A model generated the notes under the pieces. That model made no database searches. It worked only from the letters and a program-made list of their open reading frames with translations, and was not told the DNA's origin. A DNA stretch of 64,000 nucleotides from Arenimonas donghaensis DSM 18148 = HO3-R19 (GTDB taxonomy: Bacteria > Pseudomonadota > Gammaproteobacteria > Xanthomonadales > Xanthomonadaceae): contig NZ_AVCJ01000003.1 of the NCBI RefSeq assembly GCF_000743535.1, positions 1 to 64,000 on the forward strand. The letters run 5' to 3'. Shown here piece by piece: positions 1 to 64,000 of this stretch. The position numbers and the translations under genes are program-made. Position 1 is the first letter of the stretch; the number at the start of each line of letters is the position of its first letter.

Positions 1-7
1 CTCTTTC

Positions 8-197
8 GCTACGTCGGCCGCACCTTCGTGCGGAAATACACGTCAATGCGAGCCCGCCGTCGCGTCGAACCTCCTTGTCCGACCCGGGTAGAAGCCAGAA
101 CCCACACGATCGCGCCTACAGGTCGACCGACGAGGTCCGATGCCGCGCTGGGCTCGCGCAGAGGTTTATTTCCGCACGAAGGTGCGGCCGACGTAGC
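8..197. repeat. Pair of inverted 30-base repeats, each with an internal hairpin
   Basis: Bases 8-37 and 168-197 are exact reverse complements of each other. Each copy contains ccgcac-cttc-gtgcgg (or its complement), a perfect 6-bp stem with a 4-base loop. Two hairpin units facing each other about 130 bases apart is the layout of a REP doublet (BIME-like). No other copy of this unit was noticed in the window. Function unknown. Confidence 0.75.
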
Positions 198-332
198 GAG
201 AACCCACGAGGCGAGGCAGTGGCCCGCACGATAGCGTCGCCAGGCGTTTGTCCGTATCGCCTTGCGGGACCGGCGGTTCCGCATGCCAGGACGCGAGGGA
301 AAGGGTGTTCCGAACAGCCGGCGAACCCCCAT

Positions 333-406
333 CCACACCCGCCGTGATGATGAGTGCCCCGTTTGCGAAAGAGCGGGCGGGGTGCTCATCAGCGCGGTGG
401 GTGTGG
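333..406. repeat. Long imperfect hairpin (29-bp stem)
   Basis: Bases 333-361 pair with 378-406 with five mismatches in 29, leaving a 16-base loop. No T-run follows, so it is not a standard intrinsic terminator. It could be an RNA structure, a repeat remnant or an end-of-transcript barrier. No second copy was noticed. Confidence 0.6.
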
Positions 407-481
407 CGATGATGTCTCCGGTCGCCTCGTACAACCTCGCGAAAACCCAGCCCCATATCCCGCGGAACCAAACGCGTGCTT

Positions 482-503
482 CGGGACTGAAGTCCCTCCC
501 ACA
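482..503. repeat. REP-type palindromic element, family 1
   Basis: The unit cgggactgaagtccctccca contains the palindrome gggact-ga-agtccc. It matches the units at 13633-13658, 13682-13707, 49688 and 50171-50182. It lies 12 bases beyond the rimO stop codon, a usual place for REP sequences, where the hairpin could protect the 3' end of the rimO mRNA. Confidence 0.75.
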
Positions 504-514
504 AGCAGCACGGG

Positions 515-1852
515 TTACAGGTCTTCGTCGTCGCCGACGAGGCCGAACAGGTCGTGTTCGTCGCTGCCCATGATGCGCACGTCGCAGAAGTCGCCGGGCT
601 TGAGACCCGCCGCTTCGCCGTCCTGGATCTGGACCAGGCCGTCAATCTCCGGGGCATCGGCCATCGAACGGGCGATCGCCAGCTCGCCGTCGATCGCGTC
701 GACCAGGCAGCGCTGCACCGTGCCGACCTTGCGCTCGAGCTTTTCCTCGCTGATCTCGGCCTGCAGCGCCATGAAGCGCGCCAGGCGCTCCTGCTTCACT
801 TCCTCGGGCACCGGGTCGGGCAAGGCGTTGGCTGCCGCGCCGTCCACCGGCGAGTACGCGAAGGCACCGACGCGGTCGAGCTCGGCCTGGTCGATGAAGG
901 CCAGCAGCTGCTCGAAGTCCTCGTCGGTTTCGCCGGGGAAACCCACGATGAAGGTGCTGCGGATGGTCAGCTCGGGGCAGATGGCGCGCCAGCGCTGCAC
1001 CCGTTCGAGCGTCTTGTCGACGGCGCCCGGGCGCTTCATCAGCTTCAGGATGCGCGGGCTGGCGTGCTGGAACGGGATGTCCAGGTAGGGCAGCAGCTTG
1101 CCTTCCGCCATCAGTGGGATGATGTCGTCCACGTGCGGATACGGGTAGACGTAGTGCAGGCGCGTCCACAGCCCCAGCTCGGACAGGCCTTCGCACAGAC
1201 CCTTCATGCGCGTGGCGTACTCACGGCCGCGCCACTCGCGCGCCGCGTATTTCATGTCGACGCCGTAGGCGCTGGTGTCCTGGGACACCACCAGCAGTTC
1301 CTTCACGCCGCCGCGCGCCAGCTTCTCGGCTTCGCGCAGGACCTCGTCGACCGGGCGCGAAACCAGGTCGCCGCGCATCGACGGGATGATGCAGAAGCTG
1401 CAGCGGTGGTTGCAGCCTTCGGAAATCTTCAGGTAGGCGTAATGCTTCGGGGTCAGCTTCAGGCCGTAGTCGGGCACCAGGTCGATGAACGGATCGTGCT
1501 TGGGCGGCAGCGCCAGGTGCACGGCCGACATCACGCTCGCGTAGTCCTGCGGGCCGCTGATCGACAGCACGTCCGGGTGGGCCTGCTGGATCACTTCCGG
1601 GCGCTTGCCCAGGCAGCCGGTGACGATGACCTTGCCGTTCTCGGCCAGGGCTTCGCCGATGGCGTCCAGGCTCTCGGCGACGGCTGAATCGATGAAGCCG
1701 CAGGTGTTGACCACCACCACGTCGGCGTCGTCGTAGCTGGGCACGATGTCGTAACCCTCGACCCGGAGCTGGGTGAGGATGCGTTCGGAATCGACGAGGG
1801 CTTTCGGACAGCCGAGGCTGACGAAGCCCACCTTGGGCTGGCTGGCGGACAT
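515..1852 (-). CDS. rimO: Ribosomal protein S12 methylthiotransferase RimO
   Basis: A radical-SAM enzyme that adds a methylthio group to the conserved aspartate of ribosomal protein S12. The 445-residue length is normal for RimO. The N-terminal UPF0004 domain carries cysteines 15, 51 and 80 for one iron-sulfur cluster; the radical-SAM motif CNHRCSFC provides C147, C151 and C154; a TRAM-like segment forms about the last 65 residues. The sequence is closer to RimO than to MiaB because of the short N-terminus and the [12 protein letters not shown] start. The gene is apparently transcribed alone, with a TATACT -10 box at 1881-1886 on the reverse strand and a REP hairpin after the stop. Confidence 0.96.
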
Positions 1853-1880
1853 GGGACGCGGGCTCGGAGCGGGGGCGCGG

Positions 1881-1886
1881 AGTATA
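1881..1886 (-). promoter_or_regulatory. Predicted -10 box of rimO
   Basis: On the reverse strand the hexamer reads TATACT, 28 bases before the rimO ATG. The same hexamer precedes queG, tRNA-Glu and the sulP leader in this window. No good -35 hexamer was recognised. Confidence 0.45.
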
Positions 1887-1952
1887 CCCTCCCCCGCCGC
1901 CCCGGCCGGTGTAGGCTAGGCGCCGGGGACAGCTGAAGCAGGGGAACCGGCC

Positions 1953-2615
1953 ATGGGCCAATCAATCTCCATCAACACCCGCCACGGCCGGATATCCGGC
2001 TACCAGGCCCGGCCGCACATCACGCCGCGCGGGGCCCTGATCCTGGTCCACGAGATCTTCGGCGTGAACCACTACATCCGCGCCCAGGCCGACCGCTTCG
2101 CCAACTACGGCTACATCACCGTGGCGCCGTCCCTGTTCGACCGGGTCCAGCCGCGCACCGAGCTGGGCTACGACGAGGCGTCCGTGGCCAAGGGGCGCGC
2201 CATCGCCGACGAGGTGGGCTTCAACGGGGCCCTGGACGGCGTGCGCGGCGCCTACGACATGCTCGAAGCCGAGAACCGGGTCGCCGTGCTGGGCTATTGC
2301 TGGGGCGGCAGCGTGGCCTTCCTGGCCAATACCCGGCTGGGCCTGCCGGCGATCAGCTACTACGGTGGCCGCACGGTGCCCCTGCTGGGCGAACGGCCGA
2401 AAGCGCCGCTGATGCTGCATTTTGGCGAGGACGACCCGCTGATCCCGCCCGAGGACGTGCAAAAGCACCGCGATGCACTTTCAGCGGCCGAAATCCACGT
2501 CTGGCCCGGCGCCGGCCACGGGTTCGACTGCGACCAGCGCCCCGACTACAACGCCCATGCGTCCCAACAGGCGCTGCAGCGCACCCTGATGTTCCTGCAA
2601 AAGAACCTGCGCTGA
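1953..2615 (+). CDS. Dienelactone hydrolase family protein
   Basis: A 220-residue alpha/beta hydrolase of the dienelactone hydrolase family, probably cytoplasmic (no signal peptide). The nucleophile region GYCWGG puts Cys116 at the catalytic position; Asp161 (in GEDDPLIP) and His189 (in GAGHG) complete a Cys-Asp-His triad, and HEIFG (Glu34) matches the conserved glutamate. The natural substrate cannot be read from the sequence; such enzymes hydrolyse lactones and small esters. A GGGGAA ribosome site precedes the ATG. It is the first gene of the 1953-7103 operon, two bases upstream of the HIT gene, but a role in oxoproline use is not evident. Confidence 0.85.
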   Translation: MGQSISINTRHGRISGYQARPHITPRGALILVHEIFGVNHYIRAQADRFANYGYITVAPSLFDRVQPRTELGYDEASVAKGRAIADEVGFNGALDGVRGAYDMLEAENRVAVLGYCWGGSVAFLANTRLGLPAISYYGGRTVPLLGERPKAPLMLHFGEDDPLIPPEDVQKHRDALSAAEIHVWPGAGHGFDCDQRPDYNAHASQQALQRTLMFLQKNLR

Positions 2616-2617
2616 GC

Positions 2618-3031
2618 ATGGCCGACGCGTTCAGCCTGGACCCGCGACTGGCGGCAGATTCGGTCCTGGTGGCAGACGGCCCCTTGTCCCAGCTGCGGCT
2701 GGTGGACGATGCCCGCTTTCCGTGGCTGCTGCTGGTGCCGCGCGTCGCCGGCGCGGTCGAGTGGGTGGATCTCGACGGTGGCCACCAGCGCCTGCTGCTG
2801 GCCGAAATCAACCAGACGGCCCGCGCACTGCGCGAGGTTGCTGATGTGCAGAAGCTCAACATCGGCGCCCTGGGCAACGTCGTGCCGCAGCTGCACGTGC
2901 ATGTGGTCGGTCGGCGCAGCGACGACGACGCCTGGCCGGGACCGGTCTGGGGCAGCGGCCGCGCCCGGCCCTATCCCGCGGCCGCCCGCGACGCCCTGGT
3001 CGCCCGGATCCGGGGTTTGGCGCCGGCGTGA
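2618..3031 (+). CDS. HIT family hydrolase-like protein
   Basis: A 137-residue histidine-triad protein. HIT proteins hydrolyse or transfer nucleotidyl groups, for example on dinucleoside polyphosphates or adenylated amines. The active-site strand is QLHVHVVGR: His93 and the catalytic-type His95 are present, but the third histidine of the H-x-H-x-H pattern is Val97. This variant is, from memory, common in the Xanthomonas-type homologues. The ATG lies two bases after the stop of the hydrolase gene and the 3' end overlaps the pxpB start by four bases, so it is translated within the operon. Exact substrate unknown. Confidence 0.82.
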   Translation: MADAFSLDPRLAADSVLVADGPLSQLRLVDDARFPWLLLVPRVAGAVEWVDLDGGHQRLLLAEINQTARALREVADVQKLNIGALGNVVPQLHVHVVGRRSDDDAWPGPVWGSGRARPYPAAARDALVARIRGLAPA

Positions 3032-3732
3032 AGGCGCGCATCGACGCCTGGGGTGACCGTGGATGGCTGGTCACGGTGGACGTCGACAGCATCGAAGCGG
3101 CGAACCGGCGGGTGCATGCGCTGCGGGCCGCCATCGAAGCCCGGCGTCCGCCCTGGCTGCAGGACCTGGTCCCCGCCTACGCCAGCCTGGCCCTGGTCGT
3201 GGACGGTCACGCGGCCCGCGGCCAGGCGGCCTGCCTGGCAGAGGCCAGGGCCTGGCTGGAACGCCTGTTGGCGTCCGCGCCCGACGCGGAGGCGGGCACG
3301 TTGGGTCGCCGCGTCGACATCCCGGTCTGCTACGCACCGGAGTTCGGGCCCGACCTGGGCGCGTGGGCCGCGCACTGCGGCCTGGAGGTCGAAGCCGCGA
3401 TCAGCCGCCACACCGCTGGCGATTACCGGGTGGCCATGCTGGGTTTCTCGCCCGGCTTTCCCTACCTGCTCGGGCTCGACCCCGCCCTGGCGATGCCACG
3501 CCTGGCGACGCCGCGCCCGCACGTGGCCGCAGGCAGCGTCGGCGTGGGGGGCTCCCAGACCGGCGCCTACCCGGCGGCCGGACCCGGGGGCTGGCGCCTG
3601 CTGGGTCGCACGCCGCTGCGACTGTTCGATCCGCAGCGCGCCGAGCCGGCCTTGCTGGCACCAGGCGACCACGTGCGCTTCGTCCGTATCGACCGCGCCG
3701 GCTTCGACGCCCTTTCGGGGGCCGGAGCATGA
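3028..3732 (+). CDS. pxpB: 5-oxoprolinase subunit PxpB (KipI-like)
   Basis: One of the three subunits of the ATP-dependent bacterial 5-oxoprolinase, which opens pyroglutamate to glutamate. The 234 residues form the allophanate-hydrolase-subunit-1/KipI fold; the family signature GFSPGFPYLLGL is present and the C-terminal half shows the GSVGVGG-QTG-YP pattern typical of the family. The start is GTG at 3028, overlapping the HIT stop, and the stop overlaps the pxpC ATG. The complete pxpB-pxpC-pxpA set follows in order, which favours oxoprolinase over the Bacillus KipI kinase-inhibitor role. Confidence 0.9.
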   Translation: MKARIDAWGDRGWLVTVDVDSIEAANRRVHALRAAIEARRPPWLQDLVPAYASLALVVDGHAARGQAACLAEARAWLERLLASAPDAEAGTLGRRVDIPVCYAPEFGPDLGAWAAHCGLEVEAAISRHTAGDYRVAMLGFSPGFPYLLGLDPALAMPRLATPRPHVAAGSVGVGGSQTGAYPAAGPGGWRLLGRTPLRLFDPQRAEPALLAPGDHVRFVRIDRAGFDALSGAGA

Positions 3733-4703
3733 TCGATATCGACGTCCTGGAGCCGGGTTTGCTCAGCAGCGTCCAGGCGGGACCGCGCACCGGGCTGCGG
3801 CACCTGGGCGTGGGCGCCGGCGGTGCACTGGACGGTTTTTCCTGGCAGGTCGGCAACGCGCTTCTCGGCAACCCCGGGAACGCCGCATCCCTGGAGTTCA
3901 CCCTGCGCGGACCGACCCTGCGTTTTCCCCAGGGCGCCCGGATCGCGCTGACCGGCGCCGACGTCGACGCTTTCGCCGACGGCGAACCCGTGCCCGGCTG
4001 GCGCGCCGTGGCGCTGCCGGCGGGCTGCACCTTGCGCCTGGGGGCCTGCCGCCGCGGCGCACGCGGGCTGCTGGCCGTGGCCGGCGGACTGGACGTGCGC
4101 GACGTACTGGGCAGCGCCAGCACCGACCTGCGCGCCGGGTTCGGCGGCCTGGACGGCCGCGCCCTGCGCACCGGCGACCGGCTGCGGGCGCGAGGCCTGC
4201 CGCCTGCGGTCGACGTTGTGACGACGCAGACTGGCTGGATCGATCCGCATCCGGACATCGACCTGGACCGCCCGGCCCGGGTCCGGCTGCTTCCGGGCGC
4301 CGACGCGCTGGCGACGCCGACGCCCTGGCGCGATCCGTTCCGGGTGGCGGCGACCAGCAATCGCCAGGGCCTGCGCCTGGAAGGCACGCCGCTTGCGGTG
4401 CGTGATCCGGGCGACCGCCTCTCGTCCCCGGTCATCGAAGGCAGCGTGCAGCTTCCCCCCGACGGAAAGCCGATCGTGCTGCTCGCCGATGCCCAGACGG
4501 TCGGCGGCTATCCCTGCATCGGCCACGTCGTGCAGTCGGACCTGCCGCGGCTGGCGCAGCTGCGGCCGGGCGATCGCCTGCAGTTCGAAACGATCGACGC
4601 CGGGGGCGCGCTGGCCCTGGCTTGCGGCCAGCGCCAACGCCTGGCAAGAATCAGCCTGGCCATCGAACAGGCGCGCCGGCTTGCCGGACGACCGGGCCCA
4701 TGA
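3729..4703 (+). CDS. pxpC: 5-oxoprolinase subunit PxpC (KipA-like)
   Basis: The biotin-dependent-carboxylase-like (allophanate hydrolase subunit 2 / KipA) subunit of 5-oxoprolinase, 324 residues. It shows the family features of an early G-L-RHLGVG-GGALD segment and a late DAQTVGGYPCIGHV segment near residues 256-270. It partners PxpB and PxpA. The ATGA overlap with pxpB and with pxpA shows translational coupling. The ATG at 3729 is preferred because it gives the usual start of the family (a short hydrophobic strand followed by PGLLSSVQ). Confidence 0.9.
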   Translation: MIDIDVLEPGLLSSVQAGPRTGLRHLGVGAGGALDGFSWQVGNALLGNPGNAASLEFTLRGPTLRFPQGARIALTGADVDAFADGEPVPGWRAVALPAGCTLRLGACRRGARGLLAVAGGLDVRDVLGSASTDLRAGFGGLDGRALRTGDRLRARGLPPAVDVVTTQTGWIDPHPDIDLDRPARVRLLPGADALATPTPWRDPFRVAATSNRQGLRLEGTPLAVRDPGDRLSSPVIEGSVQLPPDGKPIVLLADAQTVGGYPCIGHVVQSDLPRLAQLRPGDRLQFETIDAGGALALACGQRQRLARISLAIEQARRLAGRPGP

Positions 4704-5455
4704 AAGAAGCGCTGGACTTCAATGCCGACGTAGGCGAAGGCGACGACGACGCCGGCGTCCTGCCGTGGGTGAGTTCGGCGAGCATCGCCTGCGGCTTCCA
4801 CGCCGGAAACCCGGAAACCATGCGCGACACCGTGGCCCTGTGCCTGCGCCACGGCGTCGCCATCGGCGCCCACCCCGCCTTCGACGACCGCGCCGGTTTC
4901 GGCCGACGCGAACAGTCGGCGACGCCAGACCAGGTGCATGCCCTGGTCACCTGCCAGGTCCGCGCACTGGCGGCGATCGCGCACGCGGCCGGCGCGCGCC
5001 TGTCGCACGTCAAACCGCACGGGGCGCTGTACAACCAGGCGGCGCGCGACCCGGCCCTGGCCGACGCAGTCGCGGCCGCCGTTCGCGACACCGACCCCGG
5101 CCTGCGCCTGTTCGGCCTGGCCGGCAGCGCCCTGGTCGAAGCCGGTGCACGCCTGGGCCTGGCGGTGGCGCACGAGGTTTTCGCTGAACGCCGGTACCTT
5201 GCCGACGGCCGGCTGGCACCGCGCGGCACCGACGGCGCCGTCATCGACACGCTCGACGAAGCCCTGGCGCAGGTCAGGCAATGCCTGCAGACCGGCAGCG
5301 TCACCGCCCTGGGCGGCGAACGGGTGCCCCTGCAGGCCGACACGCTGTGCCTGCACGGCGACCGTCCCGACGCCGCCGCCTTCGCCCGGGGCCTGCGGCA
5401 GGCGCTTGAACGACTCGGCCTTCAGGTGCGCGCACCGGGACGCGGGGACGCATGA
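4700..5455 (+). CDS. pxpA: 5-oxoprolinase subunit PxpA (LamB/YcsF family)
   Basis: The LamB/YcsF-family catalytic-type subunit of ATP-dependent 5-oxoprolinase, 251 residues. The N-terminal motif FNADVGEG (Asn8, Asp10), the segment ACGFHAG (residues 30-36) and KPHGALYN (residues 105-112) are the family hallmarks. With PxpB and PxpC it converts 5-oxoproline, a spontaneous glutamine breakdown product, to glutamate. It overlaps pxpC upstream and the DUF969 gene downstream by four bases each. Confidence 0.93.
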   Translation: MKEALDFNADVGEGDDDAGVLPWVSSASIACGFHAGNPETMRDTVALCLRHGVAIGAHPAFDDRAGFGRREQSATPDQVHALVTCQVRALAAIAHAAGARLSHVKPHGALYNQAARDPALADAVAAAVRDTDPGLRLFGLAGSALVEAGARLGLAVAHEVFAERRYLADGRLAPRGTDGAVIDTLDEALAQVRQCLQTGSVTALGGERVPLQADTLCLHGDRPDAAAFARGLRQALERLGLQVRAPGRGDA

Positions 5456-6156
5456 ACTACTGGCCCTTGATCGGCGTCGCCTGGGTGGTGGCCGGCTTCG
5501 CGCTCCGGCTCAACCCGGCCCTGACGGTGGTCAGCGCGGGCGTGGTCACGGGACTGGCCGCCGGGCAGTCCCTGTTCGGGGTACTGGCCCTGCTCGGCGA
5601 CGCCTTCGTCCGCAATCGCTACCTTGGCCTGCTGCTGCTGACGCTGCCGGTGATCGGACTGCTCGAGCGGCATGGTCTCAAGGAACACGCCCAGGCCTGG
5701 ATCGCCCGGCTTCGCGGCGCCACCAGCGGACGCCTGCTGATCGCCTACCTGGCGACCCGGCAGATCGCCTCGGCCATCGGCCTGACCAGCCTGGGCGGCC
5801 ACCCGCAAACCGTGCGCCCGCTGCTGGTGCCGCTGGCCGAAGGCGCCGCCGAGGCCCGCCATGGCGAGCTGGACCCGGCGCAGCGGCAGTCGCTTCGTGC
5901 CCTTTGCGCAGCCACCGACAACGTCGGCCTGTTTTTCGGCGAGGACATCTTCCTGGCGTTCGCCGGCGTTTTGCTGATCCAGGCGACCCTGGCCGAACAG
6001 GGCATCGTGCTCGAACCGATCGTCATCGCGCTGTGGGGCATCCCGACCGCACTGTTCGCCTTCGCCATCCACGCCGGACGGCTGTCGCGGCTGGACGCGC
6101 GCCTGGCGCGCGAAGCTGCCCGCCTGCAGCGGCCCGCACCGGCCGCGGGCCCATGA
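5452..6156 (+). CDS. DUF969 family membrane protein
   Basis: A 234-residue integral membrane protein with roughly five or six hydrophobic segments (about 5-50, 55-72, 95-115, 160-180, 185-205). It belongs to DUF969, which is regularly encoded next to DUF979; the two together look like the halves of a transporter. From memory, in Gram-positive bacteria the pair neighbours the pyroglutamyl-peptidase gene pcp. Here it follows pxpA with a 4-base overlap, so pyroglutamate uptake is a reasonable but untested idea. The motif GGHPQTVRPLL near residue 125 is the most polar conserved-looking part. Confidence 0.85.
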   Translation: MNYWPLIGVAWVVAGFALRLNPALTVVSAGVVTGLAAGQSLFGVLALLGDAFVRNRYLGLLLLTLPVIGLLERHGLKEHAQAWIARLRGATSGRLLIAYLATRQIASAIGLTSLGGHPQTVRPLLVPLAEGAAEARHGELDPAQRQSLRALCAATDNVGLFFGEDIFLAFAGVLLIQATLAEQGIVLEPIVIALWGIPTALFAFAIHAGRLSRLDARLAREAARLQRPAPAAGP

Positions 6157-7103
6157 TCACGCTCCAGTACATCTACTGGCTGGCGGGGGCCTACCTGCTG
6201 GTGCTGGCCTGGCGGGGCGGCCGCGATCGCAGCAATCGCAAGCGCTGGGGCAACGCCGGCTTCTGGGGAATCATGGCGCTGATGTTCCTGGCCGGCGAAC
6301 GGCTTCCGTCGGCCCTGGCCGGCGCGGCGGTGCTGGCCCTGGCCCTGATCGCCGGCCTGGGCGCCATGGGGCGGGGCGGCGCGCCGCAGGCAAGGGACGA
6401 CCGCAAGCGGGAGCAGGCGCGAGCGCTCGGCAATCGGCTGTTCCTGCCGGCCCTGCTGATCCCGGGCACCACCGTGGCCCTGGTGCTGGCAGCCAAGTAC
6501 ACCGGCTGGGGCAGCTGGCTGCTGGCCGCGGACCAGACCACCGTGATCGCCCTGGGCCTGGCCTGCCTGGCATCGGTGCTGTCGGCCTGCCTGCTGACCC
6601 GCCGCTCGCCGATGTACGCGATCGAGTCTTCCCGGCCGCTGGTGGATGCAATTGGCTGGACGGCGATCCTGCCGCTGATGCTTGCCGCGCTGGGCAGCGT
6701 GTTCGCCGCGACCGGCGTCGGCGACGCCGTGTCCTCGCTGGTGCAGTGGGCCATTCCGGTCGAGAACCGCCTGGCCGTCGTACTGGCCTATGCCCTGGGC
6801 ATGGCGCTGTTCACCATGGTCATGGGCAATGCCTTCGCCGCGTTCCCGGTGATGACCGCGGGCATCGGCATTCCCCTGCTGGTGCAGGGGCATGGCGCCG
6901 AAGCCGCGTCGATGGCGGCCATTGGCATGCTTTCGGGCTACTGCGGCACGCTGATGACGCCGATGGCGGCGAACTTCAACCTGGTCCCGGTGGCCCTGCT
7001 GGAGCTGGACGACCCGTACGCGGTCATCCGCGCGCAGTTGCCGACGGCGCTGCCGCTGCTCGCGGCCAACGTCGTGCTGATGTACCTGGTCATCTTCCGC
7101 TGA
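6153..7103 (+). CDS. DUF979 family membrane protein
   Basis: A 316-residue membrane protein with about eight or nine hydrophobic segments, last gene of the oxoproline operon. DUF979 is the usual partner of DUF969. The C-terminal part has the run GNAFAAFPVMTAGIGIP and GTLMTPMAANFN, reminiscent of substrate-binding re-entrant stretches in secondary anion transporters. The start overlaps the DUF969 stop (ATGA). The inferred role is import of 5-oxoproline for the PxpABC enzyme; a role as an exporter or as a carrier for another small acid cannot be excluded. Confidence 0.85.
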   Translation: MITLQYIYWLAGAYLLVLAWRGGRDRSNRKRWGNAGFWGIMALMFLAGERLPSALAGAAVLALALIAGLGAMGRGGAPQARDDRKREQARALGNRLFLPALLIPGTTVALVLAAKYTGWGSWLLAADQTTVIALGLACLASVLSACLLTRRSPMYAIESSRPLVDAIGWTAILPLMLAALGSVFAATGVGDAVSSLVQWAIPVENRLAVVLAYALGMALFTMVMGNAFAAFPVMTAGIGIPLLVQGHGAEAASMAAIGMLSGYCGTLMTPMAANFNLVPVALLELDDPYAVIRAQLPTALPLLAANVVLMYLVIFR

Positions 7104-7109
7104 GCGCGC

Positions 7110-7127
7110 GGCGGCCCGATCGCCGCC
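7110..7127. terminator. Short hairpin between convergent operon end and dcd
   Basis: GGCGGC-ccgatc-GCCGCC forms a 6-bp stem in the 24-base gap between the convergent DUF979 and dcd genes. There is no T-run on either strand, so termination here would be weak. Confidence 0.3.
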
Positions 7128-7697
7128 TCAGGTGCGGGGCAGCGTGACGCCGGTCTGGCCCTGGTACTTGCCGCCCCGGTCGCGGTAGCTGGTTTCGCAG
7201 ACTTCGTCGGACTGGAAGAACAGCATCTGGGCCACGCCTTCACCGGCGTAGATCTTGGCCGGCAGCGGCGTGGTGTTGCTGAACTCCAGGGTCACGTGGC
7301 CTTCCCACTCCGGCTCCAGCGGCGTGACGTTGACGATGATGCCGCAGCGGGCGTAGGTGCTCTTGCCCAGGCAAACCACCAGGGTGTCGCGCGGGATGCG
7401 GAAGAACTCGACCGTGCGCGCCAGCGCGAAGCTGTTGGGCGGGATGATGCAGACGTCGGCCTCGACGTCGACGAAGCTGGTCGGGTCGAAGGCCTTGGGG
7501 TCGACGATGGTCGAGTTGATGTTGGTGAATATCTTGAACTCGCGCGCGCAGCGGACGTCGTAGCCATAACTCGAGGTGCCGTAGCTGACGATGCGGTGGC
7601 CGTCGGCCGCATGCTTGACCTGGCCCGGCTCGAAGGGCTCGATCATGCCCTGCTGCTCGGCCATGCGGCGGATCCACTTGTCGGCTTTGATGCTCAT
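7128..7697 (-). CDS. dcd: dCTP deaminase
   Basis: Deaminates dCTP to dUTP, feeding dTTP synthesis in the cytoplasm. The 189-residue length and the whole sequence fit the trimeric Dcd family: SSYGYDVR (residues 42-49), the catalytic-loop segment [11 protein letters not shown] and [14 protein letters not shown] are all present, as is the C-terminal [13 protein letters not shown] that closes over the nucleotide. The open frame extends upstream towards apbC, but the ATG at 7697 gives the standard [10 protein letters not shown] start. It lies downstream of apbC on the same strand, 76 bases away. Confidence 0.96.
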
Positions 7698-7773
7698 TCG
7701 GGGGCTCTTGGGGGATGCGGAGGCGAAAGCCGGGATTCTACCGGTCGCGCGGCCCGGGCGGGCCGCTGCCGGC

Positions 7774-8862
7774 TCAGGTGTTCTGGATGACGATGTTGGG
7801 CAGGCCGATGGCCTTGTTCCGGGCCTGCAGCGACAGCTGCGCGGCGGCGCGGCGGGCGATGTCGCGGTAGGCCAGGGCCAGCGGCGAGGCCGGATCGGCG
7901 GCCACGGTCGGAATGCCCGAATCCGCCTGCTCGCGGATGCGGATGTCCAGGGGCAGCGAACCCAGCAGGGGCACGTCGTACTGCGCGGCCATGCGCTCGC
8001 CGCCGCCGGCGCCGAACACGTGTTCGGTGTGGCCGCAGTTCGAACAGGTGTGCACCGCCATGTTTTCGACGATGCCCAGCACCGGCACCTCGACCTTGGC
8101 GAACATCTGCAGGGCCTTGCGTGCGTCCAGGGTGGCGATGTCCTGCGGCGTGGTGACGATGACCGCACCCGACACCGGCACCCGCTGGGCCAGGGTCAGC
8201 TGGATGTCGCCGGTGCCTGGCGGCAGGTCGATGACCAGGTAGTCCAGGCCGTCCCAGCGGGTGTCGTTGAGCAGCTGCTGCAGGGCCTGGGTGACCATCG
8301 GCCCGCGCCAGATCATCGGCGTGTCCTCGCCGACCAGCAGGCCGATGGACATGGCCTGCAGGCCGTGGTTTCGCTTGGGCTCGATGGACTTGCCATCGGG
8401 GCTGTCGGGCCGGCCTTCGAGGCCGAGCATCTTCGGGATGGACGGGCCGTAGATGTCGGCGTCGAGCACGCCCACGGACGCCCCCTCGGCCTGCAGGGCC
8501 AGGGCCAGGTTCACCGCGGTGGTGGACTTGCCGACCCCGCCCTTGCCCGAGGCGACGGCGATGATGTTGCGCACCCCGGGCAGCGGCGTCAGTTCCTTCT
8601 GGACTTTGTGCGCCTGGACCCGGGAAGCGACCGAGACGGTGGCCCGGGCGACGCCGGGCATCGCCTCGAGCCGGCCCCGGACCTCGGCCGCCAGGGCCTC
8701 GTGCCAGCCGGCGGCCGGATAGCCCAGCTGCAGTTCGACCGCCACCCGGTCGCCATCCAGGCCGATGCCCCTGACGCTGCCCTGCGCGACCAGGTCGCTG
8801 CCCGTGTGCGGGTCGACGATGGCGGCCAGTTCGGCGCGTACGGCGTTTTCGTTCAAGGGCAT
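7774..8862 (-). CDS. apbC: Iron-sulfur cluster carrier protein ApbC (Mrp/NBP35 family)
   Basis: A P-loop ATPase that binds and delivers iron-sulfur clusters. The 362 residues comprise an N-terminal MIP18/DUF59-like domain (about 1-90) and a C-terminal MinD-type ATPase with the deviant Walker [14 protein letters not shown], the [10 protein letters not shown] switch region and a CSNCGH motif: the two cysteines in that motif bridge a cluster between subunits in this family. The ATG is preceded by an AGGAGC ribosome site. It faces the TonB receptor gene across a 201-base gap. Confidence 0.94.
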
Positions 8863-9063
8863 CTCAAGCTCCTGTTTCTACTGCGATTTGGGGCGGCACG
8901 GGGGGGCCGCAATTCAGCTTTGCGAATAGGCCGGAAGTCATGATGCATTTCGGCCCACCACTGTGTTACGTTCCGGTTAAGGCTTGGCCGGGGATTCAGG
9001 CCCGCCGGAACCGCAACAACCATTAAAGCTTCATAAAACAACGCATCCATTCTAGGGGGTCCA

Positions 9064-11847
9064 ATGACTACTGCTCCAATTGCCGGGTACCGTCGTTCGG
9101 TGCTTGCGCGTTCCCTTGCCCTTGCCCTGACCATCCCGTTCGCCTGCGGTGCCGCTTTCGCCCAGGAATCGGCCGATGAGGAAGAGGAAGGTACCGCGGG
9201 TACCACCCAGCTCGACACCGTCGAGGTCGTGGGTTCGCGCATCAAGCGCGCCGAGATCGAGGGCCCGTCGCCGGTCACCGTCATCACGGCGGCGCAGATC
9301 GAGGCCGAAGGCTTCAACACGGTCTATGACGCGCTCAACACGCTGACCCAGACCACCGGTTCGTTCCAGAACGAACTCTTCCAGTCCGGCTTCACCCCCA
9401 ATGCCCAGGTGCTGAACCTGCGTGGCCTGGGCCCGGGCCGCGTGCTCACCCTGATCAACGGCCGCCGCGCCGCGGACTATCCGCTGCCCTACAACGGCCA
9501 GTCGAACTTCGTGAACCTGGCCTCGGTGCCGACCGCCGCGGTCGAGCGCATCGAGCTGCTCGCCGGTGGCGCCTCGGCCATTTATGGTTCCGACGCGGTC
9601 GCGGGCGTGATCAACATCGTGCTCAAGACCAATTTCGAAGGCCAGTACCTGTCGTACCTGACCGGCCGGCCGACCCGCGGTGGCGCCCCGACCAACAACA
9701 TCCAGTGGGTGGGTGGCAATACCGGTGACAACTGGAGCCTGACCTACGCCGTGGAGTACTACGAGCGTGGCGAGATGTTCGCCTCCGAGCGTGACTTCAT
9801 GGACTCCTACCGCGACGACCCGAGCGTGGACCCGTCCGCCGCCACCGCCGTGCAGGGCATCCGCCTGCGCAACCGCCTGATCGGCACCGGCGCCAACAGC
9901 CAGGTCTGGCAGCCCGGCCAGAACCTCGCCTCCACCTGCTCGCGCTGGGGCGGCGACTTCGAGATCGATGCCCGGCCGACCGGTTCGTGGTGCGGCTACT
10001 ACGGCTACCCGGCGACCCAGGCCATCCGTAACTCGGACGAGAACATCTCCGGTTACATCTACGGCACCCTGGACATCACCGACAACACCCAGGGCTTCAT
10101 CAGCCTGAACGTCTGGGACTCGGAAGCCTCCACGGCCTCCAACACCCAGTTCTGGTCGGTGCCCCTGTTCTACGACCCGAACTTCGGCACGATCCTCGAC
10201 GGCCAGCGCATCTTCACCCCGAATGAAACCGGCGGTGCCGGCGCGCAGCGCACGATCTTCAACGAGCAGTCGGTCGAATTCGCCGTGGGCCTGCGTGGCT
10301 CCTTCGCCGACAACCGCTTCACCTGGGACGCCACCCTCAGCCACTCGCGCTACGAGACCAACAACGACCGTCCGCGCTTCCTGCGCCAGAACCTGGAAGA
10401 CTTCTTCCTGGGCCAGCGCCTGCCGGGCCTGGATCCGGTCTTCAACGCCTACCCGGTGTACCAGCTGAACCAGGATCGTTACTTCAACCCGATCACCCCG
10501 GCCGAGTTCCAGGCGCTGTCGACCGTGGTCAAGACCCGGGCCGATTCGAGCTCCTCGACCGCGCAGTTCGTGGTCACCGGCGACCTGTTCGAAATGCCGG
10601 CCGGCCCGCTGTCGTTCGCCACGGTGTTCGAGCTGGGCAGCCAGGAATACGAGCTCATCGCCGACCCGCGCATCCTCCCGGGCCAGAACGTCATCTACAA
10701 CCTGACCGGCACCGGCGGCGGCGGCGAGCGTGATCGCTACGCGATCGGCACCGAGTTCGCGATCCCGCTGCACGACACCTTCAAGGCCACCCTGGCGGCG
10801 CGTTACGACCTCTACGACGACATCACCGACGTCGATGACGCGTTCACCTGGAATGCCGGCCTGGAATGGCGCCCGATCGACAGCCTGCTGATCCGTGGTT
10901 CCTACTCCACGTCCTTCCGCGCCCCGGACATGCACTTCGTGTTCGCGGATGAGAGCGGCTTCTTCTCCACGGTGTTCGACGAGTACACCTGCCGCAACTC
11001 CGGGCAGACCGTGACGCAGTGCGGCAACCAGACTGCGTACAACTACTCGGCCTTCGGCGTCCGCCAGGGCAACCCGCAGCTGGAAGAGGAAGAGGGCGAG
11101 TCCTACACCTTCGGCTTCGTCTGGGACGTCGTGGACAACCTGTCCCTGACCGTCGACTACTACAGCGTCGAACTCGAGGGCGTGGTCGGCGACATCAGCT
11201 CGTCGTACATCCTGCAGAACGAAGCCGACTGCCGCCTGGGCGTGGACCGCCAGGGCAACCCGGTCGACGGCAGCTCCACCTTCTGCCAGTTCATCCTCAG
11301 CAGCGTCATCCGCACCGTGGGTGGCCCGAACGACGGCCGCATCGAGCAGGTCAACCGGGGTCCGATCAACCGCTCCTACCTGTCGAACGAGGGCATCGAC
11401 GCGACCCTGCGTTACACCCTCGACACCGACCGCTGGGGCAACTTCGGCTTCCAGCTGGGCTGGTCGCACGTGCTGGACCAGAAGTTCGCCGAGTTCCAGA
11501 ACGAGCCGCGGGAAAGCTACCGCGACGACCTGACCAACTTCGACTTCCGCAGCCGCATGCGTGGCAGCGTGTCCTGGCAGTACAAGGACCTGGACGTCAC
11601 GGTGTTCGGCACCCGCTACGGCTCGCTGCCCAACTGGGCCGAGACCGGTCGCATCGCGCCCTACCACGTGTACAACCTCAACGTTGGCTACGAGTTCACC
11701 GAGAACTTCCGCGCCAGCCTGATCGTGAACAACGTGCTCGACAAGCTCGCTCCGAAGGACGATACCTTCTTCACCTATCCGTTCTTCTGGCGCGCTTACA
11801 GCCCGATCGGCCGCGAGGTCTTCGTGCGGGCCGAGTTCACCTGGTAA
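9064..11847 (+). CDS. TonB-dependent outer membrane receptor
   Basis: A 927-residue outer-membrane active transporter. A Sec signal peptide (about residues 1-33, cleaved near AAFAQ-ES) is followed by a TonB-box-like DTVEVVGSRI (51-60), a plug domain with LNLRGLGPGRVLTLINGRR and GGASAIYGSDAVAGVINIV, and a 22-strand beta barrel that ends in an aromatic residue (EFTW). The substrate is not evident; no sugar, iron or peptide genes are adjacent. It is a single-gene unit: GGGGG ribosome site before the ATG, a 201-base upstream region containing an AT-richer stretch near 9025-9050, and a strong terminator directly after it. Confidence 0.93.
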   Translation: MTTAPIAGYRRSVLARSLALALTIPFACGAAFAQESADEEEEGTAGTTQLDTVEVVGSRIKRAEIEGPSPVTVITAAQIEAEGFNTVYDALNTLTQTTGSFQNELFQSGFTPNAQVLNLRGLGPGRVLTLINGRRAADYPLPYNGQSNFVNLASVPTAAVERIELLAGGASAIYGSDAVAGVINIVLKTNFEGQYLSYLTGRPTRGGAPTNNIQWVGGNTGDNWSLTYAVEYYERGEMFASERDFMDSYRDDPSVDPSAATAVQGIRLRNRLIGTGANSQVWQPGQNLASTCSRWGGDFEIDARPTGSWCGYYGYPATQAIRNSDENISGYIYGTLDITDNTQGFISLNVWDSEASTASNTQFWSVPLFYDPNFGTILDGQRIFTPNETGGAGAQRTIFNEQSVEFAVGLRGSFADNRFTWDATLSHSRYETNNDRPRFLRQNLEDFFLGQRLPGLDPVFNAYPVYQLNQDRYFNPITPAEFQALSTVVKTRADSSSSTAQFVVTGDLFEMPAGPLSFATVFELGSQEYELIADPRILPGQNVIYNLTGTGGGGERDRYAIGTEFAIPLHDTFKATLAARYDLYDDITDVDDAFTWNAGLEWRPIDSLLIRGSYSTSFRAPDMHFVFADESGFFSTVFDEYTCRNSGQTVTQCGNQTAYNYSAFGVRQGNPQLEEEEGESYTFGFVWDVVDNLSLTVDYYSVELEGVVGDISSSYILQNEADCRLGVDRQGNPVDGSSTFCQFILSSVIRTVGGPNDGRIEQVNRGPINRSYLSNEGIDATLRYTLDTDRWGNFGFQLGWSHVLDQKFAEFQNEPRESYRDDLTNFDFRSRMRGSVSWQYKDLDVTVFGTRYGSLPNWAETGRIAPYHVYNLNVGYEFTENFRASLIVNNVLDKLAPKDDTFFTYPFFWRAYSPIGREVFVRAEFTW

Positions 11848-11874
11848 GCGTTTCGAAACTGGTCGTCTGACCAA

Positions 11875-11902
11875 GGGCCCGGCGAAAGCCGGGCCCTTTT
11901 TT
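11875..11902 (+). terminator. Intrinsic terminator of the TonB receptor gene
   Basis: A perfect 9-bp stem GGGCCCGGC / GCCGGGCCC with a stable GAAA loop followed by six T residues. It lies 27 bases after the receptor stop codon and isolates it from metG. Confidence 0.92.
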
Positions 11903-11942
11903 CATGGGATAATGCCGGCCCCACCGACCCGCCCGAGCCCCG

Positions 11943-14042
11943 ATGACGCCCCGCCCTGCCCTGGTCACCACCGCCCTGCCCTATGCCAACGGCCCCCTGC
12001 ACCTGGGCCACCTGGTCGGCTACATCCAGGCCGACATCTGGGTCCGGGCCCGGCGAATGTCCGGCGGCGAGGTGCACTTCGTCTGCGCCGACGACGCCCA
12101 CGGCACCCCGATCATGCTGGCAGCCGAAAAGGCCGGCATGGCACCGGAAGAATTCATCAAGGCCATCCAGGCCGGGCACGAGGACGACTTCGGGCGTTTC
12201 CGTGTCGATTTCGACCACTACCACTCCACCCACTCGGACGAGAACCGCGAACTCGCCAGCCTCGTCTACACCCGGCTGCGCGACGGCAGCCACGGTCCCA
12301 AGGCCATTGCCCGCCGGTCGATCCAGCAGCTGTTCGACCCCGAACGGCAGATGTTCCTTCCCGACCGCTACATCAAGGGCGAGTGCCCGAATTGCGGCGC
12401 CGCCGACCAGTACGGCGACAACTGCGAAGTCTGCGGCAAGGCCTATGCACCGACCGACCTGAAGAACCCACGTTCGGTGGTGTCGGGCGCGACGCCCGAG
12501 CTGCGCGACTCCGAGCACTACTTCTTCGAACTCTGCAAGTTCGAGGCCTTCCTGCGCCAGTGGCTGGCCGGCGACGTGGCGCACCCGGCGGTGAAGGCCA
12601 AGCTGGCCGAGTGGCTCGAAGGCGGGCTGCGCGACTGGGACATCAGCCGCGATGCGCCCTACTTCGGATTTCCCATCCCGGATGCCCCGGGCAAGTATTT
12701 CTACGTCTGGCTCGACGCCCCCATCGGCTACCTGGCGTCGTTCAAGGCCCACTGCGCCAAGGCCGGACTGGACTTTGGCGCCTTCACCGACGAGGCACGC
12801 AACCCCGCCGGCGCCACACCGACCGAGATGCACCACTTCCTGGGCAAGGACATCATCAACTTCCACGGCCTGTTCTGGCCGGCGATGCTGCACGGCGCCG
12901 GGCTCAGGCCGCCGACGGCGCTGCACGTCAACGGCTACCTCACCGTCAACGGCGCCAAGATGAGCAAGTCGCGCGGCACTTTTGTCATGGCCCGCACCTA
13001 TCTCGACCAGGGCCTGGACCCGGAGGCACTGCGCTACTACTTCGCGGTCAAGACCGGCGCCGGCGTCGTCGACCTGGACCTCAACCTCGAGGACTTCGTC
13101 GCCCGGGTCAATTCCGACCTGGTGGGCAAGTTCGTCAACATCGCCAGCCGCTGCGCCGGCTTCATCACCAAGCGGTTCGACGGCCAGCTGGCGCCCGCCC
13201 TGCCCGACCCGGCCATGTACGAACGTTTCGTCGCCGGTGCCCGCGACATCGCCGCCAGCTACGCACGCGACGAGTATGGCCAGGCCATGCGCCAGGTGAT
13301 GGCGCTGGCCGACGAGGCCAACCGCTACATCGACGAACACAAGCCCTGGGTGATCGCCAAGCGCGAGGGCGCCGACGCCGAGCTGCAGGCCGTCTGCAGC
13401 CAGGGCCTGAACCTGTTCCGCGTGCTGGCGGCGGCGCTCAAGCCGGTGCTGCCGGGCACGGTCGCGCGGGCGGAAGGTTTCCTGCAGGCCCCGGTGCGGC
13501 ACTGGGACGACGTCGCCCGTCCGTTGCTCGGCCACGCCATCGCACCCTTCGAAGCCCTGATGACCCGAATCGACCCCAAGCAGATCGACGCCATGACCGA
13601 AGCAAGCAAGGAAGACCTCAAGCCCGCCGCCGCCCCTGTGGGAGGGACTTCAGTCCCGAAAGCCAGCGCCGGCAAGAGCACCGGGACTGAAGCCTCTCCC
13701 ACAGGGGAAAACTTCATCGGCATCGAGGACTTCGGCAAACTCGACCTGCGCATCGGCAAGGTGCTCGAGTGCGGTTTCGTCGAAGGCTCGGACAAACTGC
13801 TGCGGTTCCTGCTCGACGCCGGCGAACTCGGCCAGCGCCAGATCTTCAGCGGCATCCGCGCCAGCTACGGCGAACCGGATGCGCTGGTCGGCCGCAACGT
13901 CGTCTTCATCGCCAACCTGGCGCCGCGCAAGATGCGCTTCGGCCTGAGCGAGGGCATGATCCTGTCGGCCGGCCATGACGGCGGCGCACTGGCCCTGCTG
14001 GGCGCCGACGCCAGCGCCGAGGCCGGCATGCCGGTGCGCTGA
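11943..14042 (+). CDS. metG: Methionyl-tRNA synthetase
   Basis: Charges tRNA-Met with methionine. The 699 residues contain the HLGH (HIGH) motif at 20-23, a four-cysteine zinc site (CPNC near 148 and CEVC) and KMSKS at 339-343, followed by the anticodon-binding helical domain. The C-terminal EMAP/Trbp111-like dimerising tRNA-binding domain begins near residue 590. The linker at residues about 564-589 is encoded by a REP inverted pair (13633-13707) without loss of frame. A GATAAT -10-like box lies at 11908-11913. The rsxA start follows eight bases after the stop. Confidence 0.97.
13633..13707. repeat. REP inverted pair inside metG (translated)
   Basis: Bases 13633-13658 and 13682-13707 are 26-base inverted copies with two mismatches, separated by 23 bases. 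Each matches the gggacttcagtccc REP family also present at 482-503 and 49688-50182. Within metG they are read in frame as a Gly/Ser/Thr/Pro/Lys-rich stretch between the anticodon-binding domain and the C-terminal tRNA-binding domain. Confidence 0.92.
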
Positions 14043-14049
14043 GGCCGCC

Positions 14050-14631
14050 ATGGACGACATCGCCCTGCTGCTGGTCGGCGCGGTGTTCGTCAATAACTTC
14101 GTGTTGGTGAAGTTCCTCGGCCTCTGCCCGTTCATGGGCGTATCGCGGCGGCTGGACGCTGCCTACGGCATGGCCCTGGCCACCGGCTTCGTGCTCACGC
14201 TTTCGGCGGCGCTGGCCTGGTGCGTGCACCACTGGCTGCTGGCGCCGCTGGGCCTGGAACACCTGCGCACCCTGGGCTTCATCCTGGTGATCGCGGCGGT
14301 CGTGCAATTCACCGAGACGGTGATGAACCGCCAGAGCCCTCGCCTGTACCGCGTGCTGGGCCTGTACCTGCCGCTGATCACCACCAACTGCGCGGTGCTG
14401 GGCGTCGCGCTGCTCAACGTGCAGGCGCGCCGGGGCCTGTTCGATGCGGTCGTCTACGGGTTCGGCGCGGCAGTGGGCTTCGGCCTGGTGCTGGTGCTGT
14501 TCTCGGCCATGCGCGAACGCCTTGAAGTCGCCGACGTCCCTGCCGCCTGGCGCGGCACGCCGATCGCCCTGGTCACCGCCGGGCTGATGTCCCTGGCCTT
14601 CATGGGCTTCACCGGCATGGTGCCGGCCTGA
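14050..14631 (+). CDS. rsxA: Electron transport complex subunit RsxA (RnfA)
   Basis: A 193-residue inner-membrane protein with about six hydrophobic helices, matching the A subunit of the Rnf/Rsx ion-pumping ferredoxin:NAD oxidoreductase. Family marks are [18 protein letters not shown] (residues 14-31) and the second half-repeat [13 protein letters not shown], whose cysteines hold an iron-sulfur cluster at the A/E interface in known complexes. The ATG at 14050 gives the usual family start. It overlaps rsxB by one base. The C, D, G and E genes do not follow. Confidence 0.93.
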
Positions 14632-15185
14632 TGTGGCTGTCGGTCGGCGTGGTGGTCGGCCTGGCCGCCCTCCTGGGCGCAGTGCTCGGCTGGGCCACCG
14701 TGCGGTTTCGCGTGCAGGCCGACCCGATGGTCGAACGCATCGACCGCCTGCTGCCGCAAACCCAGTGCGCCCAATGCGGCTATCCGGGCTGCCGGCCTTA
14801 TGCCGAAGCCATCGCCCGCGGCGACGCCGACATCAACCAGTGCCCGCCCGGCGGTGATGCCGGCGTCCGCGCCCTCGCCGAACTGCTGGGCCGCGAAGCC
14901 AAACCCGTCAACCCCGAAAACGGCAGCATCAAGCCACCGGTCGTGGCGCTGATCGTGGAAGAGGACTGCATCGGCTGCACCAAGTGCATCCAGGCCTGCC
15001 CGGTGGACGCGATCATCGGGGCGCCCAAGCGCATGCACACCGTGGTTCCGGAGCTGTGCACCGGCTGCGAGCTATGCCTGCCGCCCTGCCCGGTGGATTG
15101 CATCGAGCTGGTCGCGCCAACGCCCCGGGCCAGCGAATACCGCTGGCCCCGGCCGGCGCCGGCTCAGAGCCGTTCGACGGTGTAG
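14631..15185 (+). CDS. rsxB: Electron transport complex subunit RsxB (RnfB)
   Basis: A membrane-anchored iron-sulfur protein, 184 residues. One N-terminal membrane helix (about 3-24) is followed by a [4Fe-4S] domain with C46, C49, C54 and C71, then two ferredoxin-type clusters at C113/C116/C119/C123 and C143/C146/C149/C153. In full complexes it passes electrons from ferredoxin to the pump; here only rsxA is next to it, so its partner is uncertain. The tail after residue 165 is proline-rich and runs 22 bases into the 3' end of the oppositely oriented traB-like gene. Confidence 0.93.
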
Positions 15186-16048
15186 CCGGCCTCGCGCAGC
15201 AGGTTCACCAGGCCGTCGTCGCCGAGCAGGTGCAGCGCACCGACGATCACCAGCACGTCCTCGTCCTTGCCGCCGCGCTCCAGGCGCTGCTCCAGCACCG
15301 GCAGCCAGGCCAGGTTGCGGTCGCGATTGATGCGCCGGTACAGCTCCGGGTATTCCTCGCGCAGGCGCTGGTTGGTTTCGGCTTCGATGCCGGCGTCGTC
15401 GCCGTTGCGCCAAAGCTGGTGAAGCCGGTTGATGTTCTCTTCCATCTTCTCGGCATCCGCCAGCACCTCTTCGAGCGACTGCTGCTGGAGGCGGGGGTCG
15501 AGACCGTCGAACAGCGCGATCTGCTGGGCGCCGGTCTCCAGGCCTTCGGTGGGCTTGCCGGCTTCGACGGCCCGGCGGGCGAAATGCCGGTCCAGGCCCA
15601 GCGCCGGATCCAGGCCCAGCCGCTGCATCTCGAGCAGCGAAACCGTCAGGCTGACGAACCAGGCCTCGAAAGCCTGCAGGTTCTCGATCGGCACGCCGCG
15701 GCGCGCCGACCAGGCTTCGAGCCGGGCCCAGGTCTGGGTCGGCAAGGTGTCCTGCAGGCGCTTGCCATCCTCGCGGCGCGCCGCGGCGCCCATCCGCTGG
15801 CCCAGCGCGGGATCGTTCATCTCGGCCGGCGAGAGCTCGAACACCAGCGACTCGGCATCCTCGAAGGCCAGGTCGGTGCTGGCGGCCAGCGGGTAGTCGC
15901 CCTTTCGCAGCAGATGGAACGAGCCCAGCAGGTAGACGGCATTGTCGGCGTCGCTGACCTTCCAGAGCAGCGGGCGCGGGGCTTCGGCCCGGGCACAGCC
16001 GGCGGCGAACGTGAGGGTCAGCAGGCAGGCGATCCAGGCCAGGCGCAT
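15164..16048 (-). CDS. TraB/GumN family lipoprotein
   Basis: A 294-residue member of the TraB/GumN family (erythromycin-esterase-related fold, some members proteases). The N-terminus has a hydrophobic segment ending in FAAGC, a lipobox, so a lipid-anchored periplasmic protein is likely. The conserved YLLGSFHLL motif is near residue 42 and [15 protein letters not shown] near residue 165; a late [12 protein letters not shown] segment carries another histidine. Function in this organism is unknown. It is last in the nnr-to-traB reverse run, 18 bases after the DUF1684 gene, and converges with rsxB. Confidence 0.85.
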
Positions 16049-16066
16049 TCAGGGGATCCTTCGGGC

Positions 16067-17014
16067 TTATTGGGGAAACGGCAGGGGCTTTTTTTCGCCC
16101 GCTTCGATGCGCAGGTCCAGCCGGTTCTCCGGCGGCGGCATCGGGCAGGTGGAATACGCGGTGAACGCGCAGGGCGGATTGTAGGCACGGTTGAAGTCGA
16201 GCACGGTCATGCCGTCGGGCCCCGCCGGTTCAGCGTAGAGGAAACGTGACGCCGAATAGGTCTCGTGCCCGCTGGTGCGGTCGGCGAAGACGAAAAACAG
16301 CTGGCCATCCCCCTCGTCCAGGGCTTCGAGCAGGTAGGCCTTGCCGTCTTTCTCGAAGTGCACCCGGCCGGGGTTCGCCATCGGCTCGACCATGCCCAGC
16401 ATGTTGACGATGTCCATGGTCCTGCCCTCCGGATGCGCTTCGAAGCGCGCCTCGAAGCGGAAGTCGGGATTGATGTCGAAATAGTCGATGCCCGGGAAGC
16501 TGGTCCGCGTGCGAGCCATGGCATTTCGCACCCGCAGGGCGTGCCGCCCCGAACGCTCGATCAGCAGGAAACTGGCGTCGCCGCGGTTGAAGCCCACGAC
16601 CGTCGGCGTGCCCCGCGCATCGGACACCAGTTCCACCCGGCCTTGGGCCGGTTCGCCGTTGATCCAGACCTCGGCGCCCTTGGCGATGTCCAGGCGCGCG
16701 CTGCCGTCCTTTTCCAGGGTGAGCATGCCCAGCTGCGGCGGGCCCAGGTCCAGGCGGGTGCCGTTGTCCTTGGCCGAGCCCACGAACGTCGTGCCCGTGC
16801 CGACCCAGTGCAGGCCAACCAGGGACAACCAGCCGTCCGGGCGGGTCAGCCGCTCGACGCGCTGCTCGCGCCACTGGCGTATTTCCCGGACGTAGGCCTG
16901 GCGCGCAGCCTGCTCGGCGCGTGCCGCGGATTCGGCGTTGGATTCGGCATCGCCGCCGCCGCAGCCGGCGAGTGCGGCGGACAGGGCCAGACCAGGCAGC
17001 AGGATAGTGCGCAT
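16067..17014 (-). CDS. DUF1684 family lipoprotein
   Basis: A 315-residue protein of DUF1684, function unknown. The chosen ATG at 17014 overlaps the mutL stop (TGATG) and gives a lipoprotein signal ending in LAGC (about residue 16); the frame stays open upstream but that part would sit inside mutL. The family signature RQWREQRVERLTRPDGWLS is near residues 40-58, and the late FNRAYNPPCAFTAYSTCP with PPENRL is also conserved. Probably anchored in the envelope. Two late cysteines could form a disulfide. Confidence 0.85.
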   Translation of the reverse strand: MRTILLPGLALSAALAGCGGGDAESNAESAARAEQAARQAYVREIRQWREQRVERLTRPDGWLSLVGLHWVGTGTTFVGSAKDNGTRLDLGPPQLGMLTLEKDGSARLDIAKGAEVWINGEPAQGRVELVSDARGTPTVVGFNRGDASFLLIERSGRHALRVRNAMARTRTSFPGIDYFDINPDFRFEARFEAHPEGRTMDIVNMLGMVEPMANPGRVHFEKDGKAYLLEALDEGDGQLFFVFADRTSGHETYSASRFLYAEPAGPDGMTVLDFNRAYNPPCAFTAYSTCPMPPPENRLDLRIEAGEKKPLPFPQ

Positions 17015-18798
17015 CAGCGTCCCCTGAGGAAAAGTTTGTCCAACTCGGATTTGCTCAACTGCACCCAGGTCGGGCGCCCGTGGTTGCATTGGCCGCTGCG
17101 CTCGGTGGCTTCCATGTCGCGAAGCAGCGCGTTCATCTCCGGCACCGTCAGGCGCCGGTTCGCACGCACCGACGTATGGCAGGCCAGGGTCGAAAGCAGT
17201 TCGTTGCGCGCTTGCTCGAGCTTGCGGCTGCTGCCGTGTTCGCGCAGGTCGGCGAGCACGTCCAGGGCCAGCGCGCGCGGGTCGAGGTCGGCCAGCAGGC
17301 TCGGCACGCTGCGGATCGACAGGGCCTGCGGTCCGGCGCGGCGGATCTCGAAGCCGTAGTCGGCCAGCGCCTGGGCATGCTGGTCGGCGGCATCGGCCTC
17401 GCGTTCGCTGACCGCCAGCGACACCGGGACCAGCAAGGGTTGGCTGCGGATGCCCTCGCCGTCGAGCGCCGACTTGAGCCGTTCGTAGGTGATGCGTTCA
17501 TGGGCCGCATGCATGTCCACCAGCACCAGGCCATGGTCGTTTTCGGCCAGCACGAAGACACCATGCAGCTGCGCGAGCGCATAGCCAAGCGGCGGCGCTT
17601 CGCCTTCGTTGGCGGCCGCCGCCGGCATCGCGGTGCCGGCCTGCCCCGGCTCGGGTGCGCGATACAGCGAGGCATAGGCCGACATCGCTTCGCGCACCGG
17701 CAAACCCAGGCCGCCCTGCCGCGGCGTGAAGCCGCCGCCTCCAGGCGCCGCCACGCCCATCGCCAGCGCCGGGCTTGCCTGCGGTTCCGCGGCCAACCCG
17801 GCGCGCGTCGAGGCCAGCGCCTGGTGCAGGGTCCGGTAGATGAACTCGTGCACCAGCCGCTGCTCGCGGAAGCGCACCTCGTGTTTGGCCGGATGCACGT
17901 TGACGTCGACCTGGCGCGGGTCGCACTCGAGGAAGAGCACGAAGGCAGGGTGCCGGCCGTGGAACAGCACGTCGGCGTAGGCCTGGCGCACCGCGTGCGC
18001 GACGGTGCGGTCGCGCACGGCGCGGCCGTTGACGTAGAAGTATTGCTGGTCGGCGCTCGACCGCGCCGCGGTGGGCAGCCCGACCCAGCCATGCAGTCGC
18101 AGGCCTGCGGCGGCATGGTCGATTTCCAGGCACTGGTGGGTGAAGTCTTCGCCCAGGGCCTCGGCGACGCGACGCAGGCGCTCGCCGCCGTCGCGCACCG
18201 GCTTGTAGTGCCGGCTGGCGCGACCGTTGTGGCTGATGCGCAGTTCGACCCAAGGACGGGCCAGCGCCAGCGAGCGCAGCCATTCCTCGATGTGTCCGAG
18301 TTCGGTGCGTTCGGCGCGCAGGAACTTGCGTCGCGCCGGCACGTTGAAGAACAGGTCGCGCACCTCGACCGTGGTGCCCTCGGGATGCGGATGCGGCATC
18401 AGTTCGCCGACGCGACCGCCGTCCACTTCGAGGCGGGCGCCCTGGCTTTCGCCTCGCGGCCGCGCGCTGATCGCGAAGCGGCTGACCGAGGCGATCGACG
18501 GCAAGGCCTCGCCGCGGAACCCCAGCGTGGCGACTTCCTCGAGGTCTTCGATCGAGCTGATCTTGCTGGTGGCATGGCGGGAGATGGCCAGGGCCAGTTC
18601 CGGTGCCGGGATGCCGCCGCCGTCGTCGCGAATGCGAATCAGGCGAACGCCGCCTTCCTCGAGATCGATGTCCACCCGGTTCGCGCCGGCATCCAGGGCG
18701 TTCTCGACCAGCTCCTTGACCACCGACGCAGGGCGTTCGACCACCTCGCCGGCGGCGATCTGGTTGACCAGGGTGTCGGGCAGGGCTTGGATCGGCAC
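17014..18798 (-). CDS. mutL: DNA mismatch repair protein MutL
   Basis: Couples mismatch recognition by MutS to strand incision. The 594-residue protein has the GHKL ATPase start ([33 protein letters not shown]) and a C-terminal dimerisation domain. The latter contains D428[11 protein letters not shown]439, a variant of the DQHAxxExxxxE endonuclease motif, plus [12 protein letters not shown] (539-550) and CNHGRP (571-576). It therefore looks like a nicking MutL, as expected where MutH is absent. The start codon is GTG at 18798. It lies between amiC and the DUF1684 gene; the miaA-hfq genes found downstream in Escherichia coli are not here. Confidence 0.96.
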
Positions 18799-18851
18799 GT
18801 CGCGCAGGGTCCGGGCGAAAACAGCCCCGATGATAGCAGCGGCGGCGCGGC

Positions 18852-20201
18852 TTACTCCGGCAGACCAGCCAGGGTGGCGCTGGCGACCGGGATGGTCAGG
18901 CGCTCGCCGATCTTCACGGTGTCGCCGTCGAGCCGGTTGGCGGCACGGATGGAATTCATCGGCACGCCGTGGCGCTGGGCGATCAGGCTCAGCGTCTCGC
19001 CGCGGCTGACCACGTGCTGGCGGCTGCCGCCCAGGGTGCCCTGGCGGGCCGCGTACCAGGTGCCCGGGGGCGCCTGGTTGGCGAAGTAGTTGCGCACGCC
19101 CGACACGATGGCGGTGGCCATCCGGCTGCGATAGGCCGGGTCGGACAGCCGGGTTTCTTCACCGGGATTGGTGATGAAACCGGTCTCGACCAGCATCGAG
19201 GGCACGTCCGGCGAGCGCAGCACGACGAAATTGGCGCGCTCGATCTGCTTCTTGTGGGTCTTGCCGACGCCCTTGAGCGCGGCCAGCACTTCGCCGGCGA
19301 CATCGTCGGAGACGCGCATCGTGGCGTTCTGCGACAGGTCCAGCAGGACCGCCGCCAGGTTCTTGTCGCGCGCGTCCAGCGAGACCCCGCCGACCAGATC
19401 GGCGGCGTTTTCCTGGTCGGCCAGCCAGCGCGCGGCTTCAGACGAGGCGCCGCGCAGCGACAGCACGTACACCGACGCACCGCTGGCCGCCTTGTTGTGG
19501 GCGGCGTCGGCGTGGATGGAGACGAACAGGTCGGCCTGGGCCTCGCGGGCCTTCTGGTAGCGCTCGTGCAGCGGAATGAAGACGTCGCCGTCGCGCACCA
19601 TGAAAGCTTCCATGCCCGGGTCGGCATTGACCTGGCGCGCGAGCTCGCGCGCCATCGCCAGGGTGATGTCTTTTTCGTACTTGCGGCTCGGGCCGATCGC
19701 GCCCGGGTCCTTGCCGCCGTGGCCGGCGTCGATGGCGATGACCAGCTTGCGCTCACCCGCGCCGATGACGTCCTCGAGCGTGCGCGCCACGGCGGGCGTG
19801 CCGCTGGGGCGGTCAGTGGAAAGCAGTTCGACGATCAGGCGGGCGGAGTCGCCCTCGCGTTCGATGCGGCTGCGCGGCTGCACCGCGCCCCCGAGATCGA
19901 GCACGACGCGCAGGTCGCCTTCGGCCGGCTTGCCGGTGCGCACGCCGGCGACCAGGCCGTTGGGCGCCGGGGCCCGGAAGCCGCTGGCCACCGACGAGCC
20001 CGACAGGTCGAGCACCAGGCGGTGCGGGTTGGCGAGGGTGAAAACCTTGTAGTCGGCCGGGGCCGACAGGTCGAGTACGGCGTGGGTGCCCGACGCCCCT
20101 TCGACCAGGGTGACCCCGCGCAGCTGCGCGGCCTGCGCCGCGGACGCGGCGAGCGCCAGCAGGGCGGCGAACGAAACAGCAAGGGCCTGGGGACGACGCA
20201 T
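18852..20201 (-). CDS. amiC: N-acetylmuramoyl-L-alanine amidase with AMIN and LysM domains
   Basis: A periplasmic zinc amidase that splits septal peptidoglycan so daughter cells separate. The 449 residues show a signal peptide (about 1-24), an AMIN domain (about 28-125) for targeting, an amidase_3 domain with [11 protein letters not shown], the SIHAD metal site and the catalytic glutamate in [12 protein letters not shown], then a C-terminal LysM repeat (about 400-443). The symbol follows the Xanthomonas-type naming; amiB would be the E. coli positional equivalent, as the gene sits between tsaE and mutL. A 109-base gap precedes it, holding an 8-bp inverted repeat (20269-20276 with 20292-20299). 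Confidence 0.93.
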
Positions 20202-20310
20202 GCGGCCGATTGAAGCACCGCCCGCGCGCTATTGCAAGCACTTTTTCCTTTGTAATCCGATACCTGCCCCACCTTCCTAGGATTTGGGTAAGAAGGTGGC
20301 CGGAAACCCA

Positions 20311-20772
20311 CTATCCGGGGGTTTTGCCCAGCCAGGCCTCGCCGCGGGCGCTGGTTGCCTGCAGTCGCGCCACCCGGCCCGTGCCGGCCAGCGCCAGGCT
20401 GATACGCAGGTCCGACGGCGGGAGGCCCAAAGCGCCCCGCTCCGGCCACTCCACCAGCCAGAGCCGGGCGTCGGCCAGTTCGTCCAGGCCCAGGAAATCA
20501 AGCTCCGCAGCGTCCGCCAGCCGGTAGAGGTCCAGGTGCGCCGCCTCGCCCCCGTCCGGCAGCGCATAACGCTCGACCAGCGTATAGGTCGGGCTCTTGA
20601 TCGCGCCCTGCACGCCCAGCGCCCGCAGCCAGGCCCGGGCCAGGCTCGACTTGCCCGCGCCCAGGGGACCCTCGAGGAAAACGACGGCACCGGCGGGGGC
20701 GGTGGCCGCTAGTGCCCGGCCCAGGGCTTCGGTGGCGGCCGGGTCGGCCAGGAAGTGCTCGCGTTCGCTCAT
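20311..20772 (-). CDS. tsaE: tRNA threonylcarbamoyladenosine biosynthesis ATPase TsaE
   Basis: A small ATPase needed for the t6A37 modification of tRNAs reading ANN codons, acting with TsaB and TsaD. The 153 residues contain the Walker A loop GPLGAGKSS (residues 35-43), the KSPTYTLVE segment and the HLDLYRLADAAEL motif, all typical. It overlaps the nnr stop by four bases (ATGA), so the two are translationally coupled, the same order as yjeE after yjeF in E. coli. Confidence 0.95.
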   Translation of the reverse strand: MSEREHFLADPAATEALGRALAATAPAGAVVFLEGPLGAGKSSLARAWLRALGVQGAIKSPTYTLVERYALPDGGEAAHLDLYRLADAAELDFLGLDELADARLWLVEWPERGALGLPPSDLRISLALAGTGRVARLQATSARGEAWLGKTPG

Positions 20773-22247
20773 GCCGGGTTCGCCAGCCTGCGCAGGTGGG
20801 GAAACAGATCGGAAGGCAGCAGGCCACGTTCGCCGTCCACGCGTGCCGCGGCGTCGCCGGCGGTGGCATGCAGCAACGCGCCGGCGACGCTGGCCTCGAA
20901 GGCCGGCAGCCCCTGGGCGAGCAGCGAGGCGATCACGCCCGAAAGCACGTCGCCCATGCCGCCGGTCGCCATGCCCGGGTTGCCGGCGCCCACGACCACC
21001 GGATCCCGCCCGGGTGCGGCGACGACGGTGCCGGCCCCCTTGAGCACCACCACGGCCTGGTAGCGCTGGGCCAGCCGGTGCGCGGCGCCAAAACGGTCCG
21101 CCTGCACCTGCGCCGTATCACAGGCGAGCAGGCGGGCCGCCTCGCCGGGGGGCGGGGTCAGCACGGCCCCGGGCACGGGCACCGGCCGGACCGCCAGCAG
21201 GTTCAAGGCATCGGCATCGAGCACCAGCGACTTGCCGGCACCCAGCGACGCGTCGAGCAGCGATCTTCCCCAGTCCCCCTGCCCCAGTCCGGGGCCGACG
21301 GCCACCACGCTGGCGCGTTCGAGCAGCGGTGCCAGGGCGGTGGCGTCCTCGACGGCATGGGTCATGGCCTCCGGGCGGGCCGCGACCAGGGCCGCGACGC
21401 CCTCGCGGCGGGTGGCGACGCTGGCCAGGCCCACGCCGGTACGCAGGGCGGCTTCCGCGCACAGGCGCACGGCGCCGCCCATGCCGACCTCGCCACCGAT
21501 GCACAGCACGTGGCCGTGTTCACCCTTGTGCGCATTGGCGTGGCGCGGCGCCAGCCAGGCCGACAGGTCGGTGTCACGCACCAGCCAGGCCGAGGGTGGG
21601 TCCTGGCCGGTGTCGATCGCCGGCAGGCCCAGGCGGTCCACCCTGACTTCGCCGCAGGCGTCCCGGGCCTGGCCGGTGTACAGGCCCTGCTTGGCGGCGA
21701 TGAAGCTCAGGGTGACGCGTGACTGCACCACCACCCCGGGCACCCGGCCGCGGTCGGCGTCCACGCCCGAGGGCACGTCCAGCGCCAGCACCGGGCGGCG
21801 ACTGGCATTGATTCGTTCGATCAGCGAGCGCACCGCGTCCGAGGGCGGCCGCGACAGTCCGATACCGTAGATCGCGTCGACCCAGACGTCGACGTCGGGC
21901 AGCATCCCGTCGAAGGACTCGACCCGGCCACCGGCGCCGCGCCAGGCCGCGAGCGCCTCGCGCGCGGGATCGCGGCGCGGATGGCCGCCCGGCGCACAAA
22001 CCACGTGCACGGTGCAGCCCGCCTCGCGCGCCAGGCGCGCCAGCACGTATCCATCGCCGCCGTTGTTGCCCGGACCGCAGGCCACCCCGATGCGCCGCAC
22101 CTGCGGCCATTGCGCGCGCAGCAAGGCCCAGGCGGCCGTACCGGCACGGGTCATCAGTTCGTAGGCCGGGATGCCCCACTGCTCGATCGCGCGGCGATCC
22201 ATCGCGCGAACCTGGTCGCCGCGGTAGAGGGGGAACATGTCGGCCAT
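20769..22247 (-). CDS. nnr: Bifunctional NAD(P)H-hydrate repair enzyme Nnr
   Basis: Repairs hydrated NADH and NADPH. The 492 residues combine an N-terminal epimerase (YjeF_N, about 1-215; GPGNNGGDGYVLAR and DVPSGVDADRG motifs) with a C-terminal ADP/ATP-dependent dehydratase (about 235-485; KGAGTVVAAP, NPGMATGGMGDVLSG). It is the first gene of the nnr-tsaE-amiC-mutL run. The ATG at 22247 lies only six bases from a TAGAAT -10 box on the same strand and has no visible Shine-Dalgarno sequence, which suggests a leaderless mRNA. Confidence 0.95.
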   Translation of the reverse strand: MADMFPLYRGDQVRAMDRRAIEQWGIPAYELMTRAGTAAWALLRAQWPQVRRIGVACGPGNNGGDGYVLARLAREAGCTVHVVCAPGGHPRRDPAREALAAWRGAGGRVESFDGMLPDVDVWVDAIYGIGLSRPPSDAVRSLIERINASRRPVLALDVPSGVDADRGRVPGVVVQSRVTLSFIAAKQGLYTGQARDACGEVRVDRLGLPAIDTGQDPPSAWLVRDTDLSAWLAPRHANAHKGEHGHVLCIGGEVGMGGAVRLCAEAALRTGVGLASVATRREGVAALVAARPEAMTHAVEDATALAPLLERASVVAVGPGLGQGDWGRSLLDASLGAGKSLVLDADALNLLAVRPVPVPGAVLTPPPGEAARLLACDTAQVQADRFGAAHRLAQRYQAVVVLKGAGTVVAAPGRDPVVVGAGNPGMATGGMGDVLSGVIASLLAQGLPAFEASVAGALLHATAGDAAARVDGERGLLPSDLFPHLRRLANPA

Positions 22248-22253
22248 GGCGGG

Positions 22254-22263
22254 ATTCTATACT
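22254..22263. promoter_or_regulatory. Overlapping divergent -10 boxes of nnr and queG
   Basis: In the 23-base gap between the divergent genes, TAGAAT on the reverse strand (22259-22254) and TATACT on the forward strand (22258-22263) share two bases. The spacers to the ATG codons are six and seven bases, so transcription starts should fall at or next to both start codons. No good -35 hexamers were recognised. Confidence 0.55.
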
Positions 22264-22270
22264 TGCCGGC

Positions 22271-23335
22271 ATGCATGACCGCGCCGACATGGATCAACTG
22301 GCCCTCGCCATCAAGGCCTGGGGCAGCGAGCTTGGCTTCCAGCAGGTCGGCATCGCCGGCATCACGCTCGACCAGGACGCCGCGCACCTGCGCGACTGGC
22401 TGGCCAAGGGACAGCACGGGCGCATGGACTACATGGCGCGCCACGGCGACAAGCGCGCGCGCCCCGAGGAGCTGGTGCCGGGCACCGTGCGCGTGGTGTC
22501 GGTGCGCCTGGATTACGGCACCGCCGACGACGGCGCCGCCTGGGACACGCTGGCGGAAGGCGAACGCGCCTACGTGGCGCGCTACGCCCTGGGCCGGGAC
22601 TACCACAAGCTGATGCGCAACCGCCTGCAGAAGCTGGCCGACCGGATCGCCGAAGAAACCGGGCCCTTCGGCTATCGCGCGTTCGTGGATTCGGCGCCCG
22701 TGCTCGAACGCGCCCTGGCCCGCGACGCTGGCCTGGGCTGGATCGGCAAGCACAGCTGCCTGATCAACCGCAGCGCCGGCAGCTGGTTTTTCCTGGGCGA
22801 GATCTACACCGACCTGCCGCTGCCGGTGGATGCGCCCGCCAGCGCCCATTGCGGCACCTGCACGCGCTGCATCGAGGTTTGCCCGACCGGCGCCATCGTC
22901 GCGCCCTACCGCGTCGACGCCCGCCGCTGCATCAGCTACCTGACGATCGAACTGCGCGAAGCCATCCCCGAAGAACTGCGTCCGCTCATCGGCAACCGCA
23001 TCTTCGGCTGCGACGACTGCCAGCTCGCCTGTCCCTGGAACAAGTTCGCCCAGCGCCACGACGAACCCGACTTCCGCGCGCGCAACGACCTGGACCAGGC
23101 CAGCCTGGCCGACCTGTTCGCCTGGGAGGAAGACGAGTTCCTGCGGCGCACCGAAGGCTCGGCGATCCGCCGCACCGGCCACGAAGGCTGGCTGCGCAAC
23201 ATCGCCGTGGCCCTGGGCAATGCCCCGACCACGCCAGGCGTGCTGGCGGCGCTGGCCTCGCGGCGGGACCATGCCAGCGCGCTGGTGCGCGAACACGTCG
23301 CCTGGGCGCTCGCCCGGCACGAAGGCCGCGATTAG
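22271..23335 (+). CDS. queG: Epoxyqueuosine reductase QueG
   Basis: Cobalamin- and iron-sulfur-dependent enzyme that makes the last step to queuosine in the wobble position of tRNAs. The 354 residues show two [4Fe-4S] motifs, [16 protein letters not shown] near residue 194 and [13 protein letters not shown] near residue 247, with the cobalamin-binding N-terminal half containing the [13 protein letters not shown] segment. The predicted -10 TATACT is seven bases from the ATG, implying a leaderless transcript. The 3' end overlaps the convergent pgi gene by four bases. Confidence 0.95.
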
Positions 23336-24846
23336 CGGCGCGAGCGGATTTCCGCGATGAGCGCCCGGGTGACAGGGTCGGAGGGCTCGGCGTCACCGGC
23401 CACCGCCGGCAGCAGTTCGCCGGCGATTTTCTTGCCCAGCTCGACACCCCACTGGTCGAAGGCGTTGATGCCCCAGAGCACCGACTGCACGTAGACGCTG
23501 TGCTCGTACATCGCCAGCAGCGCACCCAGCGAATAGGGATTGAGTTCGTCGAGCAGGAACAGGGTGTTCGGGCGCCCGCCGGGATAACGCTTGTGCGGGT
23601 CGTCGGAGGGCGCGCCGTTGGCCAGCGCCTCGGACTGGGCCAGCAGGTTGGCCAGCAGCGCGTGGTGGTTGTCGTCGAAACCGTGCGCCGGCCGCACCAC
23701 GCCGATGAAATCGGCCGGCAGGATGTCGGTGCCCTGGTGCAGCGCCTGGAAGAAGCTGTGCTGGGCATTGGTGCCTGCGCCGCCCCACAGCACCGGCACC
23801 GTGTGCACCGGCACCGGGCTGCCGTCGAGCCGCACCGATTTGCCCAGGCTTTCCATGACCAGCTGCTGCAGGAAGCCCGGCAACAGCGCCAGGCGCTGGT
23901 CGTAGGGCATCACCGCGTGGCTGGCGGCACCCAGCGCGTTGCGGTTCCAGACCGCGAACAGGCCGTGCCAGGCCGCCAGGTTGCGCGCCGGCGGCGCTTC
24001 GCGCACGTGCTGGTCCATCATCGCCGCGCCTTCGAGCAGGCGTGCGAATCCGTCGTGGCCGATGGCGAGCTGCAGCGCGAACCCCACCGCCGACCACAGC
24101 GAATAGCGGCCACCCACCCAGTCCCACATCGGCAGCACGCGATCCGGGGCGATACCGAAGGCTTCGGCACGCGCGACGTTGGCGCTGACTGCGTACAGCC
24201 GCTCGCTGCCGCCCAGCCAGTCGCGCAGGATGCCGCCGTTGAGCAGGGTTTCCTGCGTGCCGAAACTCTTGGACACCAGGATCCCGGCCGTGCGCCCCGG
24301 GTCCAGGTCGGCAAGCAGGTGACGTGCGGCGCTGCCATCGACGTTGGTCAGGAAATGCACGCGGAAACGACCGTCATGGAAATCACGCAAGGCGTCCACG
24401 GCCAGGCGCGGACCCAGGTCGCTGCCCCCGATGCCGACGCTGACGATGTCGGTGACCGGCCCCTGGGCCAGGGCCGCGTGCAGCGCGTCGACGCGCTCGC
24501 GGCCGGCACGGGCCTCGGCGGCGGCGGCGCGCGCCGGTTCACCGCGGCCGACGTCGCCGCGCAGCGCACTGTGCAGGGCCGGGCGGCCTTCGGTTGGATT
24601 TACGATTTCGCCGTCGAACAGGGCCGCCAGTGCCTTCGCCAGGCCGGCACCGGTCGCCAGCGACTGCAGCTGGCCCCAGGCGGCATCGTCGATGCGCTGG
24701 CGCGCGAAGCTGGCGTGGATCGGCCCGACCCGCAGCGCCCAAGTGCCGGCCCGCGCCGGTTCGGCGGCCATCAGGGCCGAAAGCGGGGTCGCCGCCAGGC
24801 GATCGCCGTGCTGCCTGAGTTGCTGCCAGTGCGCGGCGCTCAGCAT
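23332..24846 (-). CDS. pgi: Glucose-6-phosphate isomerase
   Basis: Interconverts glucose-6-phosphate and fructose-6-phosphate. The 504 residues match the shorter Xanthomonas-type enzyme rather than the about 549-residue E. coli form. Signatures seen are [12 protein letters not shown]-like [14 protein letters not shown], the [10 protein letters not shown]-equivalent [29 protein letters not shown] and the C-terminal [14 protein letters not shown]. It follows panC on the same strand by 28 bases and ends against queG, with convergent 3' ends sharing four bases. Confidence 0.95.
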
Positions 24847-24874
24847 GGATGCCCCGGGAAAGTGGCCGTCGCGA

Positions 24875-25722
24875 TCATGGTTCGTCGAAAGCCAGGTTGT
24901 CGATCAGCCGCGTGCGGCCCAGCCGCGCCGCGATCAGGGCCAGCAGGCCCGGTTCGTCGGGCGACCGCGGCCGCGACAGGTCGGCACGCCGCACTTCGGC
25001 ATAGTCGACCGTGAAGCCCGAGGCCTCCAGGCGCGACAGGGCTTCGTCCTCGATGCCGCGCACCGGCAGCCCCTGGCGGGCGGCATCGCGCATGAACCGC
25101 AGCGTCTGGTGGATATGCGTCGCGGTCTTGCGCTCGTCGCCCTGCAGGTACTGGTTGCGCGAACTCATCGCCAGGCCGTCGGCTTCGCGCAGCGTCGGCG
25201 CCGGGATGATCTCGACCGGGAAGCTCATTTCCCGCGCCATGTAGCGGATGACCTGCAGCTGCTGGTAGTCCTTGCGCCCGAACACGGCGAGGTCGGGCTG
25301 GACCATGTTGAACAGGCGCGCCACGACCTGGGCGACACCGTTGAAATGGCCAGGCCGGTGCGCGCCGCACAGGATGTCGGTGATGCCCGGCACGTGCATC
25401 TGCACGCAGCCCATGGTGCCGAAGGGGTACATCTGCTCGACGTCCGGCAGGAACAGCGCATCGCAGCGGTGCGTCGCCAGGCCGTCGATGTCGGCCTGTT
25501 CGGTGCGTGGATAGCGCGCGTAGTCCTCGTTGGGACCGAACTGCGTGGGATTGACGAAGATGCTGGCGACGACCTTGTCGGCATGCCGGCGGGCCAGCTC
25601 GACCAGGGCGAAATGCCCGGCATGCAGGTTGCCCATGGTCGGCACGAAACCGACGCTGGCGCCTTCCCGGCGCCACTGGCGAAGCTGCGCGCGCAGGGAC
25701 GCCAGCGAGTCATGGGTCTGCA

Positions 25723-25726
<4 letters not shown>
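24875..25726 (-). CDS. panC: Pantothenate synthetase PanC
   Basis: Joins pantoate and beta-alanine with ATP to make pantothenate. The 283 residues have the HIGH-type nucleotide motif in [10 protein letters not shown] (about 29-38), the [13 protein letters not shown] segment and the second nucleotide motif MSSRNQYL (KMSKS equivalent). Two adjacent ATG codons (25726 and 25723) overlap the panB stop; either is plausible and they differ by one residue. It is the third gene of folK-panB-panC. Confidence 0.95.
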
Positions 25727-26550
<824 letters not shown>

Positions 26551-26574
26551 GGCGGCGTCCAGGGTGGGGAGCGC

Positions 26575-27078
26575 CTAAGGTATCGCTTGAATGCCCGAGG
26601 CATCCACCCTGGCGAGCAGTTCATCCACCCTGCCCCGCCCCGGCACGACCAGGCCGGGGGCGATTTCAGCCAGGGGCACGAGCACGAAGGCGCGCTCGTG
26701 GAGGCGTGGGTGTGGAAGCTCCAGGCCGGGCAGTTGCAGCGACTGGTCGCCGAACACCAGCAGGTCCAGGTCGAGCGGGCGCGGCCCCCAGCGTGCAGCG
26801 TCGTTCTCGCGCACGCGGCCGAAGCGGCGTTCGATATCCAGCAGCAGCGCCAGCAGGCCGGGCGCCGGGTGCGTGGATTCCACCGCCAGGGCCGCGTTGA
26901 TGAAATCGGGCTGGTCGGTGCGGCCCCAGGCCGGGGTGCGGTAGTTGCGCGAGCGCGCCAACACCCGGACGCCGTCGCTGGCATCAATGGCCGCGACGGC
27001 GGCATCGAGCGTGGCCAGGACGTCGCCCTGGTTGCCGCCGAGGGCGATCCAGGCCGGCACCGGCCCGGAGAGACTCAC
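26575..27078 (-). CDS. folK: 2-amino-4-hydroxy-6-hydroxymethyldihydropteridine diphosphokinase FolK
   Basis: Pyrophosphorylates the pterin precursor of folate. The GTG start at 27078 overlaps the pcnB stop by four bases and gives a 167-residue protein beginning just before the conserved WIALGGNQGD. Motifs RSRNYRTPAWG, DFINAALAV, ERRFGRVRENDAARWGPRPLDLDLL and LPHPRLHERAFVL are standard HPPK signatures. The open frame continues upstream inside pcnB, but that part shows no homology. Confidence 0.95.
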   Translation of the reverse strand: MSLSGPVPAWIALGGNQGDVLATLDAAVAAIDASDGVRVLARSRNYRTPAWGRTDQPDFINAALAVESTHPAPGLLALLLDIERRFGRVRENDAARWGPRPLDLDLLVFGDQSLQLPGLELPHPRLHERAFVLVPLAEIAPGLVVPGRGRVDELLARVDASGIQAIP

Positions 27079-28454
27079 TCCGATGCGCCCCCGCTGCCAC
27101 CCGGCTTGCGCCGCCGGCGGCGCGGGCGGCGACGCGGCGCGTCGTCGGCATCGGACTCGCCGGCGTCGCCGGCCTCGTCGTGGGCGCCGCGTGGCAGGGT
27201 CTTCGGCGCGAGCCGGCCGGCGAGCTGCTCGGGCGCCTGGGCCTGGGCCTCGCGCCAGAACGCCAGGTCGTCGGCGACCTCGGGCGTGGCGCTGGCGCGC
27301 AGCTCCAGGAAATCGAACGCGGCGCGGAAGCGCGGATGCGCCAACAGGCGGAACACGCGCTTGCGCACGCGCTGGGTGAATCGCGGCTGCAACAGCCAGA
27401 TCTCCTGCATCGGCAGTGAGAACCGCCGCGGCAGCGCGATGCGCTGGGCCTGGTGCAGGGTGACCCGGTCCGCGGCGCGCTGCTGGGCGACGCCGCTGTC
27501 CACGCCCTGGTTCTGCAGCACGGCGAGCTCGCGGCAGTAAGCCGGCCACAGCAGCGCGGCGAACAGGAAAGCCGGCGTCACCGGTTTGTCCTGGGCGATC
27601 CGGTCGTCGGTGTTGCGCAAGGCCTGCAGCAGCATCGTGCGCAAGGCGCCGCTGCGATTGGTGGCCAGGGCCTTGGCGGTTTCCGGGAACAGCGCCGGCA
27701 GCAGGCCAAGGCGCTCAAGCGTGAGGAAGCTCTTTTCGGCATGCCCGGCCAGGAACATCTTCAGGCATTCGTCGAACAGGCGCGCCGGCGGGGCCGACGA
27801 CAGCAGGCCGGCCAACTCGGGGATGGGGTCGGCGGCTTCCGGCGCGATGCTGAAGCCGAGCTTGGCCGACAGCCGCGCCGCGCGCAGCATGCGCACCGGG
27901 TCTTCGCGATAGCGCTCGACCGGGTCGCCGATCAGGCGCAGCACGCGGTCACGCACGTCGGCGTATCCGCCGACGAAGTCGCGCACGGAAAAATCCTCGA
28001 CCGTGTAGTACAGCGCATTGGCGGTGAAATCGCGCCGGACCGCGTCATCCTCGATCGTGCCGTAGACGTTGTCGCGCAGCAGCCGGCCACCGTCGTCGGT
28101 CTGGCGGTCGTCGGTGTCGTTGGAGCTGTTGGCGCGGAAGGTGGCGACCTCGATTATCTCGCGCCCGTAAACGACGTGCGCCAGCCGGAAACGCCGGCCG
28201 ATCAGGCGGCAATTGCGGAACAGGGACTTGACCTGCTCGGGCGTCGCGTCGGTGGCGACGTCGAAGTCCTTGGGGTGGCCACCGGCCAGCAGGTCGCGCA
28301 CCGCGCCGCCGACCAGGTAGCCCTGGAAGCCGCCGTCGCGAAGCCGGTAGAGCACGCGCAAGGCGTTGGGACTGATGTCCTTGCGGGAGATGCCGTGCTC
28401 GGCGCGCGGCACGACCAGGGGCGGGTTCTGGCTTGAAATGGCGGTGTCCGTCAT
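27075..28454 (-). CDS. pcnB: Poly(A) polymerase I PcnB
   Basis: Adds poly(A) tails to RNAs and so controls their decay. The 459 residues contain the class II nucleotidyltransferase core LVGGAVRDLLAGGHPKDFDVAT (residues about 41-62, catalytic aspartates in DFD), CRLIGRRFRLAHV and RDFTANALYY, then helical domains. The basic, low-complexity tail (about 430-455, Arg-rich) is typical of PcnB and separates it from CCA-adding enzymes. It heads pcnB-folK-panB-panC. Confidence 0.95.
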   Translation of the reverse strand: MTDTAISSQNPPLVVPRAEHGISRKDISPNALRVLYRLRDGGFQGYLVGGAVRDLLAGGHPKDFDVATDATPEQVKSLFRNCRLIGRRFRLAHVVYGREIIEVATFRANSSNDTDDRQTDDGGRLLRDNVYGTIEDDAVRRDFTANALYYTVEDFSVRDFVGGYADVRDRVLRLIGDPVERYREDPVRMLRAARLSAKLGFSIAPEAADPIPELAGLLSSAPPARLFDECLKMFLAGHAEKSFLTLERLGLLPALFPETAKALATNRSGALRTMLLQALRNTDDRIAQDKPVTPAFLFAALLWPAYCRELAVLQNQGVDSGVAQQRAADRVTLHQAQRIALPRRFSLPMQEIWLLQPRFTQRVRKRVFRLLAHPRFRAAFDFLELRASATPEVADDLAFWREAQAQAPEQLAGRLAPKTLPRGAHDEAGDAGESDADDAPRRRPRRRRRKPGGSGGASE

Positions 28455-28513
28455 GAAGGCTTTGGGCGGCGCGGGAACCCTGCGCGGCGGGCGGGTGCCC
28501 GGGACCGTGCGGC

Positions 28514-28542
28514 TTCCCGCGGGCGAACAAGCCCGCTATACT
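28514..28542 (+). promoter_or_regulatory. Predicted tRNA-Glu promoter
   Basis: TTCCCG (28514-28519), a 17-base spacer and TATACT (28537-28542), followed by a GC-rich discriminator as in stable-RNA promoters. The spacer contains GCGGGC / GCCCGC inverted repeats. Confidence 0.5.
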
Positions 28543-28571
28543 AGCGCCCGCGTCACCGCTTCGCCATCCGC

Positions 28572-28647
28572 GCTCCCTTCGTCTAGTGGCCTAGGACACG
28601 GCCCTCTCAAGGCTGGAACAGGGGTTCGAGTCCCCTAGGGAGCGCCA
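28572..28647 (+). tRNA. tRNA-Glu (anticodon CTC)
   Basis: A full cloverleaf: acceptor GCTCCCT with AGGGAGC, G discriminator and an encoded CCA end; anticodon stem CGGCC/GGCTG around the loop CTCTCAA, giving anticodon CTC for GAG codons; T arm AGGGG-TTCGAGT-CCCCT. The sequence is close to bacterial tRNA-Glu. It is a single tRNA with its own promoter and a following hairpin. Confidence 0.95.
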
Positions 28648-28655
28648 CCCATTCC

Positions 28656-28680
28656 GAAGGCCCGGCCATGCCGGGCCTTC
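28656..28680 (+). terminator. Hairpin after tRNA-Glu
   Basis: GAAGGCCCGG / CCGGGCCTTC form a 10-bp stem with a 5-base loop, followed by TTCGTT, a poor T-run. A likely but not strong intrinsic terminator between the tRNA and fdxA. Confidence 0.65.
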
Positions 28681-28740
28681 TTCGTTGCGGGCGCCGGGCG
28701 CTAGAATCGGCGGCCTGACTCGCCAGAACCGGAAAACACC

Positions 28741-29064
28741 ATGCCCTTCGTCGTCACCGAGAACTGCATCCGCTGCAAGTACACCGACTGCGTCGAGGTC
28801 TGCCCGGTCGACTGCTTCCACGAGGGCCCGAACTTCCTGGTGATCGACCCCGAGGAGTGCATCGACTGCACCCTGTGCGAACCCGAGTGTCCGGCCAACG
28901 CGATCTATCCCGAGGACGACGTGCCGGCTGGCCAGGAGGGCTACATCGCGCTCAACGCCGAACTGTCCCGGGACTGGCCGGTGATCACCACCCGCAAGGA
29001 CCCGCTGCCGGATGCCGCCGAGTGGGACGGCAAGACCGGCAAGCTCGGCGAACTCAAGCGCTGA
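28741..29064 (+). CDS. fdxA: Seven-iron ferredoxin FdxA
   Basis: A small electron carrier, 107 residues, holding one [3Fe-4S] and one [4Fe-4S] cluster. The ligands are arranged as C9, C17 and C50-type for one cluster and C21, C40, C43, C46 for the other, within [17 protein letters not shown] and [12 protein letters not shown]. The long C-terminal extension matches the Azotobacter FdI type. It follows a TAGAAT -10-like box at 28702-28707 and converges with the bamC-like gene. Its redox partner is not evident locally. Confidence 0.95.
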
Positions 29065-29079
29065 GGCGGGCGCCCGGGT

Positions 29080-29625
29080 TCAGCCCAGGCGGGACTTGAG
29101 GATCGCCAGCAGTTCGGTCGCCACGCCGGTGCGCACCGGCTGGCCGTCCGGGCCCAGCGCCACGACGCGGGTCTGGCCGTCGGCTTCCTGGGCACGCACC
29201 AGCACCGTGACACCCTTGTAGCTGACCTCGTAGCTGTTGAGCACTTGCGCCCGGTCGCCGATGGTCACGCCGTCGATCTTGCCCAGGGCAATGCCGATGC
29301 GGCGCCAGCTGCTGGCCACGGAATCGGCCAGCGTGAACGACTCGATGCCGCCGACCACCGCCTGGCCACCCGCACCCGAAGGCACGCCCTCGCCCACCGG
29401 CACGCCGGCGGCACCCGGACGCGCGTCGGGGATGACGACGCCACCGGTGGTGGCGGGCACGTCCAGGCCCGGCGGCACTTCCAGCGGCTGGTTCTGGCGA
29501 CTGGCCTGGTATTCCGCCTCGTTGCCCCACTTGGCGCGGATCCAGCTGCAGCCACTGGAACCGAGCACGGCCACGGCGAGGGTGGCGATCAGCAGCGGGC
29601 GGAAGGAAAGCTTGGGGGCGGTCAT
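29080..29625 (-). CDS. bamC: BamC-like outer membrane lipoprotein, short form
   Basis: A 181-residue lipoprotein (lipobox GSSGC, about residue 26) directly downstream of dapA, the exact place of bamC (nlpB) in E. coli. After the cysteine comes the mostly unstructured BamC-type stretch with QPLEVPPGLDVP, which in BamC binds BamD, and then a single helix-grip-like domain (about 95-181). E. coli BamC is about 344 residues with two such domains, so this protein lacks the second. It is probably part of, or attached to, the BAM beta-barrel assembly machine. AGGAGA ribosome site. Confidence 0.75.
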   Translation of the reverse strand: MTAPKLSFRPLLIATLAVAVLGSSGCSWIRAKWGNEAEYQASRQNQPLEVPPGLDVPATTGGVVIPDARPGAAGVPVGEGVPSGAGGQAVVGGIESFTLADSVASSWRRIGIALGKIDGVTIGDRAQVLNSYEVSYKGVTVLVRAQEADGQTRVVALGPDGQPVRTGVATELLAILKSRLG

Positions 29626-29685
29626 GTGTTTCTCCTGGGGAGCGGCGCGCAGGGGCGCGCACGCGGGGGATTCAAGGCGACAAGG

Positions 29686-30576
29686 TTACTTCAGTTCGGA
29701 TTCGATCTGCTCGCACAGCGCCGCCATGGCCTCGGCCGCCGCGGCATGTCGCGGCGACAGCGGCAGCAGCGGCAGGCGCAGGCCATGGCCGATGCCCTGC
29801 AGGGCCAGCAGCGCCTTGACCGGGATCGGGTTGGGCTCGACGCCCAGGAAGTCGTAGAGCGCCGCCAGCCGTGCATCCAGCGCCTGCGCGTCGCCGGCCT
29901 GGCCGGACCGGGCCAGGCGGCACAGCCGGGCGAAGGCCGCCGGCACGACATTCGAGGCCACGGAGATGACGCCGGCCGCGCCGCCCAGCATGGCCCCGAC
30001 GAAGGTCGGGTCGTCGCCGCTGAGCAAGGCGAAGTCGTCGCCTGCCAGGGGGTACAGGGCCTGCCAGCGCGCGTCGTCGCCGCGTGCCTCCTTCAGGCCG
30101 ATGATGTTCTCGTGGTCGCGCAGCTGCGCCACCACGTCGGGCGACATGTCGCAGCCGGTGCGCCCGGGCACGTTGTAGAGCACCACCGGCAGGCCACCCG
30201 CTTCGGCAACGGCCCGGTAGTGCGACACCAGCCCCTCGGGTGTCGGCCGCACATAGGGCGGCGTGACCACCAGCGCGACGTCGGCGCCGCCGTCGCGGGC
30301 CAGGCGGGTCTGGGCGATGGTCTTGGCGGTGTTGGAGAGCCCGGTGCCGGCCAGCACCGGCACCCGGCCGGCGACCTGTTCGACGGCGGCGCGAAGCAGC
30401 GCGGTGTACTCGCCGTCGGTGAGCGCGGCGGCTTCGCCGGTGGAGCCGGCGACGACCAGGCCGGCGGTGCCGGCCTCCAGCTGCCGCCCTATCAGGCGCG
30501 ACCAGGCCGCGAAGTCGGGTTCGCCGGCGACCGTGAACGGGGTCGCCAGCGCGGTGATGCTGCCTGAAAGTTGCAA
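29686..30576 (-). CDS. dapA: 4-hydroxy-tetrahydrodipicolinate synthase DapA
   Basis: Condenses pyruvate with aspartate semialdehyde, the first step of the lysine/diaminopimelate branch. The 296-residue TIM barrel has GSITALATPF at the start, GSTGEAAALT for substrate binding, YNVPGRTGCDM with the catalytic tyrosine and IIGLKEARGD with the Schiff-base lysine. The only fitting start is TTG at 30576. bamC follows 60 bases downstream, and gcvR lies divergently upstream, as in E. coli. Confidence 0.95.
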   Translation of the reverse strand: MQLSGSITALATPFTVAGEPDFAAWSRLIGRQLEAGTAGLVVAGSTGEAAALTDGEYTALLRAAVEQVAGRVPVLAGTGLSNTAKTIAQTRLARDGGADVALVVTPPYVRPTPEGLVSHYRAVAEAGGLPVVLYNVPGRTGCDMSPDVVAQLRDHENIIGLKEARGDDARWQALYPLAGDDFALLSGDDPTFVGAMLGGAAGVISVASNVVPAAFARLCRLARSGQAGDAQALDARLAALYDFLGVEPNPIPVKALLALQGIGHGLRLPLLPLSPRHAAAAEAMAALCEQIESELK

Positions 30577-30691
30577 AATGAGTGCCTAGCGGGGACTGGC
30601 CACGATCTTACTTGCGGCCCCAAAGCAGCGGCAAGTATGCTGGCCATGACCTCCAGGCGCGCCCCCTGCCGCGCCACCACGGACCACCGCT

Positions 30692-31252
30692 TTGACCGAC
30701 CCCGCCGCGCGCCCGACCGCCAACGAGAACCACCTGCTGATCAGCGCGTACACCACGCATCCGCAGTCGCCACTGCTGTCGGTCAGCCGTCGCATTTCGG
30801 ACAGTGGCTGCAACCTGGTGGATGCCCGGCTCACCACCGTCGGCCGCGACGTCTCGGTAACGGCGCTGGCGGTGGGCTCCTGGGACGCCGTCGCCAAGCT
30901 CGAGGCCATGCTCGGGCGCCTTGAACGCGAGGACGGTTACAAGCTGGTCTGGTACCGTACCGGCCCCAAGGCCCTGCAATCGAACCTGCTGCCCTACATC
31001 GTCGAGGTGGTGGCGGCCGACAAACCAGGCATCCTGTTCCAGCTGGCGGATTTCTTCGACCGCCAGGGCATCACCGTCGAGAACCTTCACAGCTCGCGCT
31101 ACCGCGCCATGCAGACCGGCGCCGACATGTTTTCGGCCCAGGTCACCATCGGCATCCCGGCCAACATGCACATCGCCGCCCTGCGCGACGACTTCCTCGA
31201 GTTCTGCGACCACCTCAACCTCGATGCCATCATGGACCCGATGAAATTCTGA
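30692..31252 (+). CDS. gcvR: Glycine cleavage system regulator GcvR-like ACT protein
   Basis: A 186-residue protein with two ACT domains (about 12-90 and 97-178), each of the type that senses amino acids. In E. coli GcvR binds GcvA and represses the glycine cleavage genes in the absence of glycine. Synteny (next to dapA and bcp) supports this name. The start is TTG at 30692; nearby ATG codons are in other frames. A TATGCT -10-like box is at 30636-30641. bcp follows after seven bases. Confidence 0.82.
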   Translation: MTDPAARPTANENHLLISAYTTHPQSPLLSVSRRISDSGCNLVDARLTTVGRDVSVTALAVGSWDAVAKLEAMLGRLEREDGYKLVWYRTGPKALQSNLLPYIVEVVAADKPGILFQLADFFDRQGITVENLHSSRYRAMQTGADMFSAQVTIGIPANMHIAALRDDFLEFCDHLNLDAIMDPMKF

Positions 31253-31259
31253 GGACGCG

Positions 31260-31733
31260 ATGACCGAACCCGGCGACAAGATCCCCGATCTCGACATCAC
31301 CCTGGCCAACGGCGGCTCCGCCCGCCTCTCCGACTACCGCGGCAAGTGGCTGGGGCTGTACTTCTACCCGAAGGATTCCACGCCCGGCTGCACGACCGAG
31401 GGACAGGACTTCAACGCCTTGCTGACCCGGTTCCGCCGCGCCGGCGCCGAAGTGCTTGGTGTTTCCCGCGACTCGGTGAAGTCGCACTGCAACTTCATCG
31501 CCAAGCAGGGATTCCGCTTCGACCTGGTGTCGGACCCCGATGAGTCGCTGTGCCGGGCCTTCGGCGTCATCAAGGAAAAGAACATGTACGGCAGGAAGGT
31601 CATGGGCATCGAGCGAAGCACCTTCCTGATCGACCCACAGGGCCGCGTCGCCGAAAGCTGGCGAGGCCTCAAGGTCCCCGGACACGCCGAGTCCGTGCTC
31701 GAAGCCCTGAAGAAGGCCAGCAAGACCAAGTGA
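31260..31733 (+). CDS. bcp: Thioredoxin-dependent peroxiredoxin Bcp/PrxQ
   Basis: Reduces peroxides in the cytoplasm using thioredoxin. The 157 residues show the peroxidatic site PGCTTEGQDF; the cysteine expected five residues later in E. coli Bcp is absent (Gln-Asp there). Other cysteines at SHCNF and SLCRAF might resolve the sulfenic acid or the protein may work with a single cysteine. SD-like GAGGA precedes the ATG. It forms a two-gene unit with gcvR. Confidence 0.93.
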   Translation: MTEPGDKIPDLDITLANGGSARLSDYRGKWLGLYFYPKDSTPGCTTEGQDFNALLTRFRRAGAEVLGVSRDSVKSHCNFIAKQGFRFDLVSDPDESLCRAFGVIKEKNMYGRKVMGIERSTFLIDPQGRVAESWRGLKVPGHAESVLEALKKASKTK

Positions 31734-31827
31734 ACCACCCCCGCGCAAACCCGCACCGCCGTCTCGCCCCGCGAGCCACGGCGGTGCGTCGCCGTGCCCC
31801 TGTGTCCCTTCCCAACATGAGAATCCC

Positions 31828-33225
31828 ATGACGAGAAGCAAGCGGATCTACGTTCTGGACACCAACGTGCTCATGCACGACCCCACTGCCCTGTTCAAGT
31901 TCGAAGAGCACGACGTCTTCATTCCGATGATGGTCCTGGAGGAGCTCGACAACGGCAAGAAGGGCCACTCCGAAGCCAGCCGCAACGCGCGCCAGGTCAG
32001 CCGGTTCCTCAACGAGATCATCGTCGCCCACGGCAGCGACAGCATCGGCGACGGCGTCCGGCTGGCGCGTCCCCAGGGCCTGCAGCTGCGGGCGCCGGAA
32101 GCCATCGGCCGGCTGCTGTTCCAGCTCAAGCCGGTGGAAGTGGGCAAGCGTTTCGGCACGGTGCTGCCGGACAACCAGATCCTGGGCTCGATCCTGCAGC
32201 TGATCGAGGACAACCCCGGCGTGCCCGTGGTCCTGGTGTCCAAGGACATCAACCTGCGCATCAAGGCCTCGATCTGCAACGTCAAGGCCGAGGACTACGA
32301 GAACGACCGCGCCATCGACGACTTCAACCTGCTCTTCACCGGCGCCACCGAACTGCCGGACGATTTCTGGGAACGGCACGAAGGCAGCCTGCGCAGCTGG
32401 ACCGATCGTGGCCGCACCTTCTACGAGGTCGCACGCCAGGACGACGACGGCTGGTACCCCAACCAGTTCCTGTACATGCCCGGCGACGACGAAGTGGAGA
32501 TGAAGGTCGCGCGCCTGGACGAGGAAAAGGCGGTGCTGCAGATCGTCGACGATTTCCGCAACCCGCAGCACCAGGTCTGGGGCATCAATGCCCGCAACCG
32601 CGAGCAGAACTTCGCGTTCAACGCACTGATGGACCCGGAGATCGACTTCGTCACCCTGCTCGGCACCGCCGGCACCGGCAAGACCCTGCTGGCCCTGGCC
32701 GCGGGCCTGACCCAGACCATGGACGTGCAGCGTTACCGCGAGATCATCATGACCCGCGCGACGGTCAGCGTTGGCGAGGACATCGGCTTCCTGCCCGGCA
32801 CGGAGGAAGAAAAAATGACGCCGTGGATGGGCGCGCTGACCGACAACCTCGAGGTGCTCACCCACACCGAGGACCATGGCAGCTGGGGCCGGGGTGCCAC
32901 CAACGAACTGCTGGCCAGCCGCATCAAGATCCGCTCGATGAACTTCATGCGTGGCCGCACCTTCCTCAATCGCTGGGTCATCGTCGACGAAGCGCAGAAC
33001 CTCACGCCCAAGCAGATGAAGACCCTGGTCACCCGCGCTGGCCCGGGCACCAAGATCATCTGCATGGGCAACGTCGAACAGATCGACACGCCCTACCTCA
33101 CCGAAACCACCTCGGGCCTCACCTACGCCGTCGACCGGTTCAAGAACTGGAACCACAGCGCCCACATCACCCTGCGCCGCGGCGAGCGTTCGCGCCTGGC
33201 CGACTACGCGTCCGAGGTGCTCTAG
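31828..33225 (+). CDS. PhoH family protein with PIN domain (PhoH2 type)
   Basis: A 465-residue fusion of an N-terminal PIN RNase-like domain (about 1-150; VLDTNVLMHDP with acidic residues) and a C-terminal PhoH ATPase/helicase (about 250-460). Walker A is GTAGTGKT at 279-286 and Walker B the IVDEAQNLTPKQMKTL segment. Such PhoH2 proteins unwind and cut RNA in known examples. The name comes from phosphate-starvation genes, but no Pho box was seen in the 94-base gap before it. The DUF1275 gene follows after four bases. Confidence 0.92.
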   Translation: MTRSKRIYVLDTNVLMHDPTALFKFEEHDVFIPMMVLEELDNGKKGHSEASRNARQVSRFLNEIIVAHGSDSIGDGVRLARPQGLQLRAPEAIGRLLFQLKPVEVGKRFGTVLPDNQILGSILQLIEDNPGVPVVLVSKDINLRIKASICNVKAEDYENDRAIDDFNLLFTGATELPDDFWERHEGSLRSWTDRGRTFYEVARQDDDGWYPNQFLYMPGDDEVEMKVARLDEEKAVLQIVDDFRNPQHQVWGINARNREQNFAFNALMDPEIDFVTLLGTAGTGKTLLALAAGLTQTMDVQRYREIIMTRATVSVGEDIGFLPGTEEEKMTPWMGALTDNLEVLTHTEDHGSWGRGATNELLASRIKIRSMNFMRGRTFLNRWVIVDEAQNLTPKQMKTLVTRAGPGTKIICMGNVEQIDTPYLTETTSGLTYAVDRFKNWNHSAHITLRRGERSRLADYASEVL

Positions 33226-33229
33226 CGCC

Positions 33230-33889
33230 ATGGCCGAACGGCTGGCGACCTGGGTCTGGGTGGGCGCCGCTGCCCTGGCCTTCGTCGCCGGCATGGTGAA
33301 CGTGGTGGGTTACCTGGGCTTCGAGCACCAGGCCATCACCCACCTCACCGGCACCACCACCCTGCTCGGCGCGGCCCTGGCACAGGGCCAGGGCGGCGCC
33401 GCGTTGCAGTTGGCGGGCATGGTCCTGGCCTTTGTCGCCGGTGCCGCCCTGAGCGGCCTTTTGATCCAGGACAGCGTGCTGCGCCTGGGTCGCCGCTACG
33501 GCGTGGCCCTGACCCTCGAGGCCCTGCTGCTGGCGGCCGCGGTGCCGCTGTTCCAGCGCGGGCAGTTCAGCGGACCGCTGCTCGCCGCCGGCGCCATCGG
33601 CCTGCAGAACGCCATGGCGACCACGTACAGCGGTGCCGTCGTCCGCACCTCGCACGTCAGCGGCATGTTCACCGACCTGGGCATCATGATCGGCCATGCC
33701 CTGCGCGGCCTGCCGCTGGCCCGACGCCGGCTCTGGCTGTGCCTGGTGATCATCAGCGCCTTCCTGGCCGGCAGCGGCGCGGGCGCGTTCGCCTTTGCAA
33801 ACGCCGGCTATGCCGCGCTCTATCTGCCCGCGTTGCTGACGGGCGTCACCGGCGTCGCCTACGCGCTCCGACGGCGACGCGAGGGCTGA
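33230..33889 (+). CDS. DUF1275 (YoaK) family membrane protein
   Basis: A 219-residue integral membrane protein with about six hydrophobic segments. It belongs to DUF1275, seen in the AGMVNVVGYLGF start, THLTGTTTLLG and the GLQNAMATTYSG-RTSHVSGMFTDLG core. The function of the family is unknown. The start is four bases after the phoH2 stop, so the two are probably cotranscribed. Confidence 0.85.
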   Translation: MAERLATWVWVGAAALAFVAGMVNVVGYLGFEHQAITHLTGTTTLLGAALAQGQGGAALQLAGMVLAFVAGAALSGLLIQDSVLRLGRRYGVALTLEALLLAAAVPLFQRGQFSGPLLAAGAIGLQNAMATTYSGAVVRTSHVSGMFTDLGIMIGHALRGLPLARRRLWLCLVIISAFLAGSGAGAFAFANAGYAALYLPALLTGVTGVAYALRRRREG

Positions 33890-33934
33890 GGCCGGGGTAC
33901 CCTTCGCCGGGCATCCGAACGGTCCCTTCCAGCC

Positions 33935-34750
33935 ATGCCCGAAACCCGCCCCGTCTGCGCACTCACCATCGCCGGCTCCGATTCCGGCGGCGGTGCCGGC
34001 ATCCAGGCCGACCTCAAGACCTTTGCCGCCCATGGCGTGCATGGCCTGAGCGCGCTGGCCGCCCTCACCGCCCAGCACACCCGTGGCGTCACCGCCGTGC
34101 ACGTGCCACCGACGGCCTTCCTGCGCGAACAGATCGACGCCTGCTTCGCCGATTTCCGGATCGGCGCGGTCAAGCTGGGCATGCTGGCCAACGCCCGGGT
34201 CATCCACGCCGTGGCCGACGCGCTCGAGGCGCACCGGCCTGCGGCCGTGGTGCTGGACCCGGTGATGGTCGCCACTTCGGGCGCCAAGCTGCTCGAGGAC
34301 GCCGCGCTCGAGGCGCTCCGGCGGCGCCTGCTGCCCCTGGCGACGGTCCTGACCCCGAACATCCCCGAGGCCGAACTGTTGCTGGGCCACCCGGTCTCCG
34401 ACGAGGAAGCCGCCGAAGCCGCCCTGGTCGAATTGCTCGCGCTGGGACCCGGCGCGATCTTGCTCAAGGGCGGCCACCTGCCCGGCAGCGGGGCGATGGT
34501 GGACCGGTTCGACGACGGCGAAGCGCTGCTGGAATTCGAACACCCGCGACTGGACGTCGAAGGCCACGGCACCGGCTGCACCCTGGCCTCGGCCATCGCC
34601 GCCAACCTCTGCCGCGGCACGGGCCTGCGCGAAGCCTGCGCCAACGCCACCGACTACGTGCACGGGGCGCTCCGGGCCGCGTACCGGCCCGGCAAGGGGT
34701 CGGTCGCGGTGCTTGACCATTTCTGGCGCCGCCGCGGCGACGCCGGATGA
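33935..34750 (+). CDS. thiD: Hydroxymethylpyrimidine/phosphomethylpyrimidine kinase ThiD
   Basis: Phosphorylates HMP and HMP-P in thiamine synthesis and salvage. The 271-residue ribokinase-fold protein has GSDSGGGAGIQADLKTF at the start, KLGMLAN, LDPVMVATSGAKLL and the anion-hole/catalytic motif GHGTGCTLASAIAANL. No TPP riboswitch-like sequence was recognised in the 45-base upstream gap. It overlaps the next gene by four bases (ATGA). Confidence 0.95.
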   Translation: MPETRPVCALTIAGSDSGGGAGIQADLKTFAAHGVHGLSALAALTAQHTRGVTAVHVPPTAFLREQIDACFADFRIGAVKLGMLANARVIHAVADALEAHRPAAVVLDPVMVATSGAKLLEDAALEALRRRLLPLATVLTPNIPEAELLLGHPVSDEEAAEAALVELLALGPGAILLKGGHLPGSGAMVDRFDDGEALLEFEHPRLDVEGHGTGCTLASAIAANLCRGTGLREACANATDYVHGALRAAYRPGKGSVAVLDHFWRRRGDAG

Positions 34751-35886
34751 AATTCCGGGCGGCAGGCGCGATGGTCCTGGCACTGGCACTGGCACTGGCC
34801 GTGCCCGCCTGCCGCTCCCCAGGTCCAACGAGCGCCGCGCATGCCCAACCCTCCGGCCCGGCCCCCTGGCCAGAGGCGGAAGCCCTTTTCCACCAGGAGC
34901 CGCGCTGGCTGGGCGGCGACGCGTCGCTGTCGATACCCTTGGAGGGCGACCGGATACTCTGGCTGTTCGGGGACAGCTTCATTGCCACGCCGCCACGACT
35001 CGACCGGCGCAGTGCACCCATGGTCCGCAACTCGGTGGCGATCCAGAATGGTCGCGACCCGGCACGAGCCAGGATGGACTTCCACTGGGGATCGACCCCG
35101 GACGGATTGCCCTCCGAGTTCTTCCCCGGCGGGCCGGACCATTGGTATTGGCCCGGCCATGGATTGCAGTTGCCCGATGGTCCGTTGCTGGTCTTCCTGT
35201 TCCGCATGGTTGAAACCCCGGGACGCGACCTCGGTTTCGCGGCACGGGGTTACGCCCTGGCCATCGTGGCCAATCCCCGCGATTCGGCCGGGGCATGGCG
35301 CGTACGCATCGTCGATGCGCCGCCGGCTCCGTTCGACGCCGCGCCCGCCACGGCGGTGGTGCACGAACAGGGATACGTGGTGGCGCTGGCCATTCGGCAG
35401 CAGGGAACGCATGCCGGCGCCCTGGTGCGCTACCGGCCCAGGCACCTGGTAATGGGCGACCTGGCCGGTGCCGAGTGGTGGGCGGGCGTGGATCGAGGCT
35501 GGGTCCGTGAACCGGCCCTCGGTCCTGACGGTCCGGCCTGGGTCATGGACGACGCCGGCGCAGAGGCCTCGGTGCATCGGGACGCCTGCACGGGTCGCTA
35601 CGTCCACGTCGCGAGCTACGGGTTCGGAGATACTGAAATCGGCATGCGCGATGCCCCGGCGCTGGTCGGACCCTGGAGCAAGCCACGCAGGGTCTACCGC
35701 CCGCCGGAATCAGACCGGCCGGATGCATTCGTGTACGCCGCCAAGGCGCACCCGTGGCTGGGCGGGCCGGACGAGGGGGCGGCCGTCACCTACGCCACCA
35801 ATCGCTTCCGGTTCGAGGACCTGGTCGAAGGCCCGGGGGCCTATGACACCTACTGGCCACGGGTCCTGCGCATGCCCGGCTGCTGA
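34747..35886 (+). CDS. Lipoprotein with DUF4185-like beta-propeller
   Basis: A 379-residue secreted protein. The N-terminal hydrophobic stretch ends in VPAC (about residue 22), a lipobox, so it is probably membrane-anchored in the envelope. The ILWLFGDSFI motif near residue 72, repeated W-G-D and aromatic patterns and YDTYWPRVL near the end resemble DUF4185/glycosidase-related five-bladed propellers. The catalytic role is unknown. It overlaps thiD by four bases, although a link to thiamine is not apparent. Confidence 0.6.
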   Translation: MKFRAAGAMVLALALALAVPACRSPGPTSAAHAQPSGPAPWPEAEALFHQEPRWLGGDASLSIPLEGDRILWLFGDSFIATPPRLDRRSAPMVRNSVAIQNGRDPARARMDFHWGSTPDGLPSEFFPGGPDHWYWPGHGLQLPDGPLLVFLFRMVETPGRDLGFAARGYALAIVANPRDSAGAWRVRIVDAPPAPFDAAPATAVVHEQGYVVALAIRQQGTHAGALVRYRPRHLVMGDLAGAEWWAGVDRGWVREPALGPDGPAWVMDDAGAEASVHRDACTGRYVHVASYGFGDTEIGMRDAPALVGPWSKPRRVYRPPESDRPDAFVYAAKAHPWLGGPDEGAAVTYATNRFRFEDLVEGPGAYDTYWPRVLRMPGC

Positions 35887-35957
35887 GCCGGCGCTGGCGC
35901 CGCGGGAGCAGGCCGGGCTAGCATCGTCGGCATCACGATCCCCTTCCGGAGCCAACC

Positions 35958-36719
35958 ATGCGCAGCGGCAATCCCGCTCTGAACAAGAACACCTTCCTCG
36001 ACGTCGGCAGCGGCCAGGTCGTCTCGCGCGACGCCAGCCAGGTGATGACGCTCAGCGGCACGGTCAACAAGACCGGCCTGCTGCTGCTGATGTGCGTCGC
36101 CACGGCGGTCTACACCTGGAACCTCTACACGGGCCCGGAAAGCATGGGCGTGCTGATGCCCTACCTGCTGGTCGGCGGCATCGGCGGTTTCATCGTCGCC
36201 ATCGTCACGGTCTTCAAGAAGCAGTGGGCACCGATCACCGCGCCGCTGTACGCGCTGCTCGAGGGCCTGTTCCTGGGCGGCATCTCGGTCTACTTCGAAT
36301 CGATGTTCCCGGGCATCGTGATGCAGGCGGTGATGCTGACCCTGGGCGTGCTGGCGGCGCTGTTGATGGCCTACAAGTCGGGCCTGATCAAGGCCACCGA
36401 GAACTTCAAGCTCGGCGTCGTCGCCGCGACCGGCGGCATCGCGCTGCTCTACCTGATCAACATCGGCATGCGCATGTTCGGCTTCGAGGGCATGGGCTTC
36501 ATCCATGATTCGGGCGCGATGGGCATCGCCTTCAGCCTGTTCGTGGTGGTGATCGCGGCCCTGAACCTGGTCCTGGACTTCGACTTCATCGAATCGGGCG
36601 TCGAGGCCGGCGCACCCAAGTACATGGAGTGGTACGGCGCCTTCGGCCTGGTCGTCACCCTGATCTGGCTCTACCTGGAAATCCTGCGCCTGCTGGCCAA
36701 GCTGCAGTCGCGCGACTGA
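35958..36719 (+). CDS. Bax inhibitor-1/YccA family membrane protein
   Basis: A 253-residue protein with seven hydrophobic segments from about residue 40 to the end, fitting the BI-1/YccA (TMBIM) family. Conserved-looking parts are APLYALLEGLFLGGISVYFE and the C-terminal IWLYLEILRLLAKL. Members can act as pH-dependent calcium leaks or bind membrane proteases. GGAG ribosome site before the ATG. The following methyltransferase starts five bases after its stop. Confidence 0.88.
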   Translation: MRSGNPALNKNTFLDVGSGQVVSRDASQVMTLSGTVNKTGLLLLMCVATAVYTWNLYTGPESMGVLMPYLLVGGIGGFIVAIVTVFKKQWAPITAPLYALLEGLFLGGISVYFESMFPGIVMQAVMLTLGVLAALLMAYKSGLIKATENFKLGVVAATGGIALLYLINIGMRMFGFEGMGFIHDSGAMGIAFSLFVVVIAALNLVLDFDFIESGVEAGAPKYMEWYGAFGLVVTLIWLYLEILRLLAKLQSRD

Positions 36720-36724
36720 CGCCG

Positions 36725-37309
36725 ATGAAGCGGGTGCTCAACGTCGGCGGCGGCAGCAAGGACATCCCGCTGCCGCCCCAGTACGCCGGCTTCACGCAGG
36801 TACTGCTCGACATCGACCCCACCGGCCAGCCGGACATCTGCTGCGATGCCCGCGAGTTGGCGACGCTGGAGGCGGCGCAGTTCGACGCCGTGTATTGCTC
36901 GCACAATCTCGAGCACTACCACCGGCACGAAGTGCACGGGGTGCTGGCCGGGTTCCGGCACGTGCTCAAGCCGGACGGGTTCGCCCAGATCCGCGTGCCG
37001 GACATCCCGGCGGTAATGAAGAGCGTGGTCGAGCGCGGCCTGGACCTCGAGGACACGCTCTACGACTCGCCGGCCGGGCCCATTTCGGTGCTCGACGTCG
37101 TCTACGGCCTCGGCCGTCAGATCCAGGCCAGCGGCGTCGACTTCTACGCGCACAAGACCGGTTTCTCCAACCGCAGCCTGACCCGCGCGCTGGAGCGGGC
37201 CGGCTTTAGCCGCAGCTTCAGCGCCCTGGGCAACTTCGAGATAAACGCGCTGGCCTTCACCGGCGAGCCTTCGCCGGAAGCGCGCGCCCTGTTCGGCCTG
37301 CCCGGATGA
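36725..37309 (+). CDS. SAM-dependent methyltransferase-like protein
   Basis: A 194-residue protein of the class I methyltransferase type. It starts with RVLNVGGGSKDIPLP, a SAM-binding GxGG-like loop, followed by LLDIDPTGQPDICCDAREL and the type-11 methyltransferase motif DAVYCSHNLEHYHRHEV and VLKPDGFAQIRVPD. The substrate is unknown; relatives act on sugars and lipids. The ATG at 36725 is chosen because it gives the family start; it is coupled to the DUF2254 gene by ATGA. Confidence 0.82.
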   Translation: MKRVLNVGGGSKDIPLPPQYAGFTQVLLDIDPTGQPDICCDARELATLEAAQFDAVYCSHNLEHYHRHEVHGVLAGFRHVLKPDGFAQIRVPDIPAVMKSVVERGLDLEDTLYDSPAGPISVLDVVYGLGRQIQASGVDFYAHKTGFSNRSLTRALERAGFSRSFSALGNFEINALAFTGEPSPEARALFGLPG

Positions 37310-38565
37310 TCGAACGCCTGCGCTCGCTGCTGCGATCCCTGCGCCAGCGCCTGTGGGCGAAGCCGCTGGCGGCCTGCCTGCTGTCGGTCGTCGGCGTGGG
37401 GCTGGCTTCGGCGCTGGACAACAAGTGGCTGATGGAGAAGCCACCCGAGGTGTCGGCCGAATCGATTGAATCGCTGCTGTCGATCATCGCCTCGAGCATG
37501 CTGGTGATCGCCATCTTCGCCGCCGGCGCCATGGTCTCGGCCTATGCCTCGGCCAGCAACAACGCCTCGCCGCGCTCGTTCCCGCTGGTGCTGGCCGACG
37601 ACGTTTCCCAGAACGCGTATTCGATCTTCGTGGGCGCCTTCATCTTCGGCGTGGTCGGGCTGGTGGCCTTGCAGAACAACAGCTTCGGCACCACGGGGCG
37701 CTTCGTGCTTTTCATCGAAACGGCCCTGGTGTTCGCGATGGTCATCCTGACCTTCGTGCGCTGGGTGGACCGCATCGCCCGGCTGGGCCGCCAGGGCAAC
37801 ACGATCGACCAGGTCGAACAGGCCGCCGCCGATGCCATCCGGCGTTATCGCCGACGCGCGGGTCCCGGGGACCAGACGCTGGACGGTCCGCACTCGGTCG
37901 TCGCGGCCGACACGGTGGGCTACCTTCAGGAGGTCAAACTGGAGGCCTTGCAGGCGTGTGCCGAAGCCAGTGGCCAGGCCCTGGAGGTGCTGGAGTTGCC
38001 CGGTGCGTTCATCGTCGCCGGCCAACCCCTGCTGCGCGCCTATGGCGGTGATGCGCCGGCCGAAGGCGAATGGGCTGACCGCTTGCGCACGGCCTTTCGC
38101 ATCGGCAGTGCGCGCGAATTCGATGAAGATCCGCGTTTCGGCCTGGTGGTGTTGTCCGAAATCGCGGGCCGCGCCCTGTCCCCCGCCGTGAACGACCCTG
38201 GCACGGCGATCGACGTGCTGGGCCGGATCGTCCGGCTGTTCACGCTGTGGGAAGAGTCCGGGCGGGATCCCCCGCATCCGCCCTGCGCACCGGCCGTGCG
38301 CCTCCCGGCGCTCACCAGCGCCGACCTGGTCGAGGATGCCTTCACCGCCACGGCCCGCGACGGTGCCGGCAGCATCGAAGTCGTCTGCCGCCTGCTCAAG
38401 GCCCTGGAGGCCGTCGCGGACCTGGGCGACACGGTCCTCGCAGGCGCCGCGCGCCAGCAGGCCCGCGAGGCCCTGGCCATGGCGGAAGCGAAGCTACCCC
38501 TGCCCGAACACGTCGAGCGTGCCCGGCACCTGGCGCGGTTCGCCGCACCGTCCCCGCAAGCGTAG
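37306..38565 (+). CDS. DUF2254 family membrane protein
   Basis: A 419-residue protein with four N-terminal membrane segments (about 18-38, 60-80, 103-123, 130-150) and a large soluble C-terminal part (about 170-419). The soluble domain has ALSPAVNDPGTAIDVL, the DUF2254 signature. Function unknown. It is the last gene of the 35958-38565 group and is followed by a strong bidirectional terminator. Confidence 0.85.
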   Translation: MIERLRSLLRSLRQRLWAKPLAACLLSVVGVGLASALDNKWLMEKPPEVSAESIESLLSIIASSMLVIAIFAAGAMVSAYASASNNASPRSFPLVLADDVSQNAYSIFVGAFIFGVVGLVALQNNSFGTTGRFVLFIETALVFAMVILTFVRWVDRIARLGRQGNTIDQVEQAAADAIRRYRRRAGPGDQTLDGPHSVVAADTVGYLQEVKLEALQACAEASGQALEVLELPGAFIVAGQPLLRAYGGDAPAEGEWADRLRTAFRIGSAREFDEDPRFGLVVLSEIAGRALSPAVNDPGTAIDVLGRIVRLFTLWEESGRDPPHPPCAPAVRLPALTSADLVEDAFTATARDGAGSIEVVCRLLKALEAVADLGDTVLAGAARQQAREALAMAEAKLPLPEHVERARHLARFAAPSPQA

Positions 38566-38587
38566 GCAGGCTGGGATCGCGTAATTG

Positions 38588-38613
38588 AAAAGGGCGCCCG
38601 GAGGCGCCCTTTT
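38588..38613. terminator. Bidirectional intrinsic terminator
   Basis: An 11-bp perfect stem AAAAGGGCGCC / GGCGCCCTTTT with loop CGGA. The A-run and T-run at its ends let it stop transcription of both the DUF2254 gene and the convergent isocitrate dehydrogenase gene. Confidence 0.9.
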
Positions 38614-38633
38614 CGTTCATCGCGCCCGCAGGC

Positions 38634-39644
38634 TCAGCCTTTGGCGCGGGCGGCAATGGCCTGGGCGAAGGACTGGGTGGTGCCGCTGCCGCCGAGGTCG
38701 GGCGTCAGGTTGTCCTTGGCCGCCATGGCGTCGACGATGGCCTTGCGCAGGCGCGCGGCCGCCTCGTTGTGGTCGAGGTGGTCGAGCATCTGGGCGGCGC
38801 CGAGCAGCAGCGCCACCGGGTTGGCGATGCCCTTGCCGGCGATGTCGGGAGCCGAGCCGTGCACGGCCTCGAAGATCGCCGCCTCGGTGCCGATGTTGGC
38901 GCCCGGGGCCAGGCCCAGGCCACCGACCAGGCCGGCGCAGAGGTCGGAGATGATGTCGCCGAACAGGTTGGTGGTGACGATCACGTCGAACTGCTCGGGG
39001 CGCATCACCAGCTGCATGCAGGTGTTGTCCACGATCATGTCGTTGCACTGGATGTCCGGGTACTCGGTGGCCACCTGGCGCGCGACCTTCAGGAACAGGC
39101 CGGAAGTCGACTTGAGGATGTTCGCCTTGTGCACCACGGTCACCTTCTTGCGGCCGGTGCGGCGAGCCAGGTCGAAGGCGTAGCGCACGATGCGCTCGGA
39201 GCCGCGACGGGTGATCTTCTGGGTGAGCGTGGCGGTTTCGCCGTCGGCGGTGAGGTTCTGGCCCTCGCCGATGTAGGCGCCCTCGGTGTTCTCGCGCACC
39301 GTGATCAGGTCGATGTTCTCGTAACGCGACTTGGTGTTCGGGAAGCTGATCGCCGGACGCACGTTGGCGTACAGGTCGAAGCGCTTGCGCAGCTCGACGT
39401 TGATCGAGGAGAAGCCTTCGCCGACCGGCGTGGTCAGCGGGCTCTTGAGCGCCACGCGATGCTTGCGGATGGCGTCCATGGTGGCGGCGGGCAGCAGTTC
39501 ACCCTGCTTCTCGTAGGCCACCAGGCCGGCCTCGACGAAATCGTAGGAAAGCCCCAGATCCAGCGCGTCGAGCACCTGCAGGGTGGCGTCCATGATTTCC
39601 GGGCCAATACCGTCGCCGCGGATCACCGCAATCGTCTGGGTCAT
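38634..39644 (-). CDS. Isocitrate dehydrogenase, NAD-dependent type
   Basis: Oxidises isocitrate to 2-oxoglutarate in the TCA cycle. The 336 residues belong to the IDH/IPMDH family; the SINVELRKRFDLYANVRP segment is the isocitrate-type phosphate-site motif rather than the LLxLR of isopropylmalate dehydrogenase. In the cofactor loop, APDIAGKG places Asp267-Ile268 where the NADP-dependent E. coli enzyme has Lys-Tyr, so NAD is the predicted cofactor. Homoisocitrate dehydrogenase is a less likely alternative. It is transcribed alone, with a CATAATAT-like AT-rich box upstream near 39700. Confidence 0.9.
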   Translation of the reverse strand: MTQTIAVIRGDGIGPEIMDATLQVLDALDLGLSYDFVEAGLVAYEKQGELLPAATMDAIRKHRVALKSPLTTPVGEGFSSINVELRKRFDLYANVRPAISFPNTKSRYENIDLITVRENTEGAYIGEGQNLTADGETATLTQKITRRGSERIVRYAFDLARRTGRKKVTVVHKANILKSTSGLFLKVARQVATEYPDIQCNDMIVDNTCMQLVMRPEQFDVIVTTNLFGDIISDLCAGLVGGLGLAPGANIGTEAAIFEAVHGSAPDIAGKGIANPVALLLGAAQMLDHLDHNEAAARLRKAIVDAMAAKDNLTPDLGGSGTTQSFAQAIAARAKG

Positions 39645-39753
39645 AAAATCCTTCTTTTTTCAACTGGTTATGGCGACAGAGCAGCCGCCAAAGGCGCGAT
39701 ATTATGCCTCAAACCGGGAGGACCCGTGCGATTGGACCTTGGTTGGGGGGCGG

Positions 39754-40149
39754 TCAGTGACCGTGTCCGGGCGGCTCCGCCGCGCCCTCGGCCTGCCCGG
39801 CTTCGAGTTGGTCCAGGAAATCCACCGCCCGGCGCAGGTGCGGGATGACGATGGAGCCGCCGACCACCAGCGACACGCTGAAAGCCTCGAAAAGCTCCTC
39901 GCGGCTCACCCCGGCCTGCTTGCATTGGGCCACGTGGTAGGCAATGCAGTCGTCGCAGCGCAAGACCATCGACGCCGTCAGGCCCATCAGCTCCTTGGTC
40001 CTGGTGTCGAGCGCGCCAGCCCGGTAGGTCTGGGTGTCGAGCGCGAAGAAGCGACGAACGACCTGGTTGTCCTCGGCCAGGATGCGTTCGTTCATGCGCT
40101 TGCGGAACTGGCTGAACTCGCGGACGCGATCGTCCTCGCCGGCGCTCAT
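39754..40149 (-). CDS. Carboxymuconolactone decarboxylase family (AhpD-like) protein
   Basis: A 131-residue all-helical CMD protein. The redox motif RCDDCIAYH supplies C65, C68 and H72, the AhpD-type CxxC-xxxH arrangement used to pass electrons to peroxidases, so a thiol-disulfide role is more likely than decarboxylation. The ATG at 40149 overlaps the stop of the glutaredoxin gene by four bases. The frame is open upstream through grxC but without family match. Confidence 0.85.
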   Translation of the reverse strand: MSAGEDDRVREFSQFRKRMNERILAEDNQVVRRFFALDTQTYRAGALDTRTKELMGLTASMVLRCDDCIAYHVAQCKQAGVSREELFEAFSVSLVVGGSIVIPHLRRAVDFLDQLEAGQAEGAAEPPGHGH

Positions 40150-40406
40150 GCCTGGGCCTCCAGCAGCGGCGCCAGTCCGCCGGCGCGGTCCAGGGCCACG
40201 AGTTCGTCGTAGCCGCCGACATGGGTTTCGCCCACGAAGATCTGCGGCACCGACGTACGCTGGGTCCGGGCCATCATCTCGCGGCGGCGTTCGAGGTCCA
40301 GGTCGACCCGGACCTCCTCCCACTGCGCGCCGCGGGACTTGAGGAAATTCTTGGCCGCCACGCAGTAGGGGCAGATGGCGGTGGTGTACATCACGACCTT
40401 GGACAC
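40146..40406 (-). CDS. grxC: Glutaredoxin 3
   Basis: A glutathione-dependent disulfide reductase of 86 residues. The active site C12-P-Y-C15 is near the N-terminus, followed by the cis-proline TSVPQIFVGETHVGGYDEL region that binds glutathione. The start is GTG at 40406 after a GGAGAA ribosome site. It is translationally coupled to the AhpD-like gene, so the two probably share a redox task. Confidence 0.93.
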   Translation of the reverse strand: MSKVVMYTTAICPYCVAAKNFLKSRGAQWEEVRVDLDLERRREMMARTQRTSVPQIFVGETHVGGYDELVALDRAGGLAPLLEAQA

Positions 40407-40500
40407 GGGGTTCTCCGGGTTGATATCGCCAAGTCTGGGGCCGCCGGGCGGGTATTTCCAGCCATTGGCTGCAACACTCAGGCACGGACCGGCGGATTAA

Positions 40501-40540
40501 CCGCGGGTTCACCCGCGGCGGACCGCTCAGCCGCTATGCT
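40501..40540 (+). promoter_or_regulatory. Hairpin and -10-like box upstream of the bepA-like gene
   Basis: CCGCGGG-ttca-CCCGCGG (40501-40518) is a perfect 7-bp inverted repeat, and TATGCT (40535-40540) is a -10-like box. The box covers the upstream in-frame ATG (40536), which argues that translation starts at the TTG at 40566. Confidence 0.4.
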
Positions 40541-40565
40541 TTGCTTCCCCTGCCCGGAGCCTGCC

Positions 40566-42170
40566 TTGCGCATCCTCGCCACCGCCGCCCTCAGCCTGGC
40601 CATCACCCTGGCCGTCGGCGCCCGTGCGCAGGACACCAGCCTGCCCGACATCGGCTCGTCGGCGGCGGAGATGATCGACCCGGGTACCGAGGCCGAATAC
40701 GGGGCCTACCTGCGCTACGAACTGCGCCGCCTGGACATGCTCGTCGAAGACCCGCTGGTGGACGACTGGCTGCAGTCGATGGGCTACCGGCTGGCCGCGG
40801 CCAGCGACGTGCCCAGGCACGGGTTCACGTTCTTCATGATGCGCGACCGGCAGATCAACGCTTTCGCCACCCTGGGCGGCTACATCGGCATGAACGCCGG
40901 CCTGGTGCTGACCGCCGAGACCGAAGCCGAGGTCGCCGGCGTGATGGCCCACGAAATCGCCCACGTCACCCAGCGCCACGTCCTGCGCGCCTATGAACGC
41001 GCCAGCAAGGACCAGGTGCCGATCATGCTGGCCATGCTCGGCGCGATCGTCGCCGCCCAGGCCGTGGGCGACAGCGGTGGCCAGGACAGCTCCAGCTCCA
41101 ATGCCTCGATGGCCGCCGTGGCCGGCGCCATGGCCCTGATCCAGCAGCGCCAGATCGACTACACGCGCTCGAACGAATCCGAAGCCGACCGCATCGGCAT
41201 CCAGACCCTGTCCCGGGCCGGCTTCGACCCCAATGGCATGGCCGACTTCTTCGAACGCATGCAGCGGGCCAACCGCGGCAACTCCGGTGGCTACCAGCTG
41301 CCGGAATACCTGCGCACCCATCCGGTCACCACGACCCGCATCAGTGAAACGCGGCAGCTGGCCAACCGCATCGGCGGCGCCGCCGGCCGCCAGCCCACCG
41401 CCGTGCGCACGCCGGGATCGCTGCTGCTGCCAGGCGAACTGAGCCTGGCCACAAGCGGCGGCAGCGCCTTCGACCGCGACCACATCTTCCCCTGGGCCCG
41501 CGAACGCCTGCGCGTGCTCAGCGCCAGCAGTGCCCGCCAGGCCCTGCTCGAATACGAGGCCCTGGCCAAGGTGGCCGACCCGGACGACAGCGACGCCTTG
41601 CAGTACGGCCTGGCCCTGGCCCAGCAGCGTGCCGGCCGGCCGCGCGAAGCCGCGACCACGCTCGACGCCCTGCTTGAACGCCACCCGGGCGACCTGTGGC
41701 TGGAACTGGCCCGCGCCGAATCCGCCGCCCGCTACCGCCAGCCTGCCGAGGCCAGCGAACGCTTCGAGGCCCTGCTCAAGCGCCACCCGGAGAGCCGCGC
41801 GGTAAGGCTTTCCTACGCCGAGGTCCTGGGCGAGCGCGCCACGCCCGAGGCCGGCCGGCGCGCCCAGGACGTGCTGCGCCCGCTGGTGCCGACGGCCGGT
41901 GACGACCCCCTGTTCCAGCGCAATTTCGCCCGCGCCAGCGAACTGGCCGGCGACGAAGTCCGGGCCGGCGAAGCCTATGCCGAGGCCGCCTTCCTGAACG
42001 GCCGGGCGGTGGACGCGCTCAACCAGCTCGAGCGCCTCAAGCAGCGCGAAGACCTGAGCTACTACCAGCGGGCCCGCATCGAGGCCCGCATGGCCGCCAT
42101 CACCCCGGTGGTGCTGGAAATGCGACGCCAGGGCATCCGCGCCGAAGAGCAGCGCCCGGACCAGCGCTGA
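40566..42170 (+). CDS. M48 family metalloprotease with TPR repeats (BepA-like)
   Basis: A periplasmic chaperone/protease of the BepA type, which assists or removes misassembled outer membrane proteins. The 534 residues comprise a signal peptide (about 1-22), an M48 domain with HEIAH (129-133) and the downstream zinc glutamate in NESEADRIG, and C-terminal TPR-like helices (about 310-520). The TTG start is chosen for its GGAG ribosome site six bases upstream; an in-frame ATG at 40536 would add ten residues before the signal peptide. It ends 83 bases before phoB. Confidence 0.88.
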   Translation: MRILATAALSLAITLAVGARAQDTSLPDIGSSAAEMIDPGTEAEYGAYLRYELRRLDMLVEDPLVDDWLQSMGYRLAAASDVPRHGFTFFMMRDRQINAFATLGGYIGMNAGLVLTAETEAEVAGVMAHEIAHVTQRHVLRAYERASKDQVPIMLAMLGAIVAAQAVGDSGGQDSSSSNASMAAVAGAMALIQQRQIDYTRSNESEADRIGIQTLSRAGFDPNGMADFFERMQRANRGNSGGYQLPEYLRTHPVTTTRISETRQLANRIGGAAGRQPTAVRTPGSLLLPGELSLATSGGSAFDRDHIFPWARERLRVLSASSARQALLEYEALAKVADPDDSDALQYGLALAQQRAGRPREAATTLDALLERHPGDLWLELARAESAARYRQPAEASERFEALLKRHPESRAVRLSYAEVLGERATPEAGRRAQDVLRPLVPTAGDDPLFQRNFARASELAGDEVRAGEAYAEAAFLNGRAVDALNQLERLKQREDLSYYQRARIEARMAAITPVVLEMRRQGIRAEEQRPDQR

Positions 42171-42185
42171 CACCTTTTCCGGCCG

Positions 42186-42203
42186 GTGTCACGCAGGGGT
42201 CAC
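42186..42203 (+). promoter_or_regulatory. Pho-box-like site upstream of phoB
   Basis: GTGTCAC (42186-42192), a 4-base spacer and GGGTCAC (42197-42203) form a direct repeat with 11-base phasing, the geometry of the PhoB site (CTGTCAT-n4-CTGTCAT). Each half matches the consensus at five of seven positions. It lies 50 bases before the phoB GTG and suggests autoregulation. Confidence 0.6.
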
Positions 42204-42253
42204 AAAAGTTTTATCTACTTGCACCCGACCCCACCCGATGACACGGTACGCCA

Positions 42254-42946
42254 GTGCAAAAGCGCATTCTTATTGTTGATGACGAACCCGCCATCCGGGA
42301 CATGGTGGCCTATGCCCTGCGCAAGGCGGACTATGAACCCGCCCACGCCGGCGACGCCCGCGAGGCCCAGGTCGCGATCTCCGAGAAGGTGCCCGACCTG
42401 ATCCTGCTCGACTGGATGCTGCCCGGCACCTCCGGCCTGGAGCTGGCCCGGCGCTGGCGCAAGGACGAGCTGACCCGCGACGTGCCGATCATCATGCTCA
42501 CCGCCCGCGGCGAAGAGAACGACCGGGTTTCTGGCCTGGAGTCGGGCGTCGACGACTACGTCGTCAAACCCTTCAGCGCCCGCGAGCTGCTGGCCCGCAT
42601 CCGGGCCGTGATGCGCCGCGCCCGCGACGACGAGGACGACGGTTCGGTGGCGGTCGGCGCCCTGCGCATCGACGGCGCCGCGCATCGCGTGTTCGCCAGC
42701 GACCAGCCGCTGCACGTCGGCCCGACTGAATACCGGCTCCTGCATTTTTTCATGACCCACGCCGAGCGCGTCTATACCCGCACCCAGCTGCTCGACCACG
42801 TCTGGGGCGGCAACGTCTACGTCGAGGAGCGCACCGTGGACGTGCACATCCGGCGCCTGCGCAAGGCGCTTGAACCCTTCGGCCTGGACACCATGGTGCA
42901 GACCGTGCGCGGCGCCGGCTACCGCTTCTCGGCGGCCGCGGACTGA
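42254..42946 (+). CDS. phoB: Phosphate regulon response regulator PhoB
   Basis: A 230-residue OmpR-type transcription factor. The receiver domain (about 3-120) has acidic residues D9-D10, the phosphorylated D53 in LLDWMLPG and K105; the winged-helix domain (about 130-228) includes the RTVDVHIRRLRKAL recognition region. The start is GTG at 42254. Position directly before a PhoR-type kinase and ppk supports the phosphate assignment. An upstream Pho-box-like site is consistent with self-control. Confidence 0.95.
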   Translation: MQKRILIVDDEPAIRDMVAYALRKADYEPAHAGDAREAQVAISEKVPDLILLDWMLPGTSGLELARRWRKDELTRDVPIIMLTARGEENDRVSGLESGVDDYVVKPFSARELLARIRAVMRRARDDEDDGSVAVGALRIDGAAHRVFASDQPLHVGPTEYRLLHFFMTHAERVYTRTQLLDHVWGGNVYVEERTVDVHIRRLRKALEPFGLDTMVQTVRGAGYRFSAAAD

Positions 42947-42959
42947 GGCCGGCCAGCAC

Positions 42960-44318
42960 ATGAGCGTTTCGATCCTGCTGCGGCTGGCCTGGCGCCAGTC
43001 CCTGATTCGCCTGCTGCTGTTTTACGCCGCGGCGCTGGGGCTGGGCGTGCTTCTGGGGGAGCCGTGGTGGGCGCTGGGCCTGGCCACCTGCGTGGTCGCC
43101 GCGCGCGCCTACTGGCGGCTTTACCGGGTGCTGCGCTTCCTGGATTGGCGCAAGCAGCTGCGCACCGTCGACGGGCAGGGCCTTTGGGCGGCGCTGGAGA
43201 CCCTGATCCACCGCCGCCAGACCGAGAACCGCCGGCGCGGACGACGCCTGGTGGGGCTGCTGCGCGCCTACCGCCAGGCCGCCACCGCCATGCCCGACGG
43301 TGCCCTGGTGATCGGCCGCCGCGACGGCCGGCTCGTCTGGTTCAACAAGACCGCCCGGCACCTGCTGGGCCTGCGCTATCCGCAGGCCCTGGGCGAGCCG
43401 CTGGTCGAGACCTTCGGCGCCCAGGCGCGGGTGCGCGAATGGCTGGCGGCGGGACACACCGACGAACCGCTGACCGACCTGGCCAGCCCGGCCGACCCGA
43501 TGGTCCGCATCAGCCTCCGGCTGATCCCCTACTCCAGCTCGCAGTGGCTGGTGGTGGTGCGCGACGTCAGCAAGCTGATGCGGCTTGAACAGGTGCGCCG
43601 GGACTTCGTCGCCAACGTCTCGCACGAACTGCGCACCCCGCTGACCGTGGTGCACGGCTACCTGGACATGATCGAGCCGGCGGAACACCCCGAGCTGGCG
43701 ACCATGGTCGAGGAAATGCGCCGCCAGTCCCAGCGCATGACCCAGCTCGTCGAAGACCTGCTGACCCTGTCCCGGCTCGAGGCCCAGGAATCGCTGCCCG
43801 AAGAATCCCTGGCGATGGCGCCGATGCTGGTGACGCTGCGCCGCGAAGCCGAAGCCCTGAGCCAGGGCCGGCACACTGTGCGCGTGGAGGACACCGCGGG
43901 CTGCGACCTCACCGGCTCCACCAAGGAGCTGCACAGCGCTTTCTCCAACCTGGTGTCCAATGCCATCCGCTACACCCCGACCGGGGGCCAGGTGCTCATC
44001 CGGTTCGAGCCGGTGGCCGGTGGTGGCGTGCGCCTGGCCGTGCAGGACACCGGCTACGGAATCCCGGAACAGCACCTTCCGCGCATCACCGAGCGTTTCT
44101 ACCGGGTTTCCACCAGCCGCTCGCGCGAGTCCGGTGGCACCGGCCTGGGCCTGTCGATCGTCAAGCACGTACTGAGCCTGCACCAGGCCCGGCTGGAGGT
44201 GCAGAGCGAGGTCGGCCGCGGCAGCACCTTTGCCTGCGTTTTCGGGCCGGCCCGGGTCAGGATGCGCCCGGCGCCGGGCAGCGCGGGCGCCGACGAAGGC
44301 CCGGAAGACGTAAGCTAA
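42960..44318 (+). CDS. phoR: Phosphate regulon sensor kinase PhoR
   Basis: A 452-residue membrane histidine kinase. Two close N-terminal hydrophobic segments (about 16-32 and 37-52) with almost no periplasmic loop are typical of PhoR, which senses phosphate through the Pst transporter rather than directly. A PAS domain (about 110-205) precedes the HisKA box with H222 in VSHELRTPL, then N-box NLVSNAIRYTP, DTGYGIP and GGTGLGLSIVKH. It begins 13 bases after phoB. The pst/phoU genes are not in the window. Confidence 0.95.
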   Translation: MSVSILLRLAWRQSLIRLLLFYAAALGLGVLLGEPWWALGLATCVVAARAYWRLYRVLRFLDWRKQLRTVDGQGLWAALETLIHRRQTENRRRGRRLVGLLRAYRQAATAMPDGALVIGRRDGRLVWFNKTARHLLGLRYPQALGEPLVETFGAQARVREWLAAGHTDEPLTDLASPADPMVRISLRLIPYSSSQWLVVVRDVSKLMRLEQVRRDFVANVSHELRTPLTVVHGYLDMIEPAEHPELATMVEEMRRQSQRMTQLVEDLLTLSRLEAQESLPEESLAMAPMLVTLRREAEALSQGRHTVRVEDTAGCDLTGSTKELHSAFSNLVSNAIRYTPTGGQVLIRFEPVAGGGVRLAVQDTGYGIPEQHLPRITERFYRVSTSRSRESGGTGLGLSIVKHVLSLHQARLEVQSEVGRGSTFACVFGPARVRMRPAPGSAGADEGPEDVS

Positions 44319-44322
44319 GGGC

Positions 44323-46413
44323 ATGAGTCCCGAACCCGCCGACACCAGCGCCGCGCCGGCCGACCCGCAAGCGCCCGAGCTCTACCTCAACCGCGAACTC
44401 TCGCAGCTGGAGTTCAATTTCAGGGTCCTGGCCCAGGCCAAGGACCCGCGGGTGCCGCTGCTCGAGCGGCTCAAGTACCTGTGCATCAGCTGCACGAACC
44501 TCGACGAATTCTTCGAGATTCGCGCCGCCACCGTGCGCACCGCGCTGCAGTTCGGCGGGCCGCTGCCGCCGGACGGCATCCAGCCGTCCCGGGCCCTGGA
44601 GCTCATCCACGACAAGGCCGCCGAACTGGTGGCCGAGCAGTACCGCTACTGGAACGAGGCCCTGCGCCCCGAGCTCAATGCCGCCGGCATCCGCATCCTC
44701 GCCAATTCGGCCTGGAACGCGCGCCAGCGCAAGTGGCTGCACCGTTATTTCCGCGACGAATTGCTGCCGGTGCTTTCGCCCCTGGGCCTGGACCCGGTGC
44801 ATCCGTTCCCGCGCATCCTCAACAAGTCGCTCAACGTCGTGGTGGTGCTGGAAGGCAAGGACGCGTTCGGCCGCAACGGTGGCATGGCCATCGTCCGCGC
44901 GCCGCGCTCGCTGCCGCGCATCATCCAGCTGCCGCCGGAAATCTCCGGCGGCCAGCATGATTTCGTGCTGCTTTCGGCGGTGCTCACCGCCTTCGTCGAC
45001 GACCTGTTCACCGGCATGCGGGTCAAGGGCGCCTACCAGTTCCGCGTGACCCGCAACTCCGAGCTGTTCGTCGACGAGGAGGAAGTCGAAAACCTCGCCA
45101 GCGCGCTCAAGGACGAACTGGCCAGCCGCGGCTTCCGGCCGGCGGTGCGGCTCGAGATCGCCGAGAACTGCCCCCGGCCGATCGTGCACACCCTGCTGCA
45201 GAACTTCGGCCTGAGCGAAAACGCGGTGTACCGGATCAACGGGCCGGTCAATCTCAACCGGGTCACCCAGGTCTACGACCTGGTCGACCGGCCGGACCTG
45301 AAGTTCCCGGCCTTCAAGCCCGGACCCGTGGCGATCGACGAAGAATCCCCGTTCGAAACCCTGCGCCAGCGCGACGTGCTGCTGCACCACCCCTACCAGG
45401 GTTTCCAGTCGGTGCTCGACCTGCTCCAGCACGCCGCCAACGACCCGGACGTGCTGGCGATCAAGCAGACGCTCTACCGCACCGGCAAGGACAGCAAGAT
45501 CATCGACCACCTGATCACGGCCGCCCGCAACGGCAAGGACGTGACGGTGTGCGTCGAACTGCGGGCGCGTTTCGACGAAGAAGCCAACATCCACCTGGCC
45601 GACCAGCTCCAGGAGGCCGGCGTGCAGGTGATGTACGGCGTGGTGGGCTACAAGACCCACGCCAAGATGATGTTGATCGTGCGCCGCGAGGGCAAGAAGC
45701 TGCAGCGCTACGTGCACCTGGGCACCGGCAACTACCACGCCGGCACTGCCCGCGCCTACACCGACATCGGCCTGATGAGCTCGCATCCCGATATCGCCGC
45801 CGACGTGCACGACATCTTCCAGCAGCTGTCCGGGCTGGCGCCGGCGATCAAGCTGCGCAAGATGATGCAGTCGCCCTTCACCCTGCACAAAGGCATCCTC
45901 GCCCGCATCGAGCGCGAGGCCAAGCTGGCGCGCGCGGGCAAGGGCGGCCACATCATCGCCAAGATGAACGCGCTCAACGAGGCCCAGGTCATCCGGGCGC
46001 TTTACGAGGCATCCCAGGCCGGCGTGAAGATCGAACTGATCGTGCGCGGCGCCTGCTGCCTGCGCCCCGGCGTGCCCGGGATGTCCGAGAACATCACGGT
46101 GCGTTCGGTGGTCGGCCGTTTCCTGGAACACAGCCGCGTCTACTGGTTCGGCAACGGCGGCAAGGCCGAGACGTTCTGCTCCAGCGCCGACTGGATGGAG
46201 CGCAACCTGCTGCGCCGGGTCGAGACCTGCTTCCCCATCCTCGACCCGCGCCTGGCCGAACGCGTCTACGACGAGGAGTTGGCGAACTACCTCAACGACA
46301 ACCAGCAGGCCTGGGAACTGCGCGAGGACGGCAGTTATGTCCGCGTCTCGCCGGCCGCCGACGAGATGCCCTATTCTGCCCAGGGCGCGCTCCTGGCCAA
46401 ACTTTGCGGATGA
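44323..46413 (+). CDS. ppk1: Polyphosphate kinase 1
   Basis: Makes inorganic polyphosphate from ATP. The 696 residues show the four-domain PPK1 organisation; the autophosphorylated histidine is His446 in YKTHAKMMLIVRR, and His472 in LGTGNYHAGTARAYTD is the second conserved histidine. The start LYLNRELSQLEFNFRVL is diagnostic. The ATG lies four bases after phoR, and the ppx start is four bases after the stop, so phosphate sensing and polyphosphate turnover are cotranscribed. Confidence 0.97.
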   Translation: MSPEPADTSAAPADPQAPELYLNRELSQLEFNFRVLAQAKDPRVPLLERLKYLCISCTNLDEFFEIRAATVRTALQFGGPLPPDGIQPSRALELIHDKAAELVAEQYRYWNEALRPELNAAGIRILANSAWNARQRKWLHRYFRDELLPVLSPLGLDPVHPFPRILNKSLNVVVVLEGKDAFGRNGGMAIVRAPRSLPRIIQLPPEISGGQHDFVLLSAVLTAFVDDLFTGMRVKGAYQFRVTRNSELFVDEEEVENLASALKDELASRGFRPAVRLEIAENCPRPIVHTLLQNFGLSENAVYRINGPVNLNRVTQVYDLVDRPDLKFPAFKPGPVAIDEESPFETLRQRDVLLHHPYQGFQSVLDLLQHAANDPDVLAIKQTLYRTGKDSKIIDHLITAARNGKDVTVCVELRARFDEEANIHLADQLQEAGVQVMYGVVGYKTHAKMMLIVRREGKKLQRYVHLGTGNYHAGTARAYTDIGLMSSHPDIAADVHDIFQQLSGLAPAIKLRKMMQSPFTLHKGILARIEREAKLARAGKGGHIIAKMNALNEAQVIRALYEASQAGVKIELIVRGACCLRPGVPGMSENITVRSVVGRFLEHSRVYWFGNGGKAETFCSSADWMERNLLRRVETCFPILDPRLAERVYDEELANYLNDNQQAWELREDGSYVRVSPAADEMPYSAQGALLAKLCG

Positions 46414-46417
46414 CCCG

Positions 46418-47938
46418 ATGCCGATCGAAGCCACGCCACCGCTGAAGGACGGCGACCTGCTGGCAGCGGTGGACCTGGGATCGAACAGCTTCCACATGGT
46501 CGTCGCCCGCTACCTGATGGGCCAGCTGCGCATCGTCGACCGCATCAAGGAAACCGTGCGCCTGGCCGAAGGCCTGGACGGCCAGGGCGGCCTCGACCCG
46601 GCGGTCATGCCGCGCGCACTGGACTGCCTGGCCCGCTTCGGCCAGCGCATCCGCAGCCTGCCGGCGCCGCGCGTCCGCGCCATCGCCACCAATACCGTGC
46701 GCCAGCTGGCCAATCCGCAGGCCTTCCTGATGCCAGCGGAAACCGCCCTGGGCCACGGCATCGAAGTGGTGGCCGGACGCGAGGAAGCCCGCCTGATCTA
46801 CCTGGGCGTCGCCCACGGCAATCCGCCCGACCCCGGCAAGCGCCGGCTGGTGATGGACATCGGCGGTGGCTCCACCGAAGTCATCATCGGCGAGGGCCTC
46901 GAGGCGGTGGAGCGCGAAAGCCTGCAGATGGGCTGCATCGCGACCACCCGGCGGTTCTTCGGCGACGGCCGGATCAACCGCAAGCGCTGGAAGGAGGCCC
47001 GCATCGAACTGGCGGCCGAGTTCCAGCAATTCGCCGAGGCCTACCGCCGGCGGGGCTGGCAGGAAGCCATGGGCTCGTCGGGAACCATCAAGGCGATCTG
47101 CGACGTGTCGGTGAAGATGAAGCTCACCAAGGTCTCGATCACCGACGCCAGCCTGGCGACCATCCGCGACAAGCTGCTCGACTTCGATACGCTCGACAGC
47201 ATCAAGCTGCCCGGGCTGTCGTCCGAACGGCGTCCCATTTTCGCCGGCGGCCTGCTGGTGCTGGACGCGGCCTTCGGCGCCCTTGGCATCGAACGCATGT
47301 ATGTCAGCGACCACGCCATGCGCGAGGGCGTGCTGTACGACCTGATCGGCCGCAACCGCCAGGACGACCCGCGCGCGGAGTCGATCCGGGCGCTTCAGGT
47401 GCGCTACGACATCGACCCCGAACAGGCGGCCCGCGTGGAAGCCACGGCGATGAGCCTGTTCGACCAGGCCGAGCTGCCCTGGGGCCTGGACGCCGACAAC
47501 CGGCGCCTGCTGGCCTGGGCCGCGCGCATCCACGAAATCGGCCTGGCCATCGCCCACAGCCAGTACCACCAGCACGGCGCCTACCTGGTCGAACACTCGG
47601 ACATCGCCGGTTTCTCCCGTACCGAACAGCAGACCCTGGCCGCGCTGGTGCGCAACCAGCGCCGCAACTTCAACCCGGCCAGCTTCGACAAGGTGCCCGA
47701 CCGCCTGATGGCCAATATCCAGCGCTGCGCCTTGCTGCTGCGGCTGGCGGTGCTGATGCACCGCAGCCACGACAGTGACCCGCTGCCGGTGGTGGAACTG
47801 GACGTCGACGGCGACGAACTGCTGCTGCGCCTGCCCAAGCGCTGGCTCGATGGCCATCCGCTGACCCGGCTGGACCTGGAAACCGAGCGCGAACTGCTCG
47901 AGGGCTTCGGCCACAAGATGGTGCTGCGCACCCTGTGA
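46418..47938 (+). CDS. ppx: Exopolyphosphatase Ppx/GppA family
   Basis: Degrades polyphosphate from the ends (or pppGpp in the GppA branch). The 506 residues have the sugar-kinase/actin-like ATPase start AAVDLGSNSFHMVVARY, the second phosphate loop MDIGGGSTEVIIGEG and a C-terminal HD-like helical domain with ARIHEIGLAIAHSQYHQHGAYL. Adjacent ppk1 favours the exopolyphosphatase role. The ATG at 46418 is chosen because it directly follows the ppk1 stop. Confidence 0.92.
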   Translation: MPIEATPPLKDGDLLAAVDLGSNSFHMVVARYLMGQLRIVDRIKETVRLAEGLDGQGGLDPAVMPRALDCLARFGQRIRSLPAPRVRAIATNTVRQLANPQAFLMPAETALGHGIEVVAGREEARLIYLGVAHGNPPDPGKRRLVMDIGGGSTEVIIGEGLEAVERESLQMGCIATTRRFFGDGRINRKRWKEARIELAAEFQQFAEAYRRRGWQEAMGSSGTIKAICDVSVKMKLTKVSITDASLATIRDKLLDFDTLDSIKLPGLSSERRPIFAGGLLVLDAAFGALGIERMYVSDHAMREGVLYDLIGRNRQDDPRAESIRALQVRYDIDPEQAARVEATAMSLFDQAELPWGLDADNRRLLAWAARIHEIGLAIAHSQYHQHGAYLVEHSDIAGFSRTEQQTLAALVRNQRRNFNPASFDKVPDRLMANIQRCALLLRLAVLMHRSHDSDPLPVVELDVDGDELLLRLPKRWLDGHPLTRLDLETERELLEGFGHKMVLRTL

Positions 47939-47951
47939 GCCCGTAACACCC

Positions 47952-47969
47952 GCGTCATGCGCTGGTCAT
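47952..47969 (+). promoter_or_regulatory. Pho-box-like site upstream of the glycosyltransferase
   Basis: GCGTCAT (47952-47958), a 4-base spacer and TGGTCAT (47963-47969) repeat GTCAT with exact 11-base spacing, as in PhoB sites. It lies in the 64-base gap between ppx and the glycosyltransferase gene, 33 bases before the ATG. Confidence 0.55.
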
Positions 47970-47985
47970 GGGCCTGGCACATGCC

Positions 47986-48002
47986 GGCGGCAACCTGCCG
48001 CC
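47986..48002 (+). promoter_or_regulatory. Hairpin abutting the glycosyltransferase start codon
   Basis: GGCGGCA-acc-TGCCGCC is a perfect 7-bp stem whose last base touches the ATG at 48003. No Shine-Dalgarno sequence is visible in the usual place. It might lower or control translation. It might also be chance in GC-rich DNA. Confidence 0.45.
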
Positions 48003-49148
48003 ATGGACAAGCGCCTGCACATCGAACTGGTCACCGAAACCTATCCGCCCGACGTCAACGGCGTGGCCCTGACCGTGCACTCGCTGGAACAGGGGCTGCG
48101 CGGACTGGGCCACGCCGTCGGCGTGGTCCGTCCCGAGCGCGAGCACGACGGGCCGCGGCCCGATCCGATGCTGATGCTGGTCGAAGGCGCCCCGATCCCG
48201 CGTTATCCGGGCCTGCGTTTCGGCTTGCCGGCCGGGCGCCGGCTCCTGGCGCGCTGGCAGGCGCAGCGGCCGGACGCGGTTTATATCGCCACCGAGGGTC
48301 CGCTGGGCTGGTCGGCGCTGCGGGCGTGCCGACAGCTTGGCATCCCGGTCGCCACCGGCTTCCACACCCGCTTCGACGATTACGTCGGACGCTACGGCGC
48401 GGGTTTCCTCAGCCCCTGGGTGTTCGCCTGGCTGCGTCGTTTCCACAACCGCGCCGACGCCACCCTGGTGCCGACGCGGGAGCTGCGCGACCAGCTCGCG
48501 CAGCAGGGCTTCCGGCGGGTCGCGCACCTGGGCCGGGCGGTGGACACCGAAGCCTTCCATCCGCGCTTCCGCGACCCGGCGCTGCGCCAGCGCTGGGGCG
48601 CGGCGGTCGATGCGCCGGTGCTGGTGCACGTGGGCCGGATCGCCCCGGAGAAAAACCTGCCGCTGGCCGTGCGCGCCTATCGCGAACTGCAGAAGCACCG
48701 CCCCGATGCGCGCTTTATCTGGGTCGGCGACGGCCCGGCGCGCGCCGGCCTGCAGGCGGCGAACCCGGACTTCCTGTTCGCTGGCGTACTGCGCGGTGAA
48801 CACCTGGCGCGACACTTCGCCAGCGCCGACCTGTTCTGTTTCCCCAGCCTCTCGGAAACCTTCGGCAACGTGACGCTCGAAGCCATGGCCAGCGGCATCG
48901 CCACCATCGCGTTCGACTATGGCGCTGCCCGCGAACACCTGCGGCACGGGCTGCACGGGGCCGCCGTCGAGGTGGGCGATGAGCCGGGCTTCGTCCGGGC
49001 ACTGCTGGCCACGGCCACCGGCGAGGGCCTGCGGCACCAGGGCGACGCAGCCAGGCGTGCGGTCCAGCACCTGCACCCCGACCAGGTGGCGAAGGACTTC
49101 GCGGCCCTGCTCGGCGGGCTGGGCGGTCATCGGGAGCAGGCGGCGTGA
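48003..49148 (+). CDS. GT4 glycosyltransferase, mannosyl/glycolipid type
   Basis: A 381-residue GT-B retaining glycosyltransferase. The N-terminus VTETYPPDVNGVALTVHSL is the pattern of GDP-mannose-dependent alpha-mannosyltransferases (MgtA) and of SqdX-like glycolipid synthases; the C-terminal half has GRIAPEKNLPLAV and the E-x7-E motif in SETFGNVTLEAMASG. Soluble, probably attached to the inner membrane face. The preceding Pho-box-like site and the coupled PAP2 phosphatase suggest glycolipid synthesis on diacylglycerol under phosphate limitation. The acceptor is inferred, not shown. Confidence 0.85.
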   Translation: MDKRLHIELVTETYPPDVNGVALTVHSLEQGLRGLGHAVGVVRPEREHDGPRPDPMLMLVEGAPIPRYPGLRFGLPAGRRLLARWQAQRPDAVYIATEGPLGWSALRACRQLGIPVATGFHTRFDDYVGRYGAGFLSPWVFAWLRRFHNRADATLVPTRELRDQLAQQGFRRVAHLGRAVDTEAFHPRFRDPALRQRWGAAVDAPVLVHVGRIAPEKNLPLAVRAYRELQKHRPDARFIWVGDGPARAGLQAANPDFLFAGVLRGEHLARHFASADLFCFPSLSETFGNVTLEAMASGIATIAFDYGAAREHLRHGLHGAAVEVGDEPGFVRALLATATGEGLRHQGDAARRAVQHLHPDQVAKDFAALLGGLGGHREQAA

Positions 49149-49675
49149 ACGCCCGGGTCCGTCGAATGTCGGACCGCGAACACGCCTGGTGCCTGGTAGC
49201 CAACCGCTGGGGCACGCGCGCAGTCGTGCGCGCCTACTTCCGCGCGGTCAGCCGCCTCGGCGACGGCGCCTTCTGGTACGCGCTGATGGCCGCTCTGGTC
49301 GTCCTGGACGGTTGGCGCGGCCTGGCGGTTTCGGCGCAACTGGCCGCGACCGGCCTGGTGGCGCTGCTGCTGTACCGCAAGCTCAAGCGCTGGACCCGGC
49401 GCCCGCGCCCCTTCGCCGCCGATGGCCGCATCCGCGCCTGGATGGCGCCGCTGGACGAATTCAGCTTCCCGTCCGGCCACACCCTGCACGCGGTAGCGTT
49501 CACGACGGTTGCCCTCGCCCACTACCCGGCCCTGGCACCGCTGCTGCTGCCCTTCGCTGCAAGCGTCGCGGCATCGCGCGTGGTCCTGGGCCTGCACTAC
49601 CCCAGCGACGTACTCGCCGCCACCGGCATCGGCCTGGCCCTGGGCAGCCTCTCCCTGCTGATCCTGCCCCTGTAG
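49145..49675 (+). CDS. PAP2 family lipid phosphatase
   Basis: A 176-residue membrane phosphatase of the PAP2 superfamily. The three signature motifs are present: KRWTRRPRP, PSGHT (within FSFPSGHTLHA-like SFPSGHTLHA) and SRVVLGLHYPSD. About four hydrophobic segments surround them. Likely substrates are phosphatidic acid or undecaprenyl-type lipid phosphates. The GTG start overlaps the glycosyltransferase stop (GTGA), so the two are made together; a supply of diacylglycerol to the glycosyltransferase is a plausible division of work. Confidence 0.88.
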   Translation: MNARVRRMSDREHAWCLVANRWGTRAVVRAYFRAVSRLGDGAFWYALMAALVVLDGWRGLAVSAQLAATGLVALLLYRKLKRWTRRPRPFAADGRIRAWMAPLDEFSFPSGHTLHAVAFTTVALAHYPALAPLLLPFAASVAASRVVLGLHYPSDVLAATGIGLALGSLSLLILPL

Positions 49676-49758
49676 CAGTCCCATCAAGGGACTTCAGTCC
49701 CCGGCTCTGGTCTTGCCTTGCGGCAAGAACGGCGTCGCCGCTCAGGACATTCGTGGGT

Positions 49759-49868
49759 GGAGGCGCCGCGCCTTCGCCCCGGCCGACACGCCGTGAACCC
49801 ATCCATGGGGGCTCGTCGTCGACATCCATGTCTCCGACGGTCGGCCGGGGCGAAGACGCGACACCTCC
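49759..49868 (+). repeat. Copy A of the 110-base palindromic element
   Basis: Arms 49759-49787 and 49840-49868 are 29-base inverted repeats with three mismatches. The central loop carries its own smaller symmetry (catccatg). It is the reverse-oriented counterpart of copy B. Confidence 0.85.
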
Positions 49869-50001
49869 TCAAGAAATCGTCGTTGGCGAGGTGAGAGCGG
49901 CATTTGCTCGAGGACCCGGTCGCGACTTGCGCCCGTGGCACTTGGCTCTTGGCTCTTGGCTTCTCGCTCTTGCTTGCCAGCCGGCCACCGAACCCTATCG
50001 A

Positions 50002-50111
50002 GGAGGTAGCGTGCGGTCGCCCTGGCCGACCTTCGGAGACAAGGACGTCGACGAAGAGCCTGCATGGAGGTACTTGCGGCGTGTCGGCCAGGGCGACCGC
50101 ACGCTGCCTCC
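50002..50111 (-). repeat. Copy B of the 110-base palindromic element
   Basis: Arms 50009-50030 and 50083-50104 are perfect 22-base inverted repeats, extended to 29 bases (50002-50030 with 50083-50111) with one mismatch. Its reverse complement aligns along its whole length with copy A. Confidence 0.88.
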
Positions 50112-50221
50112 ACCCGCGGATGCAACACGCGCCCAAGCCCTTCTTGCCGCAGGGCAAGACCAGAGAGCGGGGCTGAAGTCCCACTCACGCCGAAGAGAAA
50201 GAGCAGCAGCTGAAGGGAGCC

Positions 50222-50824
50222 CTACGCTGCCAGGGGGCGCGTCCAGAAGGTCAGCGGTTTTTCGGAGGGCGTACTTTCGCCGAGTTCGCGCCAGGCCAGG
50301 TGGACGGTGAGTCCGGGCTGGCGCTGGTAGCCACGCTTGGCCCAGAAGTCTTCGTTGCCGCGGTGGCCCGGGGGGCGCCGGGGATCGTCCGCGGGACGGT
50401 CGACCGCGCAAAAGGCCGTGAGGCGGAAACGACCCAGCGCCGAGGCATGGGCCTCGCGTTCGTCGAAAAAACGATGACCCAGGCCGCGTCCGCGCCAGGC
50501 CGGCAGCAGCACCGATTCGCCGAAATAGAAAACCTCGTCCACCGCCCGCCCTGCCTCCAGGAAGGGCTTCTGGAACTCGGGGCTGTCGTCCGCCAGCGGC
50601 AGGCCGGTCGAGGCGCCGATGACCTGGTCGCCGTCGAAGGCCAGCACCACCACGCTGTCGGCGGACCTCACGTAGGCCTGCAGGTATTCGCGTTCGTATG
50701 CGGCGTCGCCGTCGTACAGATAGGGCCAGTCGCGGAACACCTGCGTGCGCAGCGCCGCGACGGCCTCCAGCCAGGGCACGAGGCCCTGGCCCGTCACCCG
50801 CCGCAGGCCGATGCCGTCGCTCAC
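50222..50824 (-). CDS. GNAT family acetyltransferase
   Basis: A 200-residue protein with the GNAT fold: the beta-4 segment GESVLLPAWRGRGLGHRFFDERE contains the acetyl-CoA-binding Q/RxxGxG/A-type loop (RGRGLG), and FWAKRGYQ near the end is typical of the family. The substrate is unknown. The GTG start at 50824 overlaps the stop of the DUF885 gene by four bases (GTGA); an in-frame ATG at 50848 would add eight residues. It is the distal gene of the DUF885-GNAT pair. Confidence 0.82.
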   Translation of the reverse strand: MSDGIGLRRVTGQGLVPWLEAVAALRTQVFRDWPYLYDGDAAYEREYLQAYVRSADSVVVLAFDGDQVIGASTGLPLADDSPEFQKPFLEAGRAVDEVFYFGESVLLPAWRGRGLGHRFFDEREAHASALGRFRLTAFCAVDRPADDPRRPPGHRGNEDFWAKRGYQRQPGLTVHLAWRELGESTPSEKPLTFWTRPLAA

Positions 50825-52641
50825 TTCCCGGCCTGCGCCTTGATCCACGCGTCCACGCGCTGCTCGAGCAGGCTCAGCGGAAGGTCGCCGCCGGTCAGCA
50901 GCAGGTCGTGGAAAGCCGCCAGGTCGAAGCGATCACCCAGGCGCGTCTTTGCCCGTTCGCGCAACGCCAGGATCCTGTTCATGCCCACCTTGTAGGCCAG
51001 GGCCTGCCCCGGCATCACCAGGTAGCGTTCGATTTCGGCGACCACGTCGGTCTCGGGCATGCCGGCTTTTTCCAGCATGTAGGCGATGGCCTGCTCGCGC
51101 GTCCAGCGCTTGTCATGCAGTCCGGTGTCCACCACCAGCCGCACGGCGCGCATCATCTCGCCCTGCAGGCGGCCCAGGTTGTCCAGCGGCTCGTCCTGGA
51201 AGCCCAGCTCCCAGGCCAGCTGCTCGGTGTACAGCGCCCAGCCTTCCGAAAACGCGGTGAACGGCAGCACCTTGCGGAAGGTCGGCACGCCGGTCAGTTC
51301 CTGCTGGATCGTGGTCTGGAAGTGGTGGCCCGGAATGGCCTCGTGGTAGGCCAGCGTGCGCATGCCGAAGCGCGCCACTTCCGCGGTGTTGCGCAGGTTG
51401 ATGAAGAACTTGCCGGGGCGCGAGCCGTCGAAGGCCGGCGGCTGGTAGTAGGCGCCGGGCGCGGTCTTTTCGCGGAACTCGGGCACGCGCTCCACCTCGA
51501 CGCCCTGCCGGGGCCGGACGTTGAAGACACCGTCCAGGCCGGCATCGATTTCTTCGATGATGGCGGTGAAGTCGGCGATGATCGCGGCGCGGCCTTCATC
51601 GGTGTCGGGATACAGCTGGTCGGGCCGCGTGGCGATCTGCTGAACGCGCTCGCCGATGCTGCCTTCGACCAGGCCTTCGCCGACCAGGATGGCGTCCATT
51701 TCGGCCTCCAGGCGCGCGACCTCGTCCAGGCCCAGCTGGTGCACCTGCGCCGGCGTCATGTCGGTGCTGGTGTGCATGCGCACGGACCAGGCGTAGAACG
51801 CCTCGCCCTCGGGCAGGGCCCAGACGCCGTGGTTGCCCCGGGTCTTGGGCAGCAGGCCGGCGTAGTAGTCGATGAAACGCTGGTAGGCCGGATAGACCTG
51901 CCCGGCGACCGCCGACCGGACCTGCTTGAGCAAGTCCTCGCGCTCGTCCGGTGCCACGGCGTCGGCGTCGAGCTTGGCCAGCCGTTCGTCGAAGGACGTG
52001 TAGAGGATGTTGTCGGTCGGCGCGGCGCCGATGAAGGCGCGCATTTCCGCCAGCACCTTCTCGACCACGAAGGTCGGCGGCAGGATGCCCGCCTGCTCGC
52101 GCTCGTGCAGCCCGGCCAGGACCTGTTCGGCCATCACCGGGAACTGCCGCAGCCGCGCGACGTAGTCGTCGGCGTCGCCGCGCGAGCGAAGCCCGTGCTG
52201 GGCGGCCATGAAGCTGGGCAGTTCGCTTTGCACGCCGAACAGCTGGTTGAGCGGGTAGTTGTGCTGGTAGAAGCGTTCGCCGTCCTGCTGGATGGCCAGG
52301 AAGTATTCGAGGATGTCGTAGGACAACTGGCTGCCCGGGTCCAGGTCGCCGCGGTCGTAGTCGCGCAGGGTGGCCAGGTCCTCGCGCAGCTTTGCCTGCA
52401 TGGCCCGCGCCTGCGCCGGCGACCGGTCGGACAGTTCGTCGCCGTACCAGTTCAGCCACGGCGGCAGCATGCCCAGCGAGGTCAGCAGCTCGGGGTCGTC
52501 CAGGGCGTATTCGATGAACACCCGCTCGTAGAACCAGCCGATCTTCAGCGGCTTGCCGTAGGCGGTGTGCAATCCCAGGCCCGTGGCGGCAAGCAGGACG
52601 GCCAGCAGCGCCCAGGCGATGAACTTGAACAGGGTCTTCAT
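50821..52641 (-). CDS. DUF885 family metallopeptidase-like protein
   Basis: A 606-residue envelope protein. The N-terminal hydrophobic segment (about 5-24) is a signal anchor. The metal-type motif HEAIPGHHFQ begins at His432, the HExxxGHH pattern of the DUF885 family, some members of which are dipeptide or amide hydrolases. The ATG at 52641 is chosen for its GGGAGAA ribosome site; the frame is open further upstream towards rlmJ without a better start. Substrate unknown. Confidence 0.87.
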   Translation of the reverse strand: MKTLFKFIAWALLAVLLAATGLGLHTAYGKPLKIGWFYERVFIEYALDDPELLTSLGMLPPWLNWYGDELSDRSPAQARAMQAKLREDLATLRDYDRGDLDPGSQLSYDILEYFLAIQQDGERFYQHNYPLNQLFGVQSELPSFMAAQHGLRSRGDADDYVARLRQFPVMAEQVLAGLHEREQAGILPPTFVVEKVLAEMRAFIGAAPTDNILYTSFDERLAKLDADAVAPDEREDLLKQVRSAVAGQVYPAYQRFIDYYAGLLPKTRGNHGVWALPEGEAFYAWSVRMHTSTDMTPAQVHQLGLDEVARLEAEMDAILVGEGLVEGSIGERVQQIATRPDQLYPDTDEGRAAIIADFTAIIEEIDAGLDGVFNVRPRQGVEVERVPEFREKTAPGAYYQPPAFDGSRPGKFFINLRNTAEVARFGMRTLAYHEAIPGHHFQTTIQQELTGVPTFRKVLPFTAFSEGWALYTEQLAWELGFQDEPLDNLGRLQGEMMRAVRLVVDTGLHDKRWTREQAIAYMLEKAGMPETDVVAEIERYLVMPGQALAYKVGMNRILALRERAKTRLGDRFDLAAFHDLLLTGGDLPLSLLEQRVDAWIKAQAGK

Positions 52642-52701
52642 GGGGTTCTCCCGGTTTGCCGGAACCTTAGCAGAGCCCGCCCGCCCGGCACGCCCGGGAG
52701 C

Positions 52702-52707
52702 TACACT
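52702..52707 (+). promoter_or_regulatory. Predicted -10 box of rlmJ
   Basis: TACACT followed by seven bases and then the rlmJ ATG, the same spacing as at queG. It predicts a transcript starting at or near the start codon. Confidence 0.4.
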
Positions 52708-52714
52708 GCCGGCC

Positions 52715-53575
52715 ATGAACTACCGTCACGGATTCCACGCCGGCAACCACGCCGACGTGCTCAAGCACCTGGTCCTGGTCGCCCTGCTCGATGCGCTCAA
52801 GCGCAAGCAGGCCCCCTTCTTCGTGCTCGACACCCACGCCGGGCGCGGCCAGTACGACCTGGCCGGAAGCCACGCCCAGCGCACCGGCGAAGCCGCCGAT
52901 GGCGTCAAGCGACTGCGCGCGGCGAACGCCTCCGGGCCGCCGGCGCTGGCCGCCTACCTGGCCGCCATCGACGCCTGCCGGGGCCGGGGTGGCGACATCT
53001 ACCCCGGTTCGCCGCTGCTGGTGGCGCGGGCGCTGCGCGAACAGGACCGACTGGCCGCCTGTGAACTGCAGCCCGAGGAAGCCGCGGCGCTCAAGGACGT
53101 ACTCGCCGGCGACCCGCGCTGCCACGTGCACCAGCGTGACGGCTACGCCGCCATCAAGGCGCTGCTGCCGCCGCGCGAAGGCAGCACCCGCTTCGCCCGC
53201 GGCCTGGTGCTGGTCGACCCGCCCTACGAGGCCCAGACCGACGAATACCCGCTGATCACGGCCGCGCTGCGCGATGGCCTGGAACGCTTCCCGCAGGGCA
53301 TCTTCGCGCTGTGGTACCCGATAAAGCAGCGGGCCCCGCTGCAGCCGCTGATGCGCAAGCTCGGCCACCTGCCGATGAAGTCGGCCCTGGCGATCGAGCT
53401 GCTGGTGCGACCCGATGACTCGCCGCTGCGAATGAATGGCAGCGGCATGGTGGTCATCAACCCGCCCTGGCAGTTCGAACGCGCGGTCGAACCGGCCCTG
53501 CGCCCCCTCGCCCAGGCCATGGGCGAAGCCGGCGCCTCCTGGCGCCTCACCTGGCTCAAGCAGGAAAAAACCTGA
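52715..53575 (+). CDS. rlmJ: 23S rRNA (adenine(2030)-N6)-methyltransferase RlmJ
   Basis: Methylates A2030 of 23S rRNA with SAM. The 286 residues begin with the diagnostic MNYRHGFHAGNHADVLKH, contain LDTHAGRGQYDL for SAM binding and the N6-adenine catalytic motif DPPYE in LVLVDPPYEAQTDEYPL. The ATG at 52715 gives the exact family start; the frame is open upstream. No Shine-Dalgarno sequence is obvious. The MDR gene starts two bases after its stop. Confidence 0.95.
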   Translation: MNYRHGFHAGNHADVLKHLVLVALLDALKRKQAPFFVLDTHAGRGQYDLAGSHAQRTGEAADGVKRLRAANASGPPALAAYLAAIDACRGRGGDIYPGSPLLVARALREQDRLAACELQPEEAAALKDVLAGDPRCHVHQRDGYAAIKALLPPREGSTRFARGLVLVDPPYEAQTDEYPLITAALRDGLERFPQGIFALWYPIKQRAPLQPLMRKLGHLPMKSALAIELLVRPDDSPLRMNGSGMVVINPPWQFERAVEPALRPLAQAMGEAGASWRLTWLKQEKT

Positions 53576-53577
53576 CC

Positions 53578-54591
53578 ATGTCCACGCCCAAGCACGCCCG
53601 CTACGAATCCCGCGGCCCGGTGCCGCACGACGTCATCCACCCGGTGCAATTCGAACTCGCCGACCCGGCCGAGGGCGAATGCCGGGTGGTCGTGCTGGCT
53701 GCCCCGGTCAACCCGTCGGACGTGCTGACGCTGACCGGGGAATACGGCCAGCTGCCGCCGCTGCCGGCGGTCGGTGGCAACGAAGGCGTCGGTCGGGTCG
53801 AGCAAATCCAGGGCCAGGCCCACGGCCTGGCCGAGGGCGACATCGTGCTGTTGCCGGTGGGTTGCGGCAGCTGGAGCACGCACCTGAACCTGCCGACGAA
53901 AGCCCTGGTCAAGCTGCCCCACGACGTGGACCCGGTGCAGCTGTCGATGCTGACGGTCAATCCGCCCACCGCGGCCCTGATGCTGTCGGACATCGTCGAC
54001 CTGCAGCCCGGCGACTGGGTGGTGCAGAACGCGGCCAACTCCGCCGTTGGCGGCTACCTGCTGCAGCTGGCGCGCAAGCGCGGCATCAACGTGCTCAACG
54101 TGGTGCGTCGCAGCTCCGCCGTGGAGGCGGTGCGGCAGGCGGGCGGCGAACACGTGCTGGTGGATGCCGACGACCTGCCCAAGCGCGTGCGCGACCTGGT
54201 TGGCGACGTCCCTGTCCGGCTGGCCGTCGACTGCGTCGGCGGCGTGCACACCGAGCACCTGGCACGCTGCCTGGTGCCCGGTGGCACGGTGGTGAACTAC
54301 GGCGCCATGAGCGGCGACCGCTGCATGATCTCGCCGCGCTACCTGGTGTTCAACGACATTCACCTGCGCGGCTTCTGGCTGGCCCAGTGGTTCCGCCAGG
54401 CCAGTCCGGAGCGCCGCCAGGCGCTCTTCGCCGAACTCGCCGGCCTGGTGGCCGACGGCACCCTGCATGCCCGGATCCAGGCCAGCTACGGCATCGAGCA
54501 CGTGCGCGACGCGATCCAGGCCGCCGCGTCCGGGGCCCGCGACGGCAAGATCGTGATCGAGCCCAATGGCCCCTCGCGCGCGGCGATCTGA
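53578..54591 (+). CDS. MDR family reductase, enoyl thioester reductase-like
   Basis: A 337-residue medium-chain dehydrogenase/reductase without zinc ligands. The N-terminal domain has APVNPSDVLTLTGEYGQLP and AVGGNEGVGRV, which match the mitochondrial trans-2-enoyl-CoA/ACP reductase (MECR/Etr1) group; the cofactor domain has QNAANSAVGGYLLQLAR and DCVGG. NADPH is the likely cofactor. Quinone reductase is an alternative annotation. It follows rlmJ closely and converges with the ABC permease gene. Confidence 0.8.
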   Translation: MSTPKHARYESRGPVPHDVIHPVQFELADPAEGECRVVVLAAPVNPSDVLTLTGEYGQLPPLPAVGGNEGVGRVEQIQGQAHGLAEGDIVLLPVGCGSWSTHLNLPTKALVKLPHDVDPVQLSMLTVNPPTAALMLSDIVDLQPGDWVVQNAANSAVGGYLLQLARKRGINVLNVVRRSSAVEAVRQAGGEHVLVDADDLPKRVRDLVGDVPVRLAVDCVGGVHTEHLARCLVPGGTVVNYGAMSGDRCMISPRYLVFNDIHLRGFWLAQWFRQASPERRQALFAELAGLVADGTLHARIQASYGIEHVRDAIQAAASGARDGKIVIEPNGPSRAAI

Positions 54592-54609
54592 AGCGCCGCG
54601 CGCCCTGCC

Positions 54610-55830
54610 CTACTCGTAGCGCAGGGCTTCGATCGGATCCAGGCCGGCGGCCTTGGACGCCGGCATGATGCCGAACACCACGCCCACCAGGGCCGAGAAG
54701 CCGGCCGCCGCCGCCACCACCCACAGCGGCACCTGCGCCGGCGGGAAGTTCGGGATGGCCGAGGCCACCGCGATGCCCGCGCCATAACCCAGCGCGATGC
54801 CGATCAGGCCACCGAGCAGGGCCAGCAGGCCGGCCTCGAGCAGGAACTGCACCAGGATGTCCCGGCGCGTCGCGCCCAGCGCCTTGAGGATGCCGATCTC
54901 GCGGGTACGCTCGGTGACCGACACCAGCATGATGTTCATGATGCCGATGCCGCCGACCAGCAGCGAAATGCTGACCACGCCGGCCACGACGGCGGTGGCG
55001 GTGCCGGTGATCTGCTCGAACTGCTTGACGAAGGAATCCGCGGCCTCGACCCGGAAGTCGTCGTCCTCGCCGGGCCGGATCTTGTGCGCGGTGCGGATGG
55101 CGCGCTTGACCCGTTCCCGCAGGGGTTCGACGTCCTCGATGTCGGTGGCGGTGAAGCTCACGCTCATCCGGGGCCGCACTTCGTTGCCGGTCATGGCGCG
55201 GCCGACGTCGAAGGGAATGATCACCAGGTTGTCCTGGCTGAAGCCCAGCAGTTCGCCGCGCTTCTCCAGCACGCCCACCACCTTGAACCACTCGGTGCCG
55301 ACGCGGATGTATTCGCCGATCGGGTCCTCGGGCAGTTCCAGGTCCTCGATCGCCTTGGTGCCGACGACGGCCACCCGGCGCCGGCTCTTGTCGTCGCTGT
55401 CGACGATGAAGCGGCCGTCCTGGGTGTAGAGCCCGCGCACGACGGTGAAGTCCGCCGTGGTGGCGATCACCTGGGGCAAGGCGGTGCGGCCCCGAAAGCC
55501 GACGCCCGTGGCGGGCACGGCCATCATCGGCACGACGTCGCCCACGCCGGAGATGCGGTAGCGCAGCAGGTCGACGTCGTCGAAACTCAGGCGGTTTTCC
55601 TTGCCCAGGCTGGCGTCGGCGAACGAGGTATAGGCCTGCAGGGTAAGCGTATTGCTGCCCAGGTCGGCGAACTGGTCGGAGATCGAGCGCGAGAAGCCCT
55701 GCACCAGCGACACCACGGCGATCACCGAAGCCGTGCCGATCAGGATGCCCAGGGTGGTCAGGAAACTGCGCATCCGGTGCGCCATCAGGCTGGTCAGCGC
55801 GGCGCGGAAGGCTTCGAGGAAGGCGTACAT
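54610..55830 (-). CDS. MacB/FtsX-type ABC transporter permease
   Basis: A 406-residue membrane protein with four membrane segments (about 20-40, 285-310, 335-360, 370-392) around a large periplasmic MacB_PCD domain, the architecture of mechanotransmission exporters. The ending PIEALRYE is the usual FtsX-family terminus. In this family the ATPase and permease are separate genes; here the ATPase gene ends one base before this start. Substrate unknown (macrolides, peptides or lipoproteins in relatives). Confidence 0.92.
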   Translation of the reverse strand: MYAFLEAFRAALTSLMAHRMRSFLTTLGILIGTASVIAVVSLVQGFSRSISDQFADLGSNTLTLQAYTSFADASLGKENRLSFDDVDLLRYRISGVGDVVPMMAVPATGVGFRGRTALPQVIATTADFTVVRGLYTQDGRFIVDSDDKSRRRVAVVGTKAIEDLELPEDPIGEYIRVGTEWFKVVGVLEKRGELLGFSQDNLVIIPFDVGRAMTGNEVRPRMSVSFTATDIEDVEPLRERVKRAIRTAHKIRPGEDDDFRVEAADSFVKQFEQITGTATAVVAGVVSISLLVGGIGIMNIMLVSVTERTREIGILKALGATRRDILVQFLLEAGLLALLGGLIGIALGYGAGIAVASAIPNFPPAQVPLWVVAAAAGFSALVGVVFGIMPASKAAGLDPIEALRYE

Positions 55831-55831
55831 G

Positions 55832-56527
55832 TCAGGCCACCTGCGCCGGCGAGGGGTTGGTGTAGTCCTCGACGACCTTGCCGTCGGAGACGCGGATGGT
55901 GCGCCGGCAGTGCGCGGCGATGTCGGGCTCGTGGGTCACCACCACCACGGTCTGGCCGGACCGGTGCAGTTCATCGAACAGGGCCATGATTTCAGCCGAG
56001 GTCTTGGAATCGAGATTGCCGGTGGGCTCGTCGGCCAGCAGGATCGACGGGGTCCCCACCAGCGCCCTTGCCACGGCCACGCGCTGGCGCTGGCCGCCGG
56101 AGAGCTGGTTCGGGCGATGGCCCATGCGGCTGCCCAGCCCGACCTGTTCCAGCGCCCGGGTCGCGAGCCGCTTGCGTTCCGCGCGCGGCATGCCCCGGTA
56201 GACCAGCGGTTGCATGACGTTTTCGAGCACGGTCAGGCGCGGCAACAGGTGGAAGGACTGGAACACGAAGCCGATTTCCTTGTTGCGCACCTGCGCCAGC
56301 TCGTTGTCGTCGAGTTTGGACGTATCGCGGCCGTTGAGCTCGTAGGTGCCTTCCGAGGGCGAGTCCAGGCAACCGATCAGGTTCATCAGCGTGGACTTGC
56401 CCGAGCCCGAAGGGCCGATCAGCGCCACGTATTCATTGCGGTCGATGAACAGGTCGACGCCGTTGAGCGCCAGCACTTCTTCCTCGCCCATCATGTAGCG
56501 CTTGACGATGCCGGTGAGACGGATCAT
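55832..56527 (-). CDS. MacB-type ABC transporter ATP-binding protein
   Basis: A 231-residue ABC ATPase of the LolD/MacB class. Walker [10 protein letters not shown] (about 39-47), Q-loop in FVFQSFHLL, signature [15 protein letters not shown], Walker [14 protein letters not shown] and the switch histidine in [11 protein letters not shown] are all intact. Four-base overlap with the adaptor gene upstream and a one-base gap to the permease indicate a single transport operon. Confidence 0.95.
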
Positions 56528-57753
56528 TCGTCCTCGTCCCCGCCGTCCTCGTCGTCCGCACCGGACCCGGGTTTGTCTTCGTCGTCGCGCAGCGTCGCTT
56601 CGACCGCCGCGCCCTCGCGCAGGATGCGCAGCACCTTGGCGGGGCCGACGATGACACGATCGCCGGCATCGAGCCCGGACGTGATGGCCTCCCAGCGATC
56701 ATCCGACAGGCCGGTCTCCACCACGGCCTTGTGGGCACTGCCGTCGCGGTCCACCCAGACGGATCGCTCCACCTTCCCGTCTTCGGACTCCTCGGTGATG
56801 ATCGCCTCCACGGGCACGGCCAGGGTCTTGCCGCCGTCGCCCAGGAAGATGTCGGCGCGCGCACTCATCCCCGAACGCAGGCCCAGGTCGTCGGGGACCT
56901 CGAGCAGCACGTCGACCTGGTAGGACCGGCCCTGGCTGCCCGGTTCCAGGCTCGGGGCCAGCGCGATCTGCACCACCTTGCCCGTCAGGGGCGTGTCCTG
57001 GTGCGCGGCGGCCACCACCTCGGCCAGCTGGCCCAGGCGGATGCGGGCGATGTCGGCCTCGTCCACCTTCAGCTCGGCCTGGATCGCCGACGTATCGGCG
57101 ATCTTCATCAGGCTGGCGCCGGCCAGGGACATGGTCGACGGGATCGCCGTTTCACCGACCTTGATCGGCAGCGCGACGATGGTGCCGGCGATGGGTGCCC
57201 GGATGTCGGTCTTTTCCAGCTGCTCGCGGACCTCGCCGAGGATGGCTTCGGCGCGACGCTGGGCCTCCTGGCTGCTGCGCAGTTCGACCCGGGCCAGGTC
57301 GCGGGCATTGCGCAGGTCGTCGAACTCGCTCTGGCCGATCATCTGGCGTTCGAGCAACTCCGTGCCACGACGCAAGCGGGTTTCCGCCAGGGCCAGCGCC
57401 AGGCGCTGGCGCTCGATGCTGATCTGGCTCTGGCGCTGGCTGGCCTGTTCGCGTTCGAGGGCGTTGCGGTAGGTTTCCGGGTCCAGCCGCAGCAGCAGCT
57501 GGCCCTTCTCCACCTGGTCGCCCTCCTGCACGAGGATCTCGTCGACCTTGGCCACCACTTCGGCGGTGAGGTTCACCTCCTCCAGGTAGGCCAGCAGGCC
57601 CGAGGCCAGGATCGAAGGGCGGATGTCCTGCTCGGACGCCGCCACCACCTCGACTTCGGTCCGGGCTTCGCCGCGCAGCGAGCCGACGACCAGCAGCAGG
57701 GCCATCGCGGCGACGATGGCCGCCGCGATCACCCATTTTCTATTGAGCTTCAT
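56524..57753 (-). CDS. MacA-like periplasmic adaptor (HlyD family)
   Basis: A 409-residue membrane fusion protein linking an ABC exporter to an outer membrane channel. An N-terminal membrane anchor (about 8-27) is followed by a lipoyl-type half ([26 protein letters not shown]), a coiled-coil hairpin rich in Glu/Gln/Arg (about 95-185), the second lipoyl half and beta-barrel domains, ending in an acidic Asp/Glu tail. No TolC gene is nearby. First gene of the MacAB-type operon. Confidence 0.92.
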
Positions 57754-57778
57754 CGGAATCGGGTTTCCCGGTTGCGGA

Positions 57779-58468
57779 TCAGATGATCGCGAACAGCGCC
57801 ATCACGCCGTAGATGACGATGGACGGCAGCATGGCCACGAACAGGGCCTGGCCCCAGCCCGTGCGGAACCACGTCTTCCAGCCCAGCGCCGCCAGGAACC
57901 AGACCCAGAAATTGAGCAGGCTGAAGCTCTTGGCCAGCATCGACCACTCGTGGTCCATCGGCAGCTGCACCAGCAGCGGGTCGATGTTGGTCAGCTGCAT
58001 GCTCTCCAGCGAACTCTGCGGCGAGCTGGTGAGGATGGCGCCGATCACCACCACGGCGCCCAGCAGCATCGGCATGCTCGCCCAGCTGACCAGGGCCAGG
58101 CCATGCCGGAAGCTGACCGGATGGCCGCTGACCTTGCCGGCCAGCAGGTAGTACACGCCGTAGATGAGGAAGATGATCGTCATGAAAATCAGGGCACTGG
58201 GCCCGGCGATCCAGCCCATGGTGCGGGCACCGGGCGTGAAGGCCTGCACCTGCGCGATTTCCTCGCTGCTCATTTGCGGGTTCTGCGCCAGGACCTGCGC
58301 CATCTGGTGTTCGGCGAACCAGGCCGGGTCCACGGTGAGGAAATAGAGCATGGTCGAAGCCGCCGTCAGGCCCACCAGCAGCAGCAGCGGCGTCCAGAAG
58401 GTCGGTTTTTCACGAAGATCGGCGAAAACCTTCGCCGGCTCGAGGAAGATGTTGATCAGGTGGGACAT
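57779..58468 (-). CDS. YIP1 family membrane protein
   Basis: A 229-residue protein with about five membrane segments (about 27-46, 93-118, 128-150, 180-200, 207-228) and the start LINIFLEPAKVFADLREKPTF typical of bacterial YIP1-domain proteins. Function unknown. AGGAGC precedes the ATG. It lies just upstream of the MacA-like gene (25-base gap), so it may be cotranscribed with the exporter. Confidence 0.83.
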   Translation of the reverse strand: MSHLINIFLEPAKVFADLREKPTFWTPLLLLVGLTAASTMLYFLTVDPAWFAEHQMAQVLAQNPQMSSEEIAQVQAFTPGARTMGWIAGPSALIFMTIIFLIYGVYYLLAGKVSGHPVSFRHGLALVSWASMPMLLGAVVVIGAILTSSPQSSLESMQLTNIDPLLVQLPMDHEWSMLAKSFSLLNFWVWFLAALGWKTWFRTGWGQALFVAMLPSIVIYGVMALFAII

Positions 58469-58670
58469 GCAAGGCTCCTGGCTGGTGAAACCGCGACTCC
58501 CCTTGAATCGCAGCTTGAATGGTAGGCGATTGGCCGGCGCCCCGCAGGAACGTGGGACGAATCCCTTGCCAGCGCCGATAAGACCCCAGACGGGGCGACG
58601 AAGGGAAACGTGACAGCCAGGCGTGGCTCCGGGGACGACACCGCGCCGGGGCGCGTATACTCCGCCCCCG

Positions 58671-58706
58671 ATGAGCCCGCGCCTGCTTTCCCTCTCGCCG
58701 CCCTAG
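58671..58706 (+). other. Possible 11-codon leader reading frame before sulP
   Basis: ATG...TAG encoding MSPRLLSLSPP, starting nine bases after the TATACT box and ending 101 bases before the sulP ATG. It is rich in Leu, Ser and Pro. It has no ribosome site of its own and may be chance. Confidence 0.25.
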
Positions 58707-58775
58707 GCGCCGACCCTTCGCCGGGCCTGTCCGGTGGCCGCCCACCGCGCCTTCACGCCCTTTCCTTCCTTGCAT

Positions 58776-58795
58776 GACCCGGCCGCGGCCGGGTC
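58776..58795. promoter_or_regulatory. Perfect 20-base palindrome before sulP
   Basis: The two ten-base halves gacccggccg and cggccgggtc are perfect reverse complements with no spacer. It lies directly upstream of the sulP ribosome site, where it could be an operator or an RNA hairpin that controls translation. Confidence 0.5.
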
Positions 58796-58807
58796 GGAAA
58801 CGCCATC

Positions 58808-60286
58808 ATGTTCAAGAATCTCCGCGTCGACTGGCTCGGCAATGTCAGGGGCGACGTGCTCGCCGGCCTCGTGGTCGCGCTGGCCCTGATCCCCGAAGCC
58901 ATCGCTTTTTCCATCATCGCCGGCGTCGACCCGAAGGTCGGCCTGTATGCCTCGTTCTGCATCGCGGTGGTGATCGCCTTCACCGGCGGCCGCCCCGGCA
59001 TGATCTCCGCGGCCACCGGCGCCATGGCCCTGGTGATGGTGGACCTGGTCAAGGACCACGGCCTGCAGTACCTGCTGGCCGCCACGCTGCTCACCGGCGT
59101 GCTCCAGATCCTGGCCGGCGCGCTGAAGCTGGGCTCGCTGATGCGCTTCGTCTCGCGCTCGGTGATCACCGGCTTCGTCAACGCGCTTGCCATCCTGATC
59201 TTCATGGCCCAGTTGCCCGAGCTGATCGGCGTGCCCTGGCTGGTCTATGCCCTGGTGCTTGCCGGCCTGGGCATCATCTACGGCCTGCCCTACCTCACCA
59301 AGGCAGTGCCGTCACCGCTGATCTGCATCGTCGTGCTGACGGCCCTGGCGATCTGGCTGGGCTGGGACGTGCGCACCGTCGGCGACATGGGCGAGCTGCC
59401 CGACAGCCTGCCGGTGTTCCTGTTCCCGGAGGTGCCGCTCAACCTCGAGACCCTGTGGATCATCCTGCCGGTCTCGGTGACGCTGGCGGTGGTCGGTTTG
59501 CTCGAGTCGCTGCTCACCGCCGCCATCGTCGACGACCTGACCGACACGCCCAGCAACAAGAACCGCGAGGCCGCCGGCCAGGGCGTGGCCAACATCGCCT
59601 CGGGCCTGGTCGGTGGCATGGCCGGCTGCGCGATGATCGGCCAGTCGGTGATCAACGTGAAGTCCGGTGGCCGCGGGCGCCTGTCGGCGCTGGTCGCCGG
59701 CAGCGTGCTGCTGGTCCTGGTGGTCTTCGCCGGCCCCTGGGTCAAGCAGATCCCGATGGCCGCGCTGGTGGCGGTGATGATCATGGTCTCGATCGGCACC
59801 TTCAACTGGGGCTCGATCCGCAACCTGCGCGACCACCCTAAGAGTTCCAGCCTGGTGATGGTCGCCACCGTCGTGGTCACGGTGGCCACGCACGACCTGG
59901 CCAAGGGCGTGGGCGCGGGCGTGCTGCTGTCGGCGCTGTTCTTCGCGCGCAAGGTCGGCCGCGTCCTGCACGTGGGCTCGACCCTGTCGGCCGACGGCGA
60001 CCGTCGTGATTACGTCGTCACCGGCCAGGTGTTCTTCGCCTCGGCCGACGCGTTCATCGCCAGCTTCGACTTCAGGGAGGTGCTCGGCCACGTCAGCATC
60101 GACGTCTCGCGCGCCCACTTCTGGGACCTCACCGCCGTCGGCGCGCTGGACAAGGTGGTGCTCAAGTTCCGCCGCGAAGGTACCGTGGTCGAGGTCATCG
60201 GCCTGAACGAAGCCAGCGCCACCCTGGTGGACAAGCTGGGCGTGCACGACAAGCCCGATGCCGTCCAACGGCTCATGGGCCACTGA
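58808..60286 (+). CDS. SulP family anion transporter with STAS domain
   Basis: A 492-residue secondary anion transporter (sulfate, bicarbonate or dicarboxylates in relatives). The membrane part (about 10-375) begins with [21 protein letters not shown] and [12 protein letters not shown], which are SLC26/SulP signatures; a [24 protein letters not shown] segment lies near residue 278. The C-terminal STAS domain (about 395-490) contains [19 protein letters not shown]. The universal stress protein gene follows 12 bases later, so they are likely cotranscribed. The ion carried cannot be told. Confidence 0.9.
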
Positions 60287-60298
60287 GGAATCCCGGCA

Positions 60299-61183
60299 AT
60301 GACTGACAACCGACCGCTTACCCAACCCGAAGGCCAGGTGCTGGCCGCGCTGGATCCGTCCGTGTACGCCGACAGCGTCAGCGACCATGCCGCCTGGGCC
60401 GCGTCCCGCCTGCAGGCACCGCTGGAACTGGTGCACGTGATCGAGCGTCGCCACGGCGCCGCCGCCGGCACCAACCTCAGCGGCAGCCTGTCGCTGGGGG
60501 CCCAGGAACACCTGCTGCAGGAACTGGCCGACCTGGACGAGCAGCGGGGGCGCGTCGACCAGCAGCGCGGCCGGCTGCTGCTCGACCAGGCCCGCGAGCG
60601 CGTGCGGCAGGGCTTCGGCCTGGTCGCCCAGGGCCGGCAACGGCAGGGGTCCCTGGTCGATACCCTGCTCGAGCTCGAATCGGGCGTGCGCCTGTTCGTG
60701 CTCGGCAAGCGGGGCGAGCAGGCCGACTTCGCCAGTGGCCACCTGGGCAGCAACCTCGAACGCGTCGTCCGCGCCGTGCACCGGCCGGTGCTGGTCGCTT
60801 CGCGCGCCTTCCAGGCGCCGGCCCGTTTCCTGGTCGCCTTCGACGGCAGCGCCACCACCCGGCGCTGCATCGAGATGGTCTGCGCCAGCCCGCTGCTCAG
60901 GGGCCTGGGCTGCGACGTACTCACCGTCGGCGAGTCCGGCGGCGAAGCGGGCACGGCCATGGACTGGGCCCTGGCGACGCTGCGCGAGGCCGGATTCGCA
61001 CCCGAGGCGGTTTTCCAGGCCGGCGCCGCCGACGCGGTGATCGCCGACGTCGCCAGGTCACGCGGCAGCGACCTGATCGTCATGGGCGCCTACGGGCATT
61101 CGCGCATCCGCAACCTCATCCTGGGCAGCACCACCACCCAGGTGCTGCGGAGCTGCCAGCTGCCGGTGCTGCTTCTGCGCTGA
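60299..61183 (+). CDS. Universal stress protein with two Usp domains
   Basis: A 294-residue tandem UspA protein. The first domain (about 10-155) has a degenerate nucleotide site, GKRGEQ...GSNLERVV; the second (about 160-294) keeps the ATP-binding pattern GAYGHSRIRNLILGSTT, of the form G-2x-G-9x-GS/T. Coupling to a SulP transporter suggests that it monitors ATP or adenylate and modulates transport, but this is inference. Confidence 0.9.
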   Translation: MTDNRPLTQPEGQVLAALDPSVYADSVSDHAAWAASRLQAPLELVHVIERRHGAAAGTNLSGSLSLGAQEHLLQELADLDEQRGRVDQQRGRLLLDQARERVRQGFGLVAQGRQRQGSLVDTLLELESGVRLFVLGKRGEQADFASGHLGSNLERVVRAVHRPVLVASRAFQAPARFLVAFDGSATTRRCIEMVCASPLLRGLGCDVLTVGESGGEAGTAMDWALATLREAGFAPEAVFQAGAADAVIADVARSRGSDLIVMGAYGHSRIRNLILGSTTTQVLRSCQLPVLLLR

Positions 61184-61234
61184 ACAGGCTCCCGCGGGCA
61201 TAATCGGGCGGCATACCCCGAAGGAGCCGCCCGC

Positions 61235-62824
61235 TTGCGCACGCCCGCCCTCGCCATTGCCTTTTTCACCCTGGCGCCGCTTGCCGTGGCGTCGCCGCCC
61301 GCGCTCGACGGCGTGGTCGAGTCAACGCGCCAGGCCTTCGACGTGCCCGGCATCGCCGTCGCCATCGTCAAGGATGGCGACGTGGTCCTGGCCAAAGGCT
61401 TCGGGGTGCGCGACATCCGCAGCGGCGAGCCGGTGGATGCCCGGACCCGTTTCGCCATCGCCTCCCAGACCAAGGCATTCACGTCCGCGTCGCTGTCGAT
61501 CCTGGCCGACGAGGGCAAGCTTTCGCTCGACGACCGCGTGATAGACCACCTGCCCGCGTTCCGCATGGTCGACCCCTACGTGACGCGCGAGATGCGCATC
61601 CGCGACCTGCTGACCCACCGCAGCGGCCTGGCCCTGGGCGCGGGCGACCTGCTGTTCTGGCCCGCCAGCGAGCACTCGACCGAAGAGATCGTCCGACGCC
61701 TGGCCCACGTTCCGCTGGCCACCAGCTTCCGCGCCGACTACGCCTACGACAACGTGCTCTACGCCGTGGCCCAGCGCGTGATCGAGACGGTTTCAGGCCA
61801 GTCCTACGGCGACTTCGTCCGCGAACGGATCTTCGTGCCGGTCGGCATGCAGGACGCGGTGACCAACAGCGACCACCTGCCCGAGGGCGCGAACGCGGCC
61901 ACCGGCCACGCCAAGCCCAGTTTCGTCGGCGACCTGGTGGCGGTGCCGCCGATGACCTGGTCGAACAACCAGGCGGCCGGTGGCATCTATGCCAGCGTCG
62001 AGGACCTGGCGCGCTGGATGCAGGTCCAGCTCGACGGCGGCGTGCTGGGTACGGACGCGGACGGCGGCGAACGCCGGCTCTTCAGCGCCGAACGGCATCG
62101 CGGCATGTGGGAGCTGGTGACCCCGATCCGGATCCCGGCCGAACCGGCGGTGCCGGAACTGGCGGCGGCACTGCCGCAGTTCGCCGGTTATGGCGAAGGC
62201 TGGTCGGTCAGCGAGTACCGGGGCCGCAAGTTGGTCTGGCACACGGGTGGCTGGCCCGGGATGGTGTCGCGGGTGACCCTGGTGCCCCAGCTCGACCTGG
62301 GCATCGTGGTACTGACCAACCAGGAAGTGGGCGCGGCGTTCCAGGCGGTCACGCTCGAGGCGCTGGACCACTACCTGCAGGCACCCGACACCGACTGGGT
62401 GGCCGCCTACTCGGCGGCGATCGACGCGGCGCGTTCGAAAGCCGACGCGTCCTGGGAAAAACACCAGGCGGCCCGCGACCGGCACAGCAAGCCTTCGCTG
62501 CCGCTGCAAGGGTACGCGGCGACTTACCGCGACCCCTGGTACGGGGACGTCAGGCTGGCCCTGGAGGACCGCAAGCTGGTGATGCGTTTTGCGCACACCC
62601 CGGCCCTGGCCGGCACGCTCGAACATTGGCAGCACGACACCTTCCTGGTCCGCTGGCACGACCGCACCCTCAATGCCGATGCCTTCGCCAGCTTCGCGCT
62701 CGATCCCGACGGCAAGGTGCGCGAGCTGCGCATGCAGGCGGCGTCGTCGCTGACCGACTTCAGCTTCGACTTCCATCACCTGCGGCTGGTGCCGCTCGAT
62801 CCCCCGCGGACAGCCGTGGACTAG
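61235..62824 (+). CDS. Secreted serine hydrolase, class C beta-lactamase family
   Basis: A 529-residue penicillin-binding-protein-like hydrolase. Signal peptide about 1-19 (APLAVAS-PP), nucleophile S77 in S77-Q-T-K80, Y171-D-N173 as the YxN motif, and WHTGGWPG as the third motif; a C-terminal DUF3471-type beta domain (about 410-529) follows. Relatives are D-aminopeptidases, esterases or beta-lactamases. The start is TTG at 61235 with a good AAGGAG ribosome site eight bases upstream; no ATG in frame gives a signal peptide. Probably a single-gene unit. Confidence 0.87.
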   Translation: MRTPALAIAFFTLAPLAVASPPALDGVVESTRQAFDVPGIAVAIVKDGDVVLAKGFGVRDIRSGEPVDARTRFAIASQTKAFTSASLSILADEGKLSLDDRVIDHLPAFRMVDPYVTREMRIRDLLTHRSGLALGAGDLLFWPASEHSTEEIVRRLAHVPLATSFRADYAYDNVLYAVAQRVIETVSGQSYGDFVRERIFVPVGMQDAVTNSDHLPEGANAATGHAKPSFVGDLVAVPPMTWSNNQAAGGIYASVEDLARWMQVQLDGGVLGTDADGGERRLFSAERHRGMWELVTPIRIPAEPAVPELAAALPQFAGYGEGWSVSEYRGRKLVWHTGGWPGMVSRVTLVPQLDLGIVVLTNQEVGAAFQAVTLEALDHYLQAPDTDWVAAYSAAIDAARSKADASWEKHQAARDRHSKPSLPLQGYAATYRDPWYGDVRLALEDRKLVMRFAHTPALAGTLEHWQHDTFLVRWHDRTLNADAFASFALDPDGKVRELRMQAASSLTDFSFDFHHLRLVPLDPPRTAVD

Positions 62825-62851
62825 GCACCCGGCGACAGGACCGGGCAGGCG

Positions 62852-63883
62852 CTAGGCCGCGGCGGGATCGGCAACCGTCGCCAGCGTCCGGGGTGAAATG
62901 TCCCGCACCACCGGCAGCTCCAGCGACGGGCGCTCGCAGGCGATGCCAGCCCCCTGCGGGCAGGTCTTGAGCATGTAATTGGCGTCGAAGGTCAGCCGCT
63001 CGACCAGGAAATCCACGAACGCGCGGACCTTGGGCGACGGCACCCGCCCGCGGGTGAACACCGCGTTGAAGGCCACCTTCGGCCCGGTCCAGCCGGCCAG
63101 CACGCGCACCGCGCGGCCCGCCTCGACGAAGGGCTTGATGCTGACGTCGGTCGATATCAACAGGCCTTCGCCGCACAGCATCGCGCCCTGCAGCGGCGCC
63201 GGGTCGTTGGCGACCAGGATCGGATTGATCGGGAACTCCTGCGCAGACTGCCCGCCCTCCTCGACCAGCGGCCAGTAATAGCGGCTGCCGTGGCGATGCT
63301 TGGAAAACGCCAGCACCCGGTGGTGCTGGAGGTCGTCCGGGTGCAGCGGCTCGCCATGGCGCTCGATGTAGTCCGGGCTGGCGTACACCTGGGTCCGGAA
63401 GCTGTGCAGGCGCCGGGCCACCAGCGAGGAATCGGGCAGGCTGCCGATGCGCAGCGCGACGTCGGTCTCGGTGGCGATCAGGTCGAGCCTTTCGTTGCCC
63501 AGGTTCAGGTCGATGCGGACCTCGGGGTAGCGCTGGTGGAATTCGCTGAGCAACGGGGCGACCCACATCACGCCGATCGAATACGGCGCGGTCACGCGCA
63601 GCCAGCCGCGCGGGCCACCCTGCAATTGGCCGACAGCGCTCTCGGCCTCCTCGAGTTCACGCGCGATGCGCATGCTGTGGTCGTGGTAGACGGCGCCGGC
63701 CTCGGTCAGGCCCAGCTTGCGGGTGGTGCGATTGAGCAACTGGGCACCCAGCCGTTCCTCTAGCTCCTGCACCTTGCGGCTCACCGTGGTCTTGGGAAGG
63801 CCGAGCGTGCGCGCCGCTGCCGTGAAACTACCCTGCTCCACCACCTTGGCGAAGATCAGCGTGTCATTCAGATCACGGGCCAT
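62852..63883 (-). CDS. LysR family transcriptional regulator
   Basis: A 343-residue LysR-type regulator, longer than the usual about 300. The N-terminal winged helix-turn-helix (about 1-65; LPKTTVSRKVQELEERLG, LNRTTRKLGLTEAG) is of the CrgA/AaeR-like type, followed by a substrate-binding domain (about 92-300). The extra C-terminal tail (about 300-343) includes a Cys-rich stretch with no known role. The target and effector are unknown; the divergent right flank begins a possible target gene. Confidence 0.92.
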   Translation of the reverse strand: MARDLNDTLIFAKVVEQGSFTAAARTLGLPKTTVSRKVQELEERLGAQLLNRTTRKLGLTEAGAVYHDHSMRIARELEEAESAVGQLQGGPRGWLRVTAPYSIGVMWVAPLLSEFHQRYPEVRIDLNLGNERLDLIATETDVALRIGSLPDSSLVARRLHSFRTQVYASPDYIERHGEPLHPDDLQHHRVLAFSKHRHGSRYYWPLVEEGGQSAQEFPINPILVANDPAPLQGAMLCGEGLLISTDVSIKPFVEAGRAVRVLAGWTGPKVAFNAVFTRGRVPSPKVRAFVDFLVERLTFDANYMLKTCPQGAGIACERPSLELPVVRDISPRTLATVADPAAA

Positions 63884-63982
63884 GGCTGTCTCCTTGGTTC
63901 GGGCAATTGGCCCGCTGGCGGGACAATTATTCCCTTCTTCACGGACTTATCAAGTGCCATCGGCGGGCCTAGATTGTGCGCC
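63884..63982. promoter_or_regulatory. Divergent promoter region of the LysR gene
   Basis: The 99 bases hold an inverted-repeat-rich stretch, gggcaattggcccgctggcg and gggacaattattccc near 63900-63935, where a LysR protein could bind, and AT-rich segments that may be -10 boxes. A tagatt box lies at 63969-63974 on the forward strand. Confidence 0.4.
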
Positions 63983-64000
63983 ATGGATCCGGGCCCTGCC
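63983..64000 (+). CDS. Possible start of a gene cut by the window edge
   Basis: An ATG at 63983 opens MDPGPA and runs off the window. It is divergent from the LysR gene, the usual place of a LysR target. Only six codons are visible, so identity cannot be judged. Confidence 0.25.

Follow-up and report, generated by a model that had tools for sequence, protein, structure and literature searches.

The window, by which we mean the whole 64-kb stretch of DNA that was analysed, comes from an Arenimonas-like bacterium (Xanthomonadaceae) and is contig C3 in a genome of 2.98 Mb. Matches to curated models confirmed the gene order phoB, phoR, ppk1, ppx, GT4 glycosyltransferase and PAP2 phosphatase that had been read from the sequence alone. 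The models passed by phoB, phoR and ppk1 are NCBIfam equivalogs, and ppx passes the exopolyphosphatase model. The features considered here are as follows:

42186-42203, plus strand: PhoB-type site (GTGTCAC-GCAG-GGGTCAC) upstream of phoB, from the genome pattern search
42254-42946, plus strand: phoB (NCBIfam TIGR02154, 372.6 bits, cut-off 296)
42960-44318, plus strand: phoR, start codon inferred (NCBIfam TIGR02966, 389 bits, cut-off 334)
44323-46413, plus strand: ppk1 (NCBIfam TIGR03705, 930 bits, cut-off 466)
46418-47938, plus strand: ppx, exopolyphosphatase, start codon inferred (NCBIfam TIGR03706, 316 bits, cut-off 307)
47941-47980, plus strand: putative PhoB-type array of four half-sites in 11-base steps, whose end lies 22 bases ahead of the ATG of the glycosyltransferase gene
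48003-49148, plus strand: GT4 glycosyltransferase of 381 aa, a putative diacylglycerol glycosyltransferase (Pfam/NCBIfam matches, motifs, tree, structural model)
49145-49675, plus strand: PAP2 lipid phosphatase of 176 aa with a GTG start (Pfam PAP2, 1.2e-20; motifs, structural model)

The last two genes are coupled, as had been proposed: at 49145-49148 the sequence GTGA holds both the start codon of PAP2 and the stop codon of the glycosyltransferase gene. The glycosyltransferase matched Pfam Glyco_transf_4 (2.5e-29) and carries the motifs NGVALTV at residue 19 and EX7E at residue 285, and its AlphaFold model (pLDDT 88) has a GT-B fold. The structure search gave only generic GT-B matches, which do not indicate the acceptor, and the PDB sequence search, which returned PimA/BshA, was not decisive. 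The closest named relatives by this protein are Arenimonas terrae, A. metalli and A. fontis.

The PAP2 protein has a complete set of catalytic motifs (KRWTRRPRP, SFPSGH and SRVVLGLHYPSD), corresponding to the superfamily patterns KX6RP (K81-P89), PSGH (P109-H112) and SRX5HX3D (S144-D155), all of them invariant in the alignment; the catalytic motifs of the glycosyltransferase are conserved in alignments as well. The nearest PDB folds to its AlphaFold model (pLDDT 94) were the PAP2-type PGP phosphatase of B. subtilis, LpxE and PgpB. It shares the fold and all three catalytic motifs with these enzymes, but it is small (176 aa) and only 20-27% identical to the solved members. The PDB sequence search returned LpxE/PgpB and was not decisive, and sequence and fold fit PgpB, LpxE and PAP activities alike. 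Phosphatidic acid is the substrate we prefer, more weakly than we favour the role of the glycosyltransferase given below.

Between PAP2 and the next gene lies a composite inverted repeat (49688-50182), with two 183-base arms that are 77% complementary, each with a 29-base stem. The sequence GGGACTTCAGTCCC occurs in four copies in the window (up to one mismatch), compared with 0.01 expected, and the repeat is possibly a REP- or MITE-like element. An Rfam search of 46000-51000 returned no matches.

The PhoB-type array and its conservation

The sequence-only reading had described a site of exact 7-4-7 geometry before the glycosyltransferase, and each of its parts is present: GCGTCAT (47952-47958), GCGC and TGGTCAT (47963-47969). 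While this geometry stood, the site proved to be the core of a larger array of four half-sites (CCGTAAC, GCGTCAT, TGGTCAT and CTGGCAC; 47941-47980) separated by the spacers ACCC, GCGC and GGGC. The pair thus has CTGTCAT-type direct repeats in 11-base steps upstream of a gene, the pattern by which members of the Pho regulon are recognized. A simple sigma-70 scan found no sigma-70-like promoter near the array.

Genome-wide tests consisted of pattern and family searches. The core pattern GTCAYN6GTCAY matched twice in the 64-kb window, against 0.29 expected, and seven times in the 2.98-Mb genome; the reversed pattern matched the genome twice. Four of the seven matches lie at phoB (one), at the glycosyltransferase-PAP2 pair (one) and at the divergent pstS/phosphate-selective porin promoter (two), and the other three are within open frames (L114, L117) or intergenic near argS (L118). 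The pstS and phosphate-selective porin (Porin_O_P) genes (L119, 390-2956; G000:C51) are transcribed divergently from one promoter in which both strands carry PhoB-type sites.

To score the array across relatives, three consecutive half-sites were sought in about 150 bases upstream of each orthologous glycosyltransferase and compared with first-order Markov shuffles, at a threshold of p ≤ 0.05. The footprint reached this threshold in 94 of 103 Xanthomonadales promoters (Arenimonas-like, 17/17; family and order level, 12/12; named Xanthomonadales, 65/74) and in 18 of 32 other gammaproteobacterial loci, and the conserved array usually lay 50-80 bases before the glycosyltransferase start. Among control promoters (rlmJ, ppx, ppk, phoR, PAP2, GNAT and DUF885), 0-9% reached p ≤ 0.05, and 45% of phoB promoters did so. 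We considered whether the array is a mere by-product of the neighbouring phoB. This was ruled out because the array is conserved at pairs distant from phoBR, for example in L054, L079, L098 and L104, where the stretches examined contain no phoBR-ppk-ppx. Taken together, the core matches in the genome and the footprint, including that at loci without phoBR, make PhoB control of the pair a well-supported prediction.

The pairing of the two genes is near-obligate. At order level, all 110 loci have PAP2 next to the glycosyltransferase (some species occur in both samples); at class level PAP2 was detected in 29 of 34. The order of Pho box, glycosyltransferase and PAP2, which the sequence-only reading had suggested looking for in related genomes, is the usual one in the Xanthomonadales.

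Glycosyltransferase clades and a probable lipid role

The earlier description of the glycosyltransferase as SqdX/MgtA-like turned out to be loose. Its best curated matches are GpgS and a monoglucosyl-diacylglycerol synthase, both far below cut-off, with the GlcNAc-phosphatidylglycerol synthase GpgS (NF053787) scoring 140.3 bits against a cut-off of 480. P. aeruginosa GpgS is a GT4 enzyme acting on phosphatidylglycerol (PMC12713373), and the glycosyltransferase here might likewise modify phosphatidylglycerol, with PAP2 acting on a lipid phosphate intermediate and the product keeping its phosphorus. We regard this as unlikely, since the score is so far under the cut-off, no deacetylase or flippase gene of the gpgSDF kind adjoins the pair, and a phosphorus-bearing product would misfit both PhoB control and the anti-correlation described next.

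In a tree of gammaproteobacterial homologues, a PAP2-linked clade (support 100/99) and a second, PlcP-linked clade (100/98) are united in this sampling with 100/100 support, to the exclusion of a third group of glycosyltransferases. The query falls in the PAP2-linked clade, which is sister to the PlcP-linked one and not inside it, and is 35-44% identical to members of the latter. PlcP adjoins the glycosyltransferase in 25 of 31 second-clade loci, as in the plcP-agt operons known from the literature, and it is on this adjacency, not on characterised Agt sequences, that the label "Agt-type" for the second clade rests. The two types rarely share a genome. At order level both were present in 2 of 61 genomes, where 7.0 were expected (Fisher p = 0.0009), and at class level in 1 of 323, where 5.4 were expected (Fisher p = 0.017); neither test corrects for shared ancestry. 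Within the Arenimonas genus group both types occur, in different genomes, the PlcP-linked type being found in G001, G006 and G015. Outside the Xanthomonadales, a glycosyltransferase, plcP and PAP2 lie on one strand in one run in L142 (1414-4069) and L148. Because of the sister clade, the anti-correlation between the clades and these three-gene runs, we favour a role for the glycosyltransferase as a putative diacylglycerol (DAG) glycosyltransferase in lipid remodelling.

An assignment to surface glycans appears very improbable by comparison. The glycosyltransferase would then serve exopolysaccharide, lipopolysaccharide or protein glycosylation, with PAP2 recycling the undecaprenyl carrier; the GT4 and PAP2 families both contain such enzymes, and PAP2 matches undecaprenyl-diphosphatase models weakly. 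Yet no polysaccharide cluster is present at the locus, and neither the PhoB array nor a clade sister to PlcP-linked glycosyltransferases fits such a role.

In L161 (3053-5863) a third-group glycosyltransferase gene has PAP2 and a gene for a YegS-type diacylglycerol kinase as neighbours, and members of this group in L136, L149, L173 and L190 lie beside either main glycosyltransferase. They perhaps add a second sugar.

Source of diacylglycerol and relation to known systems

That the genome lacks PlcP was considered and rejected, as a second match to the LpxH model (34 bits) turned out to be PlcP-like. This PlcP-family protein matches PlcPs of plcP-agt-type operons at 38-46% and the genome's own LpxH at 25%, and it is encoded in a second operon:

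L193 5747-8286 (G000:C48), minus strand: olsF overlapping plcP, preceded at about 88 bases by a PhoB-like array

The olsF gene encodes a bifunctional ornithine lipid synthase (680 bits, cut-off 620). The PhoB-like array before it had p < 0.05 in 17 of 19 scanned loci, and operon and array recur together across the Xanthomonadales. No PlcP was found beside the glycosyltransferase in the stretches examined at the 110 order-level loci.

Since PlcP is encoded elsewhere in the genome, PAP2 is not needed as a DAG source. The pair may be a glycolipid unit that takes its DAG from PlcP, while PAP2 is otherwise employed, for example in dephosphorylating lipid A (LpxE-like), undecaprenyl diphosphate or phosphatidylglycerol phosphate, for phosphate release or membrane tuning. 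This is a serious though less probable reading. Besides the operon with its own conserved array, it is favoured by the presence of LpxE and PgpB among the nearest solved PAP2 relatives and by the runs in L142 and L148; because these two genomes have PlcP and PAP2 together in a single run, the two enzymes may do different jobs. Against it, PAP2 is tied to the glycosyltransferase, and no common lipopolysaccharide or peptidoglycan genes occur in the neighbourhoods examined. Moreover, six genomes that carry the pair and are 97-100% complete (G002, G005, G021, G028, G030 and G037) gave no PlcP match, which means that the pair can do without PlcP.

We prefer, at a probability of roughly 70% for the mechanism as a whole, a PhoB-controlled GT4-PAP2 unit for lipid remodelling under phosphate starvation. 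At low phosphate, phosphorylated PhoB would bind the 11-base-step array and switch on the pair. The GT4 enzyme would move a sugar from a nucleotide sugar onto DAG on the cytoplasmic side of the inner membrane, and the predicted product is a phosphorus-free glycolipid that would replace phospholipid. The coupled PAP2 would contribute DAG and release phosphate by dephosphorylating phosphatidic acid or a lipid monophosphate related to it, and extra DAG would come from the PlcP phospholipase of olsF-plcP, the second operon with a PhoB-like array. Enzymes of the GT4 family act on the cytoplasmic side, and the active sites of PgpB/LpxE-type phosphatases are turned towards the periplasm; DAG made by PAP2 would therefore need to move across the membrane, as DAG readily does.

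Lipid remodelling under phosphate starvation had been proposed from the sequence alone. The footprint, the clade, the anti-correlation and the glycosyltransferase-plcP-PAP2 runs together give good support to control by PhoB, to a conserved unit of two genes and to a lipid role. The accompanying claim that PAP2 makes DAG fared less well: genomes with the pair and without PlcP speak for it, but olsF-plcP could supply DAG.

Proteobacterial lipid remodelling under phosphate starvation has so far been described mainly through PlcP-Agt. This module is known in SAR11, Agrobacterium and P. aeruginosa (PA3219-PA3218), and the plcP-agt enzymes make MGDG and GADG (PMC4796936, PMC8528852). The pair resembles it in having a GT4 enzyme of a probable sister clade, an upstream Pho box and an operon partner that cleaves lipid phosphate. 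However, the partner here is a PAP2 phosphatase and not the PlcP metallophospholipase, the glycosyltransferase belongs to a separate, well-supported clade, and PlcP, where present in Xanthomonadaceae, lies mostly in an olsF-plcP operon elsewhere. The GpgSDF system, the glucosaminyl-phosphatidylglycerol operon of P. aeruginosa, also has a GT4 enzyme acting on a glycerolipid and provides the best curated HMM match (PMC12713373), but it differs in its deacetylase and flippase, whereas the pair has a PhoB array and a PAP2 partner. Our search of the open-access literature found no description of a glycosyltransferase-PAP2 lipid pair or of olsF-plcP, in agreement with the earlier supposition that this arrangement is undescribed. 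The pair is probably a variant of PlcP-Agt remodelling with a different partner enzyme, and not a new kind of system.

If this is true, a PAP2-partnered version would extend remodelling to the Xanthomonadales, including Xanthomonas, plant pathogens and Stenotrophomonas, lineages in which our literature search turned up no report of it, would explain the usual absence of the PlcP-linked glycosyltransferase from their genomes, and would suggest a second source of DAG. More tentatively, at somewhat under even odds, Xanthomonadales and many other Gammaproteobacteria may combine a PhoB-controlled glycosyltransferase-PAP2 unit, drawing DAG de novo from phosphatidic acid via PAP2 alongside or instead of PlcP turnover, with a PhoB-type olsF-plcP operon that makes ornithine lipid and recycles phospholipid. 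The membrane consequences would be worth knowing, because PlcP-Agt glycolipids alter the polymyxin sensitivity of P. aeruginosa (PMC8528852).
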